Assembly (NCBI GenBank): GCA_017458065.1
Contig: JAFTGD010000024.1
Coordinates: 1-64,000 of the forward strand
Source: Oscillospiraceae bacterium
GTDB taxonomy: Bacteria; Bacillota; Clostridia; Oscillospirales; Oscillospiraceae
Direction of reading: 5' to 3'
DNA: 64,000 bases
The position numbers and the translations under genes were made by a program. This document shows, piece by piece, positions 1 through 64,000 of the stretch; within the stretch, counting starts at the first letter, position 1; every line of letters starts with the position of its first letter. A model generated the notes under the pieces. It made no database searches and had not been told where the DNA came from. It worked only from the letters and a program-made list of their open reading frames with translations.

Positions 1-639
1 GCTGTCGGTGGCGCCGGCCTTCTTGGCCATGACAAAGCAGCGCTTTGCAACTGCCATCTCGATACCGGCAGCGATCTCATCCGTCGCCTTGCCTTCGCCG
101 ACCAGCGTGATGACCTCGGACTCGGCAAACACGGTGCACTGGGCGGTGATGGGGATCACATTCTTCGCTGTCAGGCTGAGCTTACTGAATTCGGGCAGGC
201 TGAGCTCGAAGGAGCGGGCCATGGCCTCGAAGAAACGGCCGGTACCGGCTGCGCACTTGTCGTTCATGGCAAAGTTCTTGACCGTGCCGTCGGTGTCGAT
301 GGAGATGCCCTTGACGTCCTGGCCGCCGATGTCGATGATGGCCTTGACTTCGGGATTGGTGATATGCACGCCCATGGCGTGGCAGGAGATCTCAGAGATG
401 TTCTCATCCGCGAAGGGAACCTTGTTGCGGCCATAGCCGGTGCCGATAAGATACTCGAGGTCCTTGCTGCTCTTGAGCTCGGGAACCTGGGAGATGACTT
501 CTTCCATCGCCGCGATGGCGCTCTGCTCGGAATTGATCTTGCTGCGGATGGTGGTGTCGGCAACCATTTTGCCGTTCTCATCCATAATAACTGCCTTGGT
601 ATAGGTGGAACCTACGTCGCAACCGCCGAAATACTTCAT
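1..639 (-). CDS. 2-hydroxyacyl-CoA dehydratase activator (BcrAD/BadFG ATPase family), 3' end outside window
   Basis: The first 213 codons read from 639. The N-terminus GCDVGSTYTKAVIMDE is the phosphate-1 loop of the ASKHA ATPase fold, IDIGGQDVKGISID is the second phosphate loop, and MNDKCAAGTGRFFE carries a cysteine expected to bind the [4Fe-4S] cluster shared by the homodimer. Family knowledge: such activators use ATP to push one electron into the dehydratase, which then removes water from a 2-hydroxyacyl-CoA by a ketyl-radical route. The start has a good AGGAGAG ribosome site. It is the fourth gene of the operon transcribed from about 3925. The C-terminus lies beyond the window edge. I am sure of the family; the substrate is unknown. 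Confidence 0.93.
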   Translation of the reverse strand, partial: MKYFGGCDVGSTYTKAVIMDENGKMVADTTIRSKINSEQSAIAAMEEVISQVPELKSSKDLEYLIGTGYGRNKVPFADENISEISCHAMGVHITNPEVKAIIDIGGQDVKGISIDTDGTVKNFAMNDKCAAGTGRFFEAMARSFELSLPEFSKLSLTAKNVIPITAQCTVFAESEVITLVGEGKATDEIAAGIEMAVAKRCFVMAKKAGATDS

Positions 640-716
640 GAATACTCTCTCCTAAGTCATAAGTAATTGGTTTTTGTCCGGCTGGTGGTTTCCCAGCCTG
701 GGGGATTCGTCTGCGG

Positions 717-743
717 TCCCTCCCCGTCTCAGGCGGGGAGGGA
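717..743 (-). other. Intra-operon stem-loop
   Basis: Perfect 10-bp inverted repeat (717-726 and 734-743) with a 7-nt loop, between the small membrane-protein gene and the activator gene. No U-run follows on the minus strand, so it is more likely an mRNA-stabilising or processing hairpin than a terminator. Confidence 0.5.
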
Positions 744-757
744 CGCCGGTAGCTCAA

Positions 758-979
758 TCAGGAATCGTAGCTGTACTTGGGGAACTTGTCGATCTCGTAC
801 GGAGCCTTCAGGGTGTCCTTGCGCTCCATGTTGTCATAGTGGTTCTTCAGGAACGGTTCGACGACTTTGAACAGAAGCTTGCCGTCGAGGTCGAAGAAGA
901 ACACGCAGAACAGGCCGACATTCAGCACCAGGCCGATGCCCAGCAGCTTCAAAAGGGTTTTACCGAACTTGCATTTCAT
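758..979 (-). CDS. Small membrane protein in the 2-hydroxyacyl-CoA dehydratase operon
   Basis: 73 residues. One hydrophobic segment (about residues 8-30, containing LLGIGLVLNVGLFCVFFF) is followed by a charged tail ending near EIDKFPKYSYDS. AGAGGAGGA precedes the ATG at a good distance, and the gene starts 15 bp after the dehydratase subunit stops, so it is translated as part of the operon. I do not recognise a family. Its position between a cytosolic dehydratase and its activator suggests a membrane anchor or assembly factor, which would be unusual for this soluble enzyme system; that is inference. No cysteine pair or metal motif is visible. Confidence 0.75.
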   Translation of the reverse strand: MKCKFGKTLLKLLGIGLVLNVGLFCVFFFDLDGKLLFKVVEPFLKNHYDNMERKDTLKAPYEIDKFPKYSYDS

Positions 980-994
980 CGATTTGTCCTCCTC

Positions 995-2608
995 TTACCA
1001 GGTCATGGAATCGTCAAAGTCGAGCAGGGACGGATCCAGAGGCTCTTCGTGCATGACGGTGGTCATGTAGTCGTTGATGAGGCGGCGGATCTCGGCACGG
1101 GAGACCGTGCGGCTGTCAGGCAGCGCGTGCGGGATCCAGAAGGCCTTGGCGTTTCTGTCGCGGAACTCGTCCTCGAACAGGCCGTGCAGACCCTGAACGC
1201 CCTTGCACTGCAGCTGGTCATACATAGCGACCATGTCGCAGTTGAACTTCTCCATGTACTCCCAGAGCTCGAACATGTGCTTCATGCCGCCGACGGCCAT
1301 GCGGCGCATCGGAGCCCACAGATGGTACTGGGCCATGTCTTCCAGCGTGTTCTCGTAGGAATCGGTGCGGATCGTCATGTCGAACATCAGAGAGTCCATG
1401 TTGATGATGACATTCAGACCCCAGCAGTTATAGGCCCAGGTGCACCAGTTGGAGTAGTACAGCGGCGCGCAGGACCAGGCGATGACGCGGTGGCGGGTCT
1501 GCGGGAAGGAATTGATCTTCTTGCTTACGCACTTCTCGAGGATCTTGCGGACCTTCTTGTCAGTGACGTGCCAGATCTCCCAGTCGCCGTACTGCGTCTG
1601 ATAGATGCGGTACAGGGCCTGAGCGACGCCGTTGACGGGATAATAATCGGTCTTGCCGGCAACTTCCCACTTTTCCCACTCAAAGCGCTGCAACTCGTTC
1701 TGCAGCTCCAGCTTTTTAACCAGCTTGTCCCAGCTGAAGGGGATGTTGTACTGCTGCTCAACAAACTTCCAGAGCTCTTCGATCTCTCTGGCGCAGTACT
1801 TCTTGACCAGCGGGTCGTCGAAGATCATGGGCATCGGCAGGGAGAAGAGCGGCTTGTCAAAGAACCAGTCCTGCAGCGTGGAGGTGGAGACGGAAGCGTC
1901 GCAGGCTTCGTTGCAGGTGACAACCGCGGGGGCGTAATCGGGGACGTCGTCCAGAACGAAAATGCCGGACTCAGCCTGGCACATCGGGCAGGGGTCGCCG
2001 GGCAGACCGATGGACTGCACTGCGTCGATGTAGTTGAGAACGGTGTGGCTGTTCACGTGGCAGGTGACAAAGTAGGGGATCATCTCGAGAGGGACGTTCT
2101 GGATCTCGCCGTCCCAGGGATAGAACACGCCGCCCCAGACCGTCTCGTTGTGGGCGATGGTGTGCTTGTAGAGGTCGTTCTGCTTGCCGCCGTGGAGACG
2201 GGTGTCAGCAGCGAACATGCGCTGGAACTGGCGGATGGTGGTGGAGACCATGGCGCGATAGTGCCAGGCGGAGGCCTTCATGGCCTCGCCGCGCATACCC
2301 TCGAGGCCGCGGTCAAACCAGTGCAGAACCGGCAGATAGGTCTGGCCGACCCAGCGGTAGCGCCACACGCCCTTGGCAAAGTTGACCAGGCCGCCCATGA
2401 CCATGACGTCCTTGACCATGAAGATGTAGTTGTACAGCCAGATCATGTAGAAGTAGTACATGGTGTCCTTGACACCGCGCCACTCTCTGTGCTTGTAGAG
2501 GTGCGTCTTGTCCTCGTGCAGATCGCCGAGGCGGCGGCCGCCCTCTTCGGCGGTATGGGGCTTGCCGTACCAGAAATCTCTGAGTGCTTTCTTAATGTTC
2601 TTCGCCAT
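995..2608 (-). CDS. 2-hydroxyacyl-CoA dehydratase family subunit, long form
   Basis: 537 residues, longer than the usual 380-440 of HgdA/HgdB-type subunits. The C-terminal half has the dehydratase pattern: IAWSCAPLYYSNWC, then MKHMFELWEYMEKFNCDMVAM and a helical tail. Cysteines at CPMCQAES (about residue 210), CNEACDAS and SCAPLYYSNWC are possible cluster ligands. Its start is 1 bp past the stop of the upstream 403-residue subunit, with GGAGG inside that gene, so the two are translationally coupled and likely form the dehydratase heterodimer. Family chemistry: radical dehydration of (R)-2-hydroxyacyl-CoA to enoyl-CoA. The substrate cannot be read from the sequence. The N-terminal 150 residues, rich in W and Y, are not clearly assigned. 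Confidence 0.8.
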   Translation of the reverse strand: MAKNIKKALRDFWYGKPHTAEEGGRRLGDLHEDKTHLYKHREWRGVKDTMYYFYMIWLYNYIFMVKDVMVMGGLVNFAKGVWRYRWVGQTYLPVLHWFDRGLEGMRGEAMKASAWHYRAMVSTTIRQFQRMFAADTRLHGGKQNDLYKHTIAHNETVWGGVFYPWDGEIQNVPLEMIPYFVTCHVNSHTVLNYIDAVQSIGLPGDPCPMCQAESGIFVLDDVPDYAPAVVTCNEACDASVSTSTLQDWFFDKPLFSLPMPMIFDDPLVKKYCAREIEELWKFVEQQYNIPFSWDKLVKKLELQNELQRFEWEKWEVAGKTDYYPVNGVAQALYRIYQTQYGDWEIWHVTDKKVRKILEKCVSKKINSFPQTRHRVIAWSCAPLYYSNWCTWAYNCWGLNVIINMDSLMFDMTIRTDSYENTLEDMAQYHLWAPMRRMAVGGMKHMFELWEYMEKFNCDMVAMYDQLQCKGVQGLHGLFEDEFRDRNAKAFWIPHALPDSRTVSRAEIRRLINDYMTTVMHEEPLDPSLLDFDDSMTW

Positions 2609-2609
2609 T

Positions 2610-3821
2610 TTACTTGCCCTCCTGGATGTGCTTGATCTCTACGCTCTCCACAAAGGCCTGGAACCGGGTGCGCAGCTGGCCGGAGGCGGAGTTGATGTAT
2701 TCCTTCTCAATGGAGCAGACAGGCAGACCGAAGTCGCGCTTGAGGATGACGGTGTCGATGACACGCTCATAGCTCCAGTACTCGCAGAACTTGTTGGAGG
2801 CGATGATCACGCCGTCGGCGTGGTACTCTTTCGCGAGCTCCGCGATACGCTGCTTTCTGGCACGCATCTCATCCTGCGGCATAAAGCGCGGGCAGTTGGA
2901 CGTCGTGAGATAGTGGCGGGCGACGGCCATCAGAGGATCTTCCCCGTCCTTGACCTCGATGATCTGGCGGGACTCGACCGAGCCGTAGCAGTAGCGGTCA
3001 CAGACAACGCGGGCGCCGCAGCTTTCCACCAGCTTGGTGAAGTCCGGATCGTCGTTCTCGGAGCCGGCCAGGACGACCTTGCAGCGGAACTCCTTCTTCT
3101 GGTCGGGCTCGCGGGTCTTCATCTCTTCCGCGGTTTCACGCAGATAGGGGAGGATCAGGTACTTGGGACAGACCAGGGAGACCAGCTGGATGACGTGGAA
3201 CTCATAGCCGGTGATGGTCGGGTTGTCCAGCTTGCGATAGTCGCCGATCTCGTTGATGAGGCGGCTGACTTCGTTCTGCTGCTCGATGGCAGCCATGATC
3301 GCCGCATCGGAGGTGTCAATGCCGAAGTGTTCCTCCAGACCGCCGAGGACATGAGCGCGAAGCTGATCACGGTAGTGCTCATAGGCGATCTGATTGTTCT
3401 TGAACGGGACGTCGATGAAGTTGCAGAAGAAGTCGTCGTTGTCGATGATGCGCATATCCTTGACCGAATCAAGGTGCTTCTGCTGCAGATGCTCCTGGAA
3501 GCGGCAGGTGGCGGTGCAGGTCTCTGTCGCCATCTGGGCGTCGAGGAAGTTGAAGCCGCCCTCCAGGGCGCGCTCCAGCAGGCTTCTGGCGTAGTGGCAG
3601 ACGCGGGCGGACATGTAGTAGGTTGCGATATCCGGGGAAGTGCAGCGCGGCGCTCTCAGACGGACGGAGAAGCAGCCGGGCAGGTCGAGAAGTACTTCAG
3701 GCATGAAATAACATGTGTAACCAATTGCGCGCTTGCCCTCGGCTTTCGCCTGCTTGACAAGGTCGTTGTTGGCTTCCTGAAGCAGATTCTCAAAGTAGAT
3801 CAGATGTTTGAGATCTCTCAC
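2610..3821 (-). CDS. 2-hydroxyacyl-CoA dehydratase family subunit (HgdB/BcrC-like)
   Basis: 403 residues, the usual length for one dehydratase subunit. Visible features are AIGYTCYFMPEVLLDLPGCF near the N-terminus, MATETCTATCRFQEH (about 97-111), KVVLAGSENDDPDFTKLVE and the C-terminal DGVIIASNKFCEYWSYE then LPVCSIEKEYI, where conserved cysteines bind the [4Fe-4S] cluster in characterised relatives. It is the promoter-proximal gene, followed by the partner subunit, a small membrane protein and the activator. A consensus promoter lies about 110 bp upstream, so the four genes probably form one transcript. Acid- or amino-acid-derived hydroxyacyl-CoA fermentation is the general role; the exact pathway is not visible because no CoA-transferase lies in view. 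Confidence 0.88.
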   Translation of the reverse strand: MRDLKHLIYFENLLQEANNDLVKQAKAEGKRAIGYTCYFMPEVLLDLPGCFSVRLRAPRCTSPDIATYYMSARVCHYARSLLERALEGGFNFLDAQMATETCTATCRFQEHLQQKHLDSVKDMRIIDNDDFFCNFIDVPFKNNQIAYEHYRDQLRAHVLGGLEEHFGIDTSDAAIMAAIEQQNEVSRLINEIGDYRKLDNPTITGYEFHVIQLVSLVCPKYLILPYLRETAEEMKTREPDQKKEFRCKVVLAGSENDDPDFTKLVESCGARVVCDRYCYGSVESRQIIEVKDGEDPLMAVARHYLTTSNCPRFMPQDEMRARKQRIAELAKEYHADGVIIASNKFCEYWSYERVIDTVILKRDFGLPVCSIEKEYINSASGQLRTRFQAFVESVEIKHIQEGK

Positions 3822-3932
3822 AGATAACCCTCCATATGATTATTTTGCGGGCTGAAGCCTCAATCAGAGCCTCAGACCGCCCGTACAAACGGGGCCGCAT
3901 ACGGCGCGGAAACCCCCACTTTCACGCTACAT

Positions 3933-3961
3933 ATTATAGCTGTCCGTCAAAGCATTGTCAA
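3933..3961 (-). promoter_or_regulatory. Promoter of the 2-hydroxyacyl-CoA dehydratase operon
   Basis: Minus-strand TTGACA (3956-3961), 17-bp spacer and TATAAT (3933-3938), a perfect sigma-A consensus. The start point would be near 3925, giving a leader of about 100 nt before the ATG at 3821. The region to 4083 is otherwise AT-rich and gene-free. Confidence 0.85.
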
Positions 3962-4083
3962 TTACATTTTATATAAATTGACCAAAGAAAAGCGAGAAAA
4001 AAGTTGAAATCTTGTATTTTTTGACATTCTTTGACAAAGTGTCTAAACGAAAGACGAATGCGTTTTTCCCACCGGAAAAACCG

Positions 4084-4125
4084 GGAAAAAAGAAACGCCG
4101 CGCAGCCAGGAAAAAGGCTGCGCGG
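4084..4125 (-). terminator. Rho-independent terminator after argS
   Basis: Stem CCGCGCAGCC/GGCTGCGCGG (4098-4107 and 4116-4125), perfect 10 bp, followed on the minus strand by GTTTCTTTTTTCC. It lies about 30 bp past the argS stop and separates this transcript from the dehydratase operon. Confidence 0.88.
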
Positions 4126-4154
4126 TGTGGATTGCGGGAGGGAGGGATCTGCGC

Positions 4155-5900
4155 TTACATCCGCTCCGGCGCGGAGACGCCGATGATGCCGAGGGCGATC
4201 TCCAGCACCTGGCGCACGGCGGCGCAGAGCAGGAGGCGCGCTTCGAGGATGCCGGGTTCGGCGTCCTTGATGCGGCAGACGGTGTAGAACTTGTGAAAGC
4301 GGGTGGCAAGCTCGGTCACGTACTTGTTGATGTGGCTGGGGTCATAGTCCCGGGCGGCAAGACGGATCTCCTCCGGGAGCGCCGCCAGCTGCTTGATGAG
4401 CTCCTGCTCCTCCGGCGTGTTCAGGAGAGCGGTGTCCGCCTTCGCGGCGTCCCCGAGCGTGTGCCCCTGCGCGGCGAGGGCCGCGATCAGTGTGCAGATC
4501 CTCGCGTGGGCATACTGCACATAGTAGACCGGGTTCTCGCTGTCCTGGCGGACGGCCAGATCCAGGTCGAACTCCACCGGGGACTCGGGCCGGGAGTTAA
4601 AGAAGTAGCGGGCGGCGTCCACGGGGACCTCGTCCAGCAGGTCGGTCAGGGAGATGGCCTTGCCGGTGCGCTTGGACATCTTCTCGGGCTTGCCGTCGCG
4701 CATCAGCTTCACCAGCTGCATGAGCACGATGTTCAGGCGGTGCTCGCCGTCCAGATCGAGGGCGTCCATAGCGCCCTTCAGACGGGCGATGTGGCCGTGG
4801 TGGTCGGCGCCCCAGATGTTGATGGCAATGTCGTAGCCGCGAATCTCCAGCTTGTTGCGGTGGTAGGCGATGTCGGCGGCAAAATAGGTGTAGAAGCCGT
4901 TCGAGCGGCGCAGTACGTCGTCCTTCAGATCCAGCTTTGCGATGGCTTCCTCGCTCTTGCCCTCGGCCAGCAGCTTGCTGGCGAGGATCTCGGCCGTGCG
5001 CAGCCAGAGCGCGCCGTCCTTCTCATAGGTGAAGCCCATCTCGGTGAGGCGGTCCACCGTCTCTTTGACAAAGCCGCTCTGATGCAGCTCAGACTCCAGG
5101 AACCACCGGTCGTACTCCACGCCGTAGCGGAGCAGGTCGGCCTTCATCTTCGGGATGTTCCGCTCCAGCCCGAACGCGGCCATCGCCGTGTGGCGTTCGG
5201 CTTCAGGCTTTTCCAGCCAGCCGTCGCCCTTTTCCTCAAGGAAGGCCTTCGCCAGGGCAATGATGTCCTCTCCGTGATAGCCGTCCTCAGGAAACGCCGG
5301 GGCCTTTTCACCCAGCAGCAGCTCCTGATACCGGGCGTCGATGGAGGAGGCGAACTTCTCAATCTGGTTGCCGGCATCGTTGACATAGAACTCGCGGCTG
5401 ACCTCGTAGCCGGCGAAGCTCAGGACCGATGCCAGCGCATCGCCCAGCACGCCGCCGCGGGCGTTGCCCAGGTGCATGGGACCGGTGGGATTGGCAGAGA
5501 CAAACTCCACCACGACCTTTTTGCCGGCGCCGTCGGCGATGTGGCCGTAGGCCATGTCCTCGTCGCGGATCGAGCGCAGAACCTCGCCGTACCAGCGCCC
5601 GGACAGGCGGAAGTTGATGAACCCGGGACCCGCGACCGAGACGGAGGAGAAGTAGCTCCCGTCCAGGCTGCAGTGCTCAGCCAGCGCCTCGGCGATCTTG
5701 CGGGGCGGCATATGCAGCGCACGGGCGCAGACCATGGCGTGGTTTGCGGCATAGTCGCCGTTGGAGACGTCCTTCGGGATCTCGACCGTGCCGGTGAGCT
5801 CGGCCCCCGCGGGGAGCGCTTCCGCGGCGACCGCCGCGGTATAGGCCTGACGCAGCAGCTCGTCGGCGTTCTGTTTTGCCTGTTCGATCAAGTTAGCCAT
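4155..5900 (-). CDS. argS: Arginyl-tRNA synthetase
   Basis: 581 residues, class I synthetase charging tRNA-Arg. Visible motifs: the HIGH-like signature in GPMHLGNARGG (about residues 140-150), EKMSKRTGKAISL near residue 409 as the KMSKS loop, and the C-terminal anticodon-binding part YVQYAHARICTL...SHINKYVTELATRFHKFY. The N-terminal 100 residues fit the tRNA D-loop recognition domain. The gene overlaps the stop of the DUF1934 gene by 8 bp and ends at a strong terminator, so murI, the DUF1934 gene and argS form one operon. DUF1934 next to argS is a known Firmicutes arrangement. Confidence 0.98.
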   Translation of the reverse strand: MANLIEQAKQNADELLRQAYTAAVAAEALPAGAELTGTVEIPKDVSNGDYAANHAMVCARALHMPPRKIAEALAEHCSLDGSYFSSVSVAGPGFINFRLSGRWYGEVLRSIRDEDMAYGHIADGAGKKVVVEFVSANPTGPMHLGNARGGVLGDALASVLSFAGYEVSREFYVNDAGNQIEKFASSIDARYQELLLGEKAPAFPEDGYHGEDIIALAKAFLEEKGDGWLEKPEAERHTAMAAFGLERNIPKMKADLLRYGVEYDRWFLESELHQSGFVKETVDRLTEMGFTYEKDGALWLRTAEILASKLLAEGKSEEAIAKLDLKDDVLRRSNGFYTYFAADIAYHRNKLEIRGYDIAINIWGADHHGHIARLKGAMDALDLDGEHRLNIVLMQLVKLMRDGKPEKMSKRTGKAISLTDLLDEVPVDAARYFFNSRPESPVEFDLDLAVRQDSENPVYYVQYAHARICTLIAALAAQGHTLGDAAKADTALLNTPEEQELIKQLAALPEEIRLAARDYDPSHINKYVTELATRFHKFYTVCRIKDAEPGILEARLLLCAAVRQVLEIALGIIGVSAPERM

Positions 5901-6327
5901 TTGCCTTCTCCATCTCTTTCACCGATATACGGAATTTGTTCTTTGTCACGTAGGCGTGGGCGAGGTCGGTGATATAGTCGATCTCGACGTCGCCGCCGTT
6001 CTCGTTGAAGTTGTGGCGGATCTTGCGGGTGTCGATGCCCAGCATCATCTGCCCGTAGGGGGTGTTGTAAGGGTATGAGTCCTTCGTGCCCTCGCGGAAG
6101 ACCATCCTTCCCGTAAGCATGCCGTCCCGGTCGACGACGACCTGATTCGGCATCACCATAACGCTGGTGCGGGTTCCCTCGAGCCCGGTGAGCTCGGATT
6201 CCTGATAGCTCAGGACGCCGACGCCGTTATCAAAATAGTAGTGCCCCGCGGTGTCGAACACCAGGGTGTCCTCGTCCTGGTCGTCGCTCTGGCGGTTGGA
6301 GATCGAAATCCATACGTCTTTGATCAT
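5893..6327 (-). CDS. DUF1934 domain protein (YwiB-like)
   Basis: 144 residues fitting the DUF1934 beta-barrel family: MIKDVWISISNRQ at the start, a central SELTGLEGTRTSVMVMPNQV, GTKDSYPYNTPYGQMMLGI and a C-terminal DIDYITDLAH-like strand with ITDLAHAYVTKNKFRISV. The function of the family is unknown; structures resemble small calycin-type barrels. It overlaps murI by 4 bp (ATGA) and argS by 8 bp, so it is co-translated with both. No catalytic residue can be named. Confidence 0.9.
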   Translation of the reverse strand: MIKDVWISISNRQSDDQDEDTLVFDTAGHYYFDNGVGVLSYQESELTGLEGTRTSVMVMPNQVVVDRDGMLTGRMVFREGTKDSYPYNTPYGQMMLGIDTRKIRHNFNENGGDVEIDYITDLAHAYVTKNKFRISVKEMEKANG

Positions 6328-7178
6328 GTCTGTTCACTCCTGTCTGTGAGGGGGTCGGCCGATACGGCCGGGATGGGCTTCGGCGCGACGGCCTCTACGG
6401 AGATCCCGGAGGCATCGCAGCCCAGAAACAGCGAGGCGGCATGGGTGAATTCCTCCCCGTCTCCGCTGGTGAAGAAGCGCGTCTCTCCGCTGCCGCCGCC
6501 GGTCATGCCGGCCTTCAGCAGGCGTGAGCACAGCGCAACGGCCCCGCTCGCCGCGGCGCTCACGAGAGTGATCTCCGGCCCGAGGAAGCGGGCGATCGCC
6601 TCGCCGATGATGTCGTAATGCGTGCAGCCCAGCAGCAGCGCCTCGGCCCCGGCGTCCCGGACCGGCTGCAGATAGCGGCTGACCGCGTCCTGCACCTGCG
6701 GGTCGTCCGGGCCGCAGTGCCCGCCCTCGATGAGCGGCACAAAGTCCGGACAGGGGACCGCGACGACCTCCCTGCTCGGGCAGGCCTCCCGGAGCGCGGC
6801 CTGATAACTGCCGCTGCGGATGCTGGCCTCGGTGGCGATGACGGCGATGGGGCCGCCGCCCTCCAGACGGCTCATCCAGTCGGCGGAGGAAGTCAGCACG
6901 CCGACGGTCGGGATCGGCCAGCCGGCGAGAATGTCTCCTGCGTTGGAGGAGAGCGTCCCGCAGGCGATCAGGATGGCCTTGACGCCGAAGGAGGAGAGAA
7001 AGGACAGATCCTGCTCCGCCATGACGCGGAGCTGACCGCGCGCTTTGGCCCCATAGGGGAGACGCCCGCTGTCAGCAAAGTAGACGATATTCTCGTCCGG
7101 CAGGAAGCGGCGAAGGGCGCGCAGGCCGTTCAGTCCGCCGAGGCCGGAGTCAAAAATGCCGATGGGTCTGTTGTCCAT
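6324..7178 (-). CDS. murI: Glutamate racemase
   Basis: 284 residues from the ATG at 7178, which has GGAGA 7 bp upstream; the frame stays open further upstream but without a ribosome site. It makes D-glutamate for peptidoglycan. Seen: N-terminal IGIFDSGLGGLNGLRAL, YFADSGRLPYG, the first catalytic cysteine in IACGTLSSNAGD and the second in LLGCTHYDII. In most family members the first cysteine lies in a CNT motif; here the asparagine is glycine (CGT), which is odd for a substrate-binding position. GCTHYD and the overall pattern support MurI, but a related Asp/Glu racemase role cannot be excluded. It is divergent from greA. Confidence 0.9.
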   Translation of the reverse strand: MDNRPIGIFDSGLGGLNGLRALRRFLPDENIVYFADSGRLPYGAKARGQLRVMAEQDLSFLSSFGVKAILIACGTLSSNAGDILAGWPIPTVGVLTSSADWMSRLEGGGPIAVIATEASIRSGSYQAALREACPSREVVAVPCPDFVPLIEGGHCGPDDPQVQDAVSRYLQPVRDAGAEALLLGCTHYDIIGEAIARFLGPEITLVSAAASGAVALCSRLLKAGMTGGGSGETRFFTSGDGEEFTHAASLFLGCDASGISVEAVAPKPIPAVSADPLTDRSEQT

Positions 7179-7284
7179 GATCTTCTCCAAGTGTTTAAAC
7201 TGCAAATTGGTAGTATATCTTAAATAGACGCCCGTGACAAGTATTATTTCGCCGCAGGGGCTGGATTTTTTTCGATTCGCGGCG

Positions 7285-7313
7285 TATAATGCAGCCTGCA
7301 AAACACAGGAGGA
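7285..7313 (+). promoter_or_regulatory. greA -10 box and ribosome binding site
   Basis: TATAAT at 7285-7290, 30 bp before the ATG, and AGGAGG ending near 7312. No convincing -35 box is present (TGGATT at 7262-7267 is the best). It lies in the 142-bp divergent gap between murI and greA. Confidence 0.5.
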
Positions 7314-7320
7314 AACCCAT

Positions 7321-7824
7321 ATGCATGACGAACTGACGCGCGAAGATATCCGAAAGATGAAAGAGGAGCTGGATTACCGGCGGCTGGAGCTGATGCCCGG
7401 CCTGATCGAGGAGGTCAAGCGCACCCGCGCCTTCGGCGATCTGAGCGAGAACTTCGAGTATAAAGCGGCCAAGCAGGCCCAGAACAAGAACCGCAGCCGC
7501 ATCCGCTATCTGGAGGGGATGATCAAGACGGCCACCATCATCGACGACACCTCCGACGACGGGAGCGTGGGCCTTTTTGACGAGGTGGAGATCTATCTGC
7601 CCGAGGACGACGACACCGAGACCATCCGCGTGGTATCGACCGTGCGCTGCGACCCGCGCAAGGGCCTGATCAGCAGGGAGTCCCCCTTTGGCAAGCAGGT
7701 GCTGGGTAAACGGGTCGGCGACCGCTTCACCGTACAGGTGGACGAGCACTACAGCTATGAAGCGGAGATCCGCTCCATCAAAAAAGCGAAGGACGACGGC
7801 TCGATCCCGCTGCTGAGCTACTGA
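7321..7824 (+). CDS. greA: Transcription elongation factor GreA
   Basis: 167 residues from the ATG at 7321, chosen because CAGGAGGAAAC sits just upstream; the frame is open from 7234 without a site. It rescues backtracked RNA polymerase by stimulating transcript cleavage. The N-terminal coiled coil carries the acidic tip motif FGDLSENFEYKAAK (about residues 40-53) and the C-terminal FKBP-like domain runs from about residue 80 with SPFGKQVLGKRVGDRFTVQV. The length is slightly above the usual 158. It ends at a stem-loop shared with the convergent DUF1810 gene. Confidence 0.96.
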   Translation: MHDELTREDIRKMKEELDYRRLELMPGLIEEVKRTRAFGDLSENFEYKAAKQAQNKNRSRIRYLEGMIKTATIIDDTSDDGSVGLFDEVEIYLPEDDDTETIRVVSTVRCDPRKGLISRESPFGKQVLGKRVGDRFTVQVDEHYSYEAEIRSIKKAKDDGSIPLLSY

Positions 7825-7838
7825 TCCGCTAAATGAGA

Positions 7839-7885
7839 ACACGCATCCACCCTTGGCCGGTCCCGAGTGGATGCGTGTCTCTCTA
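7839..7885. terminator. Stem-loop between convergent greA and DUF1810 genes
   Basis: Perfect 12-bp stem ACACGCATCCAC/GTGGATGCGTGT (7839-7850 and 7867-7878). The tail on the plus strand is TCTCTCTATCTATT, only moderately U-rich, so termination efficiency is uncertain. Confidence 0.65.
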
Positions 7886-7898
7886 TCTATTGCCGCGG

Positions 7899-8330
7899 TC
7901 AGCGGGCCTTCATGCCCTGGACGATTTCCACCGTCCGGCTGTCCGGCTTGCCGTCGTAGTACTTGTCGATCACGTCCCGGAAGATATTGCATTTCAGGTC
8001 CGCCAGACGGAAGAGCGTCATGCTGCTGCGCAGCTTCAGATCGTCGGGATAGCCGAAGATCTCGCTTGCGCTGAGTCCTTCCAGCTGCAGCAGGGCGGAG
8101 GAGATTTCTTTCAACCGGGCGCCGAGTATCGGATGGGCAAGATAGTCCTTGGCCTCGTCCAGATCCCGAATGGCGTAGAACTGCGCTGTGCTCGAGAAGC
8201 CCAGACCCTGGATCTGCGGGAAGATGTACCACATCCAGTGGCTGCGCTTGCGTCCGGCGCGGATCTCCTTCAGCGCCTGGGCGTAGTCGTATTCCTGCGC
8301 TTTGAGAAAGCGGCTGAGATCAGATGCCAT
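7899..8330 (-). CDS. DUF1810 family protein
   Basis: 143 residues, full length for DUF1810. Diagnostic blocks are DLSRFLKAQEYDYAQALKEI at the start, RKRSHWMWYIFPQIQGLG (about residues 27-44), YAIRDLDEAKDYLAHPILG and SMTLFRLAD. The start is supported by AAGGAGG. The family is small, soluble and of unsettled function; I see no nuclease or hydrolase signature beyond the conserved SHWMW block. The gene stands alone between greA and the small gene at 8355. Confidence 0.88.
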   Translation of the reverse strand: MASDLSRFLKAQEYDYAQALKEIRAGRKRSHWMWYIFPQIQGLGFSSTAQFYAIRDLDEAKDYLAHPILGARLKEISSALLQLEGLSASEIFGYPDDLKLRSSMTLFRLADLKCNIFRDVIDKYYDGKPDSRTVEIVQGMKAR

Positions 8331-8354
8331 GATGGTTCCTCCTTGTTCCGTCCG

Positions 8355-8705
8355 TCAGTCCCCGGCGATGTCCCGGAGCAGGGCCTCGCGCTTGCGGACC
8401 GTGGTGTCGTCCCACTCCCAGCCGCTCTCCAGCAGCCAGTAGGTAGGGGGATCCTCTACCGGCTCGCCCTCTTCGACAGGGACGTCCGGCTTCATGTTCA
8501 GCAGCTTCTTCCGCGTCTCATAAGCCCGCAGCTCCTGCACCGTGAAGGGAAGACCCTCGGCCTCGGCAATGGGGATCAGAACATTCTCCGCCACCGACTC
8601 GCGCAGTTCCAGGCTGCCGGGGTAGCAGGCGAGCGCTTCCTCGACCTTTGCCTGCAGCGCGGGATCTGTGTCGTAGCGGGCAAAAAATTCTTCTACAGGT
8701 TTCAT
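8355..8705 (-). CDS. Small protein with Nif11-like N-terminal pattern
   Basis: 116 residues from the ATG at 8705, chosen because GGAGGAAAT lies 8-10 bp upstream; the open frame continues into the neighbouring tRNA, which cannot be coding. Residues 1-70 follow the spacing of Nif11-type helical domains: VEEFFARYDTDPALQAKVEE, then VLIPIAEAEGLPFTVQELRAYE. The tail (about 71-116) is acidic and aromatic, with YWLLESGWEWDDTT, and has no double-glycine cleavage site, so it does not look like a RiPP precursor. No modifying enzyme lies nearby. The family call is tentative. Confidence 0.6.
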   Translation of the reverse strand: MKPVEEFFARYDTDPALQAKVEEALACYPGSLELRESVAENVLIPIAEAEGLPFTVQELRAYETRKKLLNMKPDVPVEEGEPVEDPPTYWLLESGWEWDDTTVRKREALLRDIAGD

Positions 8706-8727
8706 CGAAAATATTTCCTCCATGGTC

Positions 8728-8755
8728 TTGACAAATTGGAAAAAGTCTGTATAAT
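8728..8755 (+). promoter_or_regulatory. Promoter of tRNA-Gln
   Basis: TTGACA (8728-8733), 16-bp spacer, TATAAT (8750-8755), 13 bp before the tRNA. It lies just upstream of the start of the divergent gene 8355-8705. Confidence 0.85.
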
Positions 8756-8768
8756 ACTCTTTGCGTTT

Positions 8769-8842
8769 AGCGGGATTGTGTAAAGGTAGCACAGCGGACT
8801 CTGACTCCGTATGTGAGGGTTCGAATCCTTCTCCCGCTGCCA
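8769..8842 (+). tRNA. tRNA-Gln (anticodon CTG)
   Basis: 74 nt with encoded CCA. Acceptor AGCGGGA/TCCCGCT, anticodon arm GCGGA-CTCTGAC-TCCGT giving anticodon CTG, T-arm GAGGGTTCGAATCCTTC, discriminator G. A strong promoter and a terminator flank it. Confidence 0.95.
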
Positions 8843-8845
8843 GAC

Positions 8846-8886
8846 AAACCACTTGAGATCATTTGATTTTGAGTGGTTTTTCTTTT
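8846..8886 (+). terminator. Terminator after tRNA-Gln
   Basis: Stem AAACCACT/AGTGGTTT (8846-8853 and 8872-8879) followed by TTCTTTTAC, 4 nt after the CCA end. Confidence 0.8.
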
Positions 8887-9232
8887 ACTTACGGTTTAAA
8901 GTGGACTTGAAAAGTTCAAAATAATGAAGCCTATTTTTCTTTCATACTAATTTTCGCCCTAATTGGGTTTTTACCATGCCATTATAGCAGAATATATCCC
9001 TTCTGAAAAGCTTTTTCACATATTCATAACTAGCATTTTGTAGTCGATTACATTGAGTTGATATTACTTCAATAATATAGTAACAGATCACGCCTAATAT
9101 ACAATCCATATATCACCGTATGTTAATACGAATCCCTATCGCGTTTTCAGAGATAATAGGGTATAATCATGCCAGAATATCAAAACGAGGCCAAGTACCC
9201 CGTCGAGAAACGCAGGGGCAGCAGCGCAAAAT
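8887..9232. other. AT-rich gene-free spacer
   Basis: About 345 bp between the tRNA-Gln terminator and the MBL gene. It is clearly more AT-rich than its surroundings. I find no plausible gene, RNA motif or repeat in it; it may be residue of a lost insertion next to the tRNA. Confidence 0.5.
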
Positions 9233-9256
9233 GTGATCTATTATGAGAGGCATGCC

Positions 9257-9853
9257 ATGATAAAGCTTCGATACGGCAATACCAACACCTTTTACATTCC
9301 CGGATCCGACGGCGGACTGCTGATCGATACGGATTGGGCCGGTACACTGCCGCAGTTTTTCAAGGCGATCAAATCGGCCAGCATCGAAATAAAGGCGATC
9401 ACAAGCCTGCTTGCCACGCATTATCACCCGGACCACATAGGCCTTGCCGGGGAATTGCAGAAGCTCGGCGTGAACCTGATGATCGTGGATGTGCAGAGTC
9501 CATTTGTGCATGCCTCGGATGAAATCTTTACCAGAGACAAGCGGCTCAATTACCATGCGATCGATGAAAACGCAGCGACGGTGATCACCTGCGCGGAGAG
9601 CAGAGATGTTCTGAAAGAGCTTGGCATCAACGGCGAGATCCTTCATACGCCGAGCCACAGCGAGGACAGCATTTCGCTGTTTCTTGACGACGGAAGCTGC
9701 TTTGTCGGCGACCTGGAGCCGCTTGCGTACCTGGAGGGATATGACGGGAATCTCGCGCTGAAAAGCGACTGGGAGAAGATCATGCACCGGCATCCGAAAC
9801 GAATCCTGTATGCCCACGCCAATGAGACGGAATGCCCGGAATGGAATAAATAA
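9257..9853 (+). CDS. MBL-fold metallo-hydrolase
   Basis: 198 residues from the ATG at 9257, preferred over the GTG at 9233 because GAGAGG lies 7 bp upstream. It has the metallo-beta-lactamase signature THYHPDHIG (HxHxDH), then HTPSHSEDSISL (third metal histidine), FVGDLEP (bridging aspartate) and a late histidine in LYAHANE. The metal site is complete, so it should be an active dinuclear metal hydrolase. The substrate is unknown. It stands alone, upstream of a phased repeat array. The surrounding DNA is more AT-rich than the backbone. Confidence 0.88.
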   Translation: MIKLRYGNTNTFYIPGSDGGLLIDTDWAGTLPQFFKAIKSASIEIKAITSLLATHYHPDHIGLAGELQKLGVNLMIVDVQSPFVHASDEIFTRDKRLNYHAIDENAATVITCAESRDVLKELGINGEILHTPSHSEDSISLFLDDGSCFVGDLEPLAYLEGYDGNLALKSDWEKIMHRHPKRILYAHANETECPEWNK

Positions 9854-9896
9854 GAATCTGTCGGATTGAAGACTTAAAATCTATCGGATTGGTGTC

Positions 9897-10009
9897 TTTT
9901 TTGAAAAGTGTAGTTTTCGAGCTTCAAATTTTTTGAAAAGTGTAGTTTTCGAGCTTCAAATTTTTTGAAAAGTGTAGTTTCGGAGCTATGATTTCTGTTG
10001 AAAAGTGTA
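9897..10009. repeat. Four phased direct repeats upstream of glycerate kinase
   Basis: The core TTGAAAAGTGTA occurs at 9901, 9933, 9965 and 9998, spaced 32, 32 and 33 bp, close to three helical turns. Copies 1 and 2 are identical over 32 bp (9897-9928, 9929-9960); copy 3 diverges after TAGTTT and copy 4 keeps only the core. The array ends 18 bp before the -35 box of the next gene. Confidence 0.9.
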
Positions 10010-10027
10010 TGTTGACGCGGCAGGGGA

Positions 10028-10057
10028 TTGCTGTTTGTTGCGAGGCTGTGATATAAT
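10028..10057 (+). promoter_or_regulatory. Promoter of glycerate kinase gene (extended -10)
   Basis: TTGCTG (10028-10033), 18-bp spacer, TGATATAAT with the -10 hexamer at 10052-10057. The weak -35 with an extended -10 and an upstream repeat array suggests an activator-dependent promoter. Confidence 0.7.
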
Positions 10058-10103
10058 TGATTCCACGAGTGAAACCTGAAACGAGACAGAAAGGAAAAAG
10101 GCA

Positions 10104-11243
10104 ATGAAAGCAGTTATCGCGATCGATTCTCTGAAAGGCAGTCTCAGTTCGCTGCAGGCCGGCGATGCGATCCGGGAGGGCATCCTCCGCGTGTACCCGG
10201 ACGCCGACGTCCAGGTGCGTCCTCTCGCCGACGGAGGGGAAGGGACTGTTGAAGCCCTCACCATCGGCATGGGCGGCAAGCTCCAGACCGTGACCGTGAC
10301 CGGCCCTCTCGGCGAACAGATGGAGGCGCAGTACGGCATCCTGCCCGACGGCGTCACCGCTATTGTAGAGATGTCCGCGGCCGCCGGCATTACCCTGGTG
10401 CCCGATGAGCAGCGCAATCCGCTGCTGACCACTACCTACGGCGTGGGCGAGATGATCCGCGACGCCGTCGGCAAAGGCTGCAGGCACTTTATCGTCGGCA
10501 TCGGCGGCAGCGCCACCAACGACGGCGGCATCGGCATGCTGCAGGCGCTGGGCTTCGGGATGCTGGACAAGGACGGCAAACAGGTCTGCTTCGGCGCAAA
10601 CGGCCTGAAGGAGCTGCGCAGCATCTCGCTCGAGCATGTGCTGCCCGAGCTCAGAGAATGCCGCTTCCGCATTGCCTGCGACGTGACCAACCCGCTCTGC
10701 GGCGACAAGGGTGCCAGCGCCATCTACGGCCCCCAGAAGGGCGCAACGCCGGAAATGATCCGCGAGATGGACGGCTGGCTGAAGGACTATGCCGAGCTCG
10801 CCAAAACGATCATCCCCAGAGCGGACCGCGAGGTTCCGGGGACCGGAGCCGCGGGCGGTCTCGGCTTTGCGTTCCTGAGCTTCACCAACGCCGTGCTCGA
10901 GTCCGGGATCAAGATCGTCCTGGAGGAGACCCGGCTCGAGTCCTTTGTGAAGGACGCGGACGTCGTGATCACCGGCGAGGGCCGTCTGGACGGCCAGACC
11001 GTCATGGGCAAGGCCCCGATCGGCGTCGCCGGCATCACGAAGAAGTACCATAAGCCCGTCGTCGCGTTTGCCGGCTGCGTGACGCCCGACGCCGTCGCCT
11101 GCAACGAGCACGGCATCGACGCGTTCTTCCCGATCCTGCGAGGTGTGGTCACGCTGGCCGAGGCGATGGATTCGGCCAATGCGCGCAGGAACATGTCCGA
11201 CACCGTCGAGCAGGTCTTCCGTCTGATGAAGATCGGCAGATAA
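10104..11243 (+). CDS. garK: Glycerate kinase
   Basis: 379 residues, full length for the glycerate kinase type I family, which phosphorylates D-glycerate to a phosphoglycerate feeding lower glycolysis. Diagnostic blocks: MKAVIAIDSLKGSLSSLQAG at the N-terminus, VRPLADGGEGTVEAL (about 34-48), the nucleotide region FIVGIGGSATNDGGIGMLQA (about 131-150), PGTGAAGGLGFAFL and ITGEGRLDGQTVMGKAP near residue 294. An AAAGGAAAAAGG site precedes the ATG. It is monocistronic, with an extended -10 promoter, upstream repeats and its own terminator. Whether the product is 2- or 3-phosphoglycerate cannot be read from the sequence. Confidence 0.95.
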   Translation: MKAVIAIDSLKGSLSSLQAGDAIREGILRVYPDADVQVRPLADGGEGTVEALTIGMGGKLQTVTVTGPLGEQMEAQYGILPDGVTAIVEMSAAAGITLVPDEQRNPLLTTTYGVGEMIRDAVGKGCRHFIVGIGGSATNDGGIGMLQALGFGMLDKDGKQVCFGANGLKELRSISLEHVLPELRECRFRIACDVTNPLCGDKGASAIYGPQKGATPEMIREMDGWLKDYAELAKTIIPRADREVPGTGAAGGLGFAFLSFTNAVLESGIKIVLEETRLESFVKDADVVITGEGRLDGQTVMGKAPIGVAGITKKYHKPVVAFAGCVTPDAVACNEHGIDAFFPILRGVVTLAEAMDSANARRNMSDTVEQVFRLMKIGR

Positions 11244-11276
11244 GCGCGGAGAGAGAAGACCCCATACAGAAGAGCA

Positions 11277-11322
11277 GCGCCCGGAGGCCTCCGTTCAGAG
11301 GCTTCCGGGCGCGGTTTCGTTA
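11277..11322 (+). terminator. Terminator after glycerate kinase
   Basis: GC-rich stem GCGCCCGGAGGCCTC/GAGGCTTCCGGGCGC (about 11277-11312) followed by GGTTTCGTT. The U-run is short. Confidence 0.7.
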
Positions 11323-11358
11323 TAGGGTTATCTGGGGAGAAGGGCGCGGCTATGCCGA

Positions 11359-12489
11359 TCAGCCGAGGTCAAAATCGTCCGCCGAGACGTCCACCGCGGC
11401 GGTGTCGGCCGTAGTGCGGCCGGTGGCGATGGCGGCGCGCTTGCCCTGCGTGCCGGCGAGCTTCCAAGCGTCCTCGCGGATCCTGGCCTCGATGCGGTCG
11501 CAGATATCGGGATTGTCGATGAGGAACTGCTTCACGCCGTCGCGGCCCTGAATGCGGTTCTCTTCCACCGTGAACCAGGCGCCGCCCTTCTCGATGATCT
11601 CCAGCTTGACTGCGAGGTCGACGATCTCGCCCACGCGGGAGATGCCCTCGCCGTACATGATGTCGAACTCCGCTTCCTTGAACGGAGGCGCCAGCTTGTT
11701 CTTCACGACCTTGGCGCGGGTGTGGTTGCCGATCATCTCGCCGTTGACCTTGAGGGTCTCGACACGGCGCACGTCGATGCGGACGCTGGCATAATACTTC
11801 AGGGCCAGACCGCCGGGCGTGGTCTCGGGGTTGCCGTACATGACGCCGATCTTCTGACGCAGCTGGTTGATGAAGATGACGGTGCAGTTGTTCTTAGAGA
11901 TGGCGCCGGCGAGACGGCGCATCGCCTGACTCATCAGACGGGCGAGGACGCCGACAACAGAGTCGCCGATCTCGCCTTCCAGCTCACTGCGGGGGATCAG
12001 TGCGGCGACCGAGTCGACCACGACGACATCCACAGCGCCGGAGCGGACGAGGGACTCGCAGATATCCAGCGCCTGCTCGCCGGTGTCCGGTTGGGAGATG
12101 AGCAGCTCGTCAATATCCACGCCGAGGGCGCGGGCATAGGCGGGCTCCAGCGCGTGCTCCACGTCGATGTAGGCGGCGGTGCCGCCCTGTTTCTGGGAGG
12201 AGGCGACCACGTGGAGGGCGAGGGTGGTCTTACCGGAGGCCTCAGGCCCGTAGATCTCAACAATCCTGCCCTTGGGGACGCCGCCGATGCCGAGGGCCAG
12301 GTCCAGCGTCAGAGAGCCGGTGGACAGCGCCTCGACGTTCACGGGGATATCGTCGCCCAGGCGCATGATGGTGCCTTTGCCGTAGTCGCGCTCGATCTTC
12401 TTCAGGACCGTCTCAAGCGCCTGTTTTCTGTCCTCGGCGGTTCCGCTCTTGGAAACGGGAGTGACAGGGACTTTTTTCTTTTCTGCCAT
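11359..12489 (-). CDS. recA: Recombinase RecA
   Basis: 376 residues. Walker [10 protein letters not shown] (about residue 80), Walker [11 protein letters not shown], and the DNA-binding L2 loop [20 protein letters not shown] mark a canonical RecA, which forms ATP-dependent filaments on single-stranded DNA for homologous recombination and SOS induction. The start has AAGGAG. The C-terminal tail is acidic ([10 protein letters not shown]), as usual. I searched the upstream 180 bp for a Firmicutes LexA box (CGAAC-N4-GTTCG) and saw none; a CCTGTCC/GGACAGG inverted repeat is present instead at 12566-12587. Confidence 0.98.
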
Positions 12490-12565
12490 CGTTCAATTCT
12501 CCTTACATACTTGATAGGGGCTTCGCTTTCATTCCGCCTTTGATGTCTGTATTTTACCAAACTAC

Positions 12566-12587
12566 CTGTCCCAAAAAACGGACAGGA
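12566..12587. promoter_or_regulatory. Inverted repeat upstream of recA
   Basis: CCTGTCC-CAAAAAAC-GGACAGG, a perfect 7-bp inverted repeat with an 8-nt centre, about 80 bp upstream of the recA start. It could be an operator; it is not a canonical SOS box. Confidence 0.35.
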
Positions 12588-12817
12588 TCGAGATTCTGCT
12601 ATCTTTTTTTCGGCGCGGACCGCCCCGGAACGGAAACTCCGCTACTCCTTACAATAATACACCGCGGCATAAAATGCAAGGAGAAAAATTCCGCTCCGGA
12701 TCCGAGAACGGAGCGGGCGGATGTATTGATGAAAAGGCATTTTTCTGCTATACTCCAGAACAGAGAATAACGGAAGCGCCGGGGAGGATCCGTGCCCCGG
12801 ACGGAGGAAGGCGCGAC

Positions 12818-13141
12818 ATGATCCGCTACTTTTTCATTTATCTCACGGTCGTGAGCCTGGTCGAATTCGCTTTTTTCGGGGTCGACAAGAAGCGCGCGGT
12901 CTATAACGGCGAGATTGAAAAATCCAAACGGCGACGGAAGGCCGAGCCGGTCAGGCAGATGAAGCGCCGCATCCCGGAGAAGACCCTCTTCGTGACCGCG
13001 GCCATCGGCGGCAGCATCGGGGCGATCATCGGAATGTGGACATTCCGGCATAAAACCCAGCACTGGTATTTTGTATACGGGATGCCGGTGATCCTGCTGC
13101 TGCAGATGCTGATTGCCTGGGTTGCGGTGCGCGGGATCTGA
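12818..13141 (+). CDS. DUF1294 small membrane protein
   Basis: 107 residues from the ATG at 12818, with GGAGG 10 bp upstream; the open frame starts earlier but lacks a site. Three hydrophobic segments: residues 3-20 (FFIYLTVVSLVEFAFFG), about 50-70 (LFVTAAIGGSIGAIIGM) and 81-105. The DUF1294 signature is DKKRA after the first helix, IPEKTLF before the second, and MWTFRHKTQH after it. The function of the family is unknown. Confidence 0.88.
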   Translation: MIRYFFIYLTVVSLVEFAFFGVDKKRAVYNGEIEKSKRRRKAEPVRQMKRRIPEKTLFVTAAIGGSIGAIIGMWTFRHKTQHWYFVYGMPVILLLQMLIAWVAVRGI

Positions 13142-13258
13142 ACTTTTCTGCCCGTTTGGACAGTTTGCCTGAGCTGTCATTGTGTTTGAAAAAGAGTTGT
13201 GCTATAAACAGAACAGAGTTCCGAACGGTCAAACAATAAAACATACAGGAGGTCTTCC

Positions 13259-14041
13259 ATGAGCACCAATATCATCTACTGCTATTCCGGCACAGGCAAC
13301 TGTCTTGACATGGCAAAGAACATTGCCCGGATCCTCGGCGACACCGACATTGTGATGATGCGCTCTTACCCCGCGGTCACCGAGACCAGAGGGGCCAAAC
13401 GGGTGGGCTTTGTCTTCCCGTGCTTTGGCGGCGGCGCGCCCACGGACGTGCTGAGTTATGCCAGGTTCATCCACATCGAGCCGGACACCTACACCTTCGC
13501 CGTGAGCCAGTCGGCAAGCTACGCCGGGACAGGCCTTGCCGAGCTGAACAAGATCCACCCGCTGAACTACTGGAAGGCGGTGACGCACCAGTGCTCCTGC
13601 ATCTGGCTGTTCCCGCATACGGTGATGATGCCCCCGATGACCCCCAAGCAGGCACAGAAGCGCAGCGAGAAGCTGGCGGCCGAGATCGGGGAAGAAATAA
13701 TGGCGATGGTGAAAACCGGCAAGGAACCGCCGAGAAACGCCCTGAACGCCGCCGAGAACAAAGGCTGGCCCATGATTGCGAAGAAAAAGGCGGAGGGCTT
13801 CCGCGTGAGCGACAAGTGCATCGGCTGCGGCCAGTGCGAGAAGCTGTGTCCCAGAGGGAATATCCGTCTGGAGAACGGAAAGCCCGTCTTCGGTACCAAC
13901 TGCATCCAGTGTCTGGGCTGCCTGCAGTTCTGTCCCACGGGCGCCATCTCGCTCGGCAGCATCACGGACAAGCGCGAGCACTACCATAACCCCAACGTGA
14001 AGGCCGCGGATCTGATGGAGAAGATCATCCACGTTGACTGA
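13259..14041 (+). CDS. EFR1 family flavodoxin-like/2x[4Fe-4S] ferredoxin
   Basis: 260 residues. The N-terminal flavodoxin-like domain opens with IIYCYSGTGNCLDMAK (phosphate-binding loop). The C-terminal 80 residues carry two ferredoxin motifs, CIGCGQCEKLCP (about 184-195) and CIQCLGCLQFCP (about 212-223), for two [4Fe-4S] clusters. AGGAGGTCTTCC gives a strong start. EFR1 proteins are common in anaerobic Clostridia and are expected to carry low-potential electrons; the partner is unknown. It stands alone, ending at a stem-loop shared with the convergent gene. Confidence 0.93.
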   Translation: MSTNIIYCYSGTGNCLDMAKNIARILGDTDIVMMRSYPAVTETRGAKRVGFVFPCFGGGAPTDVLSYARFIHIEPDTYTFAVSQSASYAGTGLAELNKIHPLNYWKAVTHQCSCIWLFPHTVMMPPMTPKQAQKRSEKLAAEIGEEIMAMVKTGKEPPRNALNAAENKGWPMIAKKKAEGFRVSDKCIGCGQCEKLCPRGNIRLENGKPVFGTNCIQCLGCLQFCPTGAISLGSITDKREHYHNPNVKAADLMEKIIHVD

Positions 14042-14072
14042 GCCCACAGACGGGAAAAACAGAGAAACGAAA

Positions 14073-14109
14073 AGCGGACACGGCGCCGATGAAAGGCGCC
14101 GTGTCCGCT
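14073..14109. terminator. Stem-loop between convergent genes
   Basis: Perfect 15-bp stem AGCGGACACGGCGCC/GGCGCCGTGTCCGCT with a 7-nt loop. It has weak U-runs on both strands and serves both neighbours by position. Confidence 0.65.
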
Positions 14110-14128
14110 GCCGATTTATGGGCAGGGA

Positions 14129-15103
14129 TCAGTCCGCGAGGGGCTGGTTGTGGAAGATGAAGCTGTAGGAGTTATCCTGCACAAAGCTGATCTCGGACCA
14201 CATGTTCATGTACTCGTCGCGGATGGAGTCGATGTCCGTGTAGGCCTGCAGATCCGTCGGGAAGATCAGGTAATAATAGCCCTCCGCGCCGGGGCCGAGG
14301 TCCTGATAATGCGGGAGATAGTCGGCGTAGTCGTGGGTGTCGGAATAGGCGAGCGTGAACAGAAGGCCGCCCTCAAAGCCCTCCCGGTTCCACATAAAGC
14401 GGCTCAGGGACTGGTAGAAGGAGACGCCGTTCTCGCGCATCACGATGTCGTACTTGCCAAGCCAGTCGGCGGGGACGGCGACAAAGACCTCGTCAAAGAT
14501 GTAGATGATGTCGCCCGAGGAGGTGCCCGTGGTCATGTATCTCCAGCGCCCGGCGTCAAAGGAAGAGGAATAGTAGTCCGGGTAGGGGCGGTAGTTGGCC
14601 GCGGCCAGATCCAGCGCGGCGAGTGTGGCGTCGCCCTGTCCCTGGATGTATTTTGCGGTGTAGATGACGGTATGGCCGTTTACAGTGTCATAGGCGCGGA
14701 CCATGTCGATCAGGTAGCCCTGAAGACGGTAGGTATAGAGGCCGACGGCCATGGGCTTGCCGCCGATGGAATAGGAATCGCTCTCCGTCCAGGAGACGAG
14801 GTTTTCCCCGTACTGGGCCTGCATATGGGGCGTGTACTGCTCGCGGATGTACTCGAAGGGTTCCGCGATCCAGTCCTCAGAGGTATAGACCAGGACATAG
14901 GGGATGCTGCCTTCGTGCTCGGTGTAGATGGTGACGCCGTCACGCGCGTTGTAGTCCCAGATGTAGTCCGGGCTGCAGAGAGTGGAGAAGTTCTGCTCCG
15001 GACAGCTGATCACCTGATAGGTCGTGTCGTCCGCCGAGGCGGAGACGGCGCAGAGGGAGAAGATCATCAGCAGCGAGAGCAGGATGGATACGGTCTTACG
15101 CAT
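14129..15103 (-). CDS. Secreted protein of unknown function
   Basis: 324 residues from the ATG at 15103, which has GGAGG upstream and opens a classic signal peptide, RKTVSILLSLLMIFSLCAVS, with likely cleavage after SASA. The alternative upstream start would bury the signal peptide. The mature protein is acidic and rich in Y, W and D, with no repeats, cysteine pattern or sortase motif that I recognise. It may be an extracellular binding or surface protein. There is no operon partner. Confidence 0.75.
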   Translation of the reverse strand: MRKTVSILLSLLMIFSLCAVSASADDTTYQVISCPEQNFSTLCSPDYIWDYNARDGVTIYTEHEGSIPYVLVYTSEDWIAEPFEYIREQYTPHMQAQYGENLVSWTESDSYSIGGKPMAVGLYTYRLQGYLIDMVRAYDTVNGHTVIYTAKYIQGQGDATLAALDLAAANYRPYPDYYSSSFDAGRWRYMTTGTSSGDIIYIFDEVFVAVPADWLGKYDIVMRENGVSFYQSLSRFMWNREGFEGGLLFTLAYSDTHDYADYLPHYQDLGPGAEGYYYLIFPTDLQAYTDIDSIRDEYMNMWSEISFVQDNSYSFIFHNQPLAD

Positions 15104-15247
15104 GGGGGTTCCTCCGTTCTTTTGATGAATAGTCGGGTAAAAGATTGAATCTGATAAAAATATTATATCGTGCTTTCCCATAATTGGCAAGATGCAGAAT
15201 ATGAAGAAAATATAAAGCCGCAGGCGGGACGGATTGTCGGTTTCCGC

Positions 15248-15276
15248 TTGCGGGGAGGGCCGCATGCTGGTATAAT
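15248..15276 (+). promoter_or_regulatory. Promoter of the HEXXH protein gene
   Basis: TTGCGG (15248-15253), 17-bp spacer, TATAAT (15271-15276) preceded by TGG (extended -10). Confidence 0.75.
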
Positions 15277-15307
15277 GCGGCTATCGAGGGCGAAGGGAGA
15301 TGTGCCT

Positions 15308-15736
15308 GTGAAACCCGATCCCAACATCACGGACAGGGAATTCTATCTGCGGTCTTTTACCTGGGGCCTGCCGGTCAATCTGGGAGGCGCCGTCGTCGCG
15401 GCCGGGCTTCTGCTGACCGGGCACAAACCGGAGCGTTTCGGCAACTGCATCAACTTCACCGTCGGCCGGAACTGGGGCGGCGGAAGCATGGGCATCTTCA
15501 TGGTCACCTGCCGCAACGCCTCGCAGCGCCTCAAAGAACACGAACACGGCCACAGCATCCAGAACTGTTTCTACGGCCCGCTGATGCCGTTGGTCAATCT
15601 CCGCTCGTCCACCAGATACCTCTACCGCGCGGGCGTGCAGAAGCTGCTCCCGAAGAAAAAGCTCCCGCCCTATGACAGCGCCTGGTTCGAGGCCGAGGCC
15701 ACCGAACTCGGAAAAGCATTTATGAAGAACCGATAA
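15308..15736 (+). CDS. HEXXH-motif hypothetical protein
   Basis: 142 residues using the GTG at 15308, which follows GAAGGGAG by 8 bp and the promoter -10 by 32 bp; no ATG lies in this frame nearby. RLKEHEHGHSIQNCFYGPL holds an HExxH zinc-peptidase-like motif (HEHGH). A hydrophobic stretch (LPVNLGGAVVAAGLLLTGH) is near the N-terminus and the C-terminus is basic. I recognise the motif but not a named family; without an identified third ligand, proteolytic activity is only a possibility. Confidence 0.7.
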   Translation: MKPDPNITDREFYLRSFTWGLPVNLGGAVVAAGLLLTGHKPERFGNCINFTVGRNWGGGSMGIFMVTCRNASQRLKEHEHGHSIQNCFYGPLMPLVNLRSSTRYLYRAGVQKLLPKKKLPPYDSAWFEAEATELGKAFMKNR

Positions 15737-15761
15737 GCCAAACCGAATCAAAAAAATATGC

Positions 15762-15799
15762 GTCCCCTCCCTTGCCGGATGACCGGCAGGGGAGGGGAC
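15762..15799. terminator. Bidirectional terminator
   Basis: Perfect 17-bp stem (15762-15778 and 15783-15799) with an ATGA loop. On the minus strand it is followed by GCATATTTTTTTGATT, a strong U-run ending the GH2 transcript. Confidence 0.88.
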
Positions 15800-15838
15800 A
15801 GGTCTTGTTCAGGGTAAGCGCTGCGGCGCCGGGCTGCG

Positions 15839-18295
15839 TCAGGTTCCGGCATGACCGGCGCGGCCGATGTCGTAGACGCTGCGCAGGCGGATTTGCTCGG
15901 GCCGGCCCCGCAGGACGCGCACGCGGCGCTCGCCGGCGTTCATGTCGAAGAAGTTGTCGTCCAGCACGGTGTCTGCGCCGCAGCGGATCTCGACCGAGCG
16001 GGCGTAGGTCCGGGCGGAGACGACGATCTCGTCCCCCTCCAGACGCGCGCTCAGCTGCGGGTCGGCAAAGCGAAAGTGCTTCGGCGCACAGAAGAGCACC
16101 GTGCCCTCGCCGACTGTTTTGCCCGCCCCGTCAAGCAGCGCGTAGGCGTAGTAGCAGTCGTAGGTGTCCCTGTCGGAGAAGTCCTGCTCCGGCAGCCACA
16201 GCGCCGAGAGGGGGGCGATCTCGACGGGGACGGAGCCCTCTTCGAGGACGGAGGCGTCCGGCCTGCGCAGGCTCCAGCAGACCGTCCCGCGGAAAGGAAA
16301 CCGGGTCTCGTTGCTGATGTTCAGCCGGGCGCTCTTTTTGAGCGGGAAAGGCTCGGCGTTTACGTTGGGCTCCTGGGAGAGGATCGCCTCCTCGTGGCAG
16401 GAGACGAGCACCGGGGCAAAGAAGCGCCTGGCATAGTACTGCAGGGCCTTCCAGCGGCCGTAGTAGTCGATACAGGACCAGCTGGCCACCGGCCAGCAGT
16501 CGTTGAGCTGCCAGATCACCGCGCCCATGCAGCAGCCGCGGTGCCGGCGCCAGTGCTCCACGCCGTACTGCATGGCCTGCGCCTGCAGCAGCTGGGAGGC
16601 ATAGACCAGCGTGTCCAGGTCCGAAGGATAGAGATACATCTGGGACAGGTAAAAGACGATGCGGCCGTTGGCGGAGGCGTTGCGCTGGTGCTTCTCCATC
16701 ACATAGGAGAAGACATTGCGGTCTTCCGGAAGGGTGAAGCTTTCGATGGTCTCCATGCAGGGGAAGGACTGGAAGCCGAACTCGGATACGTAGCGGAAGA
16801 GATAGTTGCGGTAGTCGGTGAAGGGCTTGAGCCCGTGCCAGACGTCCCAGTAGTGCACGTCGCCCCGGGCAGGGTCCTGCGGCTCGTCAAAGCTGCCTCC
16901 GCTGGAAGGACTGGCCGGCCAGTAGAAGGCTTGCGGGTCCTCCTCTTTGAGGACCTTCGGGATCAGGTATTCGTACATCTTGATGTAATCCGCGATCTGG
17001 CGTTTCGTCCGGACCCATTCCCCCACGGCGACAAACTGCTCCATCTCGTTGTTGCCGCACCAGAGCGCCAGAGAGGGATGATGCCGCAGGCGGCGGATGT
17101 TGTCGGCAAACTCGGCGCGGATATTTTCCTCAAAGCTTTCCGACAGGTTGTACACCGCGCAGGCGAACATGAAGTCCTGCCAGACCAGCAGGCCCAGCTC
17201 GTCGCAGATGTCGTAGAACCAGTCGTCCGGATAATAGCCGCCGCCCCAGACGCGCACGCAGTTCATGTTGGCGGCGCGGGCGTCCTCCAGCAGACGGCGC
17301 GTCCGTTCGGGGCTCCTGCGGGGCAAAAGGTTGTCCTCGGGGATATAGTCCGCACCCATGGCAAAGATATCCACGCCGTTGACGCAGTGACAGAAGCTCT
17401 CGCCCCACTCGTCTCGGCGGCGGCTGACCGTCATGGTACGCAGGCCGATGCGCCGGTCCCAGCGGTCGAGAACGCGCCCTCCGCTGTCCAAGAGCAGGAC
17501 CTCCACACGATAGAGCGGCTGCCCGCCGAAGCCGGCTGGCCACCAGAGTTGCGGCTGGTCGATAACGATCTCGCAGTCCTCTCCCGCACCGGTGAAGACG
17601 CGCCCGTCCGGCCCGGTGACCGTGACGGCGAGCGCCGTCTTCCTGGAGGAGATCTGCTGCAGGCGGGTCTGCACACGCAAGACGACGCGGTTTTCTTCAT
17701 GCTGCTGCAGGACCAGCACATCGCGGATGCGGGCCGTGTCGATGCCGAGGAGGGTCATATCGCGCCAGATGCCGGCGTCCGGAAGACGCGGGCCCCAGTC
17801 CCAACCGAACATGCAGTGGGCCTTCCGCAGCAGAGGGAAGCCCCGCATCGCGTCGGAGCTGCCGTCGGCGGGGTTCTCGGCGTAGGCTTCTCGGAGATAG
17901 CGCGTCGGCGAGGCAAAGCGGACTTCGACCGTGTTCTCTCCCTCGCAGAGCAGGTCCCCGACGTCGAATTCCCAGATCCGGTGCATGTTGTCCGCGCTGC
18001 CCGCGGGGCGGCCGTTCACAAAAACGGCAGCCAGCGTGTCCAGCCCCTCGCAGCGCAGCAGGACGCGCTCATGCGCCAGAAGCGCAGGCTCCGCCGTGAA
18101 GCTGCGGCGATAGCGGAACTCGTGTTCCATCAGCTGCAGGGCGGCGGTCTCGTTGTCCCGATAGAAGGGGTCGTCGATCCGCCCGGCGCTCAGCAGGTCA
18201 TGATAGACCGAGCCGGGCACCGAGGCCGGGACGGTCCCCAAAGCGGTCCCGGGGATCTCCAGCGTCCAGGCCCCGTTGAGAGTTTGTCGGTTCAT
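15839..18295 (-). CDS. GH2 beta-mannosidase
   Basis: 818 residues from the ATG at 18295 (AAGGAA 8 bp upstream); the stretch upstream of it overlaps the GH1 gene. It matches GH2 beta-mannosidases: N-terminal LNGAWTLEIPGTALGTVPAS, a galactose-binding-like jelly roll, then the TIM barrel with RVWGGGYYPDDWFYDICDEL, the acid/base Glu in LALWCGNNEMEQF (about residue 420) and the nucleophile Glu in RYVSEFGFQSF. No signal peptide, so cytoplasmic: it trims terminal beta-mannose from imported oligosaccharides. It is the last gene of the GH3-GH1-GH2 series and ends at a strong terminator. Confidence 0.92.
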   Translation of the reverse strand: MNRQTLNGAWTLEIPGTALGTVPASVPGSVYHDLLSAGRIDDPFYRDNETAALQLMEHEFRYRRSFTAEPALLAHERVLLRCEGLDTLAAVFVNGRPAGSADNMHRIWEFDVGDLLCEGENTVEVRFASPTRYLREAYAENPADGSSDAMRGFPLLRKAHCMFGWDWGPRLPDAGIWRDMTLLGIDTARIRDVLVLQQHEENRVVLRVQTRLQQISSRKTALAVTVTGPDGRVFTGAGEDCEIVIDQPQLWWPAGFGGQPLYRVEVLLLDSGGRVLDRWDRRIGLRTMTVSRRRDEWGESFCHCVNGVDIFAMGADYIPEDNLLPRRSPERTRRLLEDARAANMNCVRVWGGGYYPDDWFYDICDELGLLVWQDFMFACAVYNLSESFEENIRAEFADNIRRLRHHPSLALWCGNNEMEQFVAVGEWVRTKRQIADYIKMYEYLIPKVLKEEDPQAFYWPASPSSGGSFDEPQDPARGDVHYWDVWHGLKPFTDYRNYLFRYVSEFGFQSFPCMETIESFTLPEDRNVFSYVMEKHQRNASANGRIVFYLSQMYLYPSDLDTLVYASQLLQAQAMQYGVEHWRRHRGCCMGAVIWQLNDCWPVASWSCIDYYGRWKALQYYARRFFAPVLVSCHEEAILSQEPNVNAEPFPLKKSARLNISNETRFPFRGTVCWSLRRPDASVLEEGSVPVEIAPLSALWLPEQDFSDRDTYDCYYAYALLDGAGKTVGEGTVLFCAPKHFRFADPQLSARLEGDEIVVSARTYARSVEIRCGADTVLDDNFFDMNAGERRVRVLRGRPEQIRLRSVYDIGRAGHAGT

Positions 18296-18344
18296 GTCAG
18301 TTCCTTCTCTGTTCCGTGGCGTCCGCTGCAGTGCAGCAGACGGT

Positions 18345-19712
<1,368 letters not shown>

Positions 19713-19822
19713 CTATTCCTCCGTTTTCTCTCAATCCCGATCGCCGGCCGGTCCGGCGGTCAGGTTTTTGTTCGCCATAGAAGAAGCGGGGCCGCCGGCG
19801 GCGGCCCCGCTCGCGTGCAGGA

Positions 19823-22096
19823 TCAAAGCGTGTTCAGGTCCTTCAGGATCTGTTCCAGCAGCTGCGGCGCGTTTTCATCGCCTCCGAAGCTGAGGATGCC
19901 GCGCAGCGGCATATATTTCAGCATGGCGAGGGTCATCTCGTCTGAGATCGCCTCCTTGGCGGCCTCGGTCGTCCCGTCCTCCGGCGCGGGCGCAAAGAGC
20001 GCGCGCATGGTGTCGAGAAGGGGCTTCAGGGCTTCGGTCGCGCGGGCGTCGGCAAGGATATCCCCGAAAATGCTGTCCGGCGTATAGTGCCGGGGGAGCT
20101 CTACCGTGGAGCTGACATGGACTTTGGCGCAGAGCGCGATATCCCGGGACGAGTGTCCGATCTCCACGGTGAACACACCGCTCTCCACATGCCAGTCGTG
20201 GATCTGTGTGTTCCAGTAGGCAAAGGCCCTCTTGTCCAGCGTGAAGGAGACCTCTTTTGCCTCGCCGGGCTGCAGGAAGACCTTCTCAAAGCCCTTCAGC
20301 TCGCGCACCGGGCGGAACACGGTGCTCTCGTCATCGCCCACGTAGAGCTGCACCACGGCCTTGCCCGCACGCTCGCCGGTGTTGGTCACGGTGACTGTGG
20401 CGGTCAGGGACTCCTGATCGGTGATGCTGTCGGCGCTCAGGCGCAGGCCGGAAAAGGTGAAGTCGGTATAGCTGAGGCCGTGCCCGAAGGGGAAGAGAAC
20501 ATTGGCTTCCTTCCGGTCGTAGTAGCGGTAGCCGACAAAGACGCCCTCGCGGTACTCCGCCGTATCGCCCTCGCCGCCGTAGAACAGATAGGAGGGGTTG
20601 TCGGAGAGCTTGAGGGGGAAGGTCTCCGGCAGGCAGCCGGAGGGACTGACCTCGCCAAACAGCACCCGGACCGTGGCGAGACCCACCGCCTGGCCGCCCA
20701 GATAGGCCTCCAGCACGGCTTTGACCTTGCCGATCCAGGGCATCTCGACGGGCGAGCCGTTGTGCAGCACAACCACTGTGTTGGGGTTGGCCTCGGCCAC
20801 GGCCTCGATCAGGCGGTTCTGGCAGTCGGGCAGGCGCATATGCGTGCGGTCATAGCCCTCGGACTCGTATACGTCGGGAAGCCCAGCGAACACCACGGCC
20901 GCCTTCGCCGCCCTCGCGGCAGCCACCGCCTCGGCGATCTGCGCCTCGGAAGCGTTGTCCCCGGCCACGCTGTAGCCCTGAGCATAGACGATATTAAGGG
21001 CCTCCGCCGCCTCCAGGGCGCTGGTGGTCCGGAAGCAGTTGATGTGTGAGCTGCCGCCGCCCTGGAAGCGGGGCTTCTCGGCAAACTCGCCGATGAAGGC
21101 GACTTTGTCCTCCCGGCCAAGCGGCAGGAGTTTGTCCTCGTTCTTCAGCAGTACCATGCAGTCGGCCGCGATCTCGGCCGCCAGAAGATGCTGCGCTTCT
21201 TTGTCCCAGGGGGTGTCCGGCTTCGCGTTCTCCGCATAGCGGAAGACAATGCTCAGGATGCGCTCGGCGGCCCGGTCCACCAGGGCCTCGTCCAGCCTGC
21301 CGGAGCGCACGGCCTCGACGATCTTGCGGTCGTTGACGCCGCCGGAGGCGGGCATCTCAAGATCCAGACCGGCTGCGACGCCGGCCACACGGTCGGAGAC
21401 CGCGCCCCAGTCGCTCACTACATAGCCCTCAAAGCCCCACTCGTCCCGCAGGACCTCGGTCAGCAGCCAGGGATTCTCGGAGGCGTAGACGCCGTTGAGG
21501 CGGTTGTAGGAGCACATGACCGTCCAGGGCTGCTCCTGCTTGACGGCGGTCTCGAAAGCGGGCAGGTAGATCTCGCGCAGCGTGCGCTCGTCGACATCGG
21601 AGGACGAACTCATGCGGCGGTGCTCCTGGGAATTGGCCGCAAAGTGCTTGATGCTGGTGCCGACGTTCCGGCTCTGCACGCCGTGGATAAAGGCGGCGGC
21701 CAGCTGGCCGGTCAGGTAGGGGTCCTCGGAGAAGTACTCAAAATTCCGCCCGCAGAGGGGGCTGCGCTTGATGTTGACCGCCGGCCCCAGCACCACGGAG
21801 AGCTTCTCGTGCTGGCAGGAGTCGCCGATGGCCTCGCCCATGCGGGTGAGCAGCGACCGGTCAAAGGACGCCGCAGTGGCGCTGGCTGCGGGGAAGCAGA
21901 CCGCCTTGATGCTGTCGTTGATGCCGAGATGGTCCCCCTCCACGTCCTGCTTCCGGAGCCCGTGAGGCCCGTCGCTGACCATGGTGGCGGGGATGCCCAG
22001 CCGCTCAACTGCCTTGGTGTGCCAGAAGTCCGCGCCGGAGCAGAGCCCGGCCTTTTCTTCCAGCGTCATGCGGGATACGAGTGCTTTGATGTCCAT
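19823..22096 (-). CDS. GH3 beta-glucosidase
   Basis: 757 residues: GH3 N-terminal barrel, C-terminal domain, then a fibronectin III-like domain (about residues 580-660, GKAVVQLYVGDDESTVFRPV). The nucleophile Asp is in YVVSDWGAVSDRVAG (about residue 229), and SIKHFAANSQEHRR is the conserved KHF substrate block. The typical GH3 ending RHYTPDSIFGDI is followed by an extra helical tail with MLKYMPLRGILSFGG. No signal peptide, so it cleaves imported beta-glucosides inside the cell. It starts 24 bp after the ABC ATPase stops. Confidence 0.95.
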   Translation of the reverse strand: MDIKALVSRMTLEEKAGLCSGADFWHTKAVERLGIPATMVSDGPHGLRKQDVEGDHLGINDSIKAVCFPAASATAASFDRSLLTRMGEAIGDSCQHEKLSVVLGPAVNIKRSPLCGRNFEYFSEDPYLTGQLAAAFIHGVQSRNVGTSIKHFAANSQEHRRMSSSSDVDERTLREIYLPAFETAVKQEQPWTVMCSYNRLNGVYASENPWLLTEVLRDEWGFEGYVVSDWGAVSDRVAGVAAGLDLEMPASGGVNDRKIVEAVRSGRLDEALVDRAAERILSIVFRYAENAKPDTPWDKEAQHLLAAEIAADCMVLLKNEDKLLPLGREDKVAFIGEFAEKPRFQGGGSSHINCFRTTSALEAAEALNIVYAQGYSVAGDNASEAQIAEAVAAARAAKAAVVFAGLPDVYESEGYDRTHMRLPDCQNRLIEAVAEANPNTVVVLHNGSPVEMPWIGKVKAVLEAYLGGQAVGLATVRVLFGEVSPSGCLPETFPLKLSDNPSYLFYGGEGDTAEYREGVFVGYRYYDRKEANVLFPFGHGLSYTDFTFSGLRLSADSITDQESLTATVTVTNTGERAGKAVVQLYVGDDESTVFRPVRELKGFEKVFLQPGEAKEVSFTLDKRAFAYWNTQIHDWHVESGVFTVEIGHSSRDIALCAKVHVSSTVELPRHYTPDSIFGDILADARATEALKPLLDTMRALFAPAPEDGTTEAAKEAISDEMTLAMLKYMPLRGILSFGGDENAPQLLEQILKDLNTL

Positions 22097-22120
22097 GAGA
22101 ATATGACCCTTTCGTTATTC

Positions 22121-22964
<844 letters not shown>

Positions 22965-22972
<8 letters not shown>

Positions 22973-23972
22973 TTTCGTACACCTCCCGCAATTTGTCAAC
23001 AGGCAAAATACAGCGATAGCTGCGGCCCTCGCCAAAGGGCTTTTCCGCGACAGCGTGGTAGCGGCATTCGTCGGTCGCATAGCGGCAGCGCTCGGCAAAG
23101 CGGCAGCCGCGCGGCGGCTTCTTGAGGTTGGGCGGAGTGCCGGGGATGGCGGTGAGCGTGGTGCCGCGGGTGCCCTCTTCCGGCACCAGGATCGAGCCCA
23201 TCAGCCCGTGCGAGTAGGGGTGGATCGGGTCGAAGACCATCTCTTTGGCGCTGCCCTTCTCCACGATCTGCCCGGCGTACATGACCATGATGTCGTCCGT
23301 CACGTTGTAGAGCAGCGGCAGCTCATGTGTGATGAAAAGCATGGACTTGATATAGCCTTTCTCCATCAGCTCGCGCAGCATCTTGATGACCATCTTCTGG
23401 CTGGTCACGTCCAGCGCGCTGGAGGGCTCGTCGGCGATCAGCACCTTGGGGGAGAGGATCGTGGACACGGCGATGACCGTGCGCTGTTTCATGCCGCCGG
23501 AGAGCTCTACCGCGTGTTTGTCCAGCACGTCCGCCGGCAGACCCAGCTCGGCAAAGCGGGCTTCGGCGCGGGCGCGTATTTCCTTCCGGTCCGCCTTTGG
23601 GTCGTGGGCGCGGATCACGTCCTCCACAAAGCGGATGATCTTCTGGGTGGGGTTGAGCGCGTTCATGGCTGCCTGGGGGATATAGGCGATCTCGGTGCCG
23701 AGGACCGTCTTGCGCACGGTGTCCGGATCCAGCCCGGAGATGTCCTTGCCGTCGATGATGATGTCGCCACTGATGTAGTGGAGCGGCGGGAAGTAATAGC
23801 CCATCATGCTCAGCGCCAGGGTGGACTTGCCGCAGCCGGACTCGCCGGCCACGCCGAGGCTTTTGCCTTCTTCGATCCGGAAGGAGACCCCGTCCACGGC
23901 GTAGACGTCCTCATGGAAGCGGGTGACGTATTTGGTTTTGAGGTCTTTGACCTCTAACATGATTTTTCCCAT
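22965..23972 (-). CDS. Oligosaccharide/oligopeptide-type ABC transporter ATPase (OppD-like)
   Basis: 335 residues. Walker [12 protein letters not shown], signature [10 protein letters not shown], Walker [13 protein letters not shown], and the Opp/Dpp C-terminal region with [18 protein letters not shown], the cysteine block that in some relatives holds an Fe-S cluster. It pairs with the overlapping OppF-like ATPase and the two upstream permeases. Opp-family transporters beside glycosidases are known to carry cello- and manno-oligosaccharides in other anaerobes. Confidence 0.94.
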
Positions 23973-23982
23973 CGTGTCCTCC

Positions 23983-25233
23983 TTAATCCCGCAGCGTGGG
24001 GTTAAACACCTGATCCAGACCGGTGTTCATCAGGTTCAGCGAGAACGAGATGAGCGTGATGGTCAGGATAACGGGGAAGTAAGCCCACCAGGAACCGTTG
24101 GTGTGCGCCGAGTAGAGCATAGCCCAGTTCATCATCAGGCCCAGCGTGGGCGTGACGGTGGTCTTCGGCCCCAGACCCAGCAGGCTCAGCTGCGCTTCGC
24201 TGAGGATGCCGGAGGAGACCTGCAGGATGAAAGCCATGACGACATAGGAGGCGATATAGGGCAGGATGTCGGTCGCGATGATGCGCACCAGGCTGTGGCC
24301 GGAGAGCTTGGAGAGGTTGACGTGGTCGCGGTTGCGCAGACTGATGACCTGTGAGCGGACCGAACGCGCCGTCCAGGTCCAGCTGGTAAAGCCGATGACG
24401 ATGGCCACCACGCTGGCGCCGCGCTGCTCCTGGCCGATGGAGTAGGAGATCAGGATCAGCAGGACAAAGCTGGGGATGACGGTGAAGATGTTGGTGATGA
24501 ACATGATGATGTCGTCCGCCAGACCGCCCACATAGCCTGCCAGCAGGCCCAGCGTCAGACCGATCAGCGTGGCGACGACGCCCGCGATCAGGCCGATGAT
24601 GATGGAGGTCCCGGTGGCCGAGACCAGCTCCTTCAGCACATCGCGGCCGAAGTTGTCCGTGCCGAGGGGCAGGCGCTTGACGTTTGCCACCTGACCGATG
24701 TTCACATAGTCCGTCTTGGTGACGGTGCCCTTTGTCACCGGGTCGCCCGTCGCCTCGTCGACATCGGTGATGGTCAGGGTGTCGGCGGCGCGCACCTGCA
24801 TGAGAGAGTTGTTCAGCCGTTTATAGTAGTTGCGCTTGGCATTGGTCATGCCGGCGGGCTTCAGGTCGCTGCTGTAGTTTGCAAACCACAGGTCCAGCAG
24901 CGTGTCCGTGTCCTCGATGTCCAGATCGCCCACGTCCACGCCCGCCGAGTCGAACCAGTCCAGCATGCTGATGCGGTCAGTATCGCTCAGCAGCTTGTCG
25001 AGGCGCTTGTCGTCGGCGTCGGCGAGACGGAGGGTCTCGGTGGAAGTGTTGAGCGCGTCATAGAGCGAGACATAGCTGCCCGGCCTTGCGAAGGTACCCA
25101 CGCCGATCATCTCGAGAGGGTTGCCGGGATTGAAGAAGGGATAGATCCAGATCGTCAGCAGGATCAGCAGAAAGATGATGAAACCGACAAGAAACTTGGA
25201 GGAGTGGAAGACCTGACGAAGCGTGTGTTTCAT
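23983..25233 (-). CDS. ABC transporter permease, OppC-like with large external insertion
   Basis: 416 residues, about 110 longer than typical OppC. TM1 is at about residues 13-33 ([20 protein letters not shown]). A hydrophilic segment (about 40-175), longer than the usual first extracytoplasmic loop and rich in [13 protein letters not shown]-like stretches, precedes the five-helix BPD-transport core, whose coupling loop is around [20 protein letters not shown]. The extra segment may contact the substrate or binding protein. It lies 10 bp upstream of the OppD-like ATPase. Confidence 0.92.
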
Positions 25234-25245
25234 AGCGATCCCTCC

Positions 25246-26253
25246 TTATACGTCGAACTGCGCGGCCTTGACGCGCGGATCGATGAAGCCGTAGATGATA
25301 TCCAGCAGGAAGGTCACGATCAGCACCATGACGGTGATGATCAGCGTTGTGGCCGAGATGAGCGGGTAGTCCGCCGCCGTGACGGCGGAGTACATCGTGC
25401 TGCCGAGGCCGGGGTAGGAAAAGATGATCTCGGCAACCAGCGCGCCGCCGATCATCGTGCCGATGGAGAGCGCGAGACCCGTCACCTGGGGCAGCATGGC
25501 GTTGCGGAACACATAGCCGACGATCTTCCTGTCCTTGATGCCCAGGAAGCGGGCATACTTGACATAGTCGGCGTTGAGCTCGTAGATGGACATGGAGCGC
25601 ATGCCGATGGCCTGACCGCCGATGGATACCAGAACCACTGACCAGAACGGAAGCTGGTAGTGGGAGATGACAGATTGAAAGAATTTCCAGCTGACGCTGG
25701 GGAGCAGGTCGAAGGCGTAGCCTCCGGAAACAGGTGCGATCTTCAGATTGACGGCAAAGATGACCAGCAGCGTCACCGCCATGCCGAAGGCGGGCACGTT
25801 GCTCAAAAACAAAGCAACCGGCAGAAGGACTTTGTCAAAGCCCTTGCGGATATAAGCGGCCAGCGCACCCAGAATGTTGCCCAGCAGCCAGCCCACCAAA
25901 ATCGCGGGCAGCTGCAGCCCGATGGTCCAGCCGATGGCGCTGGAGATGATGTCGCTCACTTTGCGCGGGTACTGGCTGAAGGAGGTGCCCAGAACGCCCC
26001 GGAACAGGTTCTTTACGAAGATCAGGAACTGCTGGAAAAGCGGCTTGTTCGTGCCGAACTCCGCTTCATAGCGCTTGTAGACCTCCTGGACGGCGGAAGC
26101 GTCGGTCATGCCGGAGGCCATCTTGCCCGTGATGGCGGCGACAGGGTCCGCGGGCATCAGCCGGGGCAAGATAAAGTTCAATATCACGGCGGCGACCAGT
26201 GTAAGCAAAAACCACAGGATCTTTTTGCCGAAATACTTGCGGTATCCTTTCAT
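25246..26253 (-). CDS. ABC transporter permease, OppB-like
   Basis: 335 residues from the ATG at 26253, which has AGGGGA 7 bp upstream (an alternative start lies 6 codons earlier). TM1 is [20 protein letters not shown], followed by a long external loop and the BPD-transport core; the coupling loop is [19 protein letters not shown]. It forms the channel with the OppC-like permease 12 bp downstream. A stem-loop separates it from the upstream binding-protein gene, a usual way to keep permease levels below binding protein levels. Confidence 0.93.
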
Positions 26254-26282
26254 AATGTTTTCCCCTTTCACGATAAGAAAGG

Positions 26283-26310
26283 GGCCATGCCCCTTGGGAG
26301 AAGCATGGCC
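26283..26310 (-). terminator. Attenuating stem-loop between binding-protein and permease genes
   Basis: GGCCATGC/GCATGGCC stem (26283-26290 and 26303-26310), followed on the minus strand by CCCTTTCTTATC. Probably partial termination after the binding-protein gene. Confidence 0.6.
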
Positions 26311-26328
26311 GCTTTCAACATAACGGGA

Positions 26329-28122
26329 TTATCCGACGAGCTCGAGCTCGTACAGGGCTGCAATGCCGTAGCCGTCCGTGCAGTCGGCGGGCGGGATGCC
26401 GCGGCCGTCATCGCCGGCGGGGAAGTTGGTCCACACGCTCTCGTTGACAGCATGGAACACGGAGGGACGATACATCAGCGAGAAGCTGGGAACCTCGGTC
26501 AGGTAGATCTCGGTCAGCTGCGTGTAGAGGTCGATCAGGGCGGCCTCATCGGTGGTCAGCGGGATCTGCTTGATGAGGGCGTCGGCCTCTTCATTTACGT
26601 ACTGGCCCCAGTTGCCGCTCCAGTTGTTCTCGGCGCCGACAAAATCTTTGCCCATGAACTGGTTGACACGGCCCCAGGGATCAGAGGGAGCTGCGGAGTC
26701 GGGAGACCACATGTAGATGGCATACTCGGTCTGGTTCGGGTTGGTGAAAACGGTCTGATAGATATCCCACTCGGGATAGAGGGTGGTGATTTCCACGCCG
26801 ATCTTGTCACCGGCGGCGGCGACGACTTCCATCGAAGCCTGCCAATCGGTCCAGCCGTTGGGGCAGCAGGCGTTCAGGGAGATCTTCTCGCCGTTGTATT
26901 CACGCCAGCCGTCGCCGTCGGTATCGACCAGTCCGGCTTCATCCAGAAGGGCATTGGCGCCGTCGATGTCGTTGCCGGCCCACTGCAGATCGGCCACGGC
27001 GTCGTGGTCAAACAGGGCCTGCTCACCGGCGGTGGGGTTCATCAGAGAGCGGGGGACTTCGCCAAAGCTGGGGCTCTGGTTGGTCATGGCGTTGGCGATG
27101 ATGGTGTCATAGTCAACGGCCAGGGCGATGGCCTTGCGCAGGGCGGTGTTCTCGGCCAGGACGGGCAGGTTCATGTTGTACCACGCGGTGGGCATGGTCA
27201 GACAGACGCCGTAGGGGGCTTCTTCATAGTAGGTGGAGATGGGCAGGTCGTCCTCGAGCCAGAGGTTCTGGATGTTGCCGATGAACTGCTGGCAGACGTC
27301 GACTTCGCCGGCCTTCAGCGCGATCTCACCGGCGGGGTTGTCGGCGTAGATGGTGTGGGCGATGTACTTGGGAACGGGCAGCTTGCCCCACAGGGAAGCA
27401 TCCTGGCCCCAATAGTTGTCGTCACGGATCAGAACGACCTTCTGGTCGTCAGAGAAGTATTTGGTGTAGGGGCCGGACCAAACGACGTCGTCTGCGGCGT
27501 CGTTCAGGATGCCGATGGCGTCGCCGCCGTTGCGCTCCACAACGGTGTCAATCCAGGCTGCCTGCGCGATGAATCCGCCAACCAGGAAGTCGAGGACCTT
27601 CAGGGGGTTGATGGGCTGGCCGGCTTCGTTGAGCGCGGCATTGATGACGACGCCCAGGTCGCCGTCGGCCTCGACGGAGTCGATGTAGGCGCCATAGCCT
27701 ATGCCGACGGAGTTGCCGACCTCAACGCTGATGTCCCAGGTGCGGACGACGTCGGCGGCGGTGACGGGCGTGCCGTCGCTCCACTTGGCGGCGGGGTTCA
27801 GTGAGAAGCTCAGCTGGGTCATGTCGTCAGACCAGGTGTAGTCGCCTCCCGCCAGCAGGGGCAGGATGTTGCCGGTCATGAAGTCATACATATACAGCGT
27901 CTCGAACATCAGGGTACGGGAGCCGAATGTCTGGTTCGTGCAGGCCATGGCGTTGTTCTGGTTGGTTCCGATGGGGTTCCAGGTGTTGACGGTGCCCCAC
28001 TGCTGACCCGCAAAATACAGGGTCTCCTCGCGGGGCAGCTCGCTTACATCGTCGGCGAAGGCGACAGCGCCAAGCGACACGACCATGGTCAGTGCGAGCA
28101 GGATCGCTAAGATTTTTTTCAT
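26329..28122 (-). CDS. Extracellular solute-binding protein (SBP_bac_5 / OppA-like)
   Basis: 597 residues from the ATG at 28122 (AGGAGG upstream). Signal peptide ILAILLALTMVVSLGAVAFA with a signal-peptidase-I site and no cysteine, so it is not a lipoprotein, unlike most Gram-positive binding proteins. The mature part has the family-5 pattern: WNPIGTNQNNA, WSDGTPVTAADVVRTWD (about residues 100-116), NPAGEIALKAGEVDV and ALRKAIALAVDYDTI. It is expected to deliver beta-linked oligosaccharides to the downstream permeases. It is the first structural gene after the LacI gene. Confidence 0.92.
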   Translation of the reverse strand: MKKILAILLALTMVVSLGAVAFADDVSELPREETLYFAGQQWGTVNTWNPIGTNQNNAMACTNQTFGSRTLMFETLYMYDFMTGNILPLLAGGDYTWSDDMTQLSFSLNPAAKWSDGTPVTAADVVRTWDISVEVGNSVGIGYGAYIDSVEADGDLGVVINAALNEAGQPINPLKVLDFLVGGFIAQAAWIDTVVERNGGDAIGILNDAADDVVWSGPYTKYFSDDQKVVLIRDDNYWGQDASLWGKLPVPKYIAHTIYADNPAGEIALKAGEVDVCQQFIGNIQNLWLEDDLPISTYYEEAPYGVCLTMPTAWYNMNLPVLAENTALRKAIALAVDYDTIIANAMTNQSPSFGEVPRSLMNPTAGEQALFDHDAVADLQWAGNDIDGANALLDEAGLVDTDGDGWREYNGEKISLNACCPNGWTDWQASMEVVAAAGDKIGVEITTLYPEWDIYQTVFTNPNQTEYAIYMWSPDSAAPSDPWGRVNQFMGKDFVGAENNWSGNWGQYVNEEADALIKQIPLTTDEAALIDLYTQLTEIYLTEVPSFSLMYRPSVFHAVNESVWTNFPAGDDGRGIPPADCTDGYGIAALYELELVG

Positions 28123-28170
28123 GTGTTTTCCTCCTGTTTTCTTTTTTTGTAAAGGTGTTGCCACCGTTAC

Positions 28171-29187
28171 TTACTCCTCAAAAGGGCGGACGGTCTCGCC
28201 GTGCAGCAGCTCGCCCGGGATCAGGATCCGCCGGTGATCATAATTCGCACCTGCCTCAATGGCGCGGACCAGCTCTTCCGCCGCGCAGCTGCCCATGGCC
28301 TCCGAGTTCTGCCGGATTGTGGTCAGCTTCGGGTGGAAGGCCTGACTGAAGCCCAGACCGTCGTAGGCGGCGGTGCTGATGTTCAAGGGCATGGTCCCGC
28401 CTCGCCGCTCCATCTCGTTCATCCCGCCGATGTACGACAGGTCGTCCGGGTACAGGATACAGCTGGGCGGGACGGGAAGTGATAAAAGCTGCCGGGTGGC
28501 GGCCTCAGAGCGCGCGGGAACGTGGTACAGGGAGGGGACAAGGTATGCCGGGGGGACCTCGATCCCATGGACGGCGCAGGTTGCACGGAAGCTTTCGATG
28601 CGGGTGCGGGTGACCAGCGTGTCATGCCCGTAGATGTAGGCGATCCTGCGGTGCCCCTGTTCGATCACGTAGTTCACCAGGTCCCGCATCCCCTGTTCGT
28701 TGTCCGAGCAGATACTTCCGCAGCCCGGGATACCGTAGTCGATGCAGACCACGGGAATGCCGGTCTCCACCAGCTTCGGGATGATCAGGTTGTCCGACTC
28801 GTTGCCGGCGACGACGAGGATCCCGTCCAGATTGCGGTAGCGCGCGTGCTCGGCATAGTCGATCCGGCGTTTGCCGATGTGGTTGTTAATGCTGGTGAGA
28901 TCATAGCCAAGCTCAGAAGAGCGCCTCTTGAAACTGACAATGATCCGGGAGAAGAACTCGTTGGGCATGTCACCGGCCACGGAATCGGCGACCAGCAGGC
29001 CGAAGCAATAGGAGTGGCTTGTCTTCAGCGCCCGGGCGGCCGCGTTGGGTGTGTAGCCCATTTCCTCGGCGACTTTCCGGATGCGGATGATGGTGCTTCG
29101 GCTTACATCCTCAGCGCCGTTGAGGGCTTTGCTGACGGTGGACGGGGAAACTTCGCAGCGCTCGGCAATCTGTTTGATCGTGGCCAT
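28171..29187 (-). CDS. LacI-family transcriptional regulator
   Basis: 338 residues. N-terminal HTH ATIKQIAERCEVSPSTVSKA with hinge helix NAAARALKTSHSYCFGLLVA, then a periplasmic-binding-type sensor domain (about 60-338) with DNEQGMRDLVNYVIEQGHRR. It heads the oligosaccharide locus 48 bp before the binding-protein gene and probably represses it until a sugar binds. CGAAAA/TTTTCG half-sites crowd the 100 bp upstream of its start, suggesting autoregulation. The exact inducer is unknown; glucosidase and mannosidase neighbours suggest a gluco- or manno-oligosaccharide. Confidence 0.93.
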   Translation of the reverse strand: MATIKQIAERCEVSPSTVSKALNGAEDVSRSTIIRIRKVAEEMGYTPNAAARALKTSHSYCFGLLVADSVAGDMPNEFFSRIIVSFKRRSSELGYDLTSINNHIGKRRIDYAEHARYRNLDGILVVAGNESDNLIIPKLVETGIPVVCIDYGIPGCGSICSDNEQGMRDLVNYVIEQGHRRIAYIYGHDTLVTRTRIESFRATCAVHGIEVPPAYLVPSLYHVPARSEAATRQLLSLPVPPSCILYPDDLSYIGGMNEMERRGGTMPLNISTAAYDGLGFSQAFHPKLTTIRQNSEAMGSCAAEELVRAIEAGANYDHRRILIPGELLHGETVRPFEE

Positions 29188-29229
29188 GTGAGCCTCCTCT
29201 TCCGAAGCTGAAAATAAGCATATAAATTT

Positions 29230-29323
29230 CGAAAGTTTTCGTTTAAGTGCACGAAAAAGTTTCGAAAAATGCTATCTACATCGTTTTCGTAGTAATAATT
29301 TAACACGAAAAACGATTCCGTGT
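29230..29323. promoter_or_regulatory. Cluster of CGAAAA/TTTTCG operator half-sites
   Basis: Near-palindromes CGAAAGTTTTCG (29230-29241), ACGAAAAAGTTTCG (from 29251), TCGTTTTCG (29281-29289) and ACACGAAAAACGATTCCGTGT trimmed to its ends ACACG/CGTGT (29303-29323). The AT-rich spacing and similarity to LacI-family operators point to autoregulation of the adjacent regulator. Confidence 0.55.
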
Positions 29324-29468
29324 CAATTGTTCAAAACCGCCATATTTGATCTTGTATTTTCGGCAGAATGCACAGACGGACGATCCGGCCGCAGTGGTTG
29401 CGCCGTCTCAATCAGGAAGGGCGTCTGCGGCGGCGAGCGCAGCTCCGCATATTGATCATCATTGGGTA

Positions 29469-29497
29469 TTGACAAGGGTGACAAAATGGAATAAAAT
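29469..29497 (+). promoter_or_regulatory. Promoter of the aminotransferase pair
   Basis: TTGACA (29469-29474), 17-bp spacer, TAAAAT (29492-29497). The start point is near 29504, leaving a leader of about 140 nt. Confidence 0.82.
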
Positions 29498-29520
29498 ACA
29501 CCCGTAATGAATAAAACCCT

Positions 29521-29615
29521 CCCGCACCACCGGGTGCGGGACCCAAAGGGCATCCAGAGCACTGCCGTAGGTACGGCATACCAAAGGGTATGTTATAAGG
29601 CGGAGCTTTGGATGC
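29521..29615 (+). ncRNA. Structured mRNA leader (candidate cis-regulatory RNA)
   Basis: An upstream hairpin (29521-29528 with 29533-29540) is followed by a three-way junction. P1 is an 11-bp stem GCATCCAGAGC/GCTTTGGATGC (29550-29560, 29605-29615), fully paired with one G-U. P2 is TGCCGT-AGGT-ACGGCA (29563-29578). P3 is TACC-AAAG-GGTA (29579-29590), then an unpaired GTTATAAGGCGGA-like segment. P1 is followed by TTTGAATTTTC and then AAGGAG. No known riboswitch class fits that I can recall. Confidence 0.5.
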
Positions 29616-29644
29616 TTTGAATTTTCTTGTAAGGAGCGGTATGT

Positions 29645-30784
29645 ATGACAATCAAACCCTTTGCTGTTGAAGAATGGATGAACGCGTATGAGACGGGGGC
29701 CCGGTACAACATTGCCGAGACCTGCGTAGACTCTGTCTCGGTGGAAGAGCTGTTCACCCTGTGCGGCGAGAATAGCGACGACTTCTGGCGCAGCTTTTCA
29801 GTACGCCGTCTGACCTATGGCGATATTGAGGGAGCGCCTTCCTTCAAAGAGGGCGTGTGCAGGCTCTATCGTACGCTTCGTCCGGAGGAGGTGGTCACAA
29901 CGCACGGCGCTTCCGGCGCAAACCACCATGTGTTCTATTCCCTTGTCGAACCGGGCGACCGCGTGATCAGCATCATGCCGACCTACCAGCAGCTCACCTC
30001 CATTCCGGAGGGCTACGGCGCCGATTTACAGCTTTTGGATCTGCGCGCGGAGAACGGCTACCTGCCGGATCTGGAGCAGCTGCGCCGTCTGGCAGTGCCG
30101 GGAACCAAACTGATCTGCATCAACAATCCCAACAATCCTACCGGCGCGCTCATGTCCACGCAGCTTTTGAATGAGATCGTAGAGATCGCAAAGAGCGTGG
30201 ACGCCTATGTGCTCTGCGACGAGGTATACCGTCACCTGACGCAGGAGGATACCTGGTGCGCGTCCATTGTTGACCTCTATGAAAAGGGCATTTCCGTCAG
30301 CAGCATGTCCAAGGTCTTCTCCCTGGCCGGACTGCGCCTGGGCTGGATCGCCACGCACGATGAGGCCCTTCGCCGTGCCGTCCTCTCGCACCGGGATTAT
30401 AATCACATCAGCTGCGGCATGTTCGACGAAGCGCTGGCCTCGGTGGCGCTGGCCCACAGCGATCGGATCCTCGAGCGCAACCGCGGTATCGTACGGAAGA
30501 ACCTTGCTATTCTGGATGCCTGGGTACAGAGCGAGCCCCGCCTCTTTTACCGCAAGCCCCAGGCCGGGACCACCGTCCTGGTCTATTACGATTACGCCCT
30601 GCCCTCCTACGAGTTCTGCGCCCGGATGTATCGGGAGACCGGCGCCTTTGTCACGCCGGGCGACTGCTTTGAGCAGCCGAAGAGCATGCGCATCGGCTAT
30701 GCCAGCGATACCCGGACCCTGCAAGACGGCCTCGCCGCCATCAGCGCTTTCCTGCGCACGCTGGAACAGGAGGAGACGATATGA
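29645..30784 (+). CDS. PLP-dependent class I/II aminotransferase (first of pair)
   Basis: 379 residues from the ATG at 29645 (AAGGAG 8 bp upstream; the ATG at 29641 is out of frame). Fold-type I: THGASGANHHVFYSLVEPGD, NNPNNPTGALM (about 159-169), the DEVYRHL block, and the PLP lysine in SSMSKVFSLAGLRLGW (about residue 221). Its opening IKPFAVEEWMNAYE resembles a subgroup related to capreomycidine-synthase-like enzymes, so the reaction may not be a plain transamination. It overlaps the next aminotransferase by 4 bp (ATGA). The substrate is unknown. Confidence 0.88.
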   Translation: MTIKPFAVEEWMNAYETGARYNIAETCVDSVSVEELFTLCGENSDDFWRSFSVRRLTYGDIEGAPSFKEGVCRLYRTLRPEEVVTTHGASGANHHVFYSLVEPGDRVISIMPTYQQLTSIPEGYGADLQLLDLRAENGYLPDLEQLRRLAVPGTKLICINNPNNPTGALMSTQLLNEIVEIAKSVDAYVLCDEVYRHLTQEDTWCASIVDLYEKGISVSSMSKVFSLAGLRLGWIATHDEALRRAVLSHRDYNHISCGMFDEALASVALAHSDRILERNRGIVRKNLAILDAWVQSEPRLFYRKPQAGTTVLVYYDYALPSYEFCARMYRETGAFVTPGDCFEQPKSMRIGYASDTRTLQDGLAAISAFLRTLEQEETI

Positions 30785-31959
30785 AACCTCTGTCTGCCCG
30801 CGTGGGCACGTTCACCGACTCTGTCATCCGCCGCATGACGCGGATCAGTGATGAATACGACGCCATTAACCTCTCGCAGGGGTTCCCGGATTTCGATCCG
30901 CCGCGGGAGCTGATGGATGCGCTGGCAAAGGTGGCCTATGAGGGGCCGCACCAGTATTCCGTCACCTACGGCGCGCCGAATCTGCGTGAGGCCCTGGCCG
31001 CAAAGTTTCAGCGCACGACCGGCCTTACGGCAGATCCCGAGACGCAGGTGCTGGTCACCTGCGGCGGCACGGAGGCCATGATGTGCGCTATGATGGCGCT
31101 GTGCGACCCGGGGGACAAGGTGCTGGTCTTTTCGCCGTTCTATGAAAACTATGGGGCCGACGCCATTCTCTCGGGCGCAGAACCGGTCTACATTCCGCTC
31201 GTGCCGCCGGACTACCGCTTTGATCCGGCGCTCATTGAGCGGGGCTTTCAGGACGGGGCCAAGGCGCTCATTCTCTGCAATCCCTCCAATCCCTGCGGCA
31301 AGGTTTTTACCCGTGAGGAACTGTCGGTCATCGCGAAGCTGGCCCGGCGCTACGACGCCTATGTCGTGACCGATGAGGTTTACGAGCATATGGTCTACGC
31401 CCCGGCGGTACACACTGCCATGGCAAGCCTGCCGGGAATGGCCGGGCGGACCGTCACCTGCAACAGCCTCTCCAAGACCTATTCCATTACCGGCTGGCGT
31501 CTGGGCTATTTGATCGGGCCGGAGGCGGTGGTGGAGGCCGCCCGCAAGGTGCACGACTTTCTGACCGTGGGAGCCCCCTCTCCGCTGCAGGAGGCCGCCG
31601 TCACAGGGCTTCAGTTCGACGAGGCGTACTATGCGCGCTTCAATGCGCTCTACCGCGAGAAACGTGACTATTTTTTGGCAGGCCTGGATCGGCTGGGATT
31701 GAAGCACAACGTCCCGCAGGGAACCTACTTTGTGATGGTGGATATCTCGGATTATCTGGCCTTGCCTCAGTTTCAGGGCTGGACGGATCTCGCGTTTTGC
31801 GAGTGGATGGTGCGCGAGATCGGCGTTGCCGCGGTCCCCGGCTCAAGCTTCTTCCGGGAACCGGTCAACAACCTGATCCGCCTGCATTTTGCCCGGGAGC
31901 AGGCCACCCTCGACGAGGTCTTCCGCCGCCTGGCAAAGCTCGCTTCGCTGCGCAATTGA
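30781..31959 (+). CDS. PLP-dependent class I/II aminotransferase (second of pair)
   Basis: 392 residues, in the aspartate/aromatic aminotransferase-like group: NLSQGFPDFDPPRELMDAL near the N-terminus, CNPSNPCGKVF (about 166-176), VVTDEVYEHM and the PLP lysine in CNSLSKTYSITGWRLGY (about residue 237), then the substrate arginine region NNLIRLHFAREQ near the C-terminus. It is translationally coupled to the first aminotransferase. The pair shares only the fold and general motifs, so it is not a simple recent duplication. Confidence 0.9.
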   Translation: MKPLSARVGTFTDSVIRRMTRISDEYDAINLSQGFPDFDPPRELMDALAKVAYEGPHQYSVTYGAPNLREALAAKFQRTTGLTADPETQVLVTCGGTEAMMCAMMALCDPGDKVLVFSPFYENYGADAILSGAEPVYIPLVPPDYRFDPALIERGFQDGAKALILCNPSNPCGKVFTREELSVIAKLARRYDAYVVTDEVYEHMVYAPAVHTAMASLPGMAGRTVTCNSLSKTYSITGWRLGYLIGPEAVVEAARKVHDFLTVGAPSPLQEAAVTGLQFDEAYYARFNALYREKRDYFLAGLDRLGLKHNVPQGTYFVMVDISDYLALPQFQGWTDLAFCEWMVREIGVAAVPGSSFFREPVNNLIRLHFAREQATLDEVFRRLAKLASLRN

Positions 31960-31987
31960 GCCTTTTCGTGTGCTCGCCGGGCGCGCC

Positions 31988-32093
31988 AAAAAGAAAAAGC
32001 CCCCAAACTCTTTCGAATTTGGAACTTTTCTTGATCGGAGTGCAATGATTGGACTTGAAGATACCCGGTAAAATCAACAATTTGCAGGTCGTA
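31988..32093. repeat. Dispersed repeat copy A (stem-loop plus tRNA-3'-end-like tail)
   Basis: Homologous to 42424-42528. It opens with an imperfect terminator stem AAGAAAAAG...CTTTTCTT around CCAAA/TTTGG (31991-32032), which can end the aminotransferase transcript, then TTGATCGGAGTGCAATGATT and GGACTTGAA. Read on the minus strand the tail resembles a tRNA T-loop (TTCAAGTCC) running to a CCA-like end, as in the real tRNA-Pro at 62875 with its own terminator. Confidence 0.7.
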
Positions 32094-32239
32094 CATGCTG
32101 AAGCAGCCTTTTCAGTATTTGGATAGCTGTTATTTCAGTCTTTCCTTGTGATACCCGACGGCCCGGAGAATGAGCCCGGGAATCCACGCCGGCGTCCGGT
32201 TCATCTGTTCGCAGATGGCCTGGACGCCGGCGTCTTTCA

Positions 32240-32460
32240 TTAATCCTTTTCTTCGTATGGCTTGTTCCACGAGCCTATCTCGATCAAATTACCTTCGGGG
32301 TCAGCAATATAGCAAGTTCTCTGCCCCCAAGGCTCGAGCTCCGCTCCAGGACAGGTGCAGCTCCGTTTTCCACAGCCTTTTTGAATGCAGCATCGACCTC
32401 GTCAAAGGTATCAACATAAAGAGCCAATTCAAAATGTCCGTTACTTGACTGATACTTTAT
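32240..32460 (-). pseudogene. VOC/glyoxalase-family remnant with frameshift
   Basis: Minus-strand frames give KYQSSNGHFELALYVDTFDE and AFKKAVENGAAPVLE, then after a one-base shift around 32340 EPWGQRTCYIADPEGN and LIEIGSWNKPYEEKD before a stop at 32240. This is the C-terminal half of a VOC-fold protein with its conserved DPEGNLIEI strand. The N-terminal half is missing; the remnant begins right at the 3' end of gldA. It is decayed and unlikely to make a product. Confidence 0.85.
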
Positions 32461-32469
32461 TAATCTCTC

Positions 32470-33570
32470 TTACTCTTTTCCCAGTGCGCGTCTGCCGAAG
32501 CGGTCGGCGGCCAGCATAGCGTTATAGACCTCCTCCGGTGTAACAGCAAAGGGTAGATTGCCCATGGTGTCGTTCTCAGCGCAGGCGGCCTCTGCCGCAG
32601 GGAGCAGATGCTCTTTGCTGAGATCGGTGACGCCGAGCTCGCCGAGGGTGACGGGCAGGCCGACCGCAACCATCCAGGACAGAAGCCCGTTAAGCTCAGT
32701 CTCCGGCATGTTCTCCAGCACAAGCTGCGTCAGCGTGCCAAAGTTCACCTTCTCGCCGTGCTGCATGTGGTGCGTCTCCTCCAATGTCGTAAGCCCGTTA
32801 TGCACGGCGTGTGCGCCCGCGAGGCCGCCGGACTCAAACCCGACGCCGGAGAGGAGGGTGTTCGCCTCAATGATATGCTCGACCGCAGGGGTACAGGCCT
32901 TTGCCTCCAGCGCGACTTTCGCTTTGATGCCCTCGCTGATCAGGGTCTCATAGCAGAGCTTCGCAAGACCCAGCGCAGCAAGGCCGACATGTCCGCCGGC
33001 CGTCGTAACGCCGTCGGCAGCGTGGCAGGCCCGTGCCTCAAAATAGGTCGCCATGGCGTCGCCCATACCGGAAACGGTCAGGCGCACGGGGCTTGCGGCG
33101 ATGATCTCCGTGTCCATCATCACGAGATTGGGATTGGCGGGCAGGGGCAGATATTCCTGAAACGCTCCTTCGTCCGTATAGATGACGGAAAGCGCGGAGC
33201 AGGGCGCGTCCGTGGAGGCGATGGTCGGGCAGATCATCACAGGGAGCTTTGCATAGTAGGAGACCGCCTTGGCAGTATCAAAAATCTTTCCGCCGCCGAC
33301 GCCGATGATTACTTCACAGCCGGATTCTTTCACGACAGACAGAATGCGGTTGATCTCCGTGTGGCAGCACTCCCCGTTAAATATCTCGAAAACAAGGCCG
33401 CAGCCGGCCGCCTCGAAGCTTTGCTCGATCTGCACGCCTTGGCGCTTCCTGCCGCCCGCAGAAATCAGGCAGAGCGCCTTTTTTCCAAAGCTGAGAGCAT
33501 ACTGTCCGATACGGTTCATCTCGCCTGCCCCCTGCACATAGCAGGCCGGGGATCTGAAAATCTTTGTCAT
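32470..33570 (-). CDS. gldA: Glycerol dehydrogenase-type iron/zinc alcohol dehydrogenase
   Basis: 366 residues from the ATG at 33570 (GGAGG 8 bp upstream). GldA features: the NAD loop IIGVGGGKIFDTAKAVSYYA, CPTIASTDAPCSALSVIYTD, metal ligands in SGMGDAMATYFEARACH (Asp), GLAGAHAVHNGL (His) and HGEKVNFGTLTQ (His). The family interconverts glycerol/dihydroxyacetone and reduces hydroxyacetone to 1,2-propanediol with NADH. It is last in the order glycyl radical enzyme, aldolase, ROK kinase, gldA, where hydroxyacetone reduction is the role that fits best. Confidence 0.93.
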   Translation of the reverse strand: MTKIFRSPACYVQGAGEMNRIGQYALSFGKKALCLISAGGRKRQGVQIEQSFEAAGCGLVFEIFNGECCHTEINRILSVVKESGCEVIIGVGGGKIFDTAKAVSYYAKLPVMICPTIASTDAPCSALSVIYTDEGAFQEYLPLPANPNLVMMDTEIIAASPVRLTVSGMGDAMATYFEARACHAADGVTTAGGHVGLAALGLAKLCYETLISEGIKAKVALEAKACTPAVEHIIEANTLLSGVGFESGGLAGAHAVHNGLTTLEETHHMQHGEKVNFGTLTQLVLENMPETELNGLLSWMVAVGLPVTLGELGVTDLSKEHLLPAAEAACAENDTMGNLPFAVTPEEVYNAMLAADRFGRRALGKE

Positions 33571-33599
33571 GGGTTTATCCTCCAAATATAAATTATGAT

Positions 33600-34487
33600 C
33601 TATTTTTTATCCTGCAAAAAGCAGTGCAGTGCGCCGTAGAGGTTGGCATCGTTCTGGAATTTGCAGGCTACGACCTCCGCCTGCGGGATGTCATAGAGAC
33701 ACACGCCGTAGAGCTTCTTGAGGTTTTTTCGGATCGCATCGATGAAAAGCGGCTGGGCGCTGATGCCGCCGCCGATGGCAAAACGATCCGGGTCCAGGAG
33801 CGTCTGGATGTTGAAGATCTGTACCGCCACCTCATGGGCAAACTCGTTGAGGCAGCTGAGGGCGATCTCATCCCCGGCCTCCGCGTCATGAAACAGACGC
33901 ACGCCGTCTACCGTGTCGGGGTCGAGGCGCTTTCTGCCCGCGTATTTCCGGCATAGGCGCGGCACACCGCAGCGGTTCCCAAAGACCACATCCTGATCCG
34001 GGTACCCGTTTCGGACCGTGGTGATATAGCTCACTTCTCCGGCAGAGAAGTGCCTGCCTCGCAGCAGGCGGTGGCTGTGGATGTAAGCCCCGCCGATCAT
34101 GGTGCCGAAGATCAGCACAAAGCCGTCGGGCACATCCTTGAGGCTTCCCGCGGCGGCCTCCGCCATGGCGGCGCACTTGGCGTCGTTTTCCAGCACGATC
34201 TTCGTGCGGCAGCGCTGATAAAGGGCGTGACGCAGATAAAAGTCATCGTTATAGCGCAGGGCGCCGCCCATGACCACATAGCCGTTCTCCGCGTCGATGA
34301 TGCCGGGCAGCGAGATCGCGATGCCGTCCACGGGTTCCTCTTCATAGATGCCTTCCAGCACATCCAGCAGCGCCTCGCGTCCGCTCTGCGGTGTGGGGCG
34401 CTTTCCACGGGAGTTGATGTCCATTTCCTCGCTCATGCGCGCGTACTTGATGTAGGTGCCGCCAATGTCGATCGTCAGGATCTTCAT
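33600..34487 (-). CDS. ROK-family sugar kinase
   Basis: 295 residues. ATP loop LTIDIGGTYIKYARMSEE, sugar-binding ISLPGIID and IVLENDAKCAAMAEA with catalytic Asp (about residue 100), FGTMIGGAYI, and adenosine region FAIGGGISAQPLF. The usual ROK zinc motif (CxCGxxGC) is absent; the corresponding region reads FGNRCGVPRLCRKYAG. It lies between the aldolase and gldA genes. In Escherichia coli the equivalent locus uses PTS proteins, so this kinase is the likely source of the sugar 6-phosphate for the glycyl radical enzyme (inference). Confidence 0.9.
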   Translation of the reverse strand: MKILTIDIGGTYIKYARMSEEMDINSRGKRPTPQSGREALLDVLEGIYEEEPVDGIAISLPGIIDAENGYVVMGGALRYNDDFYLRHALYQRCRTKIVLENDAKCAAMAEAAAGSLKDVPDGFVLIFGTMIGGAYIHSHRLLRGRHFSAGEVSYITTVRNGYPDQDVVFGNRCGVPRLCRKYAGRKRLDPDTVDGVRLFHDAEAGDEIALSCLNEFAHEVAVQIFNIQTLLDPDRFAIGGGISAQPLFIDAIRKNLKKLYGVCLYDIPQAEVVACKFQNDANLYGALHCFLQDKK

Positions 34488-34511
34488 ACTCTCGCCTGCT
34501 TTCCGTTTGGA

Positions 34512-35186
34512 TTAGAATTCCGTCATGGCCGCCTTGCCGGTGGCCTTCTCAAAGTCGTGGACAAAATCCTGCACCGCCGCGTCGATGGCAGGGTTTTTCA
34601 CCAGCGCGTCGATCACCGCGGGGGCGGCCGTGGCGGAGCCGACGCCATAGGCGCAGAGCTCCAGCACCTGCTGGCTGTTTTTGAAGGAGGCTGCCAGCAC
34701 CATGCAGTCCATGTGGTTGTTGGTCAGGATGTCCTGGATCTCCTTGACGACCTTCACGCCGTCATAGCCCATGTTGTCGATGCGGTTGACGTAGGGGGCA
34801 ACATAGGAGGCCCCGGCCTTCGCCGCGAGGAAGGCCTGCATCGGGGTATAGACCACGGTGCCGCAGGTTGCGATCCCCTCTGCCCTGAGCATGCGGATCG
34901 CCTTGAAACCCTCCGGGATGGAGGGGATCTTCACGATGGTGCTTTTCCCACAGATCTCCAAAATGCGGTGGGCGTCGGCGACCATGCCCTCCGCCGTGAG
35001 GGCCAGAGCCTGGGCAAAGAGCAGGGCGTCCGGCCCGATGAAGGCGCGGATCTCCCGTAAGACCGCCGCGGGATCGGAGCCCGTCTTGGCGAGGATGGAG
35101 GGGTTGGTGGTCACGCCGTCGATGGGATAGAGGTCATAGAGCCGCTTAATATCTGCAAGATTCGCGTCGTCGATCAAGAGCTTCAT
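34512..35186 (-). CDS. fsa: Fructose-6-phosphate aldolase/transaldolase-like enzyme
   Basis: 224 residues from the ATG at 35186 (AAGGAGG upstream), the short single-domain length of FSA/TalC. N-terminal LLIDDANLADIKRLYDLYPI, GVTTNPSILAK, the Schiff-base lysine in STIVKIPSIPEGFKA (about residue 85), TPMQAFLAAKAGASYVAPYV and AASFKNSQQV. FSA cleaves fructose 6-phosphate-type ketoses; known FSA enzymes also act on 1-deoxy-fructose 6-phosphate, giving glyceraldehyde 3-phosphate and hydroxyacetone. It lies 25 bp after the glycyl radical enzyme gene. Confidence 0.93.
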   Translation of the reverse strand: MKLLIDDANLADIKRLYDLYPIDGVTTNPSILAKTGSDPAAVLREIRAFIGPDALLFAQALALTAEGMVADAHRILEICGKSTIVKIPSIPEGFKAIRMLRAEGIATCGTVVYTPMQAFLAAKAGASYVAPYVNRIDNMGYDGVKVVKEIQDILTNNHMDCMVLAASFKNSQQVLELCAYGVGSATAAPAVIDALVKNPAIDAAVQDFVHDFEKATGKAAMTEF

Positions 35187-35211
35187 ATCAGGTTCCTCCT
35201 TAAAGACTCTG

Positions 35212-37626
35212 TTATAGTGTCTGTTCGGTTCTGGCAATGATATCGTCCTGGGTCTTGCGGGACAGAACATTGAAGAAAGCGCTGTAGCCCGCCACGCGGA
35301 CGATCAGGTCCCGGTGCTTTTCCGGGTGCGCCTGGGCGTCCAGCAGCGTCTCGCGCGAGACAATGTTGTACTGCACATGGTAGCCGTGCAGGCGATTGAA
35401 GAAGGCCGCGATCAGCATCTCCAGCTTCTGCTTGTTCTCCTCGGTGGAGAGCATCTGCGGCGTCATCTTCTGGTTGAGCAGCACCCCGCCGGTGATCTTC
35501 TCGGTAGGCAGCTTGGAGACAGATTTGAACACCGCCGTGGGGCCGTTGCGGTCGGCGTTGTGGGCAGGACTGCACCCCTCGGCCAGCGGCTCAAAGGCGT
35601 TGCGGCCGTCGGGTGTGGCCATGGTGCCCATGCCCTGGCCGACATTCGCGCTGATGGAAGAGGTGCCGCCGTAGCGGATGCCGCCGATGGGGCCGCGATG
35701 ATAGCGGGTGCTGGGGTACTTTTTGATTTCATTGAGGTAGGAGTCGTAGGCCTGCACCACCAGCTGATCGACGGAATCATCGTCGTTGCCGTACTTGGGC
35801 GCGTCGTTTATCAGCATCTCCTGGATCTTCTTATTCTCCGGGGACCGGAAATCGTCCAGGATGGCGTCCCAGAGCTCATTGGGCGTAATGCGCTTTTCCT
35901 CGAACACCAGTTTCTTGATGGCGGCAAGAGAGTCGGCCATGTTGGCGATGCCCACCTGCAGGCCGGAAATGAAATCGTAGACTGCGCCGCCCTCCTTGAT
36001 GGTCTTGCCACGGCCGATACAGTCGTCCGTCAGGGCAGAGCAGAGGATATCCGGCACGTCCCGTTCGGAGGCGAGGTCGATGGCGTTTTCCACGATGACG
36101 GAGTAGCGTGTCATCTCCCGCACGGTCTGATCCCAGGCGCGCAGCAGCTCGTCATAGCTCTGCATGTCTTTGAAGTACCCGCAGCCCTTGGTGAAGCGCT
36201 TGCCGGAGCTGAGGTCCACACCGTCGTTCATGGCGCACAGCAGTACGCGCGGGAAATTGATGTAGGACATGCCCGTGCAGCGATAGCCCCACTTGCCGGG
36301 GACTGCCGTCTCCACACAGCCGATGGCGCTGTAGTTGTAAGCGTCTTCCTCTTTGACGCCCCAGTTGATGAAGGAGGGGATGATGATCTCGTCATTGTTC
36401 AGGGCAGGCATGCCGAAGCCCAGCTGCATGACCTCAATGCACTCGTCAAAGAAGTGCTTGTCAATGTTGTGGTGATAGCGGACGGTGAGGTTGGGCTGGG
36501 TCAGGCGGGTCTGCGCCACCGAGCGCAGCACCAGAAAGCTCAGGGCGTTGACCGCGTCCCTCTTGTCCGGAGTCTGCCCGCCGATGGTGACGTTCTGATA
36601 CATGGGTGACCCGGCCGAGGACAGCGTGTGCGCCTGGGAGCGGACCTTGTTGATGGTGAGCGTCTTGATCCAGAGGCAGGTCAAGAGCTCCAGCGCCGCC
36701 TCCTCGGTGATCGTGCCGCTCTCCAGATCGCGGAGATAGTAGGGCGCCATGTACTGGTCGAAGCGGCCGTAGCTTAAAGAGTGCCCGTTGGACTCGATTT
36801 GCAGAATGAGCTGGATGAACCACACGCTCTGCACCGCTTCCCGGAAAGAGGTCGCTGTCTCGTAGGGGACACGGGCGCAGATCCGGGCGATCTCCAAAAG
36901 TTCCGTGCGGCGTTCGGGGTCAGATTCCTTTTCGGCGAGTTCCTGCGCAAGCACGCTGTACCGCTCGGAAAACTGCTTCACGGCGGCAATGACGATCAGG
37001 ACAGCCTTGTAAAAGATGTTCTTGTCAATGGCGGCGGGATCGGTGAGGTCCAGCTTTTCGCGCAGATCCCTGACGAGCTGCTCGTAGCCTTTCAGGCCTT
37101 CGCGCAGGACACGCTCATAATTCACGGCCAAGTGCGCGTCGCCGGCATTGAGTTTGCCCTCCATACCGAAGACACCCGTCTCCATAAAGACGCTGACCTC
37201 CTCGGGCAGCAGGGCCTCGCCCCGGGCGCGGAGGTTGTTGTTTTCCCAGAAGGGGGCGATGGCGCGCAGCTGCTCCTTGGTCTCTTCCGTAATGTAAAAC
37301 ACATCCCCGTCGCGCTTTTCAAAGAGGTCCAGCTCCTTGAGCACGAATTCCAGCGTGTACTCCGGGAAGATCGGCGCGTTGCGGTTCTTGCTGGCCTGAT
37401 TGCCGACGATGAGGGTTTTGTCCTCGATATAAATGCTCATTTTTTCCAGGATGTTCTGCAACATCAGCGCGCGCATCATCACGCGGGGCTGGTTCCTGTG
37501 CGCCTGATAGGCCTCGGTGGCCAGCACTGCGCGCTCGGCGTCGATATATGGCTTCTCCTCCAGCACTTCCTCGCGGAAAGCCTGCATTCTGTCAGTCAGA
37601 CTGCCAAAATGTTCCCGATTCTCCAT
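35212..37626 (-). CDS. Glycyl radical enzyme, PflD/YbiW-like C-O lyase type
   Basis: 804 residues, the length of dehydratase/lyase-type glycyl radical enzymes. The thiyl cysteine and general base lie in YSAIGCVETAVPGKWG (GCVE, about residue 435), a dehydratase-type not formate-lyase (CC) active site. The glycyl radical loop is VRVAGYSAFF near residue 780. It is divergent from its activase and followed by aldolase, kinase and gldA genes. This order parallels the E. coli pflD-pflC-talC-gldA locus, whose enzyme opens 1,5-anhydrohexitol 6-phosphates. B12-independent glycerol or diol dehydratase is the main alternative. Confidence 0.92.
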   Translation of the reverse strand: MENREHFGSLTDRMQAFREEVLEEKPYIDAERAVLATEAYQAHRNQPRVMMRALMLQNILEKMSIYIEDKTLIVGNQASKNRNAPIFPEYTLEFVLKELDLFEKRDGDVFYITEETKEQLRAIAPFWENNNLRARGEALLPEEVSVFMETGVFGMEGKLNAGDAHLAVNYERVLREGLKGYEQLVRDLREKLDLTDPAAIDKNIFYKAVLIVIAAVKQFSERYSVLAQELAEKESDPERRTELLEIARICARVPYETATSFREAVQSVWFIQLILQIESNGHSLSYGRFDQYMAPYYLRDLESGTITEEAALELLTCLWIKTLTINKVRSQAHTLSSAGSPMYQNVTIGGQTPDKRDAVNALSFLVLRSVAQTRLTQPNLTVRYHHNIDKHFFDECIEVMQLGFGMPALNNDEIIIPSFINWGVKEEDAYNYSAIGCVETAVPGKWGYRCTGMSYINFPRVLLCAMNDGVDLSSGKRFTKGCGYFKDMQSYDELLRAWDQTVREMTRYSVIVENAIDLASERDVPDILCSALTDDCIGRGKTIKEGGAVYDFISGLQVGIANMADSLAAIKKLVFEEKRITPNELWDAILDDFRSPENKKIQEMLINDAPKYGNDDDSVDQLVVQAYDSYLNEIKKYPSTRYHRGPIGGIRYGGTSSISANVGQGMGTMATPDGRNAFEPLAEGCSPAHNADRNGPTAVFKSVSKLPTEKITGGVLLNQKMTPQMLSTEENKQKLEMLIAAFFNRLHGYHVQYNIVSRETLLDAQAHPEKHRDLIVRVAGYSAFFNVLSRKTQDDIIARTEQTL

Positions 37627-37663
37627 AATTGCGCCTCCAAATATTTTGAATGAAAATTATTAT

Positions 37664-37709
37664 CTTTCGTTTGCAAGATTATCCTACCACGAGCAAGGTG
37701 AACTGTCAA
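37664..37709 (-). promoter_or_regulatory. Promoter of the glycyl radical enzyme operon with operator half-site
   Basis: Minus-strand TTGACA (37704-37709), 17-bp spacer, TAGGAT (37681-37686). CTTTCGTTTG (37664-37673) lies just downstream of the start point and matches a second copy at 37738, a likely DeoR-family binding site. Confidence 0.6.
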
Positions 37710-37737
37710 CAGAAAATTTCAAATTTTATCAAAATTA

Positions 37738-37787
37738 CTTTCGTTCGTAATTTTTTCCTTTACTTTTGGACCGCTCTGCGGTATACT
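37738..37787 (+). promoter_or_regulatory. Promoter of the activase gene with operator half-site
   Basis: TTTACT (37759-37764), 17-bp spacer, TATACT (37782-37787), with CTTTCGTTCG at 37738-37747 directly upstream. The spacing from the other copy is 74 bp, about seven helical turns. Confidence 0.6.
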
Positions 37788-37822
37788 GGCGGCAAGATCA
37801 AAAGAAAAGGGAGAGAGCCGAC

Positions 37823-38734
37823 ATGGGCGCCGACCGCTTCGCTTGCGGTACCATATTCAATATTCAAAAATTCTGCGTGAACGACGGTCCCGGTATTCGC
37901 ACGACGGTATTCCTGAAGGGATGTCCGCTGCGCTGTCCCTGGTGCGCCAATCCGGAGAGCCAACTCGCGCGGGTGCAAGTGCTGCACGTGAGCGCCAAGT
38001 GCTTCCACTGCGGACACTGCAGAGAGATCTGTCCTGCGGGCGCGGTAGACATTACCGAAGGGCGGGTCCGTATCGACCAGACGAAATGCACCGCATGTGG
38101 AACCTGTGTGCGGGAATGTCCGGGGCACGCCATGGAAACCGAGGGCGAGCAGAAAACTGTACAGCAGGTGCTGGACATTGTTTTGCAGGATCGCCCATTT
38201 TATGAAGAAAGCGGCGGGGGCCTGACCCTCTCCGGCGGAGAGTTTCTGATGCAGTTTGATTTCTCCCGAAATCTGTTGCTGGGCGCAAAAGAGGAAGAGC
38301 TGCACACCTGCTGCGAGACCACCGGCTTCATAGACCCGATGCGCTTTGGGGAGATCATACAGCCCCTCGATACGCTCCTCTTCGATATGAAGCACTGGGA
38401 CGCGGACGCTCACCGCAGGGCAACCGGCGTCAGCAATGAACTGCCGCTTCAAAACATGAAAGCCGCCGTCGAGGCCGGAAAGGACGTCCTGCCCCGCATC
38501 CCCGTGATCCCCGGTTTTAATAATGCGCTTTCGGACGCGGAGGGCTTTACCGCGCGGCTTCATGAGATCGGGGCAAAGCGCTGCCAGCTGCTTCCCTTCC
38601 ACCAGTTCGGGGAGAACAAATACGATCTGCTCGGGAAGGATTACCGCTACCGCGACGTTCCCGCGCTGCACCAGGAGGATTTGGAGAGCTATCTCGCGGT
38701 CTTCCGGCAGAACGGGATCGAGGCATTTTTCTAA
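37823..38734 (+). CDS. Glycyl radical enzyme activase (radical SAM, PflC-like)
   Basis: 303 residues from the ATG at 37823 (AAGGGAGAGAG upstream). Radical SAM motif in FLKGCPLRCPWCANPES (CxxxCxxC, about residues 36-43), plus a ferredoxin insert with CFHCGHCREICPAG and CTACGTCVRECPGHA for two extra [4Fe-4S] clusters, typical of activases for non-PFL glycyl radical enzymes. GGLTLSGGEFLMQ is the GGE motif binding the SAM amino group. It installs the radical on the divergently encoded enzyme. DeoR follows on the same strand. Confidence 0.95.
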   Translation: MGADRFACGTIFNIQKFCVNDGPGIRTTVFLKGCPLRCPWCANPESQLARVQVLHVSAKCFHCGHCREICPAGAVDITEGRVRIDQTKCTACGTCVRECPGHAMETEGEQKTVQQVLDIVLQDRPFYEESGGGLTLSGGEFLMQFDFSRNLLLGAKEEELHTCCETTGFIDPMRFGEIIQPLDTLLFDMKHWDADAHRRATGVSNELPLQNMKAAVEAGKDVLPRIPVIPGFNNALSDAEGFTARLHEIGAKRCQLLPFHQFGENKYDLLGKDYRYRDVPALHQEDLESYLAVFRQNGIEAFF

Positions 38735-38738
38735 TACT

Positions 38739-38867
38739 GAATTCTGATTAAAAAGATGGATCAGAATTGCCATGCTGCGCATGGCGGTGCCGCTTAACGC
38801 CACTACGTCTCATACAGAATCTTGACGCGCCGTTGGCGCTATTAAAACGATCGAAAATCGTTTTAAT
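38739..38867. other. Intergenic stretch with three stem-loops and a 27-bp palindrome
   Basis: AATTCTGAT/ATCAGAATT (38740-38748, 38760-38768), GCCATGC-TGC-GCATGGC (38769-38785) and ATTAAAACGAT-CGAAA-ATCGTTTTAAT in arms 38841-38851 and 38857-38867. The last is perfect and ends 26 bp before the deoR start, so it may be an operator or attenuator. Confidence 0.6.
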
Positions 38868-38893
38868 GAGATCCCGGTATAAGGAGGAAAACC

Positions 38894-39658
38894 ATGTCAG
38901 TCAAACAGGATAAGCGCTTGAATCAAATCTTGACGCTGTTGTCGGAGCGCAAAAAAATGGACGTCTCGGCGCTGGCCGAGGCGCTGGATGTGTCGCAGGT
39001 GACAATGCGCAAGGATCTGGACGCGCTGGAGGCCAGGGGATTTATCCGGCGGGAACACGGCTTTGCCCAGCTCAATGCGGTGGATCATATCTCCAGCCGC
39101 CTCGCCTATCACTATGAGGAGAAAAAGCGGATCGCCGCCTGCGCCTCTGAACTGGTCGTGAGCGGCGACACGGTCATGATCGAGAGCGGAAGCTGCTGCG
39201 CGATCCTGGCCGAGCTTCTGGCGCAAAAGTGCGACAGCCTCACCATTGTCACCAACAGCGCTTTTATTGCCGCGTATGTCCGTGATTACCGGCATGTGCA
39301 GGTAGTGTTGCTCGGCGGGATCTACCAGCACGACGCCCAGTGCATGGTCGGCCCCATGGTACGTGAAACCGCGGCGAATTTCCACGTGCGCTACTTTTTC
39401 ATCGGCACCGACGGCTGGAGCGAGCGCTTCGGCTTCACGAACAAGGACGCCCTGCGCGCACAGGCTGTGCGGGATATGGCAAGCGCCTGTGACGAGATGG
39501 TGGTGCTCACCGAGAGCGAGAAATTCTCCGCCGTCGGCACTGTCCCGCTGAACATCAAAGAGCAGCCGCGTATGGTCATCACCGATGCCGCCTGTCCGCC
39601 GCAGGCACTGGAAATCCTCACTGCGCAGGGGATTCAGGTGATCAAAGGCGATTTGTAA
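38894..39658 (+). CDS. DeoR-family transcriptional regulator
   Basis: 254 residues. N-terminal HTH KRLNQILTLLSERKKMDVSA with DVSQVTMRKDLDALEARGFI as recognition region, then the DeoR sensor domain with TIVTNSAFIAAYV, VVLLGGIYQ and FFIGTDGWSERFGFTNKDAL, which binds phosphorylated sugars in relatives. AAGGAGG upstream. It follows the activase and very likely controls the divergent operon; repeated CTTTCGTT[T/C]G sites in the divergent promoter region are candidate targets. Confidence 0.92.
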   Translation: MSVKQDKRLNQILTLLSERKKMDVSALAEALDVSQVTMRKDLDALEARGFIRREHGFAQLNAVDHISSRLAYHYEEKKRIAACASELVVSGDTVMIESGSCCAILAELLAQKCDSLTIVTNSAFIAAYVRDYRHVQVVLLGGIYQHDAQCMVGPMVRETAANFHVRYFFIGTDGWSERFGFTNKDALRAQAVRDMASACDEMVVLTESEKFSAVGTVPLNIKEQPRMVITDAACPPQALEILTAQGIQVIKGDL

Positions 39659-39767
39659 TACAGCGCTGTTCCGGGGATCCGGGCGGCAGAAAAGCGGAAG
39701 AACAAGCAGGCCTCGCTTCTGAAATGACAGAGGCTCCTGCAAGGGGAAGGCCTGGAAATGACAGTAT

Positions 39768-40493
39768 ATGACAGGAAATATTATTTACAGCAACAAACAG
39801 TATATTGCCGGTGTGTCAGACACCTTTGGAGCAAAGCTTCACAGGCACCCGCTGTTGGAAATCTATGCTGCGGAAGATGGGCACAGTCATGTGCGCACGG
39901 AAAACGGTGAACTGAGCGGACAGATCATCGTGATCGGTGCAAATGCCGTCCACGCCATAGCGGATTCCGGTAAAAGAGGGATCGCCCTTTTTATCGATCC
40001 TCTGACGGAATATGGATACGCGCTTGCCCGAAACACGTTAAAGGATGACGATTTCTCCGTGATAAACACAGACGGCGCCGAGGCAGGGTGGAATTCGGAT
40101 GGAAATGAATTGTCGGAAGAGAACATTAAGGAAATCAGCGACAGTATCATAAACCTTTTGCAAGGGGAGAGGAGCCCGCGGCCGTTTGACGACGCCGTTC
40201 TTCGGGCGATCGAGCTGATCGGACGAACAGACTGCGATTATGAAATGGACAGCATCGCTCAGCATGTCTTTCTCTCCAAGAGCAGACTTGCCCATATCTT
40301 CTCGGCTCAGACAGGCATTACACTGAAGGAATATCTCCAGTATAAGCGGCTGGAGAATGCATGCAGAAAAATGCTCGGCGGGTCCACCGTTACTGCCGCG
40401 GCTTTCGACACCGGCTTCTCCGGTCCTTCCCACATTGCAGCATCCAGCATGAAACTGACCGGACTGCAGCTGCGCAGGCTTCTGGATCTATAG
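39768..40493 (+). CDS. AraC-family transcriptional regulator
   Basis: 241 residues. N-terminal cupin-like sensor (LHRHPLLEIYAAEDGHSHVR) and C-terminal AraC HTH pair: MDSIAQHVFLSKSRLAHIFS, GITLKEYLQYKRLENACRKM and AAFDTGFSGPSHIAASSMK. The second helix-turn-helix lacks the usual FxRxFK end, reading SSMKLTGLQLRRLL. It lies 98 bp before the MBL hydrolase and methyltransferase genes, which may be its targets. The ribosome site is weak. Confidence 0.88.
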   Translation: MTGNIIYSNKQYIAGVSDTFGAKLHRHPLLEIYAAEDGHSHVRTENGELSGQIIVIGANAVHAIADSGKRGIALFIDPLTEYGYALARNTLKDDDFSVINTDGAEAGWNSDGNELSEENIKEISDSIINLLQGERSPRPFDDAVLRAIELIGRTDCDYEMDSIAQHVFLSKSRLAHIFSAQTGITLKEYLQYKRLENACRKMLGGSTVTAAAFDTGFSGPSHIAASSMKLTGLQLRRLLDL

Positions 40494-40590
40494 GCCGCGA
40501 AAGTCAGCGAGTTTTTGAAAGTATTTGAATGAGGCGATCGGTATAATAGAGGCTGAAGATCATCCAAAAAACGGAAAGGAGAAGGTCTCT

Positions 40591-41409
40591 ATGAGTATCA
40601 TGGATTATTTCGCCGTACATATCGTCCCCAAAATGTATCGGGGGAAAGGCGCGCTTCATCCTTCGGAGACAGGGAAACTGACAGATATGGTCAGCTGTGT
40701 CCGGGAGTACGACGTCAACATCTTTTTCATCCATAAAGGAGACACTCTGATCGCCATTGACGCAGGTTACAAAAACCATCCCGGGCTGCTGCCCGGGTGC
40801 AGGAAGATCGGAGTGGATCCCGGGAAGGTGCAGGCGCTGTTCCTGACCCATGCGGACCCGGATCATGCGGGCGGTCTGGACGTCCGGCAGACGAATCATT
40901 TTGAAAACGCAAAGATCTATGTGGGAGAGACGGAAGAAAACTATCTGACGAACACCTATCACCGCAAGCAGATCGGCCCCATCGGTCTGAAAAACTCCGT
41001 GGCGATCAAACCGGGTTATCACCTCTTGAAAGACGGTGAGACGGCCCGCATCGGCGACATCAGGGTCCAGGCGCTTTTGGTGCCCGGCCACACGCTGGGA
41101 CATCTGTGCTATCTCATCGACGATACGATGCTGTTTACCGGGGACGCTATCGCCCTCAACAAGGACGGCGGCTGGTGCTTCTTCTCGCTGTTCAATTACG
41201 ACAGCGAGCTGAACATCCGCTCCCTGCACGTGCTGCAGGAGCGGCTGACCCTTTCGGATATCCGCTATGTTTTCACCTCGCACAACGGCTATACGGGCGA
41301 CGCACCGAGCGTATTCCGCCACATCGACACGATCCCGGACATCAGATCCAAAGACGCTGTGTTTGATGAGACGGCGCCTTATGACTGCTTCGCGGACAAA
41401 GGAGAATGA
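40591..41409 (+). CDS. MBL-fold metallo-hydrolase
   Basis: 272 residues from the ATG at 40591 (AAAGGAG upstream; TATAAT at 40543-40548). The signature FLTHADPDHAGGLD is the HxDxDH-type variant of HxHxDH: the second metal histidine is Asp, which weakens site 1. Other ligands are seen in LVPGHTLGHLCYL, LFTGDAIAL and VFTSHNGYTGD. Glyoxalase-II-like or phosphodiesterase chemistry is possible. The 3 bp to the next start imply co-translation with the methyltransferase. Confidence 0.87.
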   Translation: MSIMDYFAVHIVPKMYRGKGALHPSETGKLTDMVSCVREYDVNIFFIHKGDTLIAIDAGYKNHPGLLPGCRKIGVDPGKVQALFLTHADPDHAGGLDVRQTNHFENAKIYVGETEENYLTNTYHRKQIGPIGLKNSVAIKPGYHLLKDGETARIGDIRVQALLVPGHTLGHLCYLIDDTMLFTGDAIALNKDGGWCFFSLFNYDSELNIRSLHVLQERLTLSDIRYVFTSHNGYTGDAPSVFRHIDTIPDIRSKDAVFDETAPYDCFADKGE

Positions 41410-41412
41410 TCC

Positions 41413-42048
41413 GTGAATGATAACGCCAAGGTAAAGTCCCGGAAATACTTCAATGAGCACCGGAAGTCAAAGCTGGCCCATGGCGGTTACTGGAGGCACG
41501 ATTATAAGTATGCCCTTGCCGAGATCGGGAAGATCCGGCCCGACCGGCTGATCGATATCGGCTGCGGGCCAGGCGCGTTCCTGAGTCTGGTGCAGGAACG
41601 CTTTCCCAATATTCAGCTCAATGCCCTGGACCTGTCGGAAGAAATGATCCGGGAGACCCGATCCAGACTTGCGTCCAACGCGATCGCCACGGTGGGAGAT
41701 GCGGAGCACATGCCTCTTGAAAGCGGACAGTACGCGGCGGTGACCTGCAACATGAGCATCCACCACTATCCGCATCCGCAGGATGCGCTGAATGAAATGC
41801 ATCGGATCCTTCGGCCGGGAGGAACACTCCTGCTCAACGATATGGACTGCATCCGGCCGATCCGCGCCCTGGCCAACGTCATCTTCCCCCGGCTTCCGGG
41901 CGGCGATGTCAAGATGTACGATCGGCAGGAGATCCTGCAGATGGTCGGGCAGGCGGGCTTCCGGGATGTGCAGTATCAAAAGATCTCGCCGTTTTCCTTT
42001 CAGTGCATCGCGCACAAAACATACGCGGCAGATCATAACAGGGGATAA
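41413..42048 (+). CDS. Class I SAM-dependent methyltransferase
   Basis: 211 residues from the GTG at 41413 (AAAGGAG inside the upstream gene). SAM site motif I is RLIDIGCGPGAFLSLV (about residues 44-59), then NALDLSEEMI and ATVGDAEHMPLESGQYAAVT, IHHYPHPQDALNEMHRIL and RPGGTLLLNDMD, the UbiE/Methyltransf_11 pattern. The acceptor is unknown. It ends just before a remnant on the other strand and a long perfect stem-loop. Confidence 0.92.
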   Translation: MNDNAKVKSRKYFNEHRKSKLAHGGYWRHDYKYALAEIGKIRPDRLIDIGCGPGAFLSLVQERFPNIQLNALDLSEEMIRETRSRLASNAIATVGDAEHMPLESGQYAAVTCNMSIHHYPHPQDALNEMHRILRPGGTLLLNDMDCIRPIRALANVIFPRLPGGDVKMYDRQEILQMVGQAGFRDVQYQKISPFSFQCIAHKTYAADHNRG

Positions 42049-42053
42049 AACCA

Positions 42054-42215
42054 TCAACTTTCCGAAAAAAGCATGCTCCGATAGCGGAGAGCGCCGGGAT
42101 CATGCTGCCGTGCCGCAAGATCGGCTCGGCCATCCGGATCCGGAAGAATGCCCTTGCGCTCGTATTCGCTCTCCAAAGTATCCAGCTCCTGTTCGCGGTC
42201 GATAAACTTTTCCAA
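42054..42215 (-). pseudogene. N-terminal fragment of a DUF234-type (archaeal-like) ATPase
   Basis: A TTG start at 42215 behind GAGGTGAT opens EKFIDREQELDTLESEYERK, the characteristic N-terminus (FxxRExEL) of these ATPases, but the P-loop that should follow is lost; 33 unrelated codons run to a stop at 42054. The convergent methyltransferase gene ends 6 bp away. A C-terminal fragment of the same kind of protein lies at 50494-50973. Confidence 0.5.
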
Positions 42216-42318
42216 TCAAATCACCTCACGCATTTTTCTTTGAAGGCAGAGCGGTCAAGGATAATAGTCATGTTTTTCGGTTGCCCCATAAGGGGCGAGA
42301 AAAACGACATCAAATAAT

Positions 42319-42372
42319 AAATAATGCTTAAAATTATTATACCGCAAAGTATAATAATTTTAAGCATTATTT
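42319..42372. repeat. Perfect 24-bp inverted repeat
   Basis: Arms 42319-42342 and 42349-42372 pair without mismatch around a 6-nt loop (CGCAAA). Very AT-rich, with TATAAT-like hexamers on both strands. It may be a bidirectional terminator for the methyltransferase or the core of a small mobile element. Confidence 0.85.
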
Positions 42373-42423
42373 TTAGATGTTCTAACTTGTCTTCCCGGGC
42401 ATTTTGGTGCACACAAGAGGTCA

Positions 42424-42528
42424 TCAAAAGAAAAAGCCCAAACTCTTCCGAATTTGGAACTTTTTCTTGGCCGGAGTGTCAATGATAGGACTTGAAAAAA
42501 CCAGAAAATCAACGGTTAGCAGGCCGTA
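42424..42528. repeat. Dispersed repeat copy B (stem-loop plus tRNA-3'-end-like tail)
   Basis: Homologous to 31988-32093. Stem AGAAAAAG...CTTTTTCT around CCAAA/TTTGG, then TTGGCCGGAGTGTCAATGAT and AGGACTTGAA. On the minus strand the tail ends ACTCCGGCCA, like a tRNA discriminator plus CCA. It sits between gene remnants. The following 230 bp to the LysR gene show nothing else I can name. Confidence 0.7.
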
Positions 42529-42756
42529 AACAAGCGGTATCTGCGTTTAAACTTACAGCTGTTCATTATCTTCAAGAGAATCGCCAAATAACAACGCAAT
42601 CAATATTATGCAAACCATCCTGAATGATTTCACTTCGCGCACTCTCTCTACTGCCTATCATAGAAGGACGGTGATGTTTTTTATAAACGCACAAATTGAT
42701 GGATATACTTCCTTGTGTTTGCAGTCTATGAAAGTCTATGCGCTTGGCTTCGATCC

Positions 42757-43635
42757 TCAATAGTTGTCTTTATCTTTATTGAGTGCAACATACGAAATAA
42801 ACTGCTTTACCAGTGGTGTAGCATTCTTTTTATAATACAGGCCATAAGGCAGCGTATAGTCCCAGTCGCATGGAATCGCCACCATTTCAGAATGTGTGTA
42901 TGCACTGCTCAAAGGCATCTGGAGGATATATCCATTCATTGCACACATGGAAAAGGTTGAAATATCATAGTACTCCGTCGTAATCACATGGATCCCATGT
43001 TTTTCTGCATCATCACGAAGGCGCTTGATATGTTCCGTCAGACGGTTCCCGGAGAGAGTGACCATTGTTTGCCCCCGCATATCCTCATATCGAAGGATCT
43101 TCCGCTTGGCAAGAGGATGTTCTTTCCATACCGCATGGACAATGGGTACGGTGGACAGCGAGAGAAAATCGAACTCGTCGGAACATACATCCCCAATATA
43201 AACGCCCTCTATAATATCCACGTCTTCTCGTTCCGTCTGAATTCCCATGCTGCTGATCGGCTTAATCCTGACGTGATACCTTTTTTCTTCGGCTGTAAAC
43301 AGGTTCCACCAAGTGTAAAACAGACGGCACTGTTCGATCGGTGAGGTACCGACACAGATCTCAAGATGCTCCTGATCCTCCAACTCCGTTATCTGACGGC
43401 GAATCCCCCGGCTGACCTCTATGAGCTTTGGCCCTTCCGTGTACAAGATGGTTCCTGCGGATGTCAGAGTGGTCCCTCTCTGTGTCCTCAAAAAAAGTTT
43501 TGTCCCGAGGTTTGCCTCAAGATTTTTCACCTGCTGGAGGACGGCGCTTGGAGAAATATACAGAGCCTCTGCCGCTTTTGAGAAGCTGCCCAACTCTGCG
43601 ACTTTTAAGAAGGTGTCGATCTGTGGATTGTACAT
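42757..43635 (-). CDS. LysR-family transcriptional regulator
   Basis: 292 residues from the ATG at 43635. N-terminal winged HTH: YNPQIDTFLKVAELGSFSKA, AEALYISPSAVLQQVKNLEA and TKLFLRTQRGTTLTSAG. The sensor domain (about 90-292) begins LEICVGTSPIEQC. It is divergent from the Tat-exported flavoprotein gene 140 bp away, the usual LysR layout, so it probably controls that gene. An inverted repeat at 43652-43669 fits a LysR box. Confidence 0.9.
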   Translation of the reverse strand: MYNPQIDTFLKVAELGSFSKAAEALYISPSAVLQQVKNLEANLGTKLFLRTQRGTTLTSAGTILYTEGPKLIEVSRGIRRQITELEDQEHLEICVGTSPIEQCRLFYTWWNLFTAEEKRYHVRIKPISSMGIQTEREDVDIIEGVYIGDVCSDEFDFLSLSTVPIVHAVWKEHPLAKRKILRYEDMRGQTMVTLSGNRLTEHIKRLRDDAEKHGIHVITTEYYDISTFSMCAMNGYILQMPLSSAYTHSEMVAIPCDWDYTLPYGLYYKKNATPLVKQFISYVALNKDKDNY

Positions 43636-43651
43636 TCTCTGCACCTCGTTC

Positions 43652-43669
43652 TTTAAGGAATGCCTTAAA
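43652..43669. promoter_or_regulatory. Probable LysR operator
   Basis: TTTAAGG-AATG-CCTTAAA, a perfect 7-bp inverted repeat 17 bp upstream of the lysR start, fitting the T-N11-A rule of LysR boxes. It lies in the divergent control region with the flavoprotein gene. Confidence 0.6.
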
Positions 43670-43775
43670 ACTATATTAGTATATTTCGTCTTCTGTTGCA
43701 AGTGTTTTTGATGGTACTATGTGTATGCAGATACATTTAATCTTTCAGGTTTAAAAAAATAACGGAGGTACCATC

Positions 43776-45767
43776 ATGAGTAAAAATCTGTCCCGTCGTG
43801 AATTCATCAAAGGCGCAGCTGCTGGTTCTTTGGGTCTTGCTCTTACAGGACTAGCAGGAATGGGATCTGCGAGTGCAGAAGAGGTTTCTGGTATTTACAA
43901 TCCGGGCACATATACCGCGGTTGTACAGGGATATTCCAGCCTCATTACAGTCGAAGTGAGTTTCAGTGAGACCGAGATCATCGAATGCAGGATCGACGCG
44001 TCGGGCGAGACGCCATATATCGGTGGAGTTGCAGCTGAAGAGTATGCAAAATTGCTTGTGGAGCAGCAGAGCGTCGATGCGGTGACTTCTGCGACGGCAT
44101 CTTTTACCACTCCTGCTATCAAAGCGGCTGTCAGCAACTGTATTGCGCAGGCTAAGGGTACTGCTGCCGCACTTGTGGTAAGTGCTGAGACGGAAGATAG
44201 CGAGGAGTGGCTTGGTGAAGCACCGAACATCGCGGAACTTGACTTTGCTGAGACGCGAGATACCGATCTTCTGATTGTCGGCGCAGGAAACGGTGGCATG
44301 ATGGCTGCGGCAACCGCTGCCGATGCCGGAATGGATTTTATAATCTGTGAACAGAATACAGTCCCCGCAAATACGCGCTATTGGGTCGGTGCTGTCAACA
44401 CGGATGCGGTCAAAGAGATGGGGATAGAAGTCGACAAAACCCGTCTGATGAACGAATTAGCCCGGTATGCCTCTTATAAGTGCAATCTGGAAGTGATCCG
44501 TTTATGGATCAATCATAGTGCAGAGGTCATTTCTTATCTGGAAAGCCTAGGTATGATGGCAATTCCTCAGCCTGCACCGGAGAGCCATGTGGGTGGCACA
44601 GGTGCCGATTACTATATTCCGACTATCTGGCACATTGTAACAACTCCAGAGGAACTGGAAAACGGTGAATTGCCTGTCATGACAGGTGAAAGAAACCGCC
44701 ATCTGGAACGTCACATTCAAGAAAAGGGTTATGAGGTGCAGTACTCGATGTCGCTGGTATGCCTGACGCAGGACGAATCCGGAAAGGTGACAGGAGCTGT
44801 CTTCAAAAATTCTGAAGGGGACTATGTCCGCATTAATGCGAAGAATGTCATTCTCGCCACTGGCGGATACCCCGGAAATCCAAAGATGCTTAAAGCGCTC
44901 TCCCCAATTGCTCTGGAAACGATCACAGGTGCATATTATTACGAGCCCAATAAAGGTATGGGAATTCGCGCTGGTTTGTGGGCTGGTGCCACCAAAAATA
45001 CGGAACCGGCATTGATGATTTTTGACCGCGGTGTGGTTCCTCCTGGCACAAAGGCAGGGTATGTAGAAGATGCAAACGGCAATCTGCATTTCCCAAGTCC
45101 GGATGCAAGCTTTATCCTTGGCTCTCAACCTTTCCTGAAAGTCAACAAAAAGGGAAAGCGCTTTATCAATGAGTCGGTTCCTTATGATTTTGCACCCCAT
45201 GCTGCATCATTCCAACCGGACGGTGTTTATGCATGCATTGTCGACTCAAATGCAAACGCAGATGTCCTTGCCTATGATCAGTATGGCTGCGCGCAGATAG
45301 GAGTTTACATTGCCCAAGCGGGTGGCGTGATTCCCACACTGGAGAGTTTTATGCCGAACGGGCTCGTATGTAAGGCTGACAGCATCGAAGAATTGGCTGA
45401 ACAGTTGCAGATCCCTGCCAATGAACTCACTGCGACGGTTGCCCGTTATAATGAACTCTGCGAAAAGGGCGTCGATGAAGATTTCGGAAAAGAAGCTTAT
45501 CGGATGCGGCCAGTTGTGAAGGCGCCTTTCTATGGTTTCTTCCTCGGCGGTGCGCTGCTGACAACCATGGACGGCTTGCGGATTAATGAAAAATGCCAAG
45601 TTCTGGATACAAATTGCGACGTGATCGAAGGGCTGTATTGTGTCGGTGACTGCTCTGGTAGTTTCTTCTCTGGTAATTATCCGGAATATTTGGTTGGGTG
45701 CACTGTCGGCCATACCCTGACCGAAGGACGTTATGCCGTAAAAGCGATCTTGGGTGAAGAATTCTGA
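43776..45767 (+). CDS. Tat-exported FMN-binding/FAD-dependent reductase (fumarate reductase-like)
   Basis: 663 residues. The Tat signal SRREFIKGAAAGSLGLALTG is followed by SASAEE cleavage. Residues about 40-120 are an FMN_bind domain with the covalent flavin site DAVTSATAS. From about 160 comes a fumarate-reductase-type FAD domain: DLLIVGAGNGGMMAAATAAD, ILATGGYPGNPKML and the late DCSGSFFSGNYPEYLVGCTV. Such exported flavoproteins reduce enoate-type acceptors (fumarate, urocanate, cinnamates) in anaerobic respiration. No heme motif is present, so electrons must come through FMN. The substrate is unknown. Confidence 0.92.
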   Translation: MSKNLSRREFIKGAAAGSLGLALTGLAGMGSASAEEVSGIYNPGTYTAVVQGYSSLITVEVSFSETEIIECRIDASGETPYIGGVAAEEYAKLLVEQQSVDAVTSATASFTTPAIKAAVSNCIAQAKGTAAALVVSAETEDSEEWLGEAPNIAELDFAETRDTDLLIVGAGNGGMMAAATAADAGMDFIICEQNTVPANTRYWVGAVNTDAVKEMGIEVDKTRLMNELARYASYKCNLEVIRLWINHSAEVISYLESLGMMAIPQPAPESHVGGTGADYYIPTIWHIVTTPEELENGELPVMTGERNRHLERHIQEKGYEVQYSMSLVCLTQDESGKVTGAVFKNSEGDYVRINAKNVILATGGYPGNPKMLKALSPIALETITGAYYYEPNKGMGIRAGLWAGATKNTEPALMIFDRGVVPPGTKAGYVEDANGNLHFPSPDASFILGSQPFLKVNKKGKRFINESVPYDFAPHAASFQPDGVYACIVDSNANADVLAYDQYGCAQIGVYIAQAGGVIPTLESFMPNGLVCKADSIEELAEQLQIPANELTATVARYNELCEKGVDEDFGKEAYRMRPVVKAPFYGFFLGGALLTTMDGLRINEKCQVLDTNCDVIEGLYCVGDCSGSFFSGNYPEYLVGCTVGHTLTEGRYAVKAILGEEF

Positions 45768-45806
45768 AGATACAATATGAGGCATGTAAATTGCTGATTA
45801 TAAGCA

Positions 45807-45838
45807 GGTTCCCGGGTTTACAACCGGGAACCTTTTCG
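45807..45838. terminator. Terminator between convergent flavoprotein and tetR genes
   Basis: Stem GGTTCCCGG/CCGGGAACC (45807-45815, 45824-45832) followed by TTTTCGC. Confidence 0.8.
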
Positions 45839-46513
45839 CTAAATGGAATCAGGCTCTTCTATATTGAAAGGCTTTTCTTTTCGAATACTTTCATAGATGG
45901 CCTGAAGATATATATAACTCAACTTGAGCATCCCGATGCTGTCCATCCCATGACGAGTGCCGTAATCCATTGCTATCACTTCCGACATTGAGATCAGATA
46001 GGCGATGTAATCGACATCAATGTCTTTCCTAACATTGGGATTGTTGGACAGCTCAATCGCGAGCACCGGCGATAGCAACTTTGCAGACAGTTCTGTCATC
46101 AGGAAATTACGTACGGAACTTGGAGCGTCAATCAGCCTCTGGTAAAGATCCAAATCTTCGCGAGAAAGGTAATGCAACACTTCCCCCATATACTGTTGCA
46201 TCCCTTCCTTGTATCCCAACTTCTCAATACGTAGCAAACCGGTCCCCAGCAGAGTCTGCCCATTTTTCTGCCGAAGTTGCAGGAGGGTTTCTGCAATTGA
46301 ATAGATGCACAGATAGAATAAGTCCTCTTTGCTGTCAAAATATTGGTAGAAGCTACCCTTTGGAACAGCGGCTTCTTCCAGAATCCGGTTGATGCTGCTC
46401 TTCTCAAAGGGGTTTGCAAGGAATTCTTTCCGTGCGGCGGATAGAATCCGGTGCTTCTTTTCTTCAGGAAGACGGGAAAAAGTATCATGAACCAAGGCAA
46501 TGCTCCCCCTCAT
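45839..46513 (-). CDS. TetR-family transcriptional regulator
   Basis: 224 residues. N-terminal HTH: KKHRILSAARKEFLANPFEK, SSINRILEEAAVPKGSFYQY, FDSKEDLFYLC, typical TetR. The all-helical ligand domain follows. It is divergent from the M29 aminopeptidase gene, with a double palindrome between the two starts, so it most likely represses that operon and itself. The ribosome site is weak. Confidence 0.92.
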   Translation of the reverse strand: MRGSIALVHDTFSRLPEEKKHRILSAARKEFLANPFEKSSINRILEEAAVPKGSFYQYFDSKEDLFYLCIYSIAETLLQLRQKNGQTLLGTGLLRIEKLGYKEGMQQYMGEVLHYLSREDLDLYQRLIDAPSSVRNFLMTELSAKLLSPVLAIELSNNPNVRKDIDVDYIAYLISMSEVIAMDYGTRHGMDSIGMLKLSYIYLQAIYESIRKEKPFNIEEPDSI

Positions 46514-46557
46514 GATGTTTTTTTTATATTGTACTTGAAAAAAGATAATTCGTCAAT

Positions 46558-46597
46558 TATAATATGACTAAAGTCATGTGACTTTAGTCATATTATA
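46558..46597. promoter_or_regulatory. Double TetR operator, 40-bp palindrome
   Basis: Perfect inverted repeat with 19-bp arms (46558-46576, 46579-46597) made of two palindromic 12-mers, TGACTAAAGTCA and TGACTTTAGTCA, separated by TG. It overlaps TATACT (46594-46599), the -10 box of the aminopeptidase operon, and lies 45 bp from the tetR start. Confidence 0.85.
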
Positions 46598-46626
46598 CTG
46601 CTTTCATTCCACAAGGAGGGATGCGA

Positions 46627-47844
46627 ATGAATCTGGAATCGTGTAAAGAAGAATATGCAGAATTGATCGTCTGTGGAGGCGTCCGATTGAAATCCGGAGA
46701 GAGAGTTCTCATAAACAGTGACGTCGCCACACAGGAAATGGCTCGGAGGGTCGCGCAAGCCTGCTATGAAAACGGTGCAGCAAAGGTTGAAATCCGCTGG
46801 ACAGACAGTCACCTGGATCGCATGTCGCTGCGATATGCTGACGAGGATGTCCTGAAGACTGTATCAAGCTGGGAAGAGTTGCAAATGAAGGAACAGGCAG
46901 ATGAATTGCCATGCCTGATTCATCTGCTTTCCAGCGATCCGATGGAAGGCGGTTCCTTCTATGCGGACAAACAAGCTGTGGTAAGAAGTGCCCGACTCCA
47001 GGTTTTACTGCCGCATATCCTGCGGATGCGCAACCGCTACAAATGGACCGCAGTCTGTGTTCCGACTCAGGCTTGGGCCGATATGGTTTTCCCCGATCAG
47101 AAGAATAATCTGGAGCAGCTCTGGACCGATGTGCTGACTGCGGTGATGGTGAACGGAGACGGAACGAGTATTCAAAAATGGCAGACAAAGCTCGAGAATA
47201 TGTGGGCACATATGGATGTGCTGAATCATCTGTCTTTGAGAAAACTTCATCTGGAATCCGAGCTGGGCACGGATCTGTGGGTCGAGCTACATCCGAAAGT
47301 GCGGTTTTGCTGTGCGTCGGGGCCAGAGGATGAAGCCTTTGTCAATATCCCATCGGAGGAAATCTTCACCTCCCCGGTCGCCGGAAAGGCGGAAGGAACG
47401 TTGGTTGCGTCCTGCCCGCTGATTCACGAAAACAACTATGTGGACAATTTGAAACTACGTTTCCGGAATGGTGCTGTTACAGAGGTTTCGGCAACGGAAG
47501 GTGAAGTTTTTTTCCGGAACCTGGTGCAGGCAGATGAGGGTGCAGCCAGACTTGGTGAAGTCGCAATTGTTGACAGGCATGCCCCAGTAAAAGGGTTGGG
47601 CCACCTTATGTATCATACACTGTATGATGAGAACGCAGCCTGCCATATTGCTGTCGGACACGGCTTTAACTTTGCGGTCGAAGACTACAAAACCTGTACA
47701 CCAGAGGAAATAGCTGACTGCGGCGTCAATCAATCGGGCATCCATTGCGACGTCATGTGGGGTACAGATCAAGCAAGAATAACCGGAATCACTGCAAGCG
47801 GAGATTCCGTCACCATTCTCGCAGACGGCGAATGGCAGATATAA
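46627..47844 (+). CDS. M29-family metallo-aminopeptidase
   Basis: 405 residues; the ATG at 46627 is chosen over 46621 because AAGGAGGG ends at 46620. It matches the M29 (AmpS/PepS) family: LKSGERVLINSDVATQEMAR at the N-terminus, ATEGEVFFRNLVQADEGAAR and LGEVAIVD (metal Glu), then HGFNFAVEDYKTC and NQSGIHCDVMWG (metal His and Asp). It removes N-terminal residues from peptides in the cytoplasm. It is first in a three-gene operon with a dipeptide epimerase (9 bp) and a serine hydrolase. Confidence 0.9.
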   Translation: MNLESCKEEYAELIVCGGVRLKSGERVLINSDVATQEMARRVAQACYENGAAKVEIRWTDSHLDRMSLRYADEDVLKTVSSWEELQMKEQADELPCLIHLLSSDPMEGGSFYADKQAVVRSARLQVLLPHILRMRNRYKWTAVCVPTQAWADMVFPDQKNNLEQLWTDVLTAVMVNGDGTSIQKWQTKLENMWAHMDVLNHLSLRKLHLESELGTDLWVELHPKVRFCCASGPEDEAFVNIPSEEIFTSPVAGKAEGTLVASCPLIHENNYVDNLKLRFRNGAVTEVSATEGEVFFRNLVQADEGAARLGEVAIVDRHAPVKGLGHLMYHTLYDENAACHIAVGHGFNFAVEDYKTCTPEEIADCGVNQSGIHCDVMWGTDQARITGITASGDSVTILADGEWQI

Positions 47845-47853
47845 GGAGAGAGC

Positions 47854-48924
47854 ATGCGCATTACAGATATTCGATTTCAGAGAGCGCGCTTTTCCTTAGA
47901 GCAGCCCTTCAAGGTGGCTTTTGGGAGTATCAGTGACTTGGAATCCATTCTTGTCAGAGTTGAGACCGACGAAGGCCTTTACGGGTATGGAGAGGCGGCA
48001 ACACTCCCCTATGTCACCGGAGACAATATGGATACCGCGCTATCGGTCGGAAAGGAACTTCAAGCAGCGCTGATCGGAAAGGACCCGATTGCGGTCGAGG
48101 CGATCCATACTGCGATGGATCCGATCTATCATGGGAATACCGCAATCAAGGCGGGAATTGACATCGCTTGCTATGACATCTGTGCAAAGAACGCCGGTGT
48201 TCCGCTTTACAGGCATTTAGGTGGTGATGACGCTGTGCTGCATTCTGACGTAACCATAGGACTTAACAGCCCGGAAGAAATGGCAAAAAAGGCGGACGAG
48301 TGGGTTGAAAAGGGGTTCTCGATTTTAAAGGTCAAGTTGGGGGAGGACATTGCGACGGATCGGAAACGAATGGAGGCCATTCGGGAAGCTGTAGGTCAGA
48401 GTGTTCGCATCCGTGTAGATGCAAACCAAGGGTGGAGCGTGAAGGACTCTCTTCGGATCATTCCCCAATTGACTGCCCTGGGTGTGGAACTTGTAGAACA
48501 GCCGGTTGCAGCATGTGATGTTGATGGATTGAAAGAGATCCGAGACCGTTCTGATCTGCTGATTGCGGCCGATGAAAGCTGCCACTCCGAATATGATGCG
48601 TTCCGTTTGGCTGCTATGCGGGCGGTTGATGTGGTCAATATCAAATTGATGAAGTGCGGCGGTATTTTCCATGCTAGACGTATCGCTGCAATCTGTGAGG
48701 CAGCTGGGATTTCCTGCATGATTGGGTGTATGGGAGAGAGCAATCTGGCAAATGTTGCGGCAATGCATGTCGCCGCTGCAACACGCAACGTCAAAGAAGT
48801 AGATCTGGATACGGTCTACCTTTTAAAGCAGGATAAAGTTTTTGGAGGGTTCACACATGAGGGCGGGACAGTCCACCTGATGGAGAATCCCGGAATTGGA
48901 TGCACATTGAAGGAGGTATTTTGA
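47854..48924 (+). CDS. Dipeptide epimerase (L-Ala-D/L-Glu epimerase-like, enolase superfamily)
   Basis: 356 residues. Catalytic KxK in GFSILKVKLGED (about residues 155-166), metal ligands in IRVDANQGWSV, LVEQPVAACD and IAADESCHSEYDAF, and the second base in NIKLMKCGGIFHA (about residue 266): the full muconate-lactonizing/dipeptide-epimerase set. It starts with a clear ribosome site (AAGGAGAG). It lies between an aminopeptidase and a serine hydrolase, which fits epimerising L-Ala-D-Glu-type dipeptides released from cell-wall peptides. Substrate specificity in this family varies, so the exact dipeptide is not certain. Confidence 0.92.
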   Translation: MRITDIRFQRARFSLEQPFKVAFGSISDLESILVRVETDEGLYGYGEAATLPYVTGDNMDTALSVGKELQAALIGKDPIAVEAIHTAMDPIYHGNTAIKAGIDIACYDICAKNAGVPLYRHLGGDDAVLHSDVTIGLNSPEEMAKKADEWVEKGFSILKVKLGEDIATDRKRMEAIREAVGQSVRIRVDANQGWSVKDSLRIIPQLTALGVELVEQPVAACDVDGLKEIRDRSDLLIAADESCHSEYDAFRLAAMRAVDVVNIKLMKCGGIFHARRIAAICEAAGISCMIGCMGESNLANVAAMHVAAATRNVKEVDLDTVYLLKQDKVFGGFTHEGGTVHLMENPGIGCTLKEVF

Positions 48925-50354
48925 TGAACACAAAAAAATATGTAGAGAAGTTAATGAAGGATTACAATGTTGCTGGTATGAGCATTGCTGTCGTAAAGGA
49001 CGGAAAAGTGATTACAGCGGAAGGCTTCGGTCTGCGTGATGTTGAGAGTGGGCTGCCCATGACGGAGAACACAGTGCTTCCTATCGGCTCTACCACAAAG
49101 TCCTTTACTGCGCTTGCGCTCTCCATGCTGGTTGACGAAGGGAAACTCAGCTGGGACGAGCCAGTCAAGACCTATATTCCATGGTTAAAGCTGTCCGACC
49201 CATACTTGACAGAGCATGTCACGACCAGGGATCTTCTTTGTCACCGCACAGGGATCCCCAGATACGATATGCAGACCGCCTTCGGCACAATGGATGATTG
49301 GCAAAGGCAGATTCAGTCTTTCCAATATCTACAGACCAATCAGTCTTTCCGTACAAAACTGCAATATTCCAACCAAATGGTTGCTCTCGCCGGACACCTG
49401 ATCGATGTTCTGACGGATTCTACCTATGAGCAGTTTATAAAAGAACGCATCTTCAAGCCTCTGGGCATGAGCCATTCGGACTTCGAGGTGGATTCGCTCA
49501 GAAGCTATGAGGATTATTCCAAGGGCTATGTATTCACTGGGGAAGGGTATATGGAGCCACCGTATCTGCACCTGGGTGCATTCAATCCTGCAGGCGGAAT
49601 CGTTTCCAACGCGCTGGATATGGCAGCCTACATGCTGTTCCAGCTGGGCGACGGAACCTGGAACGGCCAGCGTCTGGTTTCCGAGGAAAACCTGAAAGAG
49701 ATGCATACTCATCAAATGATCGGCAGTCCGTACTTTTGGGAGTTCGAAGAGGTTTCCTGTGCGGAGTATGGCTTCGGATGGATGACAGATATCTACAGAG
49801 GTATAAAAATGCTCAGCCATGGTGGGAATACAAATGGCTTCTCCTCTCAACTGGCCATCGTTCCTGCCCAGCAATTTGGCATCGTCGCACTCAGCAATGC
49901 AACCTCATCCTTCTCTGTTGAGGCATTATCTAATTATCTGATCGATGAGGACATAGGGATCAAAGAGATCCCGGACTGGTCCACCCGGTATCAGGAGATT
50001 TTCGGCAAAATGATGGGAGAGGCGATGGCAGAGATACAGAAGCGCGCCGAGGCCAAAACTCCAAATACTGTTCCGACGAAGCCTGTCGAGACTTACGCGG
50101 GTATTTATGAGCATCCTGGCTTTGGAACAATCACCCTTACTGTAAAGGATAGTGCTCTCGCGGGTGAGTGGAACGGAAATGCCGCCATGTTCAACCATTA
50201 TCAGTATGATGAATTTGATATGATTCTTCCAGCCATGGGTGCGCAGCTGCCCGCAGAATTCATTTTTGATGACAGTGGGGCTATCGAAGGCATAAGGGTG
50301 AGCTTGGAGGCTGCTCCGGGGATTAAGCCAGATCTGTTTACAAAAAAAGGCTGA
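48924..50354 (+). CDS. Serine hydrolase of the beta-lactamase/D-aminopeptidase (S12) family
   Basis: 476 residues from the ATG at 48924, overlapping the epimerase stop by 1 bp (AGGAGG upstream). Catalytic SxxK in LPIGSTTKSFTALA (about residue 52), YSN in KLQYSNQMVALAG and the HGG replacing KTG in KMLSHGGNTNGFSS: an S12-type active site. No signal peptide, so cytoplasmic. A C-terminal domain (about 380-476, ETYAGIYEHPGFGTITLTVK) resembles the extra beta-barrel of D-aminopeptidases and other S12 hydrolases. With its operon partners it may act on peptides carrying D-residues. Confidence 0.9.
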   Translation: MNTKKYVEKLMKDYNVAGMSIAVVKDGKVITAEGFGLRDVESGLPMTENTVLPIGSTTKSFTALALSMLVDEGKLSWDEPVKTYIPWLKLSDPYLTEHVTTRDLLCHRTGIPRYDMQTAFGTMDDWQRQIQSFQYLQTNQSFRTKLQYSNQMVALAGHLIDVLTDSTYEQFIKERIFKPLGMSHSDFEVDSLRSYEDYSKGYVFTGEGYMEPPYLHLGAFNPAGGIVSNALDMAAYMLFQLGDGTWNGQRLVSEENLKEMHTHQMIGSPYFWEFEEVSCAEYGFGWMTDIYRGIKMLSHGGNTNGFSSQLAIVPAQQFGIVALSNATSSFSVEALSNYLIDEDIGIKEIPDWSTRYQEIFGKMMGEAMAEIQKRAEAKTPNTVPTKPVETYAGIYEHPGFGTITLTVKDSALAGEWNGNAAMFNHYQYDEFDMILPAMGAQLPAEFIFDDSGAIEGIRVSLEAAPGIKPDLFTKKG

Positions 50355-50493
50355 AAAGCATAACCTACTTACTCATTTACAGTGAAAAGTAAACACCAGC
50401 ACAAATGCCTACCGTAACGGATTAATTCAAGCTACAATAATACTCAATACAGAATTTCAAGTTCCAGGGCTTTGCATTTGGGATAGAGAAGGA

Positions 50494-50973
50494 TTAGTGG
50501 TCATCCACCAGCAGAACGTCGGAGCGCGCAGCGGCCAGCTGCCGCAGCTCGTCGGTGAAGCCGCCCGCACTGAACAGAACGAACCAGTTTTTGCGGTGCG
50601 GCTTTTCCCAAGGCACGCGCTCTGTCTTCTGCTCCAGATCATGCAGGACGTTCAAGCCCACCGGCTCTTGCCAGAACTTGCACTCGCCGAGGATCAGGTT
50701 GATTCCCTCCGGATCGAGCGCGGCAATGTCGATCTCTGTATCGCCGTCCCACCAGCGCCCGATCCGGGAGAAGTGGAAGGGCCAGGCGTCCTCGGCGTTC
50801 AAGTCCCACATCTTTTCCCGGCACACGTCCTCATAGACAAAGGCAGTATGACTGGTTACGAGACCCTTGCGGATCTTGTCCAGCACGATCCGGCTGTTGC
50901 CGCTTTCGATAAAGCTCATATTGGGATAGACGAAGGCAAACCAGAAGCGGATATAGTTATCCTTGCTGAACAT
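50494..50973 (-). pseudogene. C-terminal fragment of a DUF234-type ATPase (nuclease-like domain)
   Basis: 159 codons matching only the DUF234 C-terminal region of archaeal-like ATPases: SKDNYIRFWFAFVYPNMSFI, HFSRIGRWWDGDTEIDIAAL and LILGECKFWQEPVGLNVL, with the E-I-D...E-C-K residues of a PD-(D/E)XK-like fold. The ATPase domain that should precede it is missing; only promoter-like DNA lies upstream. A related N-terminal fragment lies at 42054-42215 on the same strand but in the wrong order for a simple split. Confidence 0.7.
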
Positions 50974-51019
50974 CTTTCACATTTTGCGCAGCGTAGTCAC
51001 TCTTTGGAGCAGGTGCACC

Positions 51020-51047
51020 TTGACATTTTGCAAATCTGCGGTATAAT
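51020..51047 (+). promoter_or_regulatory. Promoter of the AAA ATPase gene with repeated TTTTGC motifs
   Basis: TTGACA (51020-51025), 16-bp spacer, TATAAT (51042-51047). TTTTGCAAATCTGCGG covers the spacer and recurs downstream as TTCTGCAATTTTGCGG; further ATTTTGCG copies lie near 50980 and 51090. They may be operators. Confidence 0.65.
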
Positions 51048-51116
51048 TGCCTTATAAATTCTGCAATTTTGCGGTGTTCTCGTTGAATACATTTTGCGGC
51101 AGCAGGAGTGATCGCC

Positions 51117-52445
51117 ATGTTCAAACGTAAAATTTATGACAAACTCCTTGAGTGGAAGACTGAATCCAACGGTGATACGGCGCTTTTAATCGAAGGCGCG
51201 CGCCGAATCGGCAAGTCTACAGTCGTTGAGGCTTTTGCAAAGAACGAATATGAGAGCTATATCCTGATTGACTTTTCCATTGCCTCAAAAGGGGTAAAGG
51301 AACTGTTCGAGGATATTGCAGATTTGAATTATTTTTTCCTTCAGCTCCAGCTTCTGTATCATGTAGACTTGGTTGAGCGGAAATCTGTCATCATCTTTGA
51401 TGAAGTACAGCTTTGTCCCTTGGCGCGTCAGGCAATCAAGCATCTTGTCAAGGATCATCGCTATGACTATATTGAAACTGGCTCCCTGATCTCGATCAAG
51501 AAGAATGTGAAAAACATTCTGATTCCCAGTGAGGAGCGCCGGATCAATATGTATCCCATGGACTACGAAGAATTTCTCTGGGCAATTGACGATCTTGCCA
51601 GCTTCCCACTTATAAAGCGCTGCTTCGATCAGGGCGTTTCTCTGGGGCAAAAAACGAATCGAATGCTGCTGCGGAGCTTCCGGCTTTATATGCTTGTGGG
51701 CGGTATGCCGCAAGCGGTGAATGAGTATCTTACCACAAACAACTTTAGGAAAGTTGATCTTGTTAAGCGGGACATTCTGAAGCTATACGAGGACGATTTT
51801 ATGAAGATCGATCCAACTGGCAGAATCTCGCTCCTATTTGATTCCATTCCTGCACAGCTCAACAAAAACGCCTCTCGCTATCAGGTATCCAGTGTACTGC
51901 CCGGAAGCCGGGCAGACGATATTCTGAAACTGATTACGGAGCTGGTCGATTCAAAGACGGTGCTCATCTCTTATCACGCCACCGATCCCAATGCCGGATT
52001 GTCAGCAAACAAAGACATTTCACAGTTCAAGCTTTTTGTATGTGACACAGGGTTGTTCACGACCTTAATGTTTAAGGATCGCGATTTTACTGAGAACATC
52101 ATCTATGAAAAGATCCTTAATGATAAGCTTTCCGCTAACCTGGGATATCTTTTTGAGAATGTAGTAGCGCAGATGCTCACAGCCTCTGGAAACAGTCTTT
52201 TCTATCACACATTCAAGTCCGATCACAGCGAGCACAGGCGAGAGGTAGACTTTCTGATCGCTCGCATGAACAAAATCTGTCCTATCGAAGTCAAGTCCTC
52301 CGGCTATAAGGTGCATACCTCTCTCGATGAGTTTTGCCAGAAGTATTCGCACAGAATTCTCGCGCAGTATTTGGTGTATACAAAAGACTATTCAAAGAAT
52401 GAGTCTCTATACTATTTACCTGTTTATATGGTCCCGTTTCTGTGA
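51117..52445 (+). CDS. AAA-family ATPase with DUF4143 C-terminal domain
   Basis: 442 residues from the ATG at 51117 (AGGAG 8 bp upstream). P-loop IEGARRIGKSTVVEAFAKNE (about residues 22-41), Walker B SVIIFDEVQLCPLARQAI, sensor ETGSLISIKK, then the DUF4143 domain with LFVCDTGLFTTLMF, YLFENVVAQMLTASG and a PD-(D/E)XK-like core EVDFLIARMNKICPIEVKS. The molecular role of these ATPases is unsettled; they are common in Clostridia and often solitary. Its base composition is more AT-rich than the backbone, suggesting acquisition. Confidence 0.9.
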   Translation: MFKRKIYDKLLEWKTESNGDTALLIEGARRIGKSTVVEAFAKNEYESYILIDFSIASKGVKELFEDIADLNYFFLQLQLLYHVDLVERKSVIIFDEVQLCPLARQAIKHLVKDHRYDYIETGSLISIKKNVKNILIPSEERRINMYPMDYEEFLWAIDDLASFPLIKRCFDQGVSLGQKTNRMLLRSFRLYMLVGGMPQAVNEYLTTNNFRKVDLVKRDILKLYEDDFMKIDPTGRISLLFDSIPAQLNKNASRYQVSSVLPGSRADDILKLITELVDSKTVLISYHATDPNAGLSANKDISQFKLFVCDTGLFTTLMFKDRDFTENIIYEKILNDKLSANLGYLFENVVAQMLTASGNSLFYHTFKSDHSEHRREVDFLIARMNKICPIEVKSSGYKVHTSLDEFCQKYSHRILAQYLVYTKDYSKNESLYYLPVYMVPFL

Positions 52446-52572
52446 TATCAAGCTGGCATCAGGCTCCGTTCTGCCGATTTGAAATCAATAGAAACGACTC
52501 GAAATCATCCGTGCTGTCTGTGTGTCCGTATGCTTTCGGGTCCATTTCACAAAACAGAATAGTTGCTCCCAA

Positions 52573-52615
52573 CCGGGGAAGATCGTTTTGGTCTTCCCCG
52601 GCTTTTTTCTTTTTT
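52573..52615 (+). terminator. Strong terminator
   Basis: Stem CCGGGGAAGA/TCTTCCCCGG (52573-52582, 52592-52601) followed by CTTTTTTCTTTTTT. It ends the ATPase transcript. Confidence 0.92.
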
Positions 52616-52806
52616 ACGAAAAAAATTTTTGCCGGGGTACTTGCTATGGGCCGGTCTGAGATTGGGGTAAGTGAGGAGGAAAAACACAAGCCTTTCAAAA
52701 TCACAAAACCAGCCGAATGAGATTTCTCAAAAATATTTTTTCACGTCAGTTGAAACTAGGTGTGGGCTACAACACCCCCGCAATCATCCGTTTCCCCTTT
52801 GAGCGC

Positions 52807-52947
52807 ATGACTGAGAAGATGTCGGACGCGAAGCTGGTGCGCATTGGCCGCAGCCGCGCCGATGTTCCGGCAAAGCTGAAGGCAAAGGGCATCTCCATCG
52901 ACGACGGCATCCAGGCTGCCATGAACGCAATCTGCCAATCGAAGTAA
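52807..52947 (+). CDS. Small hypothetical protein
   Basis: 46 residues from the ATG at 52807, without a clear ribosome site. The sequence is basic, with SDAKLVRIGRSRADVPAKLK and IDDGIQAAMNAICQ, consistent with a short helical DNA-binding or antitoxin-like fold, but I do not recognise it. The frame is open upstream to 52717. It may be a remnant. Confidence 0.35.
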   Translation: MTEKMSDAKLVRIGRSRADVPAKLKAKGISIDDGIQAAMNAICQSK

Positions 52948-53200
52948 CCGGCGAAATAAAACCGACTTTGCCTCAATGAAAGAAGCAGAGAGGCCCCTCC
53001 CGCGTGGGATATATCCACTTTCATACGACAATCCGAAGCAAATACGCAGTTCGTGCGCAAATTCGCCTCGGATTCGTTTGTTGTATTCAGTTTCTGCTGT
53101 TGGGAGAGGCAAGCCCCGCCCAACAGCATTCTGTTCATCGGCCTTTTGTTTTGAGACAGTCTCTTTTGAGTAGGAGTCCATCTCTTTTGGGATAACAAGG

Positions 53201-53659
53201 TCAGGTGTCAGAAGTCTTCTGCTCCCGAGCTTCCGAAGGATTTCGCAGGATGAGTGCCACGACAGCCCCCACAAAGAGGTTAATAAACGTCCACATGCAG
53301 GTATCTGCAACGGCAGAGACAAGGGACATCGTCTTCAGTATCGCATACTGAGAAAAGCAGAAGTACACTTCTGTAAGGAAAGCAACGACGGCTGCCGCCT
53401 TTGCGCCCTGGATCGTCGTGAAGAATTTGCCCCATTGGATTACGACCGCAATCAGGAAACCGTGTGCGAGATTCGCCAATACCATCAGCGGAACATTCAC
53501 AGGATCTCTGGAGATGAGAGTGATGGTCTCATCGGACAATTCGGTAAACTGTCCAAGAAGTTCGTGGAAAAAAGTGGCATAGATTGCGATGGTAACCGCA
53601 AGAACCGTGACCGTACCTGCAAATCCTGCGATGATGAATCGTTTTTTATCAGGCTTCAA
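53201..53659 (-). CDS. Hypothetical four-helix membrane protein
   Basis: 152 residues with a TTG start at 53659, preferred because AGGGAG lies 8 bp upstream (a GTG at 53668 abuts that site). Four hydrophobic segments: FIIAGFAGTVTVLAVTIAIY, VPLMVLANLAHGFLIAVVIQ, AAAVVAFLTEVYFCFSQYA and TFINLFVGAVVALIL. The pattern resembles DUF1761/YndM-like small membrane proteins; the function is unknown. It stands alone. Confidence 0.7.
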   Translation of the reverse strand: MKPDKKRFIIAGFAGTVTVLAVTIAIYATFFHELLGQFTELSDETITLISRDPVNVPLMVLANLAHGFLIAVVIQWGKFFTTIQGAKAAAVVAFLTEVYFCFSQYAILKTMSLVSAVADTCMWTFINLFVGAVVALILRNPSEAREQKTSDT

Positions 53660-53914
53660 TTTGTTCACTCCCTGTCGTCAACAAAGCCGGTTGGAAAGTG
53701 TTAGCGATTCATTTTGCGGTCATTGCGGAGGCAATTGCGGTGCCGATTGCGGTTATCAGCGCAGTGGTTTCCGTCGTTGCGCCGGAGATACCGTCCACTT
53801 CAATGGACTGTGCATCCAGAACGGCACCAAAGAAATCGGCGAGTTGGTCATCCGTGCTGATCATAACATCCCGGGAGCCCTCAGCGATGTCAATTGCGAA
53901 AATGATACCATCTT

Positions 53915-54316
53915 TTACCGTAACATTTCATGGTCATTTTTTAGCTGTGATGCGACCGCATCGTAAATTGCCTCCAGCACCTTCCACTCTTCGCCATCCG
54001 GATCAAACCGGAGCAGCGTGGATATGAGCGCGGTCTGAAAACTTTCAGGCCGGTCAGAGAACAGCCGCTTTACCTGCTCGGCGATTTCCGCCTCGCGGCG
54101 GTTGTTGCCGTACATATCCCCAGCGCCGGTCCTGAGCCAGACCTCATTTACTCCGAACTGAGAGCATATATCCCGGATCGTGCGGTCGCTTGGCTCCCGC
54201 TCCCCAGCTTCAAGCAGCGTGACAAACTGCCGGGTTAGCATGAGCCGCTCCGCAAATTTCTCCTGTGACATCCGAGGCACCTGCGCCTTTCGGACGGCCT
54301 TGATACGATCCTTCAT
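53915..54316 (-). CDS. XRE-family repressor of a decayed prophage-like region
   Basis: 133 residues from the ATG at 54316 (GAAAGGAGGTGAC upstream). HTH_3 domain: MSQEKFAERLMLTRQFVTLL and EAGEREPSDRTIRDICSQFG, then a helical C-terminus. It is divergent from three small phage-type genes, the usual immunity-region layout. GCAACTAAGTTGC at 54438-54450 in the divergent gap is a likely operator. Confidence 0.88.
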   Translation of the reverse strand: MKDRIKAVRKAQVPRMSQEKFAERLMLTRQFVTLLEAGEREPSDRTIRDICSQFGVNEVWLRTGAGDMYGNNRREAEIAEQVKRLFSDRPESFQTALISTLLRFDPDGEEWKVLEAIYDAVASQLKNDHEMLR

Positions 54317-54437
54317 CCGTGTCACCTCCTTTCGGACTGCGGCAAGAATACCACAAAAATGAAACGCAGTCAACAAAACGAGCACACGAAATGCGATTTA
54401 TATGTTGATATCCTTTGCAAAGAGCGTTAAGGTATAG

Positions 54438-54450
54438 GCAACTAAGTTGC
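54438..54450. promoter_or_regulatory. Probable XRE operator
   Basis: GCAACT-A-AGTTGC, a perfect 6-bp inverted repeat directly before the ribosome site of the gene at 54466. Confidence 0.55.
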
Positions 54451-54465
54451 AAAGGAGGCGGAAAT

Positions 54466-54633
54466 ATGAGCCAGAAGGATTGCGAGATGCTGGATAAGTT
54501 CCAGTCGCTTCCTCCGAATCTTCAGGATAAGTTCCTGACCATGGCGCAGGGCGCGTCTCTGGCGATGGACGAGCTGAAGGGATCGGAAACGGAGCGCGCA
54601 GCATGCGAAGTAAACGCATGGACATCTATCTGA
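54466..54633 (+). CDS. Small phage-type hypothetical protein
   Basis: 55 residues from the ATG at 54466 with AAAGGAGG 8 bp upstream. Acidic, helical: SQKDCEMLDKFQSLPPNLQD, then KFLTMAQGASLAMDELKG. It sits first on the rightward arm opposite the XRE repressor and resembles the short proteins that phages and conjugative elements carry at this place. No motif allows a function. Confidence 0.65.
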   Translation: MSQKDCEMLDKFQSLPPNLQDKFLTMAQGASLAMDELKGSETERAACEVNAWTSI

Positions 54634-54649
54634 CAGGAAGGAGGTAAGT

Positions 54650-54880
54650 ATGGCCGACGAGAAGAAGGTGACGTTGAGGGATCTGGAACGCATCGACCGC
54701 GAGTATCTGCTTTGTGCGGAAGTTGCGCCGATCCTCGGAGCAAAGGCGGACAATATCCACGCACAGGCGGTGGAGCGTCCGGAGCTCCTTGGCTTTCCGG
54801 TTACGGTGATCAAGAGCCGCATCAAAATTCCCAAGCGTCCGTTTCTCCGCTATATGCGGGAAGGAATCCGGGAAGCATAA
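54650..54880 (+). CDS. Small HTH protein (excisionase/Cro-like)
   Basis: 76 residues with a strong AAGGAGGTAAG site. LRDLERIDREYLLCAEVAPI and LLGFPVTVIKSRIKIPKRPF fit a winged HTH of the excisionase type (target reading, then KIPK wing). It lies 16 bp after the previous small gene. Confidence 0.7.
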   Translation: MADEKKVTLRDLERIDREYLLCAEVAPILGAKADNIHAQAVERPELLGFPVTVIKSRIKIPKRPFLRYMREGIREA

Positions 54881-54914
54881 CCACAATCAAAAAAGAAAGG
54901 AGGGACCACCCTCG

Positions 54915-55180
54915 ATGGCAAAGACAACACAGGTTGCGTTTGACGAATTGCAGGCAGACGCGGCGAAAACGGAGGAGCTGATCGTTGTAACGCAGCTTCC
55001 GGTTATCGAAGAGAGGCTCCGGGAAGTAAAGGAAAAGGTCGAGCTGGCCGTAACGGAGGCAAAAGGCATGGTCGCCACTGGCGACACGGTGTAGGCGGTT
55101 AAAAACCGCAGGGCCGAGCTCAACAAGCAGTTTGATCTGCTTGAATCGCAGCGCAAGGCAGTCAAGGAGCAGATCATGAA
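54915..55180 (+). pseudogene. DUF1351-like phage gene with an in-frame TAG and lost 3' end
   Basis: The ATG at 54915 follows AAAGGAGGG by 11 bp. It reads AKTTQVAFDELQADAAKTEE, ERLREVKEKVELAVTEAKGM, VATGDTV, then TAG at 55092-55094, then the continuing frame AVKNRRAELNKQFDLLESQR and KAVKEQIMKS, the coiled-coil N-terminal region of DUF1351-type phage proteins. The stop replaces a residue where Gln (CAG) would be expected. Downstream of about 55185 the reading no longer fits the family. Either decay, or the trace of a phage that reads TAG as an amino acid. Confidence 0.65.
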
Positions 55181-55239
55181 ATCAAGGGAAACAAGGCTTA
55201 TTCGTTGCGGGCAAGCAGAGTGGTGGAGGAAGGTGTGCA

Positions 55240-55377
55240 ATGAGAGTCCATTGTGGGGCTGTAGAATGCAAATACAACGGAAACAAAAACCGCTGCACAG
55301 CGAAAAGTATCGATCTATCTTGGCACAGTGTTATGACAGTTTGGATGGGCAGGCAGACCGGCTCTGCAAGGAGCTGA
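55240..55377 (+). CDS. Small cysteine-bearing phage-type protein
   Basis: 45 residues from the ATG at 55240 (GGAGGAAGGTGTGC upstream). MRVHCGAVECKYNGNKNRCT holds three cysteines in the spacing of small zinc-binding DUF1540-like proteins. The C-terminus is probably truncated (ends GRQTGSARS). It overlaps the next frame, so one of the two is damaged or they were joined by a deletion. Confidence 0.45.
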   Translation: MRVHCGAVECKYNGNKNRCTAKSIDLSWHSVMTVWMGRQTGSARS

Positions 55378-55743
55378 GTGAATATGGGCGGAGAGATGAT
55401 CTTTCCGCATCCATGCTGGACAAGGTCGACACGCTCGCCCATGCCGCGAAGAATCTCGATAAAGTCATCGAGAAATGCGAAGAGACCGGATACAGGGCGC
55501 TCCTATTGGGGGCACGGCAGCTATCGAGGCGACAGCTACGATGGCGGCATGCGTTCCATGGGACGCGGCAGGAATGCTCGAAGAGACGCCATGGGGCGGT
55601 ATTCCAGTGACGAGTATTCGCGCGAGGATGATGGCTATCTCCGCCGTGGAGACTTTTCTGAACAGCTCCGTTCTATGATGGCGGACGCTCCGGACGAGCG
55701 AACGAGACGTGAAATCGAGCGTCTCGCTGCCCGCGTGAACTGA
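55300..55743 (+). pseudogene. Frameshifted phage-type structural/hypothetical gene
   Basis: The first part reads EKYRSILAQCYDSLDGQADR, LCKELSEYGRRDDLSASMLD and KVDTLAHAAKNLDKVIEKCE; near 55497 the frame shifts by one base to GRSYWGHGSYRGDSYDGG, then GRGRNARRDAMGRYSSDEYS and LRSMMADAPDERTRREIERL. This two-part layout (helical start, G/Y/R-rich middle, helical end) is common in phages of Clostridia. The shift destroys the product. Its start cannot be fixed. Confidence 0.65.
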
Positions 55744-55857
55744 AAGCGCAGAGAAGGAAGCCTCCAAGAGGGGCGTCCTTCTTCCATTTCGGGGAGTAAC
55801 AGGGGGAGTAATACAACGGAATTCTGCGGAAATTGACGGCGTTTTATGCCGGAAACG

Positions 55858-55906
55858 AAAACCGCCGAGGAGCCCGATTCTGTGGGCTTTCTCAGCGGTT
55901 TTCTTT
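55858..55906 (+). terminator. Terminator at the left edge of the integrated element
   Basis: AAAACCGC/GCGGTTTT (55858-55865, 55895-55902) with inner GAGGAGCCC/GGGCTTTCTC pairing, followed by CTTT. It abuts the left attachment repeat. Confidence 0.8.
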
Positions 55907-55951
55907 GGTCCGAGTGACTGGATTTGAACCAGCGGCCTCTTGAACCCCATT
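55905..55951. other. Left attachment site (attL), copy of tRNA-Pro 3' half
   Basis: 47 bp identical to 62874-62920. It contains the 3' half of tRNA-Pro (anticodon loop to CCA) on the minus strand; identity stops inside the anticodon region, where the real tRNA continues at the right end. This is the displaced tRNA end left by a tyrosine-integrase insertion. Confidence 0.93.
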
Positions 55952-56064
55952 GGCCTCTTGACAGAATTTAACGCATTAAAAGTTCGTATAAATGGCATTA
56001 AATAGCAATAAACTAAACTTTTACATCCAAATAAGTTCGTTCAGTACATTGTTTTTCGCTCCAA

Positions 56065-56092
56065 TTCCAGTCAAAACTCCAGTCAAAAAACG
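56065..56092. other. Left arm-type integrase sites
   Basis: TTCCAGTCAAAACTCCAGTC and AAAAAACG: two CCAGTCA copies 13 bp apart, 114 bp inside attL. The right end carries the same pair, so these are probable arm sites for the integrase N-terminal domain. Confidence 0.7.
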
Positions 56093-56198
56093 CCATTTTT
56101 CCGAGTTGATTCAAGAGGCCAAATTGGAAATTACTATTACACAGTGCATCAGCGGCAGGTCGCTCCGACCGCTTCGGCTCAGCAGGCTCCGTCCTCTC

Positions 56199-56855
56199 AG
56201 GAATTGAATTCTTCGCAGGCTCAGAATTCAATTCCTTCGTTCCCGTCGCCCTGCTGGCCTCGCGACCTTCGCTCCGTTCCGGTGCTCCGCACCTCAATGA
56301 AGAAGCGGGAGAGGCAGCGGTAGCGCTCGCCCGGCAGCGTTCCAGCATCGTTCCGCCGGCCCCGGCACCGCTCCCTGCGGGAATTCATCCCCGTTCTCGT
56401 GCCTCGCCCGGGAATGAATTCCCTGCGGTCGCTCCATCAGGCCTCCGCGCTGTAGCGGGAATTCTGATTCCCTCGCCTGTGGCTCCGGAAACAGAATTCC
56501 CTTTCTGCGCTCCGGCCTTCGTGCCGGGGCTGGCTCCACTTCGCCGGGCGCCGCCGATCTTCGCTTCTTGTTCCGTTCCGGCTTCCTCCGACTTCGCTTT
56601 CGCAGGAATCTGATTCCGCTCCTCTGTCGCAGAATCAGATTCCTGCTTCTCGCTTTGTCTCCGGCTGCCTCCACTCTGTTTGCCGCTGCGCGGCATGAGA
56701 GCGGGGGGAGCATGCGGAAGGGCGCCCGCGGCATTCGGTCTGGCCCTCCGGCTGCTCCGTGCCCTTCGGTTCTTCTCCGGGCGCCCAAGCGCGGATCCGG
56801 CTTGACTCCGTCCGCTCAGGAATTTCATTCTCCGCAGGCTCCAAATGAAATTCCT
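56199..56855. other. Array of five stem-loops with covarying stems
   Basis: Inverted repeats: H1 56199-56212/56223-56236 (14 bp, perfect), H2 56379-56392/56410-56423 (1 mismatch), H3 56457-56471/56487-56501 (1 mismatch), H4 56602-56616/56632-56646 (15 bp, perfect), H5 56818-56829/56844-56855 (12 bp, perfect). Each arm is a variant of GGAAT-N-ATTCC. H1 and H5 share flanks and loop (CTCAGGAATT, CGCAGGCTC, ATTCCTTCG) but have different, still complementary stems. The surroundings (56140-57000) are C/T-rich and lack a credible gene. Function unknown: ornate RNA, replication origin or protein-binding array. Confidence 0.8.
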
Positions 56856-57004
56856 TCGCTCCCTTCCTCTTCACCTGGATCATCCGCGCGCAGCGCCCTG
56901 GACAAAACCTCGGCACACTGCGCCCCTCCGGGCTGGCCTCTGCAGGCGGGCTCCCGATTGAAACCGGCTTCTCACTTCAGAGAAGTCCCGTGCCGACAGT
57001 CGCC

Positions 57005-57033
57005 TTGCCAAACTGAGCCCCTTGTGGTATGAT
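57005..57033 (+). promoter_or_regulatory. Promoter of the type I toxin mRNA
   Basis: TTGCCA (57005-57010), 17-bp spacer, TGG-TATGAT extended -10 (57028-57033). The start is near 57040. The leader contains CCCTCC-GGAAA-GGAGGG (about 57115-57133), which can mask the ribosome site. Confidence 0.75.
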
Positions 57034-57140
57034 ATCGTCAAGCAAAGGCACAACCCGGTGCGGTCAGTCCTCTTACTTCCTCCCAGGAATGTTAGGAGGG
57101 CAGCTTCTTATGATCTCCCTCCGGAAAGGAGGGCTGCCCA

Positions 57141-57224
57141 ATGGTATCATATACTGAGCTCATTCAGCTTGGCATTTTAATCGTTGGAATCATCAGCCTG
57201 TTCATTCAGGCAAATAAGAAGTGA
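57141..57224 (+). CDS. Type I toxin, small hydrophobic holin-like peptide
   Basis: 27 residues, below usual gene-calling limits: MVSYTELIQLGILIVGIISL followed by FIQANKK. One transmembrane helix with a short polar head and a basic tail, the pattern of TxpA/BsrG-type and 'putative holin-like' toxins of Firmicutes that depolarise the membrane. AAGGAGG lies 8 bp upstream, inside a potential hairpin. A consensus promoter on the opposite strand fires into its 3' end, giving an antisense antitoxin RNA. It lies in the integrated element, so it may act as an addiction module. Confidence 0.82.
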   Translation: MVSYTELIQLGILIVGIISLFIQANKK

Positions 57225-57308
57225 CCGCCGGCACCCTGACAAAGTACGGCGATCACTTCAAAGCCATTTGTGAGGACTGACCGCTAAAAACCGGTTCAGT
57301 GCCTTTGT
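57225..57308 (-). ncRNA. Antisense antitoxin RNA (5' part), overlapping the toxin mRNA 3' end
   Basis: Its promoter on the minus strand is TTGACA (57338-57343), 17-bp spacer, TATAAT (57315-57320), a perfect consensus. Transcription would start near 57308 and run toward the toxin gene. The overlap region holds CCGCTAAAAACCGG-type and other short hairpins. The RNA 3' end cannot be placed exactly; it probably extends into or past the toxin gene. Confidence 0.7.
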
Positions 57309-57314
57309 GTTTAT

Positions 57315-57343
57315 ATTATACGAGATAAAACGGCTTTTGTCAA
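57315..57343 (-). promoter_or_regulatory. Consensus promoter of the antitoxin RNA
   Basis: Minus-strand TTGACA-N17-TATAAT (57338-57343 and 57315-57320), stronger than the toxin promoter, as expected when the antitoxin must be in excess. Confidence 0.88.
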
Positions 57344-57737
57344 TTTTGTTTTGGAAAACGGGATCACTATAGGCGAGAACCGCCACTCGCATTGAATAAG
57401 ACGATTCATTAAAAACACCCCTAATCCCTATTCCTGAATAATATCATACAGAAAGAGCATGTGCAAGCAATGAAATGAGTCTCAATAAACATATGTTTAT
57501 TGCCTCTGTATCTGCGTGACAGCACCGCAGAGTTTCCCCGCCTGATCGCCGGTCAGAACGGGTATTTCGGTCAGTAAGTTTGAGCCGATATTCCTGATAA
57601 AACAACCGTCCTTTCCGCTCCATTCCCGCTCTTTTCATCTGTCCTCTGCCATCCTGCTCTGTGTGCAGGTCGTGCAGGTCTTTGCGGGATATCTGCGTCA
57701 GTCGTGGCACTCATAACTGAAAATGGAACAGGAAAGC
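57344..57737. other. Gene-poor spacer with a 20-bp palindrome
   Basis: Contains CAATAAACATATGTTTATTG (57483-57502), a perfect palindrome that could be an operator or part of an origin. A minus-strand frame of 88 codons (57444-57710) exists, but its codon use and composition are unconvincing and it lacks a clear ribosome site. Confidence 0.5.
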
Positions 57738-57791
57738 AAAACACCGATCCACACAGGGACCGCCCTGCATGAGTCGGTGTTTTGTTTTTTT
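57738..57791. terminator. Bidirectional terminator
   Basis: Perfect stem AAAACACCGA/TCGGTGTTTT (57738-57747, 57774-57783) followed by GTTTTTTTG on the plus strand; on the minus strand it closes the repressor transcript. Confidence 0.85.
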
Positions 57792-57797
57792 GACTCC

Positions 57798-58232
57798 TTA
57801 TTCCTCCACGTCACGCCTGCTGATCCGGATCACCCCGGAACAGGCTTCGGCGGGGTACAGTTCACCCGCTGTGCGGCAGCGCTCGTACTCTACCCGGATG
57901 ATGGCTTCAACGGCTCGCCGGCCGTATTCATCCAGCCGGGCATACTTCAGCGCATGCTCAGTCAGATCGTCCTCAACCTGGAACAGACCATCGGTGATCT
58001 GTTGCTCTTCGGTCATACGATACGGCGTTTTGTCATCGGAAGAGCCCATCACATAGTCGATTCTCCGGTCAAAAAGCGCGCAGATGCTGTCCACCATCTC
58101 AAAGTTCGGACTTCTCTTCCCAGTCTCCCACATGGCGACCGTACCGCCTGCGACGCCGAGCTTCTCAGCCAGCTGCGCCTGAGTCATTCCATGCTCTTTC
58201 CTGAGCTGCTTTAATCTTTCCTGAAAAGTCAT
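57798..58232 (-). CDS. XRE-family repressor of the integrated element
   Basis: 144 residues from the ATG at 58232 (GAGGTG upstream; a GTG two codons earlier is possible). HTH_3: FQERLKQLRKEHGMTQAQLA, EKLGVAGGTVAMWETGKRSP. The C-terminal part (about 70-144) is acidic and helical, without the S24 peptidase residues of LexA/CI-type self-cleaving repressors, so induction must work some other way, for example through a helper-phage protein as in satellite islands. It is divergent from the excisionase-like gene. Confidence 0.9.
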   Translation of the reverse strand: MTFQERLKQLRKEHGMTQAQLAEKLGVAGGTVAMWETGKRSPNFEMVDSICALFDRRIDYVMGSSDDKTPYRMTEEQQITDGLFQVEDDLTEHALKYARLDEYGRRAVEAIIRVEYERCRTAGELYPAEACSGVIRISRRDVEE

Positions 58233-58261
58233 ACTCACACCTCGTTGAATTAAGTGAGTAA

Positions 58262-58290
58262 AATATAACAGAAACGAGAAGTAATGTCAA
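58262..58290 (-). promoter_or_regulatory. Repressor promoter
   Basis: Minus-strand TTGACA (58285-58290), 17-bp spacer, TATATT (58262-58267). The -10 region reads CTGTTATATT, the same ten bases as in the opposing promoter. Confidence 0.82.
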
Positions 58291-58351
58291 GCATAAAAAT
58301 AAAATGTTTTGCAATCCGTTATAATAATAAACAATCTGATAAAATTTCTTC

Positions 58352-58380
58352 TTGACAAAACTCACAAACTGTTATATTAT
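58352..58380 (+). promoter_or_regulatory. Rightward promoter of the excisionase-primase operon
   Basis: TTGACA (58352-58357), 17-bp spacer, TATTAT (58375-58380), again inside CTGTTATATT. The shared block in both divergent promoters is the likely repressor operator. Confidence 0.82.
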
Positions 58381-58416
58381 GACGGCGTCAATCTCACGAA
58401 AGGAGAGAATCCGCAG

Positions 58417-58602
58417 ATGGAAAAAACCACCCTCAGCGTTCAGGAACTGGCGATTCAGCTGGGCATCAGCCTGCCAAAAGCCTATGAGCTGGTCAAACAG
58501 CCTGGCTTCCCGGTTCTCCGCATCGGAGCCAGAATCCTGATCCCCAAAGACAGCCTGATGAACTGGCTGCACACACAGGCGAAAGGAGAAACCAATCCGT
58601 GA
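58417..58602 (+). CDS. Excisionase/AlpA-like HTH protein
   Basis: 61 residues from the ATG at 58417 (AAAGGAGAG upstream). HTH_17 pattern: LSVQELAIQLGISLPKAYEL, VKQPGFPVLRIGARILIPKD, SLMNWL. It is expected to bend DNA at the attachment sites or to switch on the element. Its last 4 bp overlap the GTG of the primase gene, so the two are translationally coupled. Confidence 0.88.
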   Translation: MEKTTLSVQELAIQLGISLPKAYELVKQPGFPVLRIGARILIPKDSLMNWLHTQAKGETNP

Positions 58603-61100
58603 CCGAAAACAAGAATGCCGCCCCGGTATACCGGACCGGAAGCGGCACGGAAAGAACAGGACGCCTTTCCTCAGAAACGACTTTACCACAGAATCTGCCT
58701 TTTGGCAAGAATAAACCGGCAGATCCGGGCGGAGAGTCCACCACCCTTCGGCAGCTGAAGGACATGCCGATCTGGATCTGCTGGAGAAGAAAACCGGGGC
58801 GGAACGGTCACATTACAAAAGTGCCTGTCTCCCCCCGAGGCGGAGCAACCGGCACCGATGATTCGCACCGCAGTACCTGGACAAACCACAGCGCAGCCGC
58901 GGCAGCGGCAAAGAAGAACCGCTGGGACGGCGTCGGCTTTGTGATTCCCGAGGGCTTTGCCTTCCTCGATCTGGACGGTCTGCCGCCGGAGGATCCGCTC
59001 ACACGGGATCTGATGGCCCTGCTCCCCAGCTACGCCGAACGCTCTGTAAGCGGTACCGGTACGCATATCTACATGCGCTGCGACCTCTCCCGGCTTCCCA
59101 CCGTGACGGACGAAAAGGGGAGACGCCGCCTCTCCGACCGTTATTATATGAAGAATCCCAGGATTCCCATCGAGCTCTACATCGGCGGCCTGACCAACCG
59201 CTATGCTGTCTTCACCGGAAACACATCGGCGGATCTACCCCCCGATGACTGTACCGACGGCTTGCTGACCGTCCTCGACAGCTATATGCTGCGGGAGGAT
59301 GAACCTGCAAATCAGAAACCGTCTGAACGTACTGCCTCCATGTCGCCTGTCCCTGCCGCCTCTTATTCTGCGGGGGAATCCTCTGACACAGAGGAACTGG
59401 CTCTCGAAGCCCTGGACATTGTGCAGGCGCTTCGGCGCCAGGGCAACGCCGAGAAGTTTTCCCGCCTCTATGATCAGGGCGACCTCTCCGACTATCTGTC
59501 CCGATCTGAAGCCGATCTGGCTCTCTGCAGCATCATCGCGTTTCGGACCGGCAACCGGCCGGATCTGATCGACGCCGTTTTCCGAGGTTCCGCTCTCTAT
59601 CGGGACAAGTGGGAACGGGAAGATTACCGCAGAGAAACCATCCGCAGGGCTGTCGAGTTCCAGCGGGGAATCTTCCATCCGGACACTGACCAGCTCCCAT
59701 CGTTCCTCGTCTTTCAGGGGAAGAAACCAGGACTTTCCGCACCGCTCCTCGCGGCATATATCCGAGAGCACGTCCCTTATGTCCTGGTTCGTGACAACAA
59801 CAGACAGACCGGCATGATCTATGTTTATGAGGACGGTGTCTATCGTCTCAAATCCAGGGATTCGATGCTGGGCATCATCAAGGAACCGGTGGAGCGCTAT
59901 AACCCGATCTATGCCAATATGAGCAAGATCAATGAAGTTTACCAGCACCTGCTTACTGACCGGGAGGCGGTCAGCCTGGATGCGTTGAACGCGGATGAAA
60001 CGTGCATCAATTTCCGGAACGGGCTTCTGTCCGTCACAGGCGATAAGCTGGAGCTCAAGCCTCATTCTCCGGCTGTCCTGTCTACCATCCAGATCCCCTG
60101 CGACTGGACGGGAAAAGAAACGCCAACCCCAGTATTTGACGGATTTCTCCGGACGCTTTCCAACGAGGATCCGGCGGTCGCGGAGCTCCTGCTGCAGTTC
60201 TCCGGTGTTTCTATTTCCAACGTTAAAGGGTATCGCATGAAGAAATCGCTCTTCCATGTCGGCCCCGGAGATACCGGAAAATCCCAGCTCAAAAGCCTGG
60301 TGGAGCATCTCCTCGGTCCGGAAAACTATATGGCCATCGACCTGAATCAGCTGGAAGCCCGTTTCGGTACCGGTACCATTTTTGGGAAACGGATGGCGGG
60401 CAGCTCAGATATCAGCTATCTGAAAGTGAATGAGATGAATATTCTCAAAAACCTGACCGGCGGAGATTCTGTTCTGGCAGAGTATAAAAATCAGCAGGCA
60501 TTTCTGTTCACCTACAACGGAGTGCTCTGGTTTTGCATGAACCATCTGCCGAAGTTCGGCGGCGACGACGGCAAGTGGGTATACGAGCGCATCATCATTG
60601 TGGAAAGCCGAAATGTGATCCCAAAGGAGCTGCAGGACAAACAGCTCCTGGATAAGATGCTCCGGGAGAGAGAAGGGATCATCTTTCAGATGGTGAAAGC
60701 TCTCCAGACGGTCATCCGCAACGGTTACCGCTACACAGAGCCGGAATCCGTCATTGCTGCCCGCAATGCCTATATTGCGGAGAACAGCAGCCATGTCGGC
60801 TTTTTCGAGGAGTGCATGTGCCCGCGAAAGGATCATGACTATTCCGATGGCTGCACGGTCACGGCGATCTATGATGCCTACAGAAACTGGTGCAGAGCAA
60901 AGCGAAACGGATACTGCAAGACACAGGACGAGTTTCGCAATTCTCTGGCGGATCATGTGGGGGCGGCTTACTCGCAGCTGACCGTTCACCGCGAGGACGC
61001 GAACTATTTCCGTGATTATACTTTGAAGCCTGAGGCAATCGACGAATATCTCGGGATATTCGGCCCACAGTGGAAGCCGGCCTCAGGCCAGAAACGATGA
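58599..61100 (+). CDS. P4-family phage/satellite primase-helicase
   Basis: 833 residues, GTG start overlapping the previous stop. The N-terminal prim-pol-like domain has MPIWICWRRKPGRNGHITKV, WDGVGFVIPEGFAFLDLDGL (metal Asp pair) and ERSVSGTGTHIYMRCD. The middle D5_N-type segment is followed by the SF3 helicase core: Walker A HVGPGDTGKSQLKSLVEHLL (about residue 550), MAGSSDISYLK (Walker B region) and LWFCMNHLPKF (sensor). The C-terminal HTH-like part includes GCTVTAIYDAYRNWCRAKRN. It primes and unwinds the element's own origin, so the element replicates autonomously after excision. Confidence 0.93.
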   Translation: MTENKNAAPVYRTGSGTERTGRLSSETTLPQNLPFGKNKPADPGGESTTLRQLKDMPIWICWRRKPGRNGHITKVPVSPRGGATGTDDSHRSTWTNHSAAAAAAKKNRWDGVGFVIPEGFAFLDLDGLPPEDPLTRDLMALLPSYAERSVSGTGTHIYMRCDLSRLPTVTDEKGRRRLSDRYYMKNPRIPIELYIGGLTNRYAVFTGNTSADLPPDDCTDGLLTVLDSYMLREDEPANQKPSERTASMSPVPAASYSAGESSDTEELALEALDIVQALRRQGNAEKFSRLYDQGDLSDYLSRSEADLALCSIIAFRTGNRPDLIDAVFRGSALYRDKWEREDYRRETIRRAVEFQRGIFHPDTDQLPSFLVFQGKKPGLSAPLLAAYIREHVPYVLVRDNNRQTGMIYVYEDGVYRLKSRDSMLGIIKEPVERYNPIYANMSKINEVYQHLLTDREAVSLDALNADETCINFRNGLLSVTGDKLELKPHSPAVLSTIQIPCDWTGKETPTPVFDGFLRTLSNEDPAVAELLLQFSGVSISNVKGYRMKKSLFHVGPGDTGKSQLKSLVEHLLGPENYMAIDLNQLEARFGTGTIFGKRMAGSSDISYLKVNEMNILKNLTGGDSVLAEYKNQQAFLFTYNGVLWFCMNHLPKFGGDDGKWVYERIIIVESRNVIPKELQDKQLLDKMLREREGIIFQMVKALQTVIRNGYRYTEPESVIAARNAYIAENSSHVGFFEECMCPRKDHDYSDGCTVTAIYDAYRNWCRAKRNGYCKTQDEFRNSLADHVGAAYSQLTVHREDANYFRDYTLKPEAIDEYLGIFGPQWKPASGQKR

Positions 61101-61299
61101 GTACTTAGACTCTGTACGACAAAGCTGAAGGTCCTGAAGGCTTTTTTCACTCATGAGAGAAATAGAGAAGATACACCATATCTGCGGATATCCCACAGGG
61201 GGCATCATCCGCTGTGTATCCGATGCAGAGGAAGCAGAAAGGCCTTCAGCCGCTTCAGCACCGGCAGCAAGTCTGCATGAAAACCGAAAGGAGCACACA

Positions 61300-61491
61300 A
61301 TGATTGGCATAGAACTGGAAGACCTTCCCTTTACCCTGAATGCGCAGCAGGTCGCTGACGTCCTGGGCGTGGCAAAGAACACGGCATATACCCTGATGCA
61401 CAGTGAGGGCTTTCCCACCCTCCATATCGGAAGACGCATGGTTGTTCCGAAAGAACAGCTTCTGCGCTGGATGACAGATCAGCTGCCGTGA
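61300..61491 (+). CDS. Second excisionase-like HTH protein
   Basis: 63 residues from the ATG at 61300 (GAAAGGAG upstream). HTH_17: FTLNAQQVADVLGVAKNTAY, TLMHSEGFPTLHIGRRMVVP, KEQLLRWMTDQLP. It is related in plan to the 61-residue protein at 58417 but clearly diverged. It lies 120 bp before the integrase gene, the usual place for the true excisionase, so the first protein may be the AlpA-like activator. Confidence 0.87.
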   Translation: MIGIELEDLPFTLNAQQVADVLGVAKNTAYTLMHSEGFPTLHIGRRMVVPKEQLLRWMTDQLP

Positions 61492-61611
61492 CAGAAGGGC
61501 GGAGCATCTCAGCGGTCATTCCGCTGTCCGATACTTCGCCCTTGCGAAAACAGATGATTCGAATTATAATCGTCCAAAGCGAAAAACAATGGACTGAGGA
61601 AAGGAGTTATC

Positions 61612-62712
61612 TTGTCCAACAGACGCAGCAACGGCGAAGGGAATATTCATAAGCGGAAAGATGGGCGCTGGGAATGCTCCATCATGATCGGCTTTCAGAA
61701 GGACGGCCGGCGAAAGAGGAAGTCTTTCTACGGCAGAACCAGGAACGAAGCGCTTGAGAAAATGCACGATTACCGTGATGACATGAAGAACGGACTTCAG
61801 CTGGATCCCAAGCTTCTCTTCGGCACCTGGGCGGATACCTGGTTTGAGAGCCACAGGGAAAACATCTCACCGACGACACAGGCCAGCTACGGCTATCTGC
61901 TCGACACCCTGAAGGAAATTCTCGGCAAGCGCCGGCTGATGGATATCAGAGCGCTGGATATCGAGAATGTCCTGCTTGACTTCAGACGGGAAGGGAAGTC
62001 CGACAGCTATGTATCCAAAGCGCGCGGAATGCTCTTCCAGATCATGAAAAAAGCCGAGGCCAACGAACTGATCCGCCGCAATCCGGTAGCCTGCGCAGAG
62101 AAGATGCGGTCCTGCCGACCGGGAGAGGCCAAGGAGGCTTTTACAGAGGAAGAAGTGAAAGCCCTGATGCGGGGCCTTCCAACAGACTGGATGGGGAACA
62201 GCATCCGTCTGATGCTCGCTACGGGCATCCGCATGCAGGAGCTTCTGGCGCTGGAACCTTACCTGATTGAGCCGGACGGCTCTGTGATCCACATCAGGCA
62301 AGCAGTCAAGGTCGTGAAAGGGAAAGTCTCTGTCGGCGAACCCAAGTCCCGTGACAGCAACAGGGATGTGCCGGTCCCGGCAAACCTCAGGTCGCTTGTA
62401 ACAGAACTGAGAGACACAGAGAACAAATATGTGTTTCAATCGCCGGTCCAGGAGCAGCCCTTTGACCCGAAGCATTACCGGGAGAAGTTCAAAGCCTATG
62501 TCAGTGATGTCGGTGACGTTCGCATGCTGACACCGCACTCCTGCCGCCACACCTATGTATCCCAGATGCAGGCGCTGGGCGTAGACCTGCCCGTCATTCA
62601 GAGCATCGTCGGACACGCAGATCTTGACATGACACAGCATTACCTGCATGTACAGACCCCTGTAAAGCAGAAAGCGGTACAGAAATTTGATCAGGTATTC
62701 TGCTGCCCATGA
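61612..62712 (+). CDS. Tyrosine recombinase/integrase
   Basis: 366 residues from the TTG at 61612 (AAGGAG upstream). The N-terminal arm-binding domain (RRSNGEGNIHKRKDGRWECS) is followed by a SAM-like core-binding domain and the catalytic domain with Arg in LATGIRMQELLALEP, HxxR in LTPHSCRHTYVSQMQ, His in QSIVGHADLDMTQHYLHV and the nucleophile Tyr in the same block. It is directly beside the tRNA-Pro target, transcribed toward it. It catalyses integration and excision between the 47-bp repeats. Confidence 0.96.
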   Translation: MSNRRSNGEGNIHKRKDGRWECSIMIGFQKDGRRKRKSFYGRTRNEALEKMHDYRDDMKNGLQLDPKLLFGTWADTWFESHRENISPTTQASYGYLLDTLKEILGKRRLMDIRALDIENVLLDFRREGKSDSYVSKARGMLFQIMKKAEANELIRRNPVACAEKMRSCRPGEAKEAFTEEEVKALMRGLPTDWMGNSIRLMLATGIRMQELLALEPYLIEPDGSVIHIRQAVKVVKGKVSVGEPKSRDSNRDVPVPANLRSLVTELRDTENKYVFQSPVQEQPFDPKHYREKFKAYVSDVGDVRMLTPHSCRHTYVSQMQALGVDLPVIQSIVGHADLDMTQHYLHVQTPVKQKAVQKFDQVFCCP

Positions 62713-62730
62713 GAGAAGAGGCCGAAAAAC

Positions 62731-62789
62731 TCCAGTCAGGGAAAACCTGAAAGGCAGTTTTCAATTCCAGTCAAACTCCAGTCAAACGG
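62731..62789. other. Right arm-type integrase sites
   Basis: TTCCAGTCAAACTCCAGTCA followed by AACGG (62765-62789) and a single TCCAGTCA at 62731-62738, 85-145 bp inside attR, mirroring the pair at 56065-56092. Confidence 0.7.
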
Positions 62790-62835
62790 CCCAAATGAGG
62801 CCGATTCCGAAAAACAAGGTCGCCTGAAAAGTACA

Positions 62836-62873
62836 AAAAAGGCTCGATTTCTTTAAAAAATCAAGCCTTTTTC
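62836..62873. terminator. Terminator between integrase and tRNA-Pro
   Basis: Stem AAAAAGGCT-GATTT / AAATC-AGCCTTTTT with one bulge on each side. It serves the minus-strand tRNA and the plus-strand integrase transcript. Confidence 0.8.
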
Positions 62874-62920
62874 TTGGTCCGAGTGACTGGATTTGAACCA
62901 GCGGCCTCTTGAACCCCATT
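62874..62920. other. Right attachment site (attR) within tRNA-Pro
   Basis: 47 bp identical to 55905-55951. Together they bound an element of about 6.97 kb. Confidence 0.93.
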
Positions 62921-62950
62921 CAAGCGCGCTACCATCTGCGCTACACCCGG
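62875..62950 (-). tRNA. tRNA-Pro (anticodon GGG), intact, element insertion site
   Basis: 76 nt with encoded CCA. Acceptor CCGGGTG/CACTCGG, D-arm GCGC...GCGC, anticodon arm CTTGA-ATGGGGT-TCAAG (anticodon GGG), T-arm GCTGG-TTCAAAT-CCAGT, discriminator A. The element's own end restores the 3' half, so the tRNA stays functional. Confidence 0.95.
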
Positions 62951-63083
62951 ATATTTCAGCCGTCTTTCTCGACAGCCCAATTATATTAGCACATTTCGCA
63001 GGGAAATGCAACAGCAAATTTTCATACCGGGGCTGAAAATGGCCGGGGAAGAGGGACGATGTTACAAACCGGAGAACCTGCCC

Positions 63084-63950
63084 TCAGGCTCCCTCGTTTT
63101 TTGTGGGGACGAAACGGATATTAAGATCGGCCTCGCCCGAGACGCCGGGGATAGAGGCGGTGAAACTGCACTGCCAGAAGTCGCAGGCGTAGTAGTAGTC
63201 GGGGAAATCGCCCGGGACCGACACCCAGAACGCATAGTCGGTCAGGCGGGAGAGATCAAAACCGTAATAACCCAGGTAGCGGTTGAAGTAGACGCCGGCG
63301 TCATAGCCTGCGTTTTCGATGGTGCGGCAGAAGGCCACGGCGCAGTCGGTCAGCGTCAGCTCGCCGAGACCGGTGGTGCGGGCAGTTTCCTCGTCGATCT
63401 TCTCCCAGTCGTAGATGACGGGCAGGTTCACCCGGTAACCCCGAAGATGGTCGATGACAAAGTTGGCTTCCTCGATGGCCTCGCTGACGTTGGTCGCCTG
63501 CGAGAAGAAGTAGACGCCGGTGTCGAGCCCGGCGGCGGAAGCCCCGGCCAGGTTGGTCTCAAACCAGGGGTCGAGGAAGAGACCGCCCTCGGTGTAGCCG
63601 CGGTAGCCGAGCCGGACATAAGCAAAGTCCAGATATTGCGCGGCGGCGTTCCAGTTGACCTCCCACTGGTGCTCGGAGGTGTCGATGCCGACATAGGTGA
63701 AGTAATCCGTACCGGTATAGCTGGGGATCCCGTCCACGGTGCGGAAGTCGCCCGGCGAGAGCGTGCTGACGGGGACGTTCTCAAACGGCGTGATCCAGAC
63801 CATGTCAAAGCCGTCGTTCAGGTAGACCTGGCCGGCGTGCTCATCCGGCTTCGGCTCCGGGAGCGCACGGTAAATGATCCCGCCCATGGCGAGGATCAGG
63901 AGCGCGCCAATCAGCAGGTATCTCAGCTTTCCCGGTTTTCTTCTTCTCAT
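63084..63950 (-). CDS. GH25 lysozyme-like muramidase, membrane-anchored
   Basis: 288 residues. Basic N-terminus then one transmembrane helix LRYLLIGALLILAMGGIIY (about residues 9-27), a linker, and a GH25 domain from about residue 88: YVGIDTSEHQWEVNWNAAAQ, AYVRLGYRGYTEGGLFLDP, catalytic DxE in LPVIYDWEKIDEE (about residues 183-188) and AFWVSVPGDFPDYYYACDFW near the end. It cleaves the glycan strand of peptidoglycan at the cell surface; the anchor suggests wall remodelling, not phage lysis. It lies outside the integrated element. Confidence 0.92.
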   Translation of the reverse strand: MRRRKPGKLRYLLIGALLILAMGGIIYRALPEPKPDEHAGQVYLNDGFDMVWITPFENVPVSTLSPGDFRTVDGIPSYTGTDYFTYVGIDTSEHQWEVNWNAAAQYLDFAYVRLGYRGYTEGGLFLDPWFETNLAGASAAGLDTGVYFFSQATNVSEAIEEANFVIDHLRGYRVNLPVIYDWEKIDEETARTTGLGELTLTDCAVAFCRTIENAGYDAGVYFNRYLGYYGFDLSRLTDYAFWVSVPGDFPDYYYACDFWQCSFTASIPGVSGEADLNIRFVPTKNEGA

Positions 63951-64000
63951 GCTGTCCTCCGCCGTCCCGTCCGTTTTCCATTTGACGGATACCGGCGAAT

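Follow-up and report, generated by a model that had tools for sequence, protein, structure and literature searches.

A tandem hairpin array with changing but paired stems: a candidate modular structured RNA from an Oscillospiraceae genome

The region 56140–56969 of the window (the whole 64-kb stretch of DNA analysed here) may belong to a rare and so far undescribed family of structured RNAs with a modular architecture, a reading drawn from sequence comparison to which we assign a probability of about 0.5; the RNA would be transcribed and would serve as a scaffold or decoy. There are few large structured RNAs whose function is unknown, and every new family is a test bed for their roles. The array follows an unusual and directly testable rule, in which stem sequence is free, loops and linkers are kept and the units are modular; if the reading is true, the array would also be a candidate for an RNA carried as cargo by a minimal satellite-like element.

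RESULTS

Five tandem hairpins in the window

The array in the window (array W) contains five hairpins with arms of 12–18 at 56199–56855 (Table 1), which confirms the tandem hairpins reported by an earlier note on this DNA: when hairpins with arms of 12 or longer and no more than one mismatch are sought, 56150–56960 contains five, against a mean of 0.055 and a maximum of 1 in 200 dinucleotide shuffles. The full 64-kb window holds 23 hairpins at the same thresholds. The description of three stems as perfect and two as carrying one mismatch is accurate if H4 is counted without its last three pairs, in which form its arm is perfect, but not at its full length of 18, where it has one mismatch. H1 and H5 lie within 61-nt repeats that are 84% identical. 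Inspection of their stems by eye shows two changes on both sides, as in the compensatory change that had been read from them, together with a loss of innermost pairs, and this comparison by itself is modest evidence. Tandem GA/AG mismatches are seen by eye beside H5 and H1 in the minus-strand sense. Folded as RNA, 56140–56960 is lower in energy on either strand than each of 20 shuffles (z −6.6 for the plus and −9.7 for the minus strand). The domain closed by a long-range helix was found in W only, and the rest of the genome that carries W holds no other strong copy of the array.

Table 1. Features of array W and of the candidate structured RNA region (window coordinates)
Feature	Coordinates	Strand	Description
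H1	56199–56236	minus	14 of 14 pairs; type i loop, minus strand AGCCTGCGAAG
H2	56379–56423	minus	15 bp, one mismatch that is G-U on the minus strand; type ii loop GCGAGGCACGAG at 56396–56407
H3	56457–56501	minus	15 bp, one mismatch; loop an exact match to none of the three types
H4	56602–56646	minus	18 bp, one mismatch (C-A on the plus, G-U on the minus strand); loop outside the three types
H5	56818–56855	minus	12 of 12 pairs; type i loop, minus strand AGCCTGCGGAG
5′ module (minus-strand sense)	56884–56969	minus	75% identity with the start of array A in G486
3′ module core GCGAGCGCTACC	56319–56330	minus	Common to W and B; A and D have diverged forms
Domain around H2 and H3	56355–56534	minus	Closed by a 14-bp long-range helix, 56355–56368 with 56521–56534, one mismatch
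Whole candidate structured RNA region	56140–56969	minus	Ends approximate

Homologous arrays in a second genome

Related arrays occur in a second genome of the genus, G486: A and C, a third array (B) truncated by the end of a contig, and D, a relative with a single hairpin. Array A was found in a DNA search of 102 genus genomes through its match to the 5′ module, and the hairpins beside that match have stems mostly unlike those of the window. Array B was found from A in the same genome (71–76% identity), and the covariance-model search that the earlier note had proposed, run with a model (R1) built from eight units, revealed array C and, as a weak match, the single hairpin D at C40:8481. D aligns with A and B at 81% mean column identity over the three sequences. 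The thresholds used above yield five hairpins in W, seven in A, four in B and five in C. The 5′ module is common to W and A and the 3′ module core to W and B; linkers and recurring loop types are common to W and the G486 arrays, and most stems differ yet pair. On these alignments the loci are homologous. The four G486 loci sit between unrelated genes, and the 15.7 and 8.9 kb of sequence that surround A, B and D contain no tRNA genes.

Three loop types recur: type i (AGCCTGCGGAG) in W, B and C, type ii (GCGAGGNACGAG) in W, A, B and C, and type iii (GACGCAGGAG) in A, B and C. Type iii is missing from W and type i from A, and two of the five W loops (H3 and H4) fit no type. At the position shared by A3 and B1 the flanks agree while the loop changes from type ii to type i. 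Between loci, stems have diverged more than loops and linkers, and in the minus-strand sense the non-stem parts contain 37–41% G and 9–13% T. The type ii loop pattern has matches in 48 of the 102 genus genomes and is overall not commoner than its reversed control, with single-genome counts of 7 versus 3 in G486, 6 versus 4 in the genome of the window and 5 versus 3 in G052; four of 30 loci with this pattern have a flanking helix of at least 9 (G-U allowed).

Some further observations concern the surroundings of these loci. In array B (L218 8560–8624, minus strand) a hairpin is followed by a partial second copy of its loop and 3′ arm, an apparent local duplication. About 75 bases after array A (L182 3604–3679) have a 79% match in G465 (C6) and in the genome of the window (C83:117480–117554), both near a similar hydrolase gene. 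Downstream of array C (L232 2453–2671) is a 72-codon open reading frame starting MENKKAQALDDDLLENIIGG, which we take to resemble a double-glycine leader.

Pairing is kept while stems change

Comparison between homologous loci supports the maintenance of pairing as stem sequence changes. Model R1 was built from eight of the 14 hand-listed units (WH3, WH4, A1, A2, A3 and B1, which aligned out of register, were omitted), and model R2 from 12 of the 17 units that R1 matched at E up to 1, those with E up to 0.002. Among these 12 aligned units, which had been selected for pairing before covariation was counted, both-sided changes occur in 11 of 12 pairs and in 42 cells, where 500 shuffles give 11.7; 98.6% of all cells are paired, against 68.9% when shuffled and 25–51% with the partners slid.

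Since these units were found by pairing, tests on positions matched by their flanks and on loop motifs matter. At A3/B1, nine of 15 flank-matched pairs are the same, five change on both sides and one is broken; of the five, three are transversions, for example T-A to A-T. At A4/B2, ten of 12 pairs are the same, one changes on both sides and one goes from U-U to U-G. For A6/B3/D, a both-sided change is present in some row at five of 15 pairs, and the three non-standard cells are all in D; the alignment of these pairs also has one gap. The short helix of the 3′ module has one of its five pairs broken in A. When loop motifs, themselves read from the arrays, were located regardless of pairing, a helix score of at least 8 was found at 16 of 17 places inside the four arrays and at none of 74 elsewhere, a set that includes D (score 5) and omits loci duplicating the arrays. 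Fold energies of W, A, B and C are far below those of shuffles on both strands; the fold of D is not below shuffles on either strand (z −0.28).

The maintained pairing from which the earlier note had argued for selection can be seen between homologous loci, at flank-matched positions and around loop motifs. Free drift of stems in homologues had been named as the observation that would speak against it; the stems do drift, but breaks are few. Pair-keeping changes on both sides, as expected of structured RNAs in general, are thus observed among homologues; a DNA hairpin could yield them likewise.

Strand and coding potential

If transcribed, the array is a little more likely to be read from the minus than from the plus strand. 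The folds of W and B speak for this reading, whereas the folds of A and C are slightly stronger on the other strand (z −11.8 versus −10.1 for A and −7.7 versus −7.0 for C). Weak support comes from the arm mismatches, among which G-U outnumbers A-C by 5:0 in the 14 hand-listed hairpins and by 6:2, 8:4 and 19:16 in automatic counts, none of which is significant (p = 0.14, 0.19 and 0.37). No promoter-like site was found in a search upstream of array C. Against a minus-strand reading, terminator-like hairpins with T-runs occur inside A (L182 2935–2958, minus) and B (L218 8784–8805, plus) on the less favoured strand of each array, in a scoring that left out terminal hairpins of the favoured strand.

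As had been noted, the plus strand of the array region is C/T-rich. No kept reading frame is seen across W, A, B, C and D. Six-frame translations of the five loci give short matches in several frames and on both strands (best E 5.8e-12 over 37 residues, B versus D), and in our reading of this comparison no frame is conserved throughout the arrays; because no single frame is kept, the translated matches are attributed to DNA identity.

The carrying element and its relatives

A 47-bp exact repeat of the end of a tRNA-Pro gene, at 55905–55951 and 62874–62920, bounds an element of ∼7 kb, and array W lies ∼250 bp from the att copy of tRNA-Pro, which agrees with the earlier placement of the array next to attL. 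The element encodes a tyrosine integrase, two HTH_17 proteins, an XRE regulator and an NrS-1-like primase-polymerase with D5/DUF5906 helicase parts. A 26-base repeat with one gap, CAATTCCAGTC(A)AAACTCCAGTCAAA, is present at both ends of the element (56062–56087 and 62762–62786) and is probably the arm site of the integrase; stretches resembling it occur in G049, G485, G484 and others.

Related elements do not seem to carry the array as a regular component. No array like W was found, by hairpin counts and by model R1, in 20 primase neighbourhoods, taken from 17 of the 39 genomes (one of them that of the window) with a match among 394 order genomes, or in 20 integrase neighbourhoods, some shortened by contig ends, from 18 of 26 matching genomes (that of the window counted) among the 102 of the genus. 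Nor was one found in 52 viral loci by hairpin counts, six of which were also searched with R1. The closest primase relatives are ∼51–55% identical, and no integrase relative was confirmed in viral contigs. Over 80 loci, R1 gave, besides copies of A, weak matches only in L098 (17.9 bits) and L194 (16.6 bits). Three hairpin clusters (L094, L099 and L161), each with four hairpins in 1 kb, were set aside, as their sequences are unrelated by eye. Around the G486 arrays, no relatives of the integrase, the primase or the HTH_17 proteins are present within 15.7, 8.9 and 4.0 kb. The claim that the array belongs to the element is accordingly kept for the window copy and dropped for the arrays of G486, given this result and the related elements without an array.

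A tRNA scan of 18 integrase neighbourhoods showed tRNA-Pro in five, tRNA-Ala in seven and no tRNA in six. The integrase-excisionase module (L142–L161) recurs in the genus at tRNA-Pro and tRNA-Ala genes with varying cargo.

Beside the array, 57005–57343 is likely a type I toxin-antitoxin locus. It has a promoter-like site on the plus strand (57005–57033), a short open reading frame (MVSYTELIQLGILIVGIISLFIQANKK, 57142–57225, by eye) with a hairpin at 57218–57259, and on the minus strand a promoter matching the consensus at 12 of 12 positions (57343–57315). By eye, both predicted RNAs would begin with similar repeats; in the par locus of pAD1 both RNAs also start with similar repeats. DNA relatives of the locus occur in G465 (three), G015, G042, G049 and G494, among others in the genus. 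Eight type I toxin loci elsewhere (L163, L164, L165, L167, L168, L169, L172 and L173) have no adjoining array, and the locus is therefore not considered part of the array system.

Rarity of the array

The Rfam scan that had been suggested returned no family: at the curated cut-offs of Rfam 15, with GOLLD, ROOL, OLE and HEARO included, the window contains two tRNAs only and the A, B, C and D loci have no match, and a permissive search of 55900–57500 gave chance-level matches only (best E 0.87). With R1 at E up to 0.01, four of the 102 genus genomes match and two, that of the window and G486, have arrays; in the order, five of 394 genomes match and the array is in the genome of the window only. 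With R2 at E up to 0.005, the genome of the window alone matches among 371 class and 220 family genomes, samples in which G486, having no match there, is taken as absent. These counts are based on at most 50 (genus), 13 (order) and 14 or 23 (class and family) scored candidates per genome, and weak copies may escape them.

Other genomes of the genus gave short DNA matches to the window stretch or to array A, among them weak ones in G051, G059, G025, G457 and G055; at 20 places apart from these weak ones an array was looked for, and one (G486) had it. In phages and plasmids, neither the window stretch nor array A was matched. In viral contigs the type iii loop and 3′ module patterns occur in 4 and 15 stretches without a unit detectable by R1 or R2, and the 5′ module pattern does not occur. 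The parts available to us of the literature on structured RNAs, GOLLD/ROOL/OLE, primase satellites and tandem stem-loops do not contain the array, which does not prove it unpublished.

Several candidates were rejected. GGAATNNNATTCNNCGCAGGCTC is not a widespread repeat: it has no match in viral stretches, and one base longer it is found in one genome contig, in surroundings that are coding by eye; with up to three mismatches it occurs in the genome of the window at H1, H5 and two three-mismatch places. The sole DNA match outside the genome of the window among 99 genomes, in G074, reads as coding. At weak model matches in G041, G467, G074, G287, G160 and G154 the hairpin finder shows no such array, and a cluster of short-loop hairpins in G154 (L238) is unrelated by eye. 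Of five weak R1 places in G486 (on C32, C3, C7 and C12 and at C40:8481), only the last, D, turned out to be related.

DISCUSSION

Proposed architecture

The structured RNA that the earlier note had listed among several possibilities is the best reading of these results. The molecule would be a chain of hairpin units, with stems of ∼12–19 pairs and G/A-rich, U-poor linkers, in which the units are often capped by one of the three recurring loops, and 5′ and 3′ modules are common to some copies. We infer that the working parts are the loops and linkers, which would offer a protein, another RNA or a copy of the same molecule a series of sites for docking. The stems would act as spacers, free in sequence provided that each arm pairs with its own partner, and the array as a whole would work as a multivalent scaffold or decoy. 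The window copy would be carried as cargo, close to attL, by a small satellite-like element integrated at tRNA-Pro; the G486 copies lie between other genes. A more tentative proposal is that such molecules represent a new architectural class of bacterial RNA, with interchangeable hairpin modules in which conserved docking sites in loops and linkers are held by rewritable stems that differ from one another, carried as satellite-like cargo for use as scaffold or decoy.

Alternative explanations

A function at the level of DNA and neutral correction of the arms are live rivals of a structured RNA. A recombinase or a protein of replication or partition may bind the hairpins as DNA, in cruciform or single-strand form, and recognise the sequence of their loops and linkers. 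Pairing holds on either strand, the fold excess of A and C does not separate the strands, the G-U excess is non-significant in the automatic counts and the window copy is near attL, all of which is consistent with this reading. The missing integrase, primase and HTH_17 relatives around the G486 arrays and the related elements without an array argue against it, as do minus-sense arm mismatches that by eye are often purine-purine, as in RNA, although base make-up could cause these; we consider it rather unlikely. The proposal that the array is a replication origin for the primase-helicase of the element, which the earlier note had tied to a P4-type primase, has in its favour an NrS-1-like primase-polymerase/helicase in the same 7-kb element, but arrays are absent from the primase and integrase neighbourhoods and the viral loci examined, and homologous arrays have no primase relative in the 15.7, 8.9 and 4.0 kb around them. 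This proposal is not supported and is considered very improbable.

Template switching in replication corrects quasi-palindromes, so that both arms change together, and could keep the arms alike without selection in a neutral or decaying repeat. The transversions at A3/B1, which bypass a wobble pair, and the duplicated half unit in B are in keeping with such a process. It leaves unexplained why loops and linkers exceed stems in likeness, and modules are common to different genomes; it is in our view unlikely. A family of palindromic repeats dispersed in trans, as REP/BIME or MITE elements are, would fit the four loci between unrelated genes in G486, but such repeats have stems in common whereas the stems here differ, inspection by eye showed neither element ends nor target duplications, and the copies are very few; we consider this origin unlikely as well. 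A structured RNA remains our preferred reading.

Comparison with known systems

REP/BIME and attC-type repeats are palindromic, and attC has core boxes and an integron integrase. The array is similar to them in its tandem imperfect palindromes and its location in non-coding DNA; it differs from REP in that stems are not common to the copies, and one palindrome in many copies, as in REP/BIME, was not observed. Decoy RNAs of the CsrB/RsmZ type consist of tandem, GGA-rich hairpins with GGA in the hairpin loops, and act on host CsrA. The array likewise has tandem hairpins and 31–54 GGA per kb in W, A, B and C, but its type ii loops have no GGA.

The carrying element resembles P4-like and minimalist satellites (PICMI), as far as the available descriptions of these go, in being small and tRNA-integrated and in having an integrase, small HTH proteins, a regulator and a primase, and is set apart by an array that does not appear to be a standing part of related elements. 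ROOL and GOLLD are phage- or prophage-borne and often near tRNA islands (PMC12286853). The candidate RNA differs from GOLLD, ROOL and OLE in having no Rfam match at cut-off, in its tandem hairpins with interchangeable loops and in its rarity; like them it is several hundred bases long, non-coding and heavily structured, with covariation, and these RNAs too have functions that are unknown or partly known.
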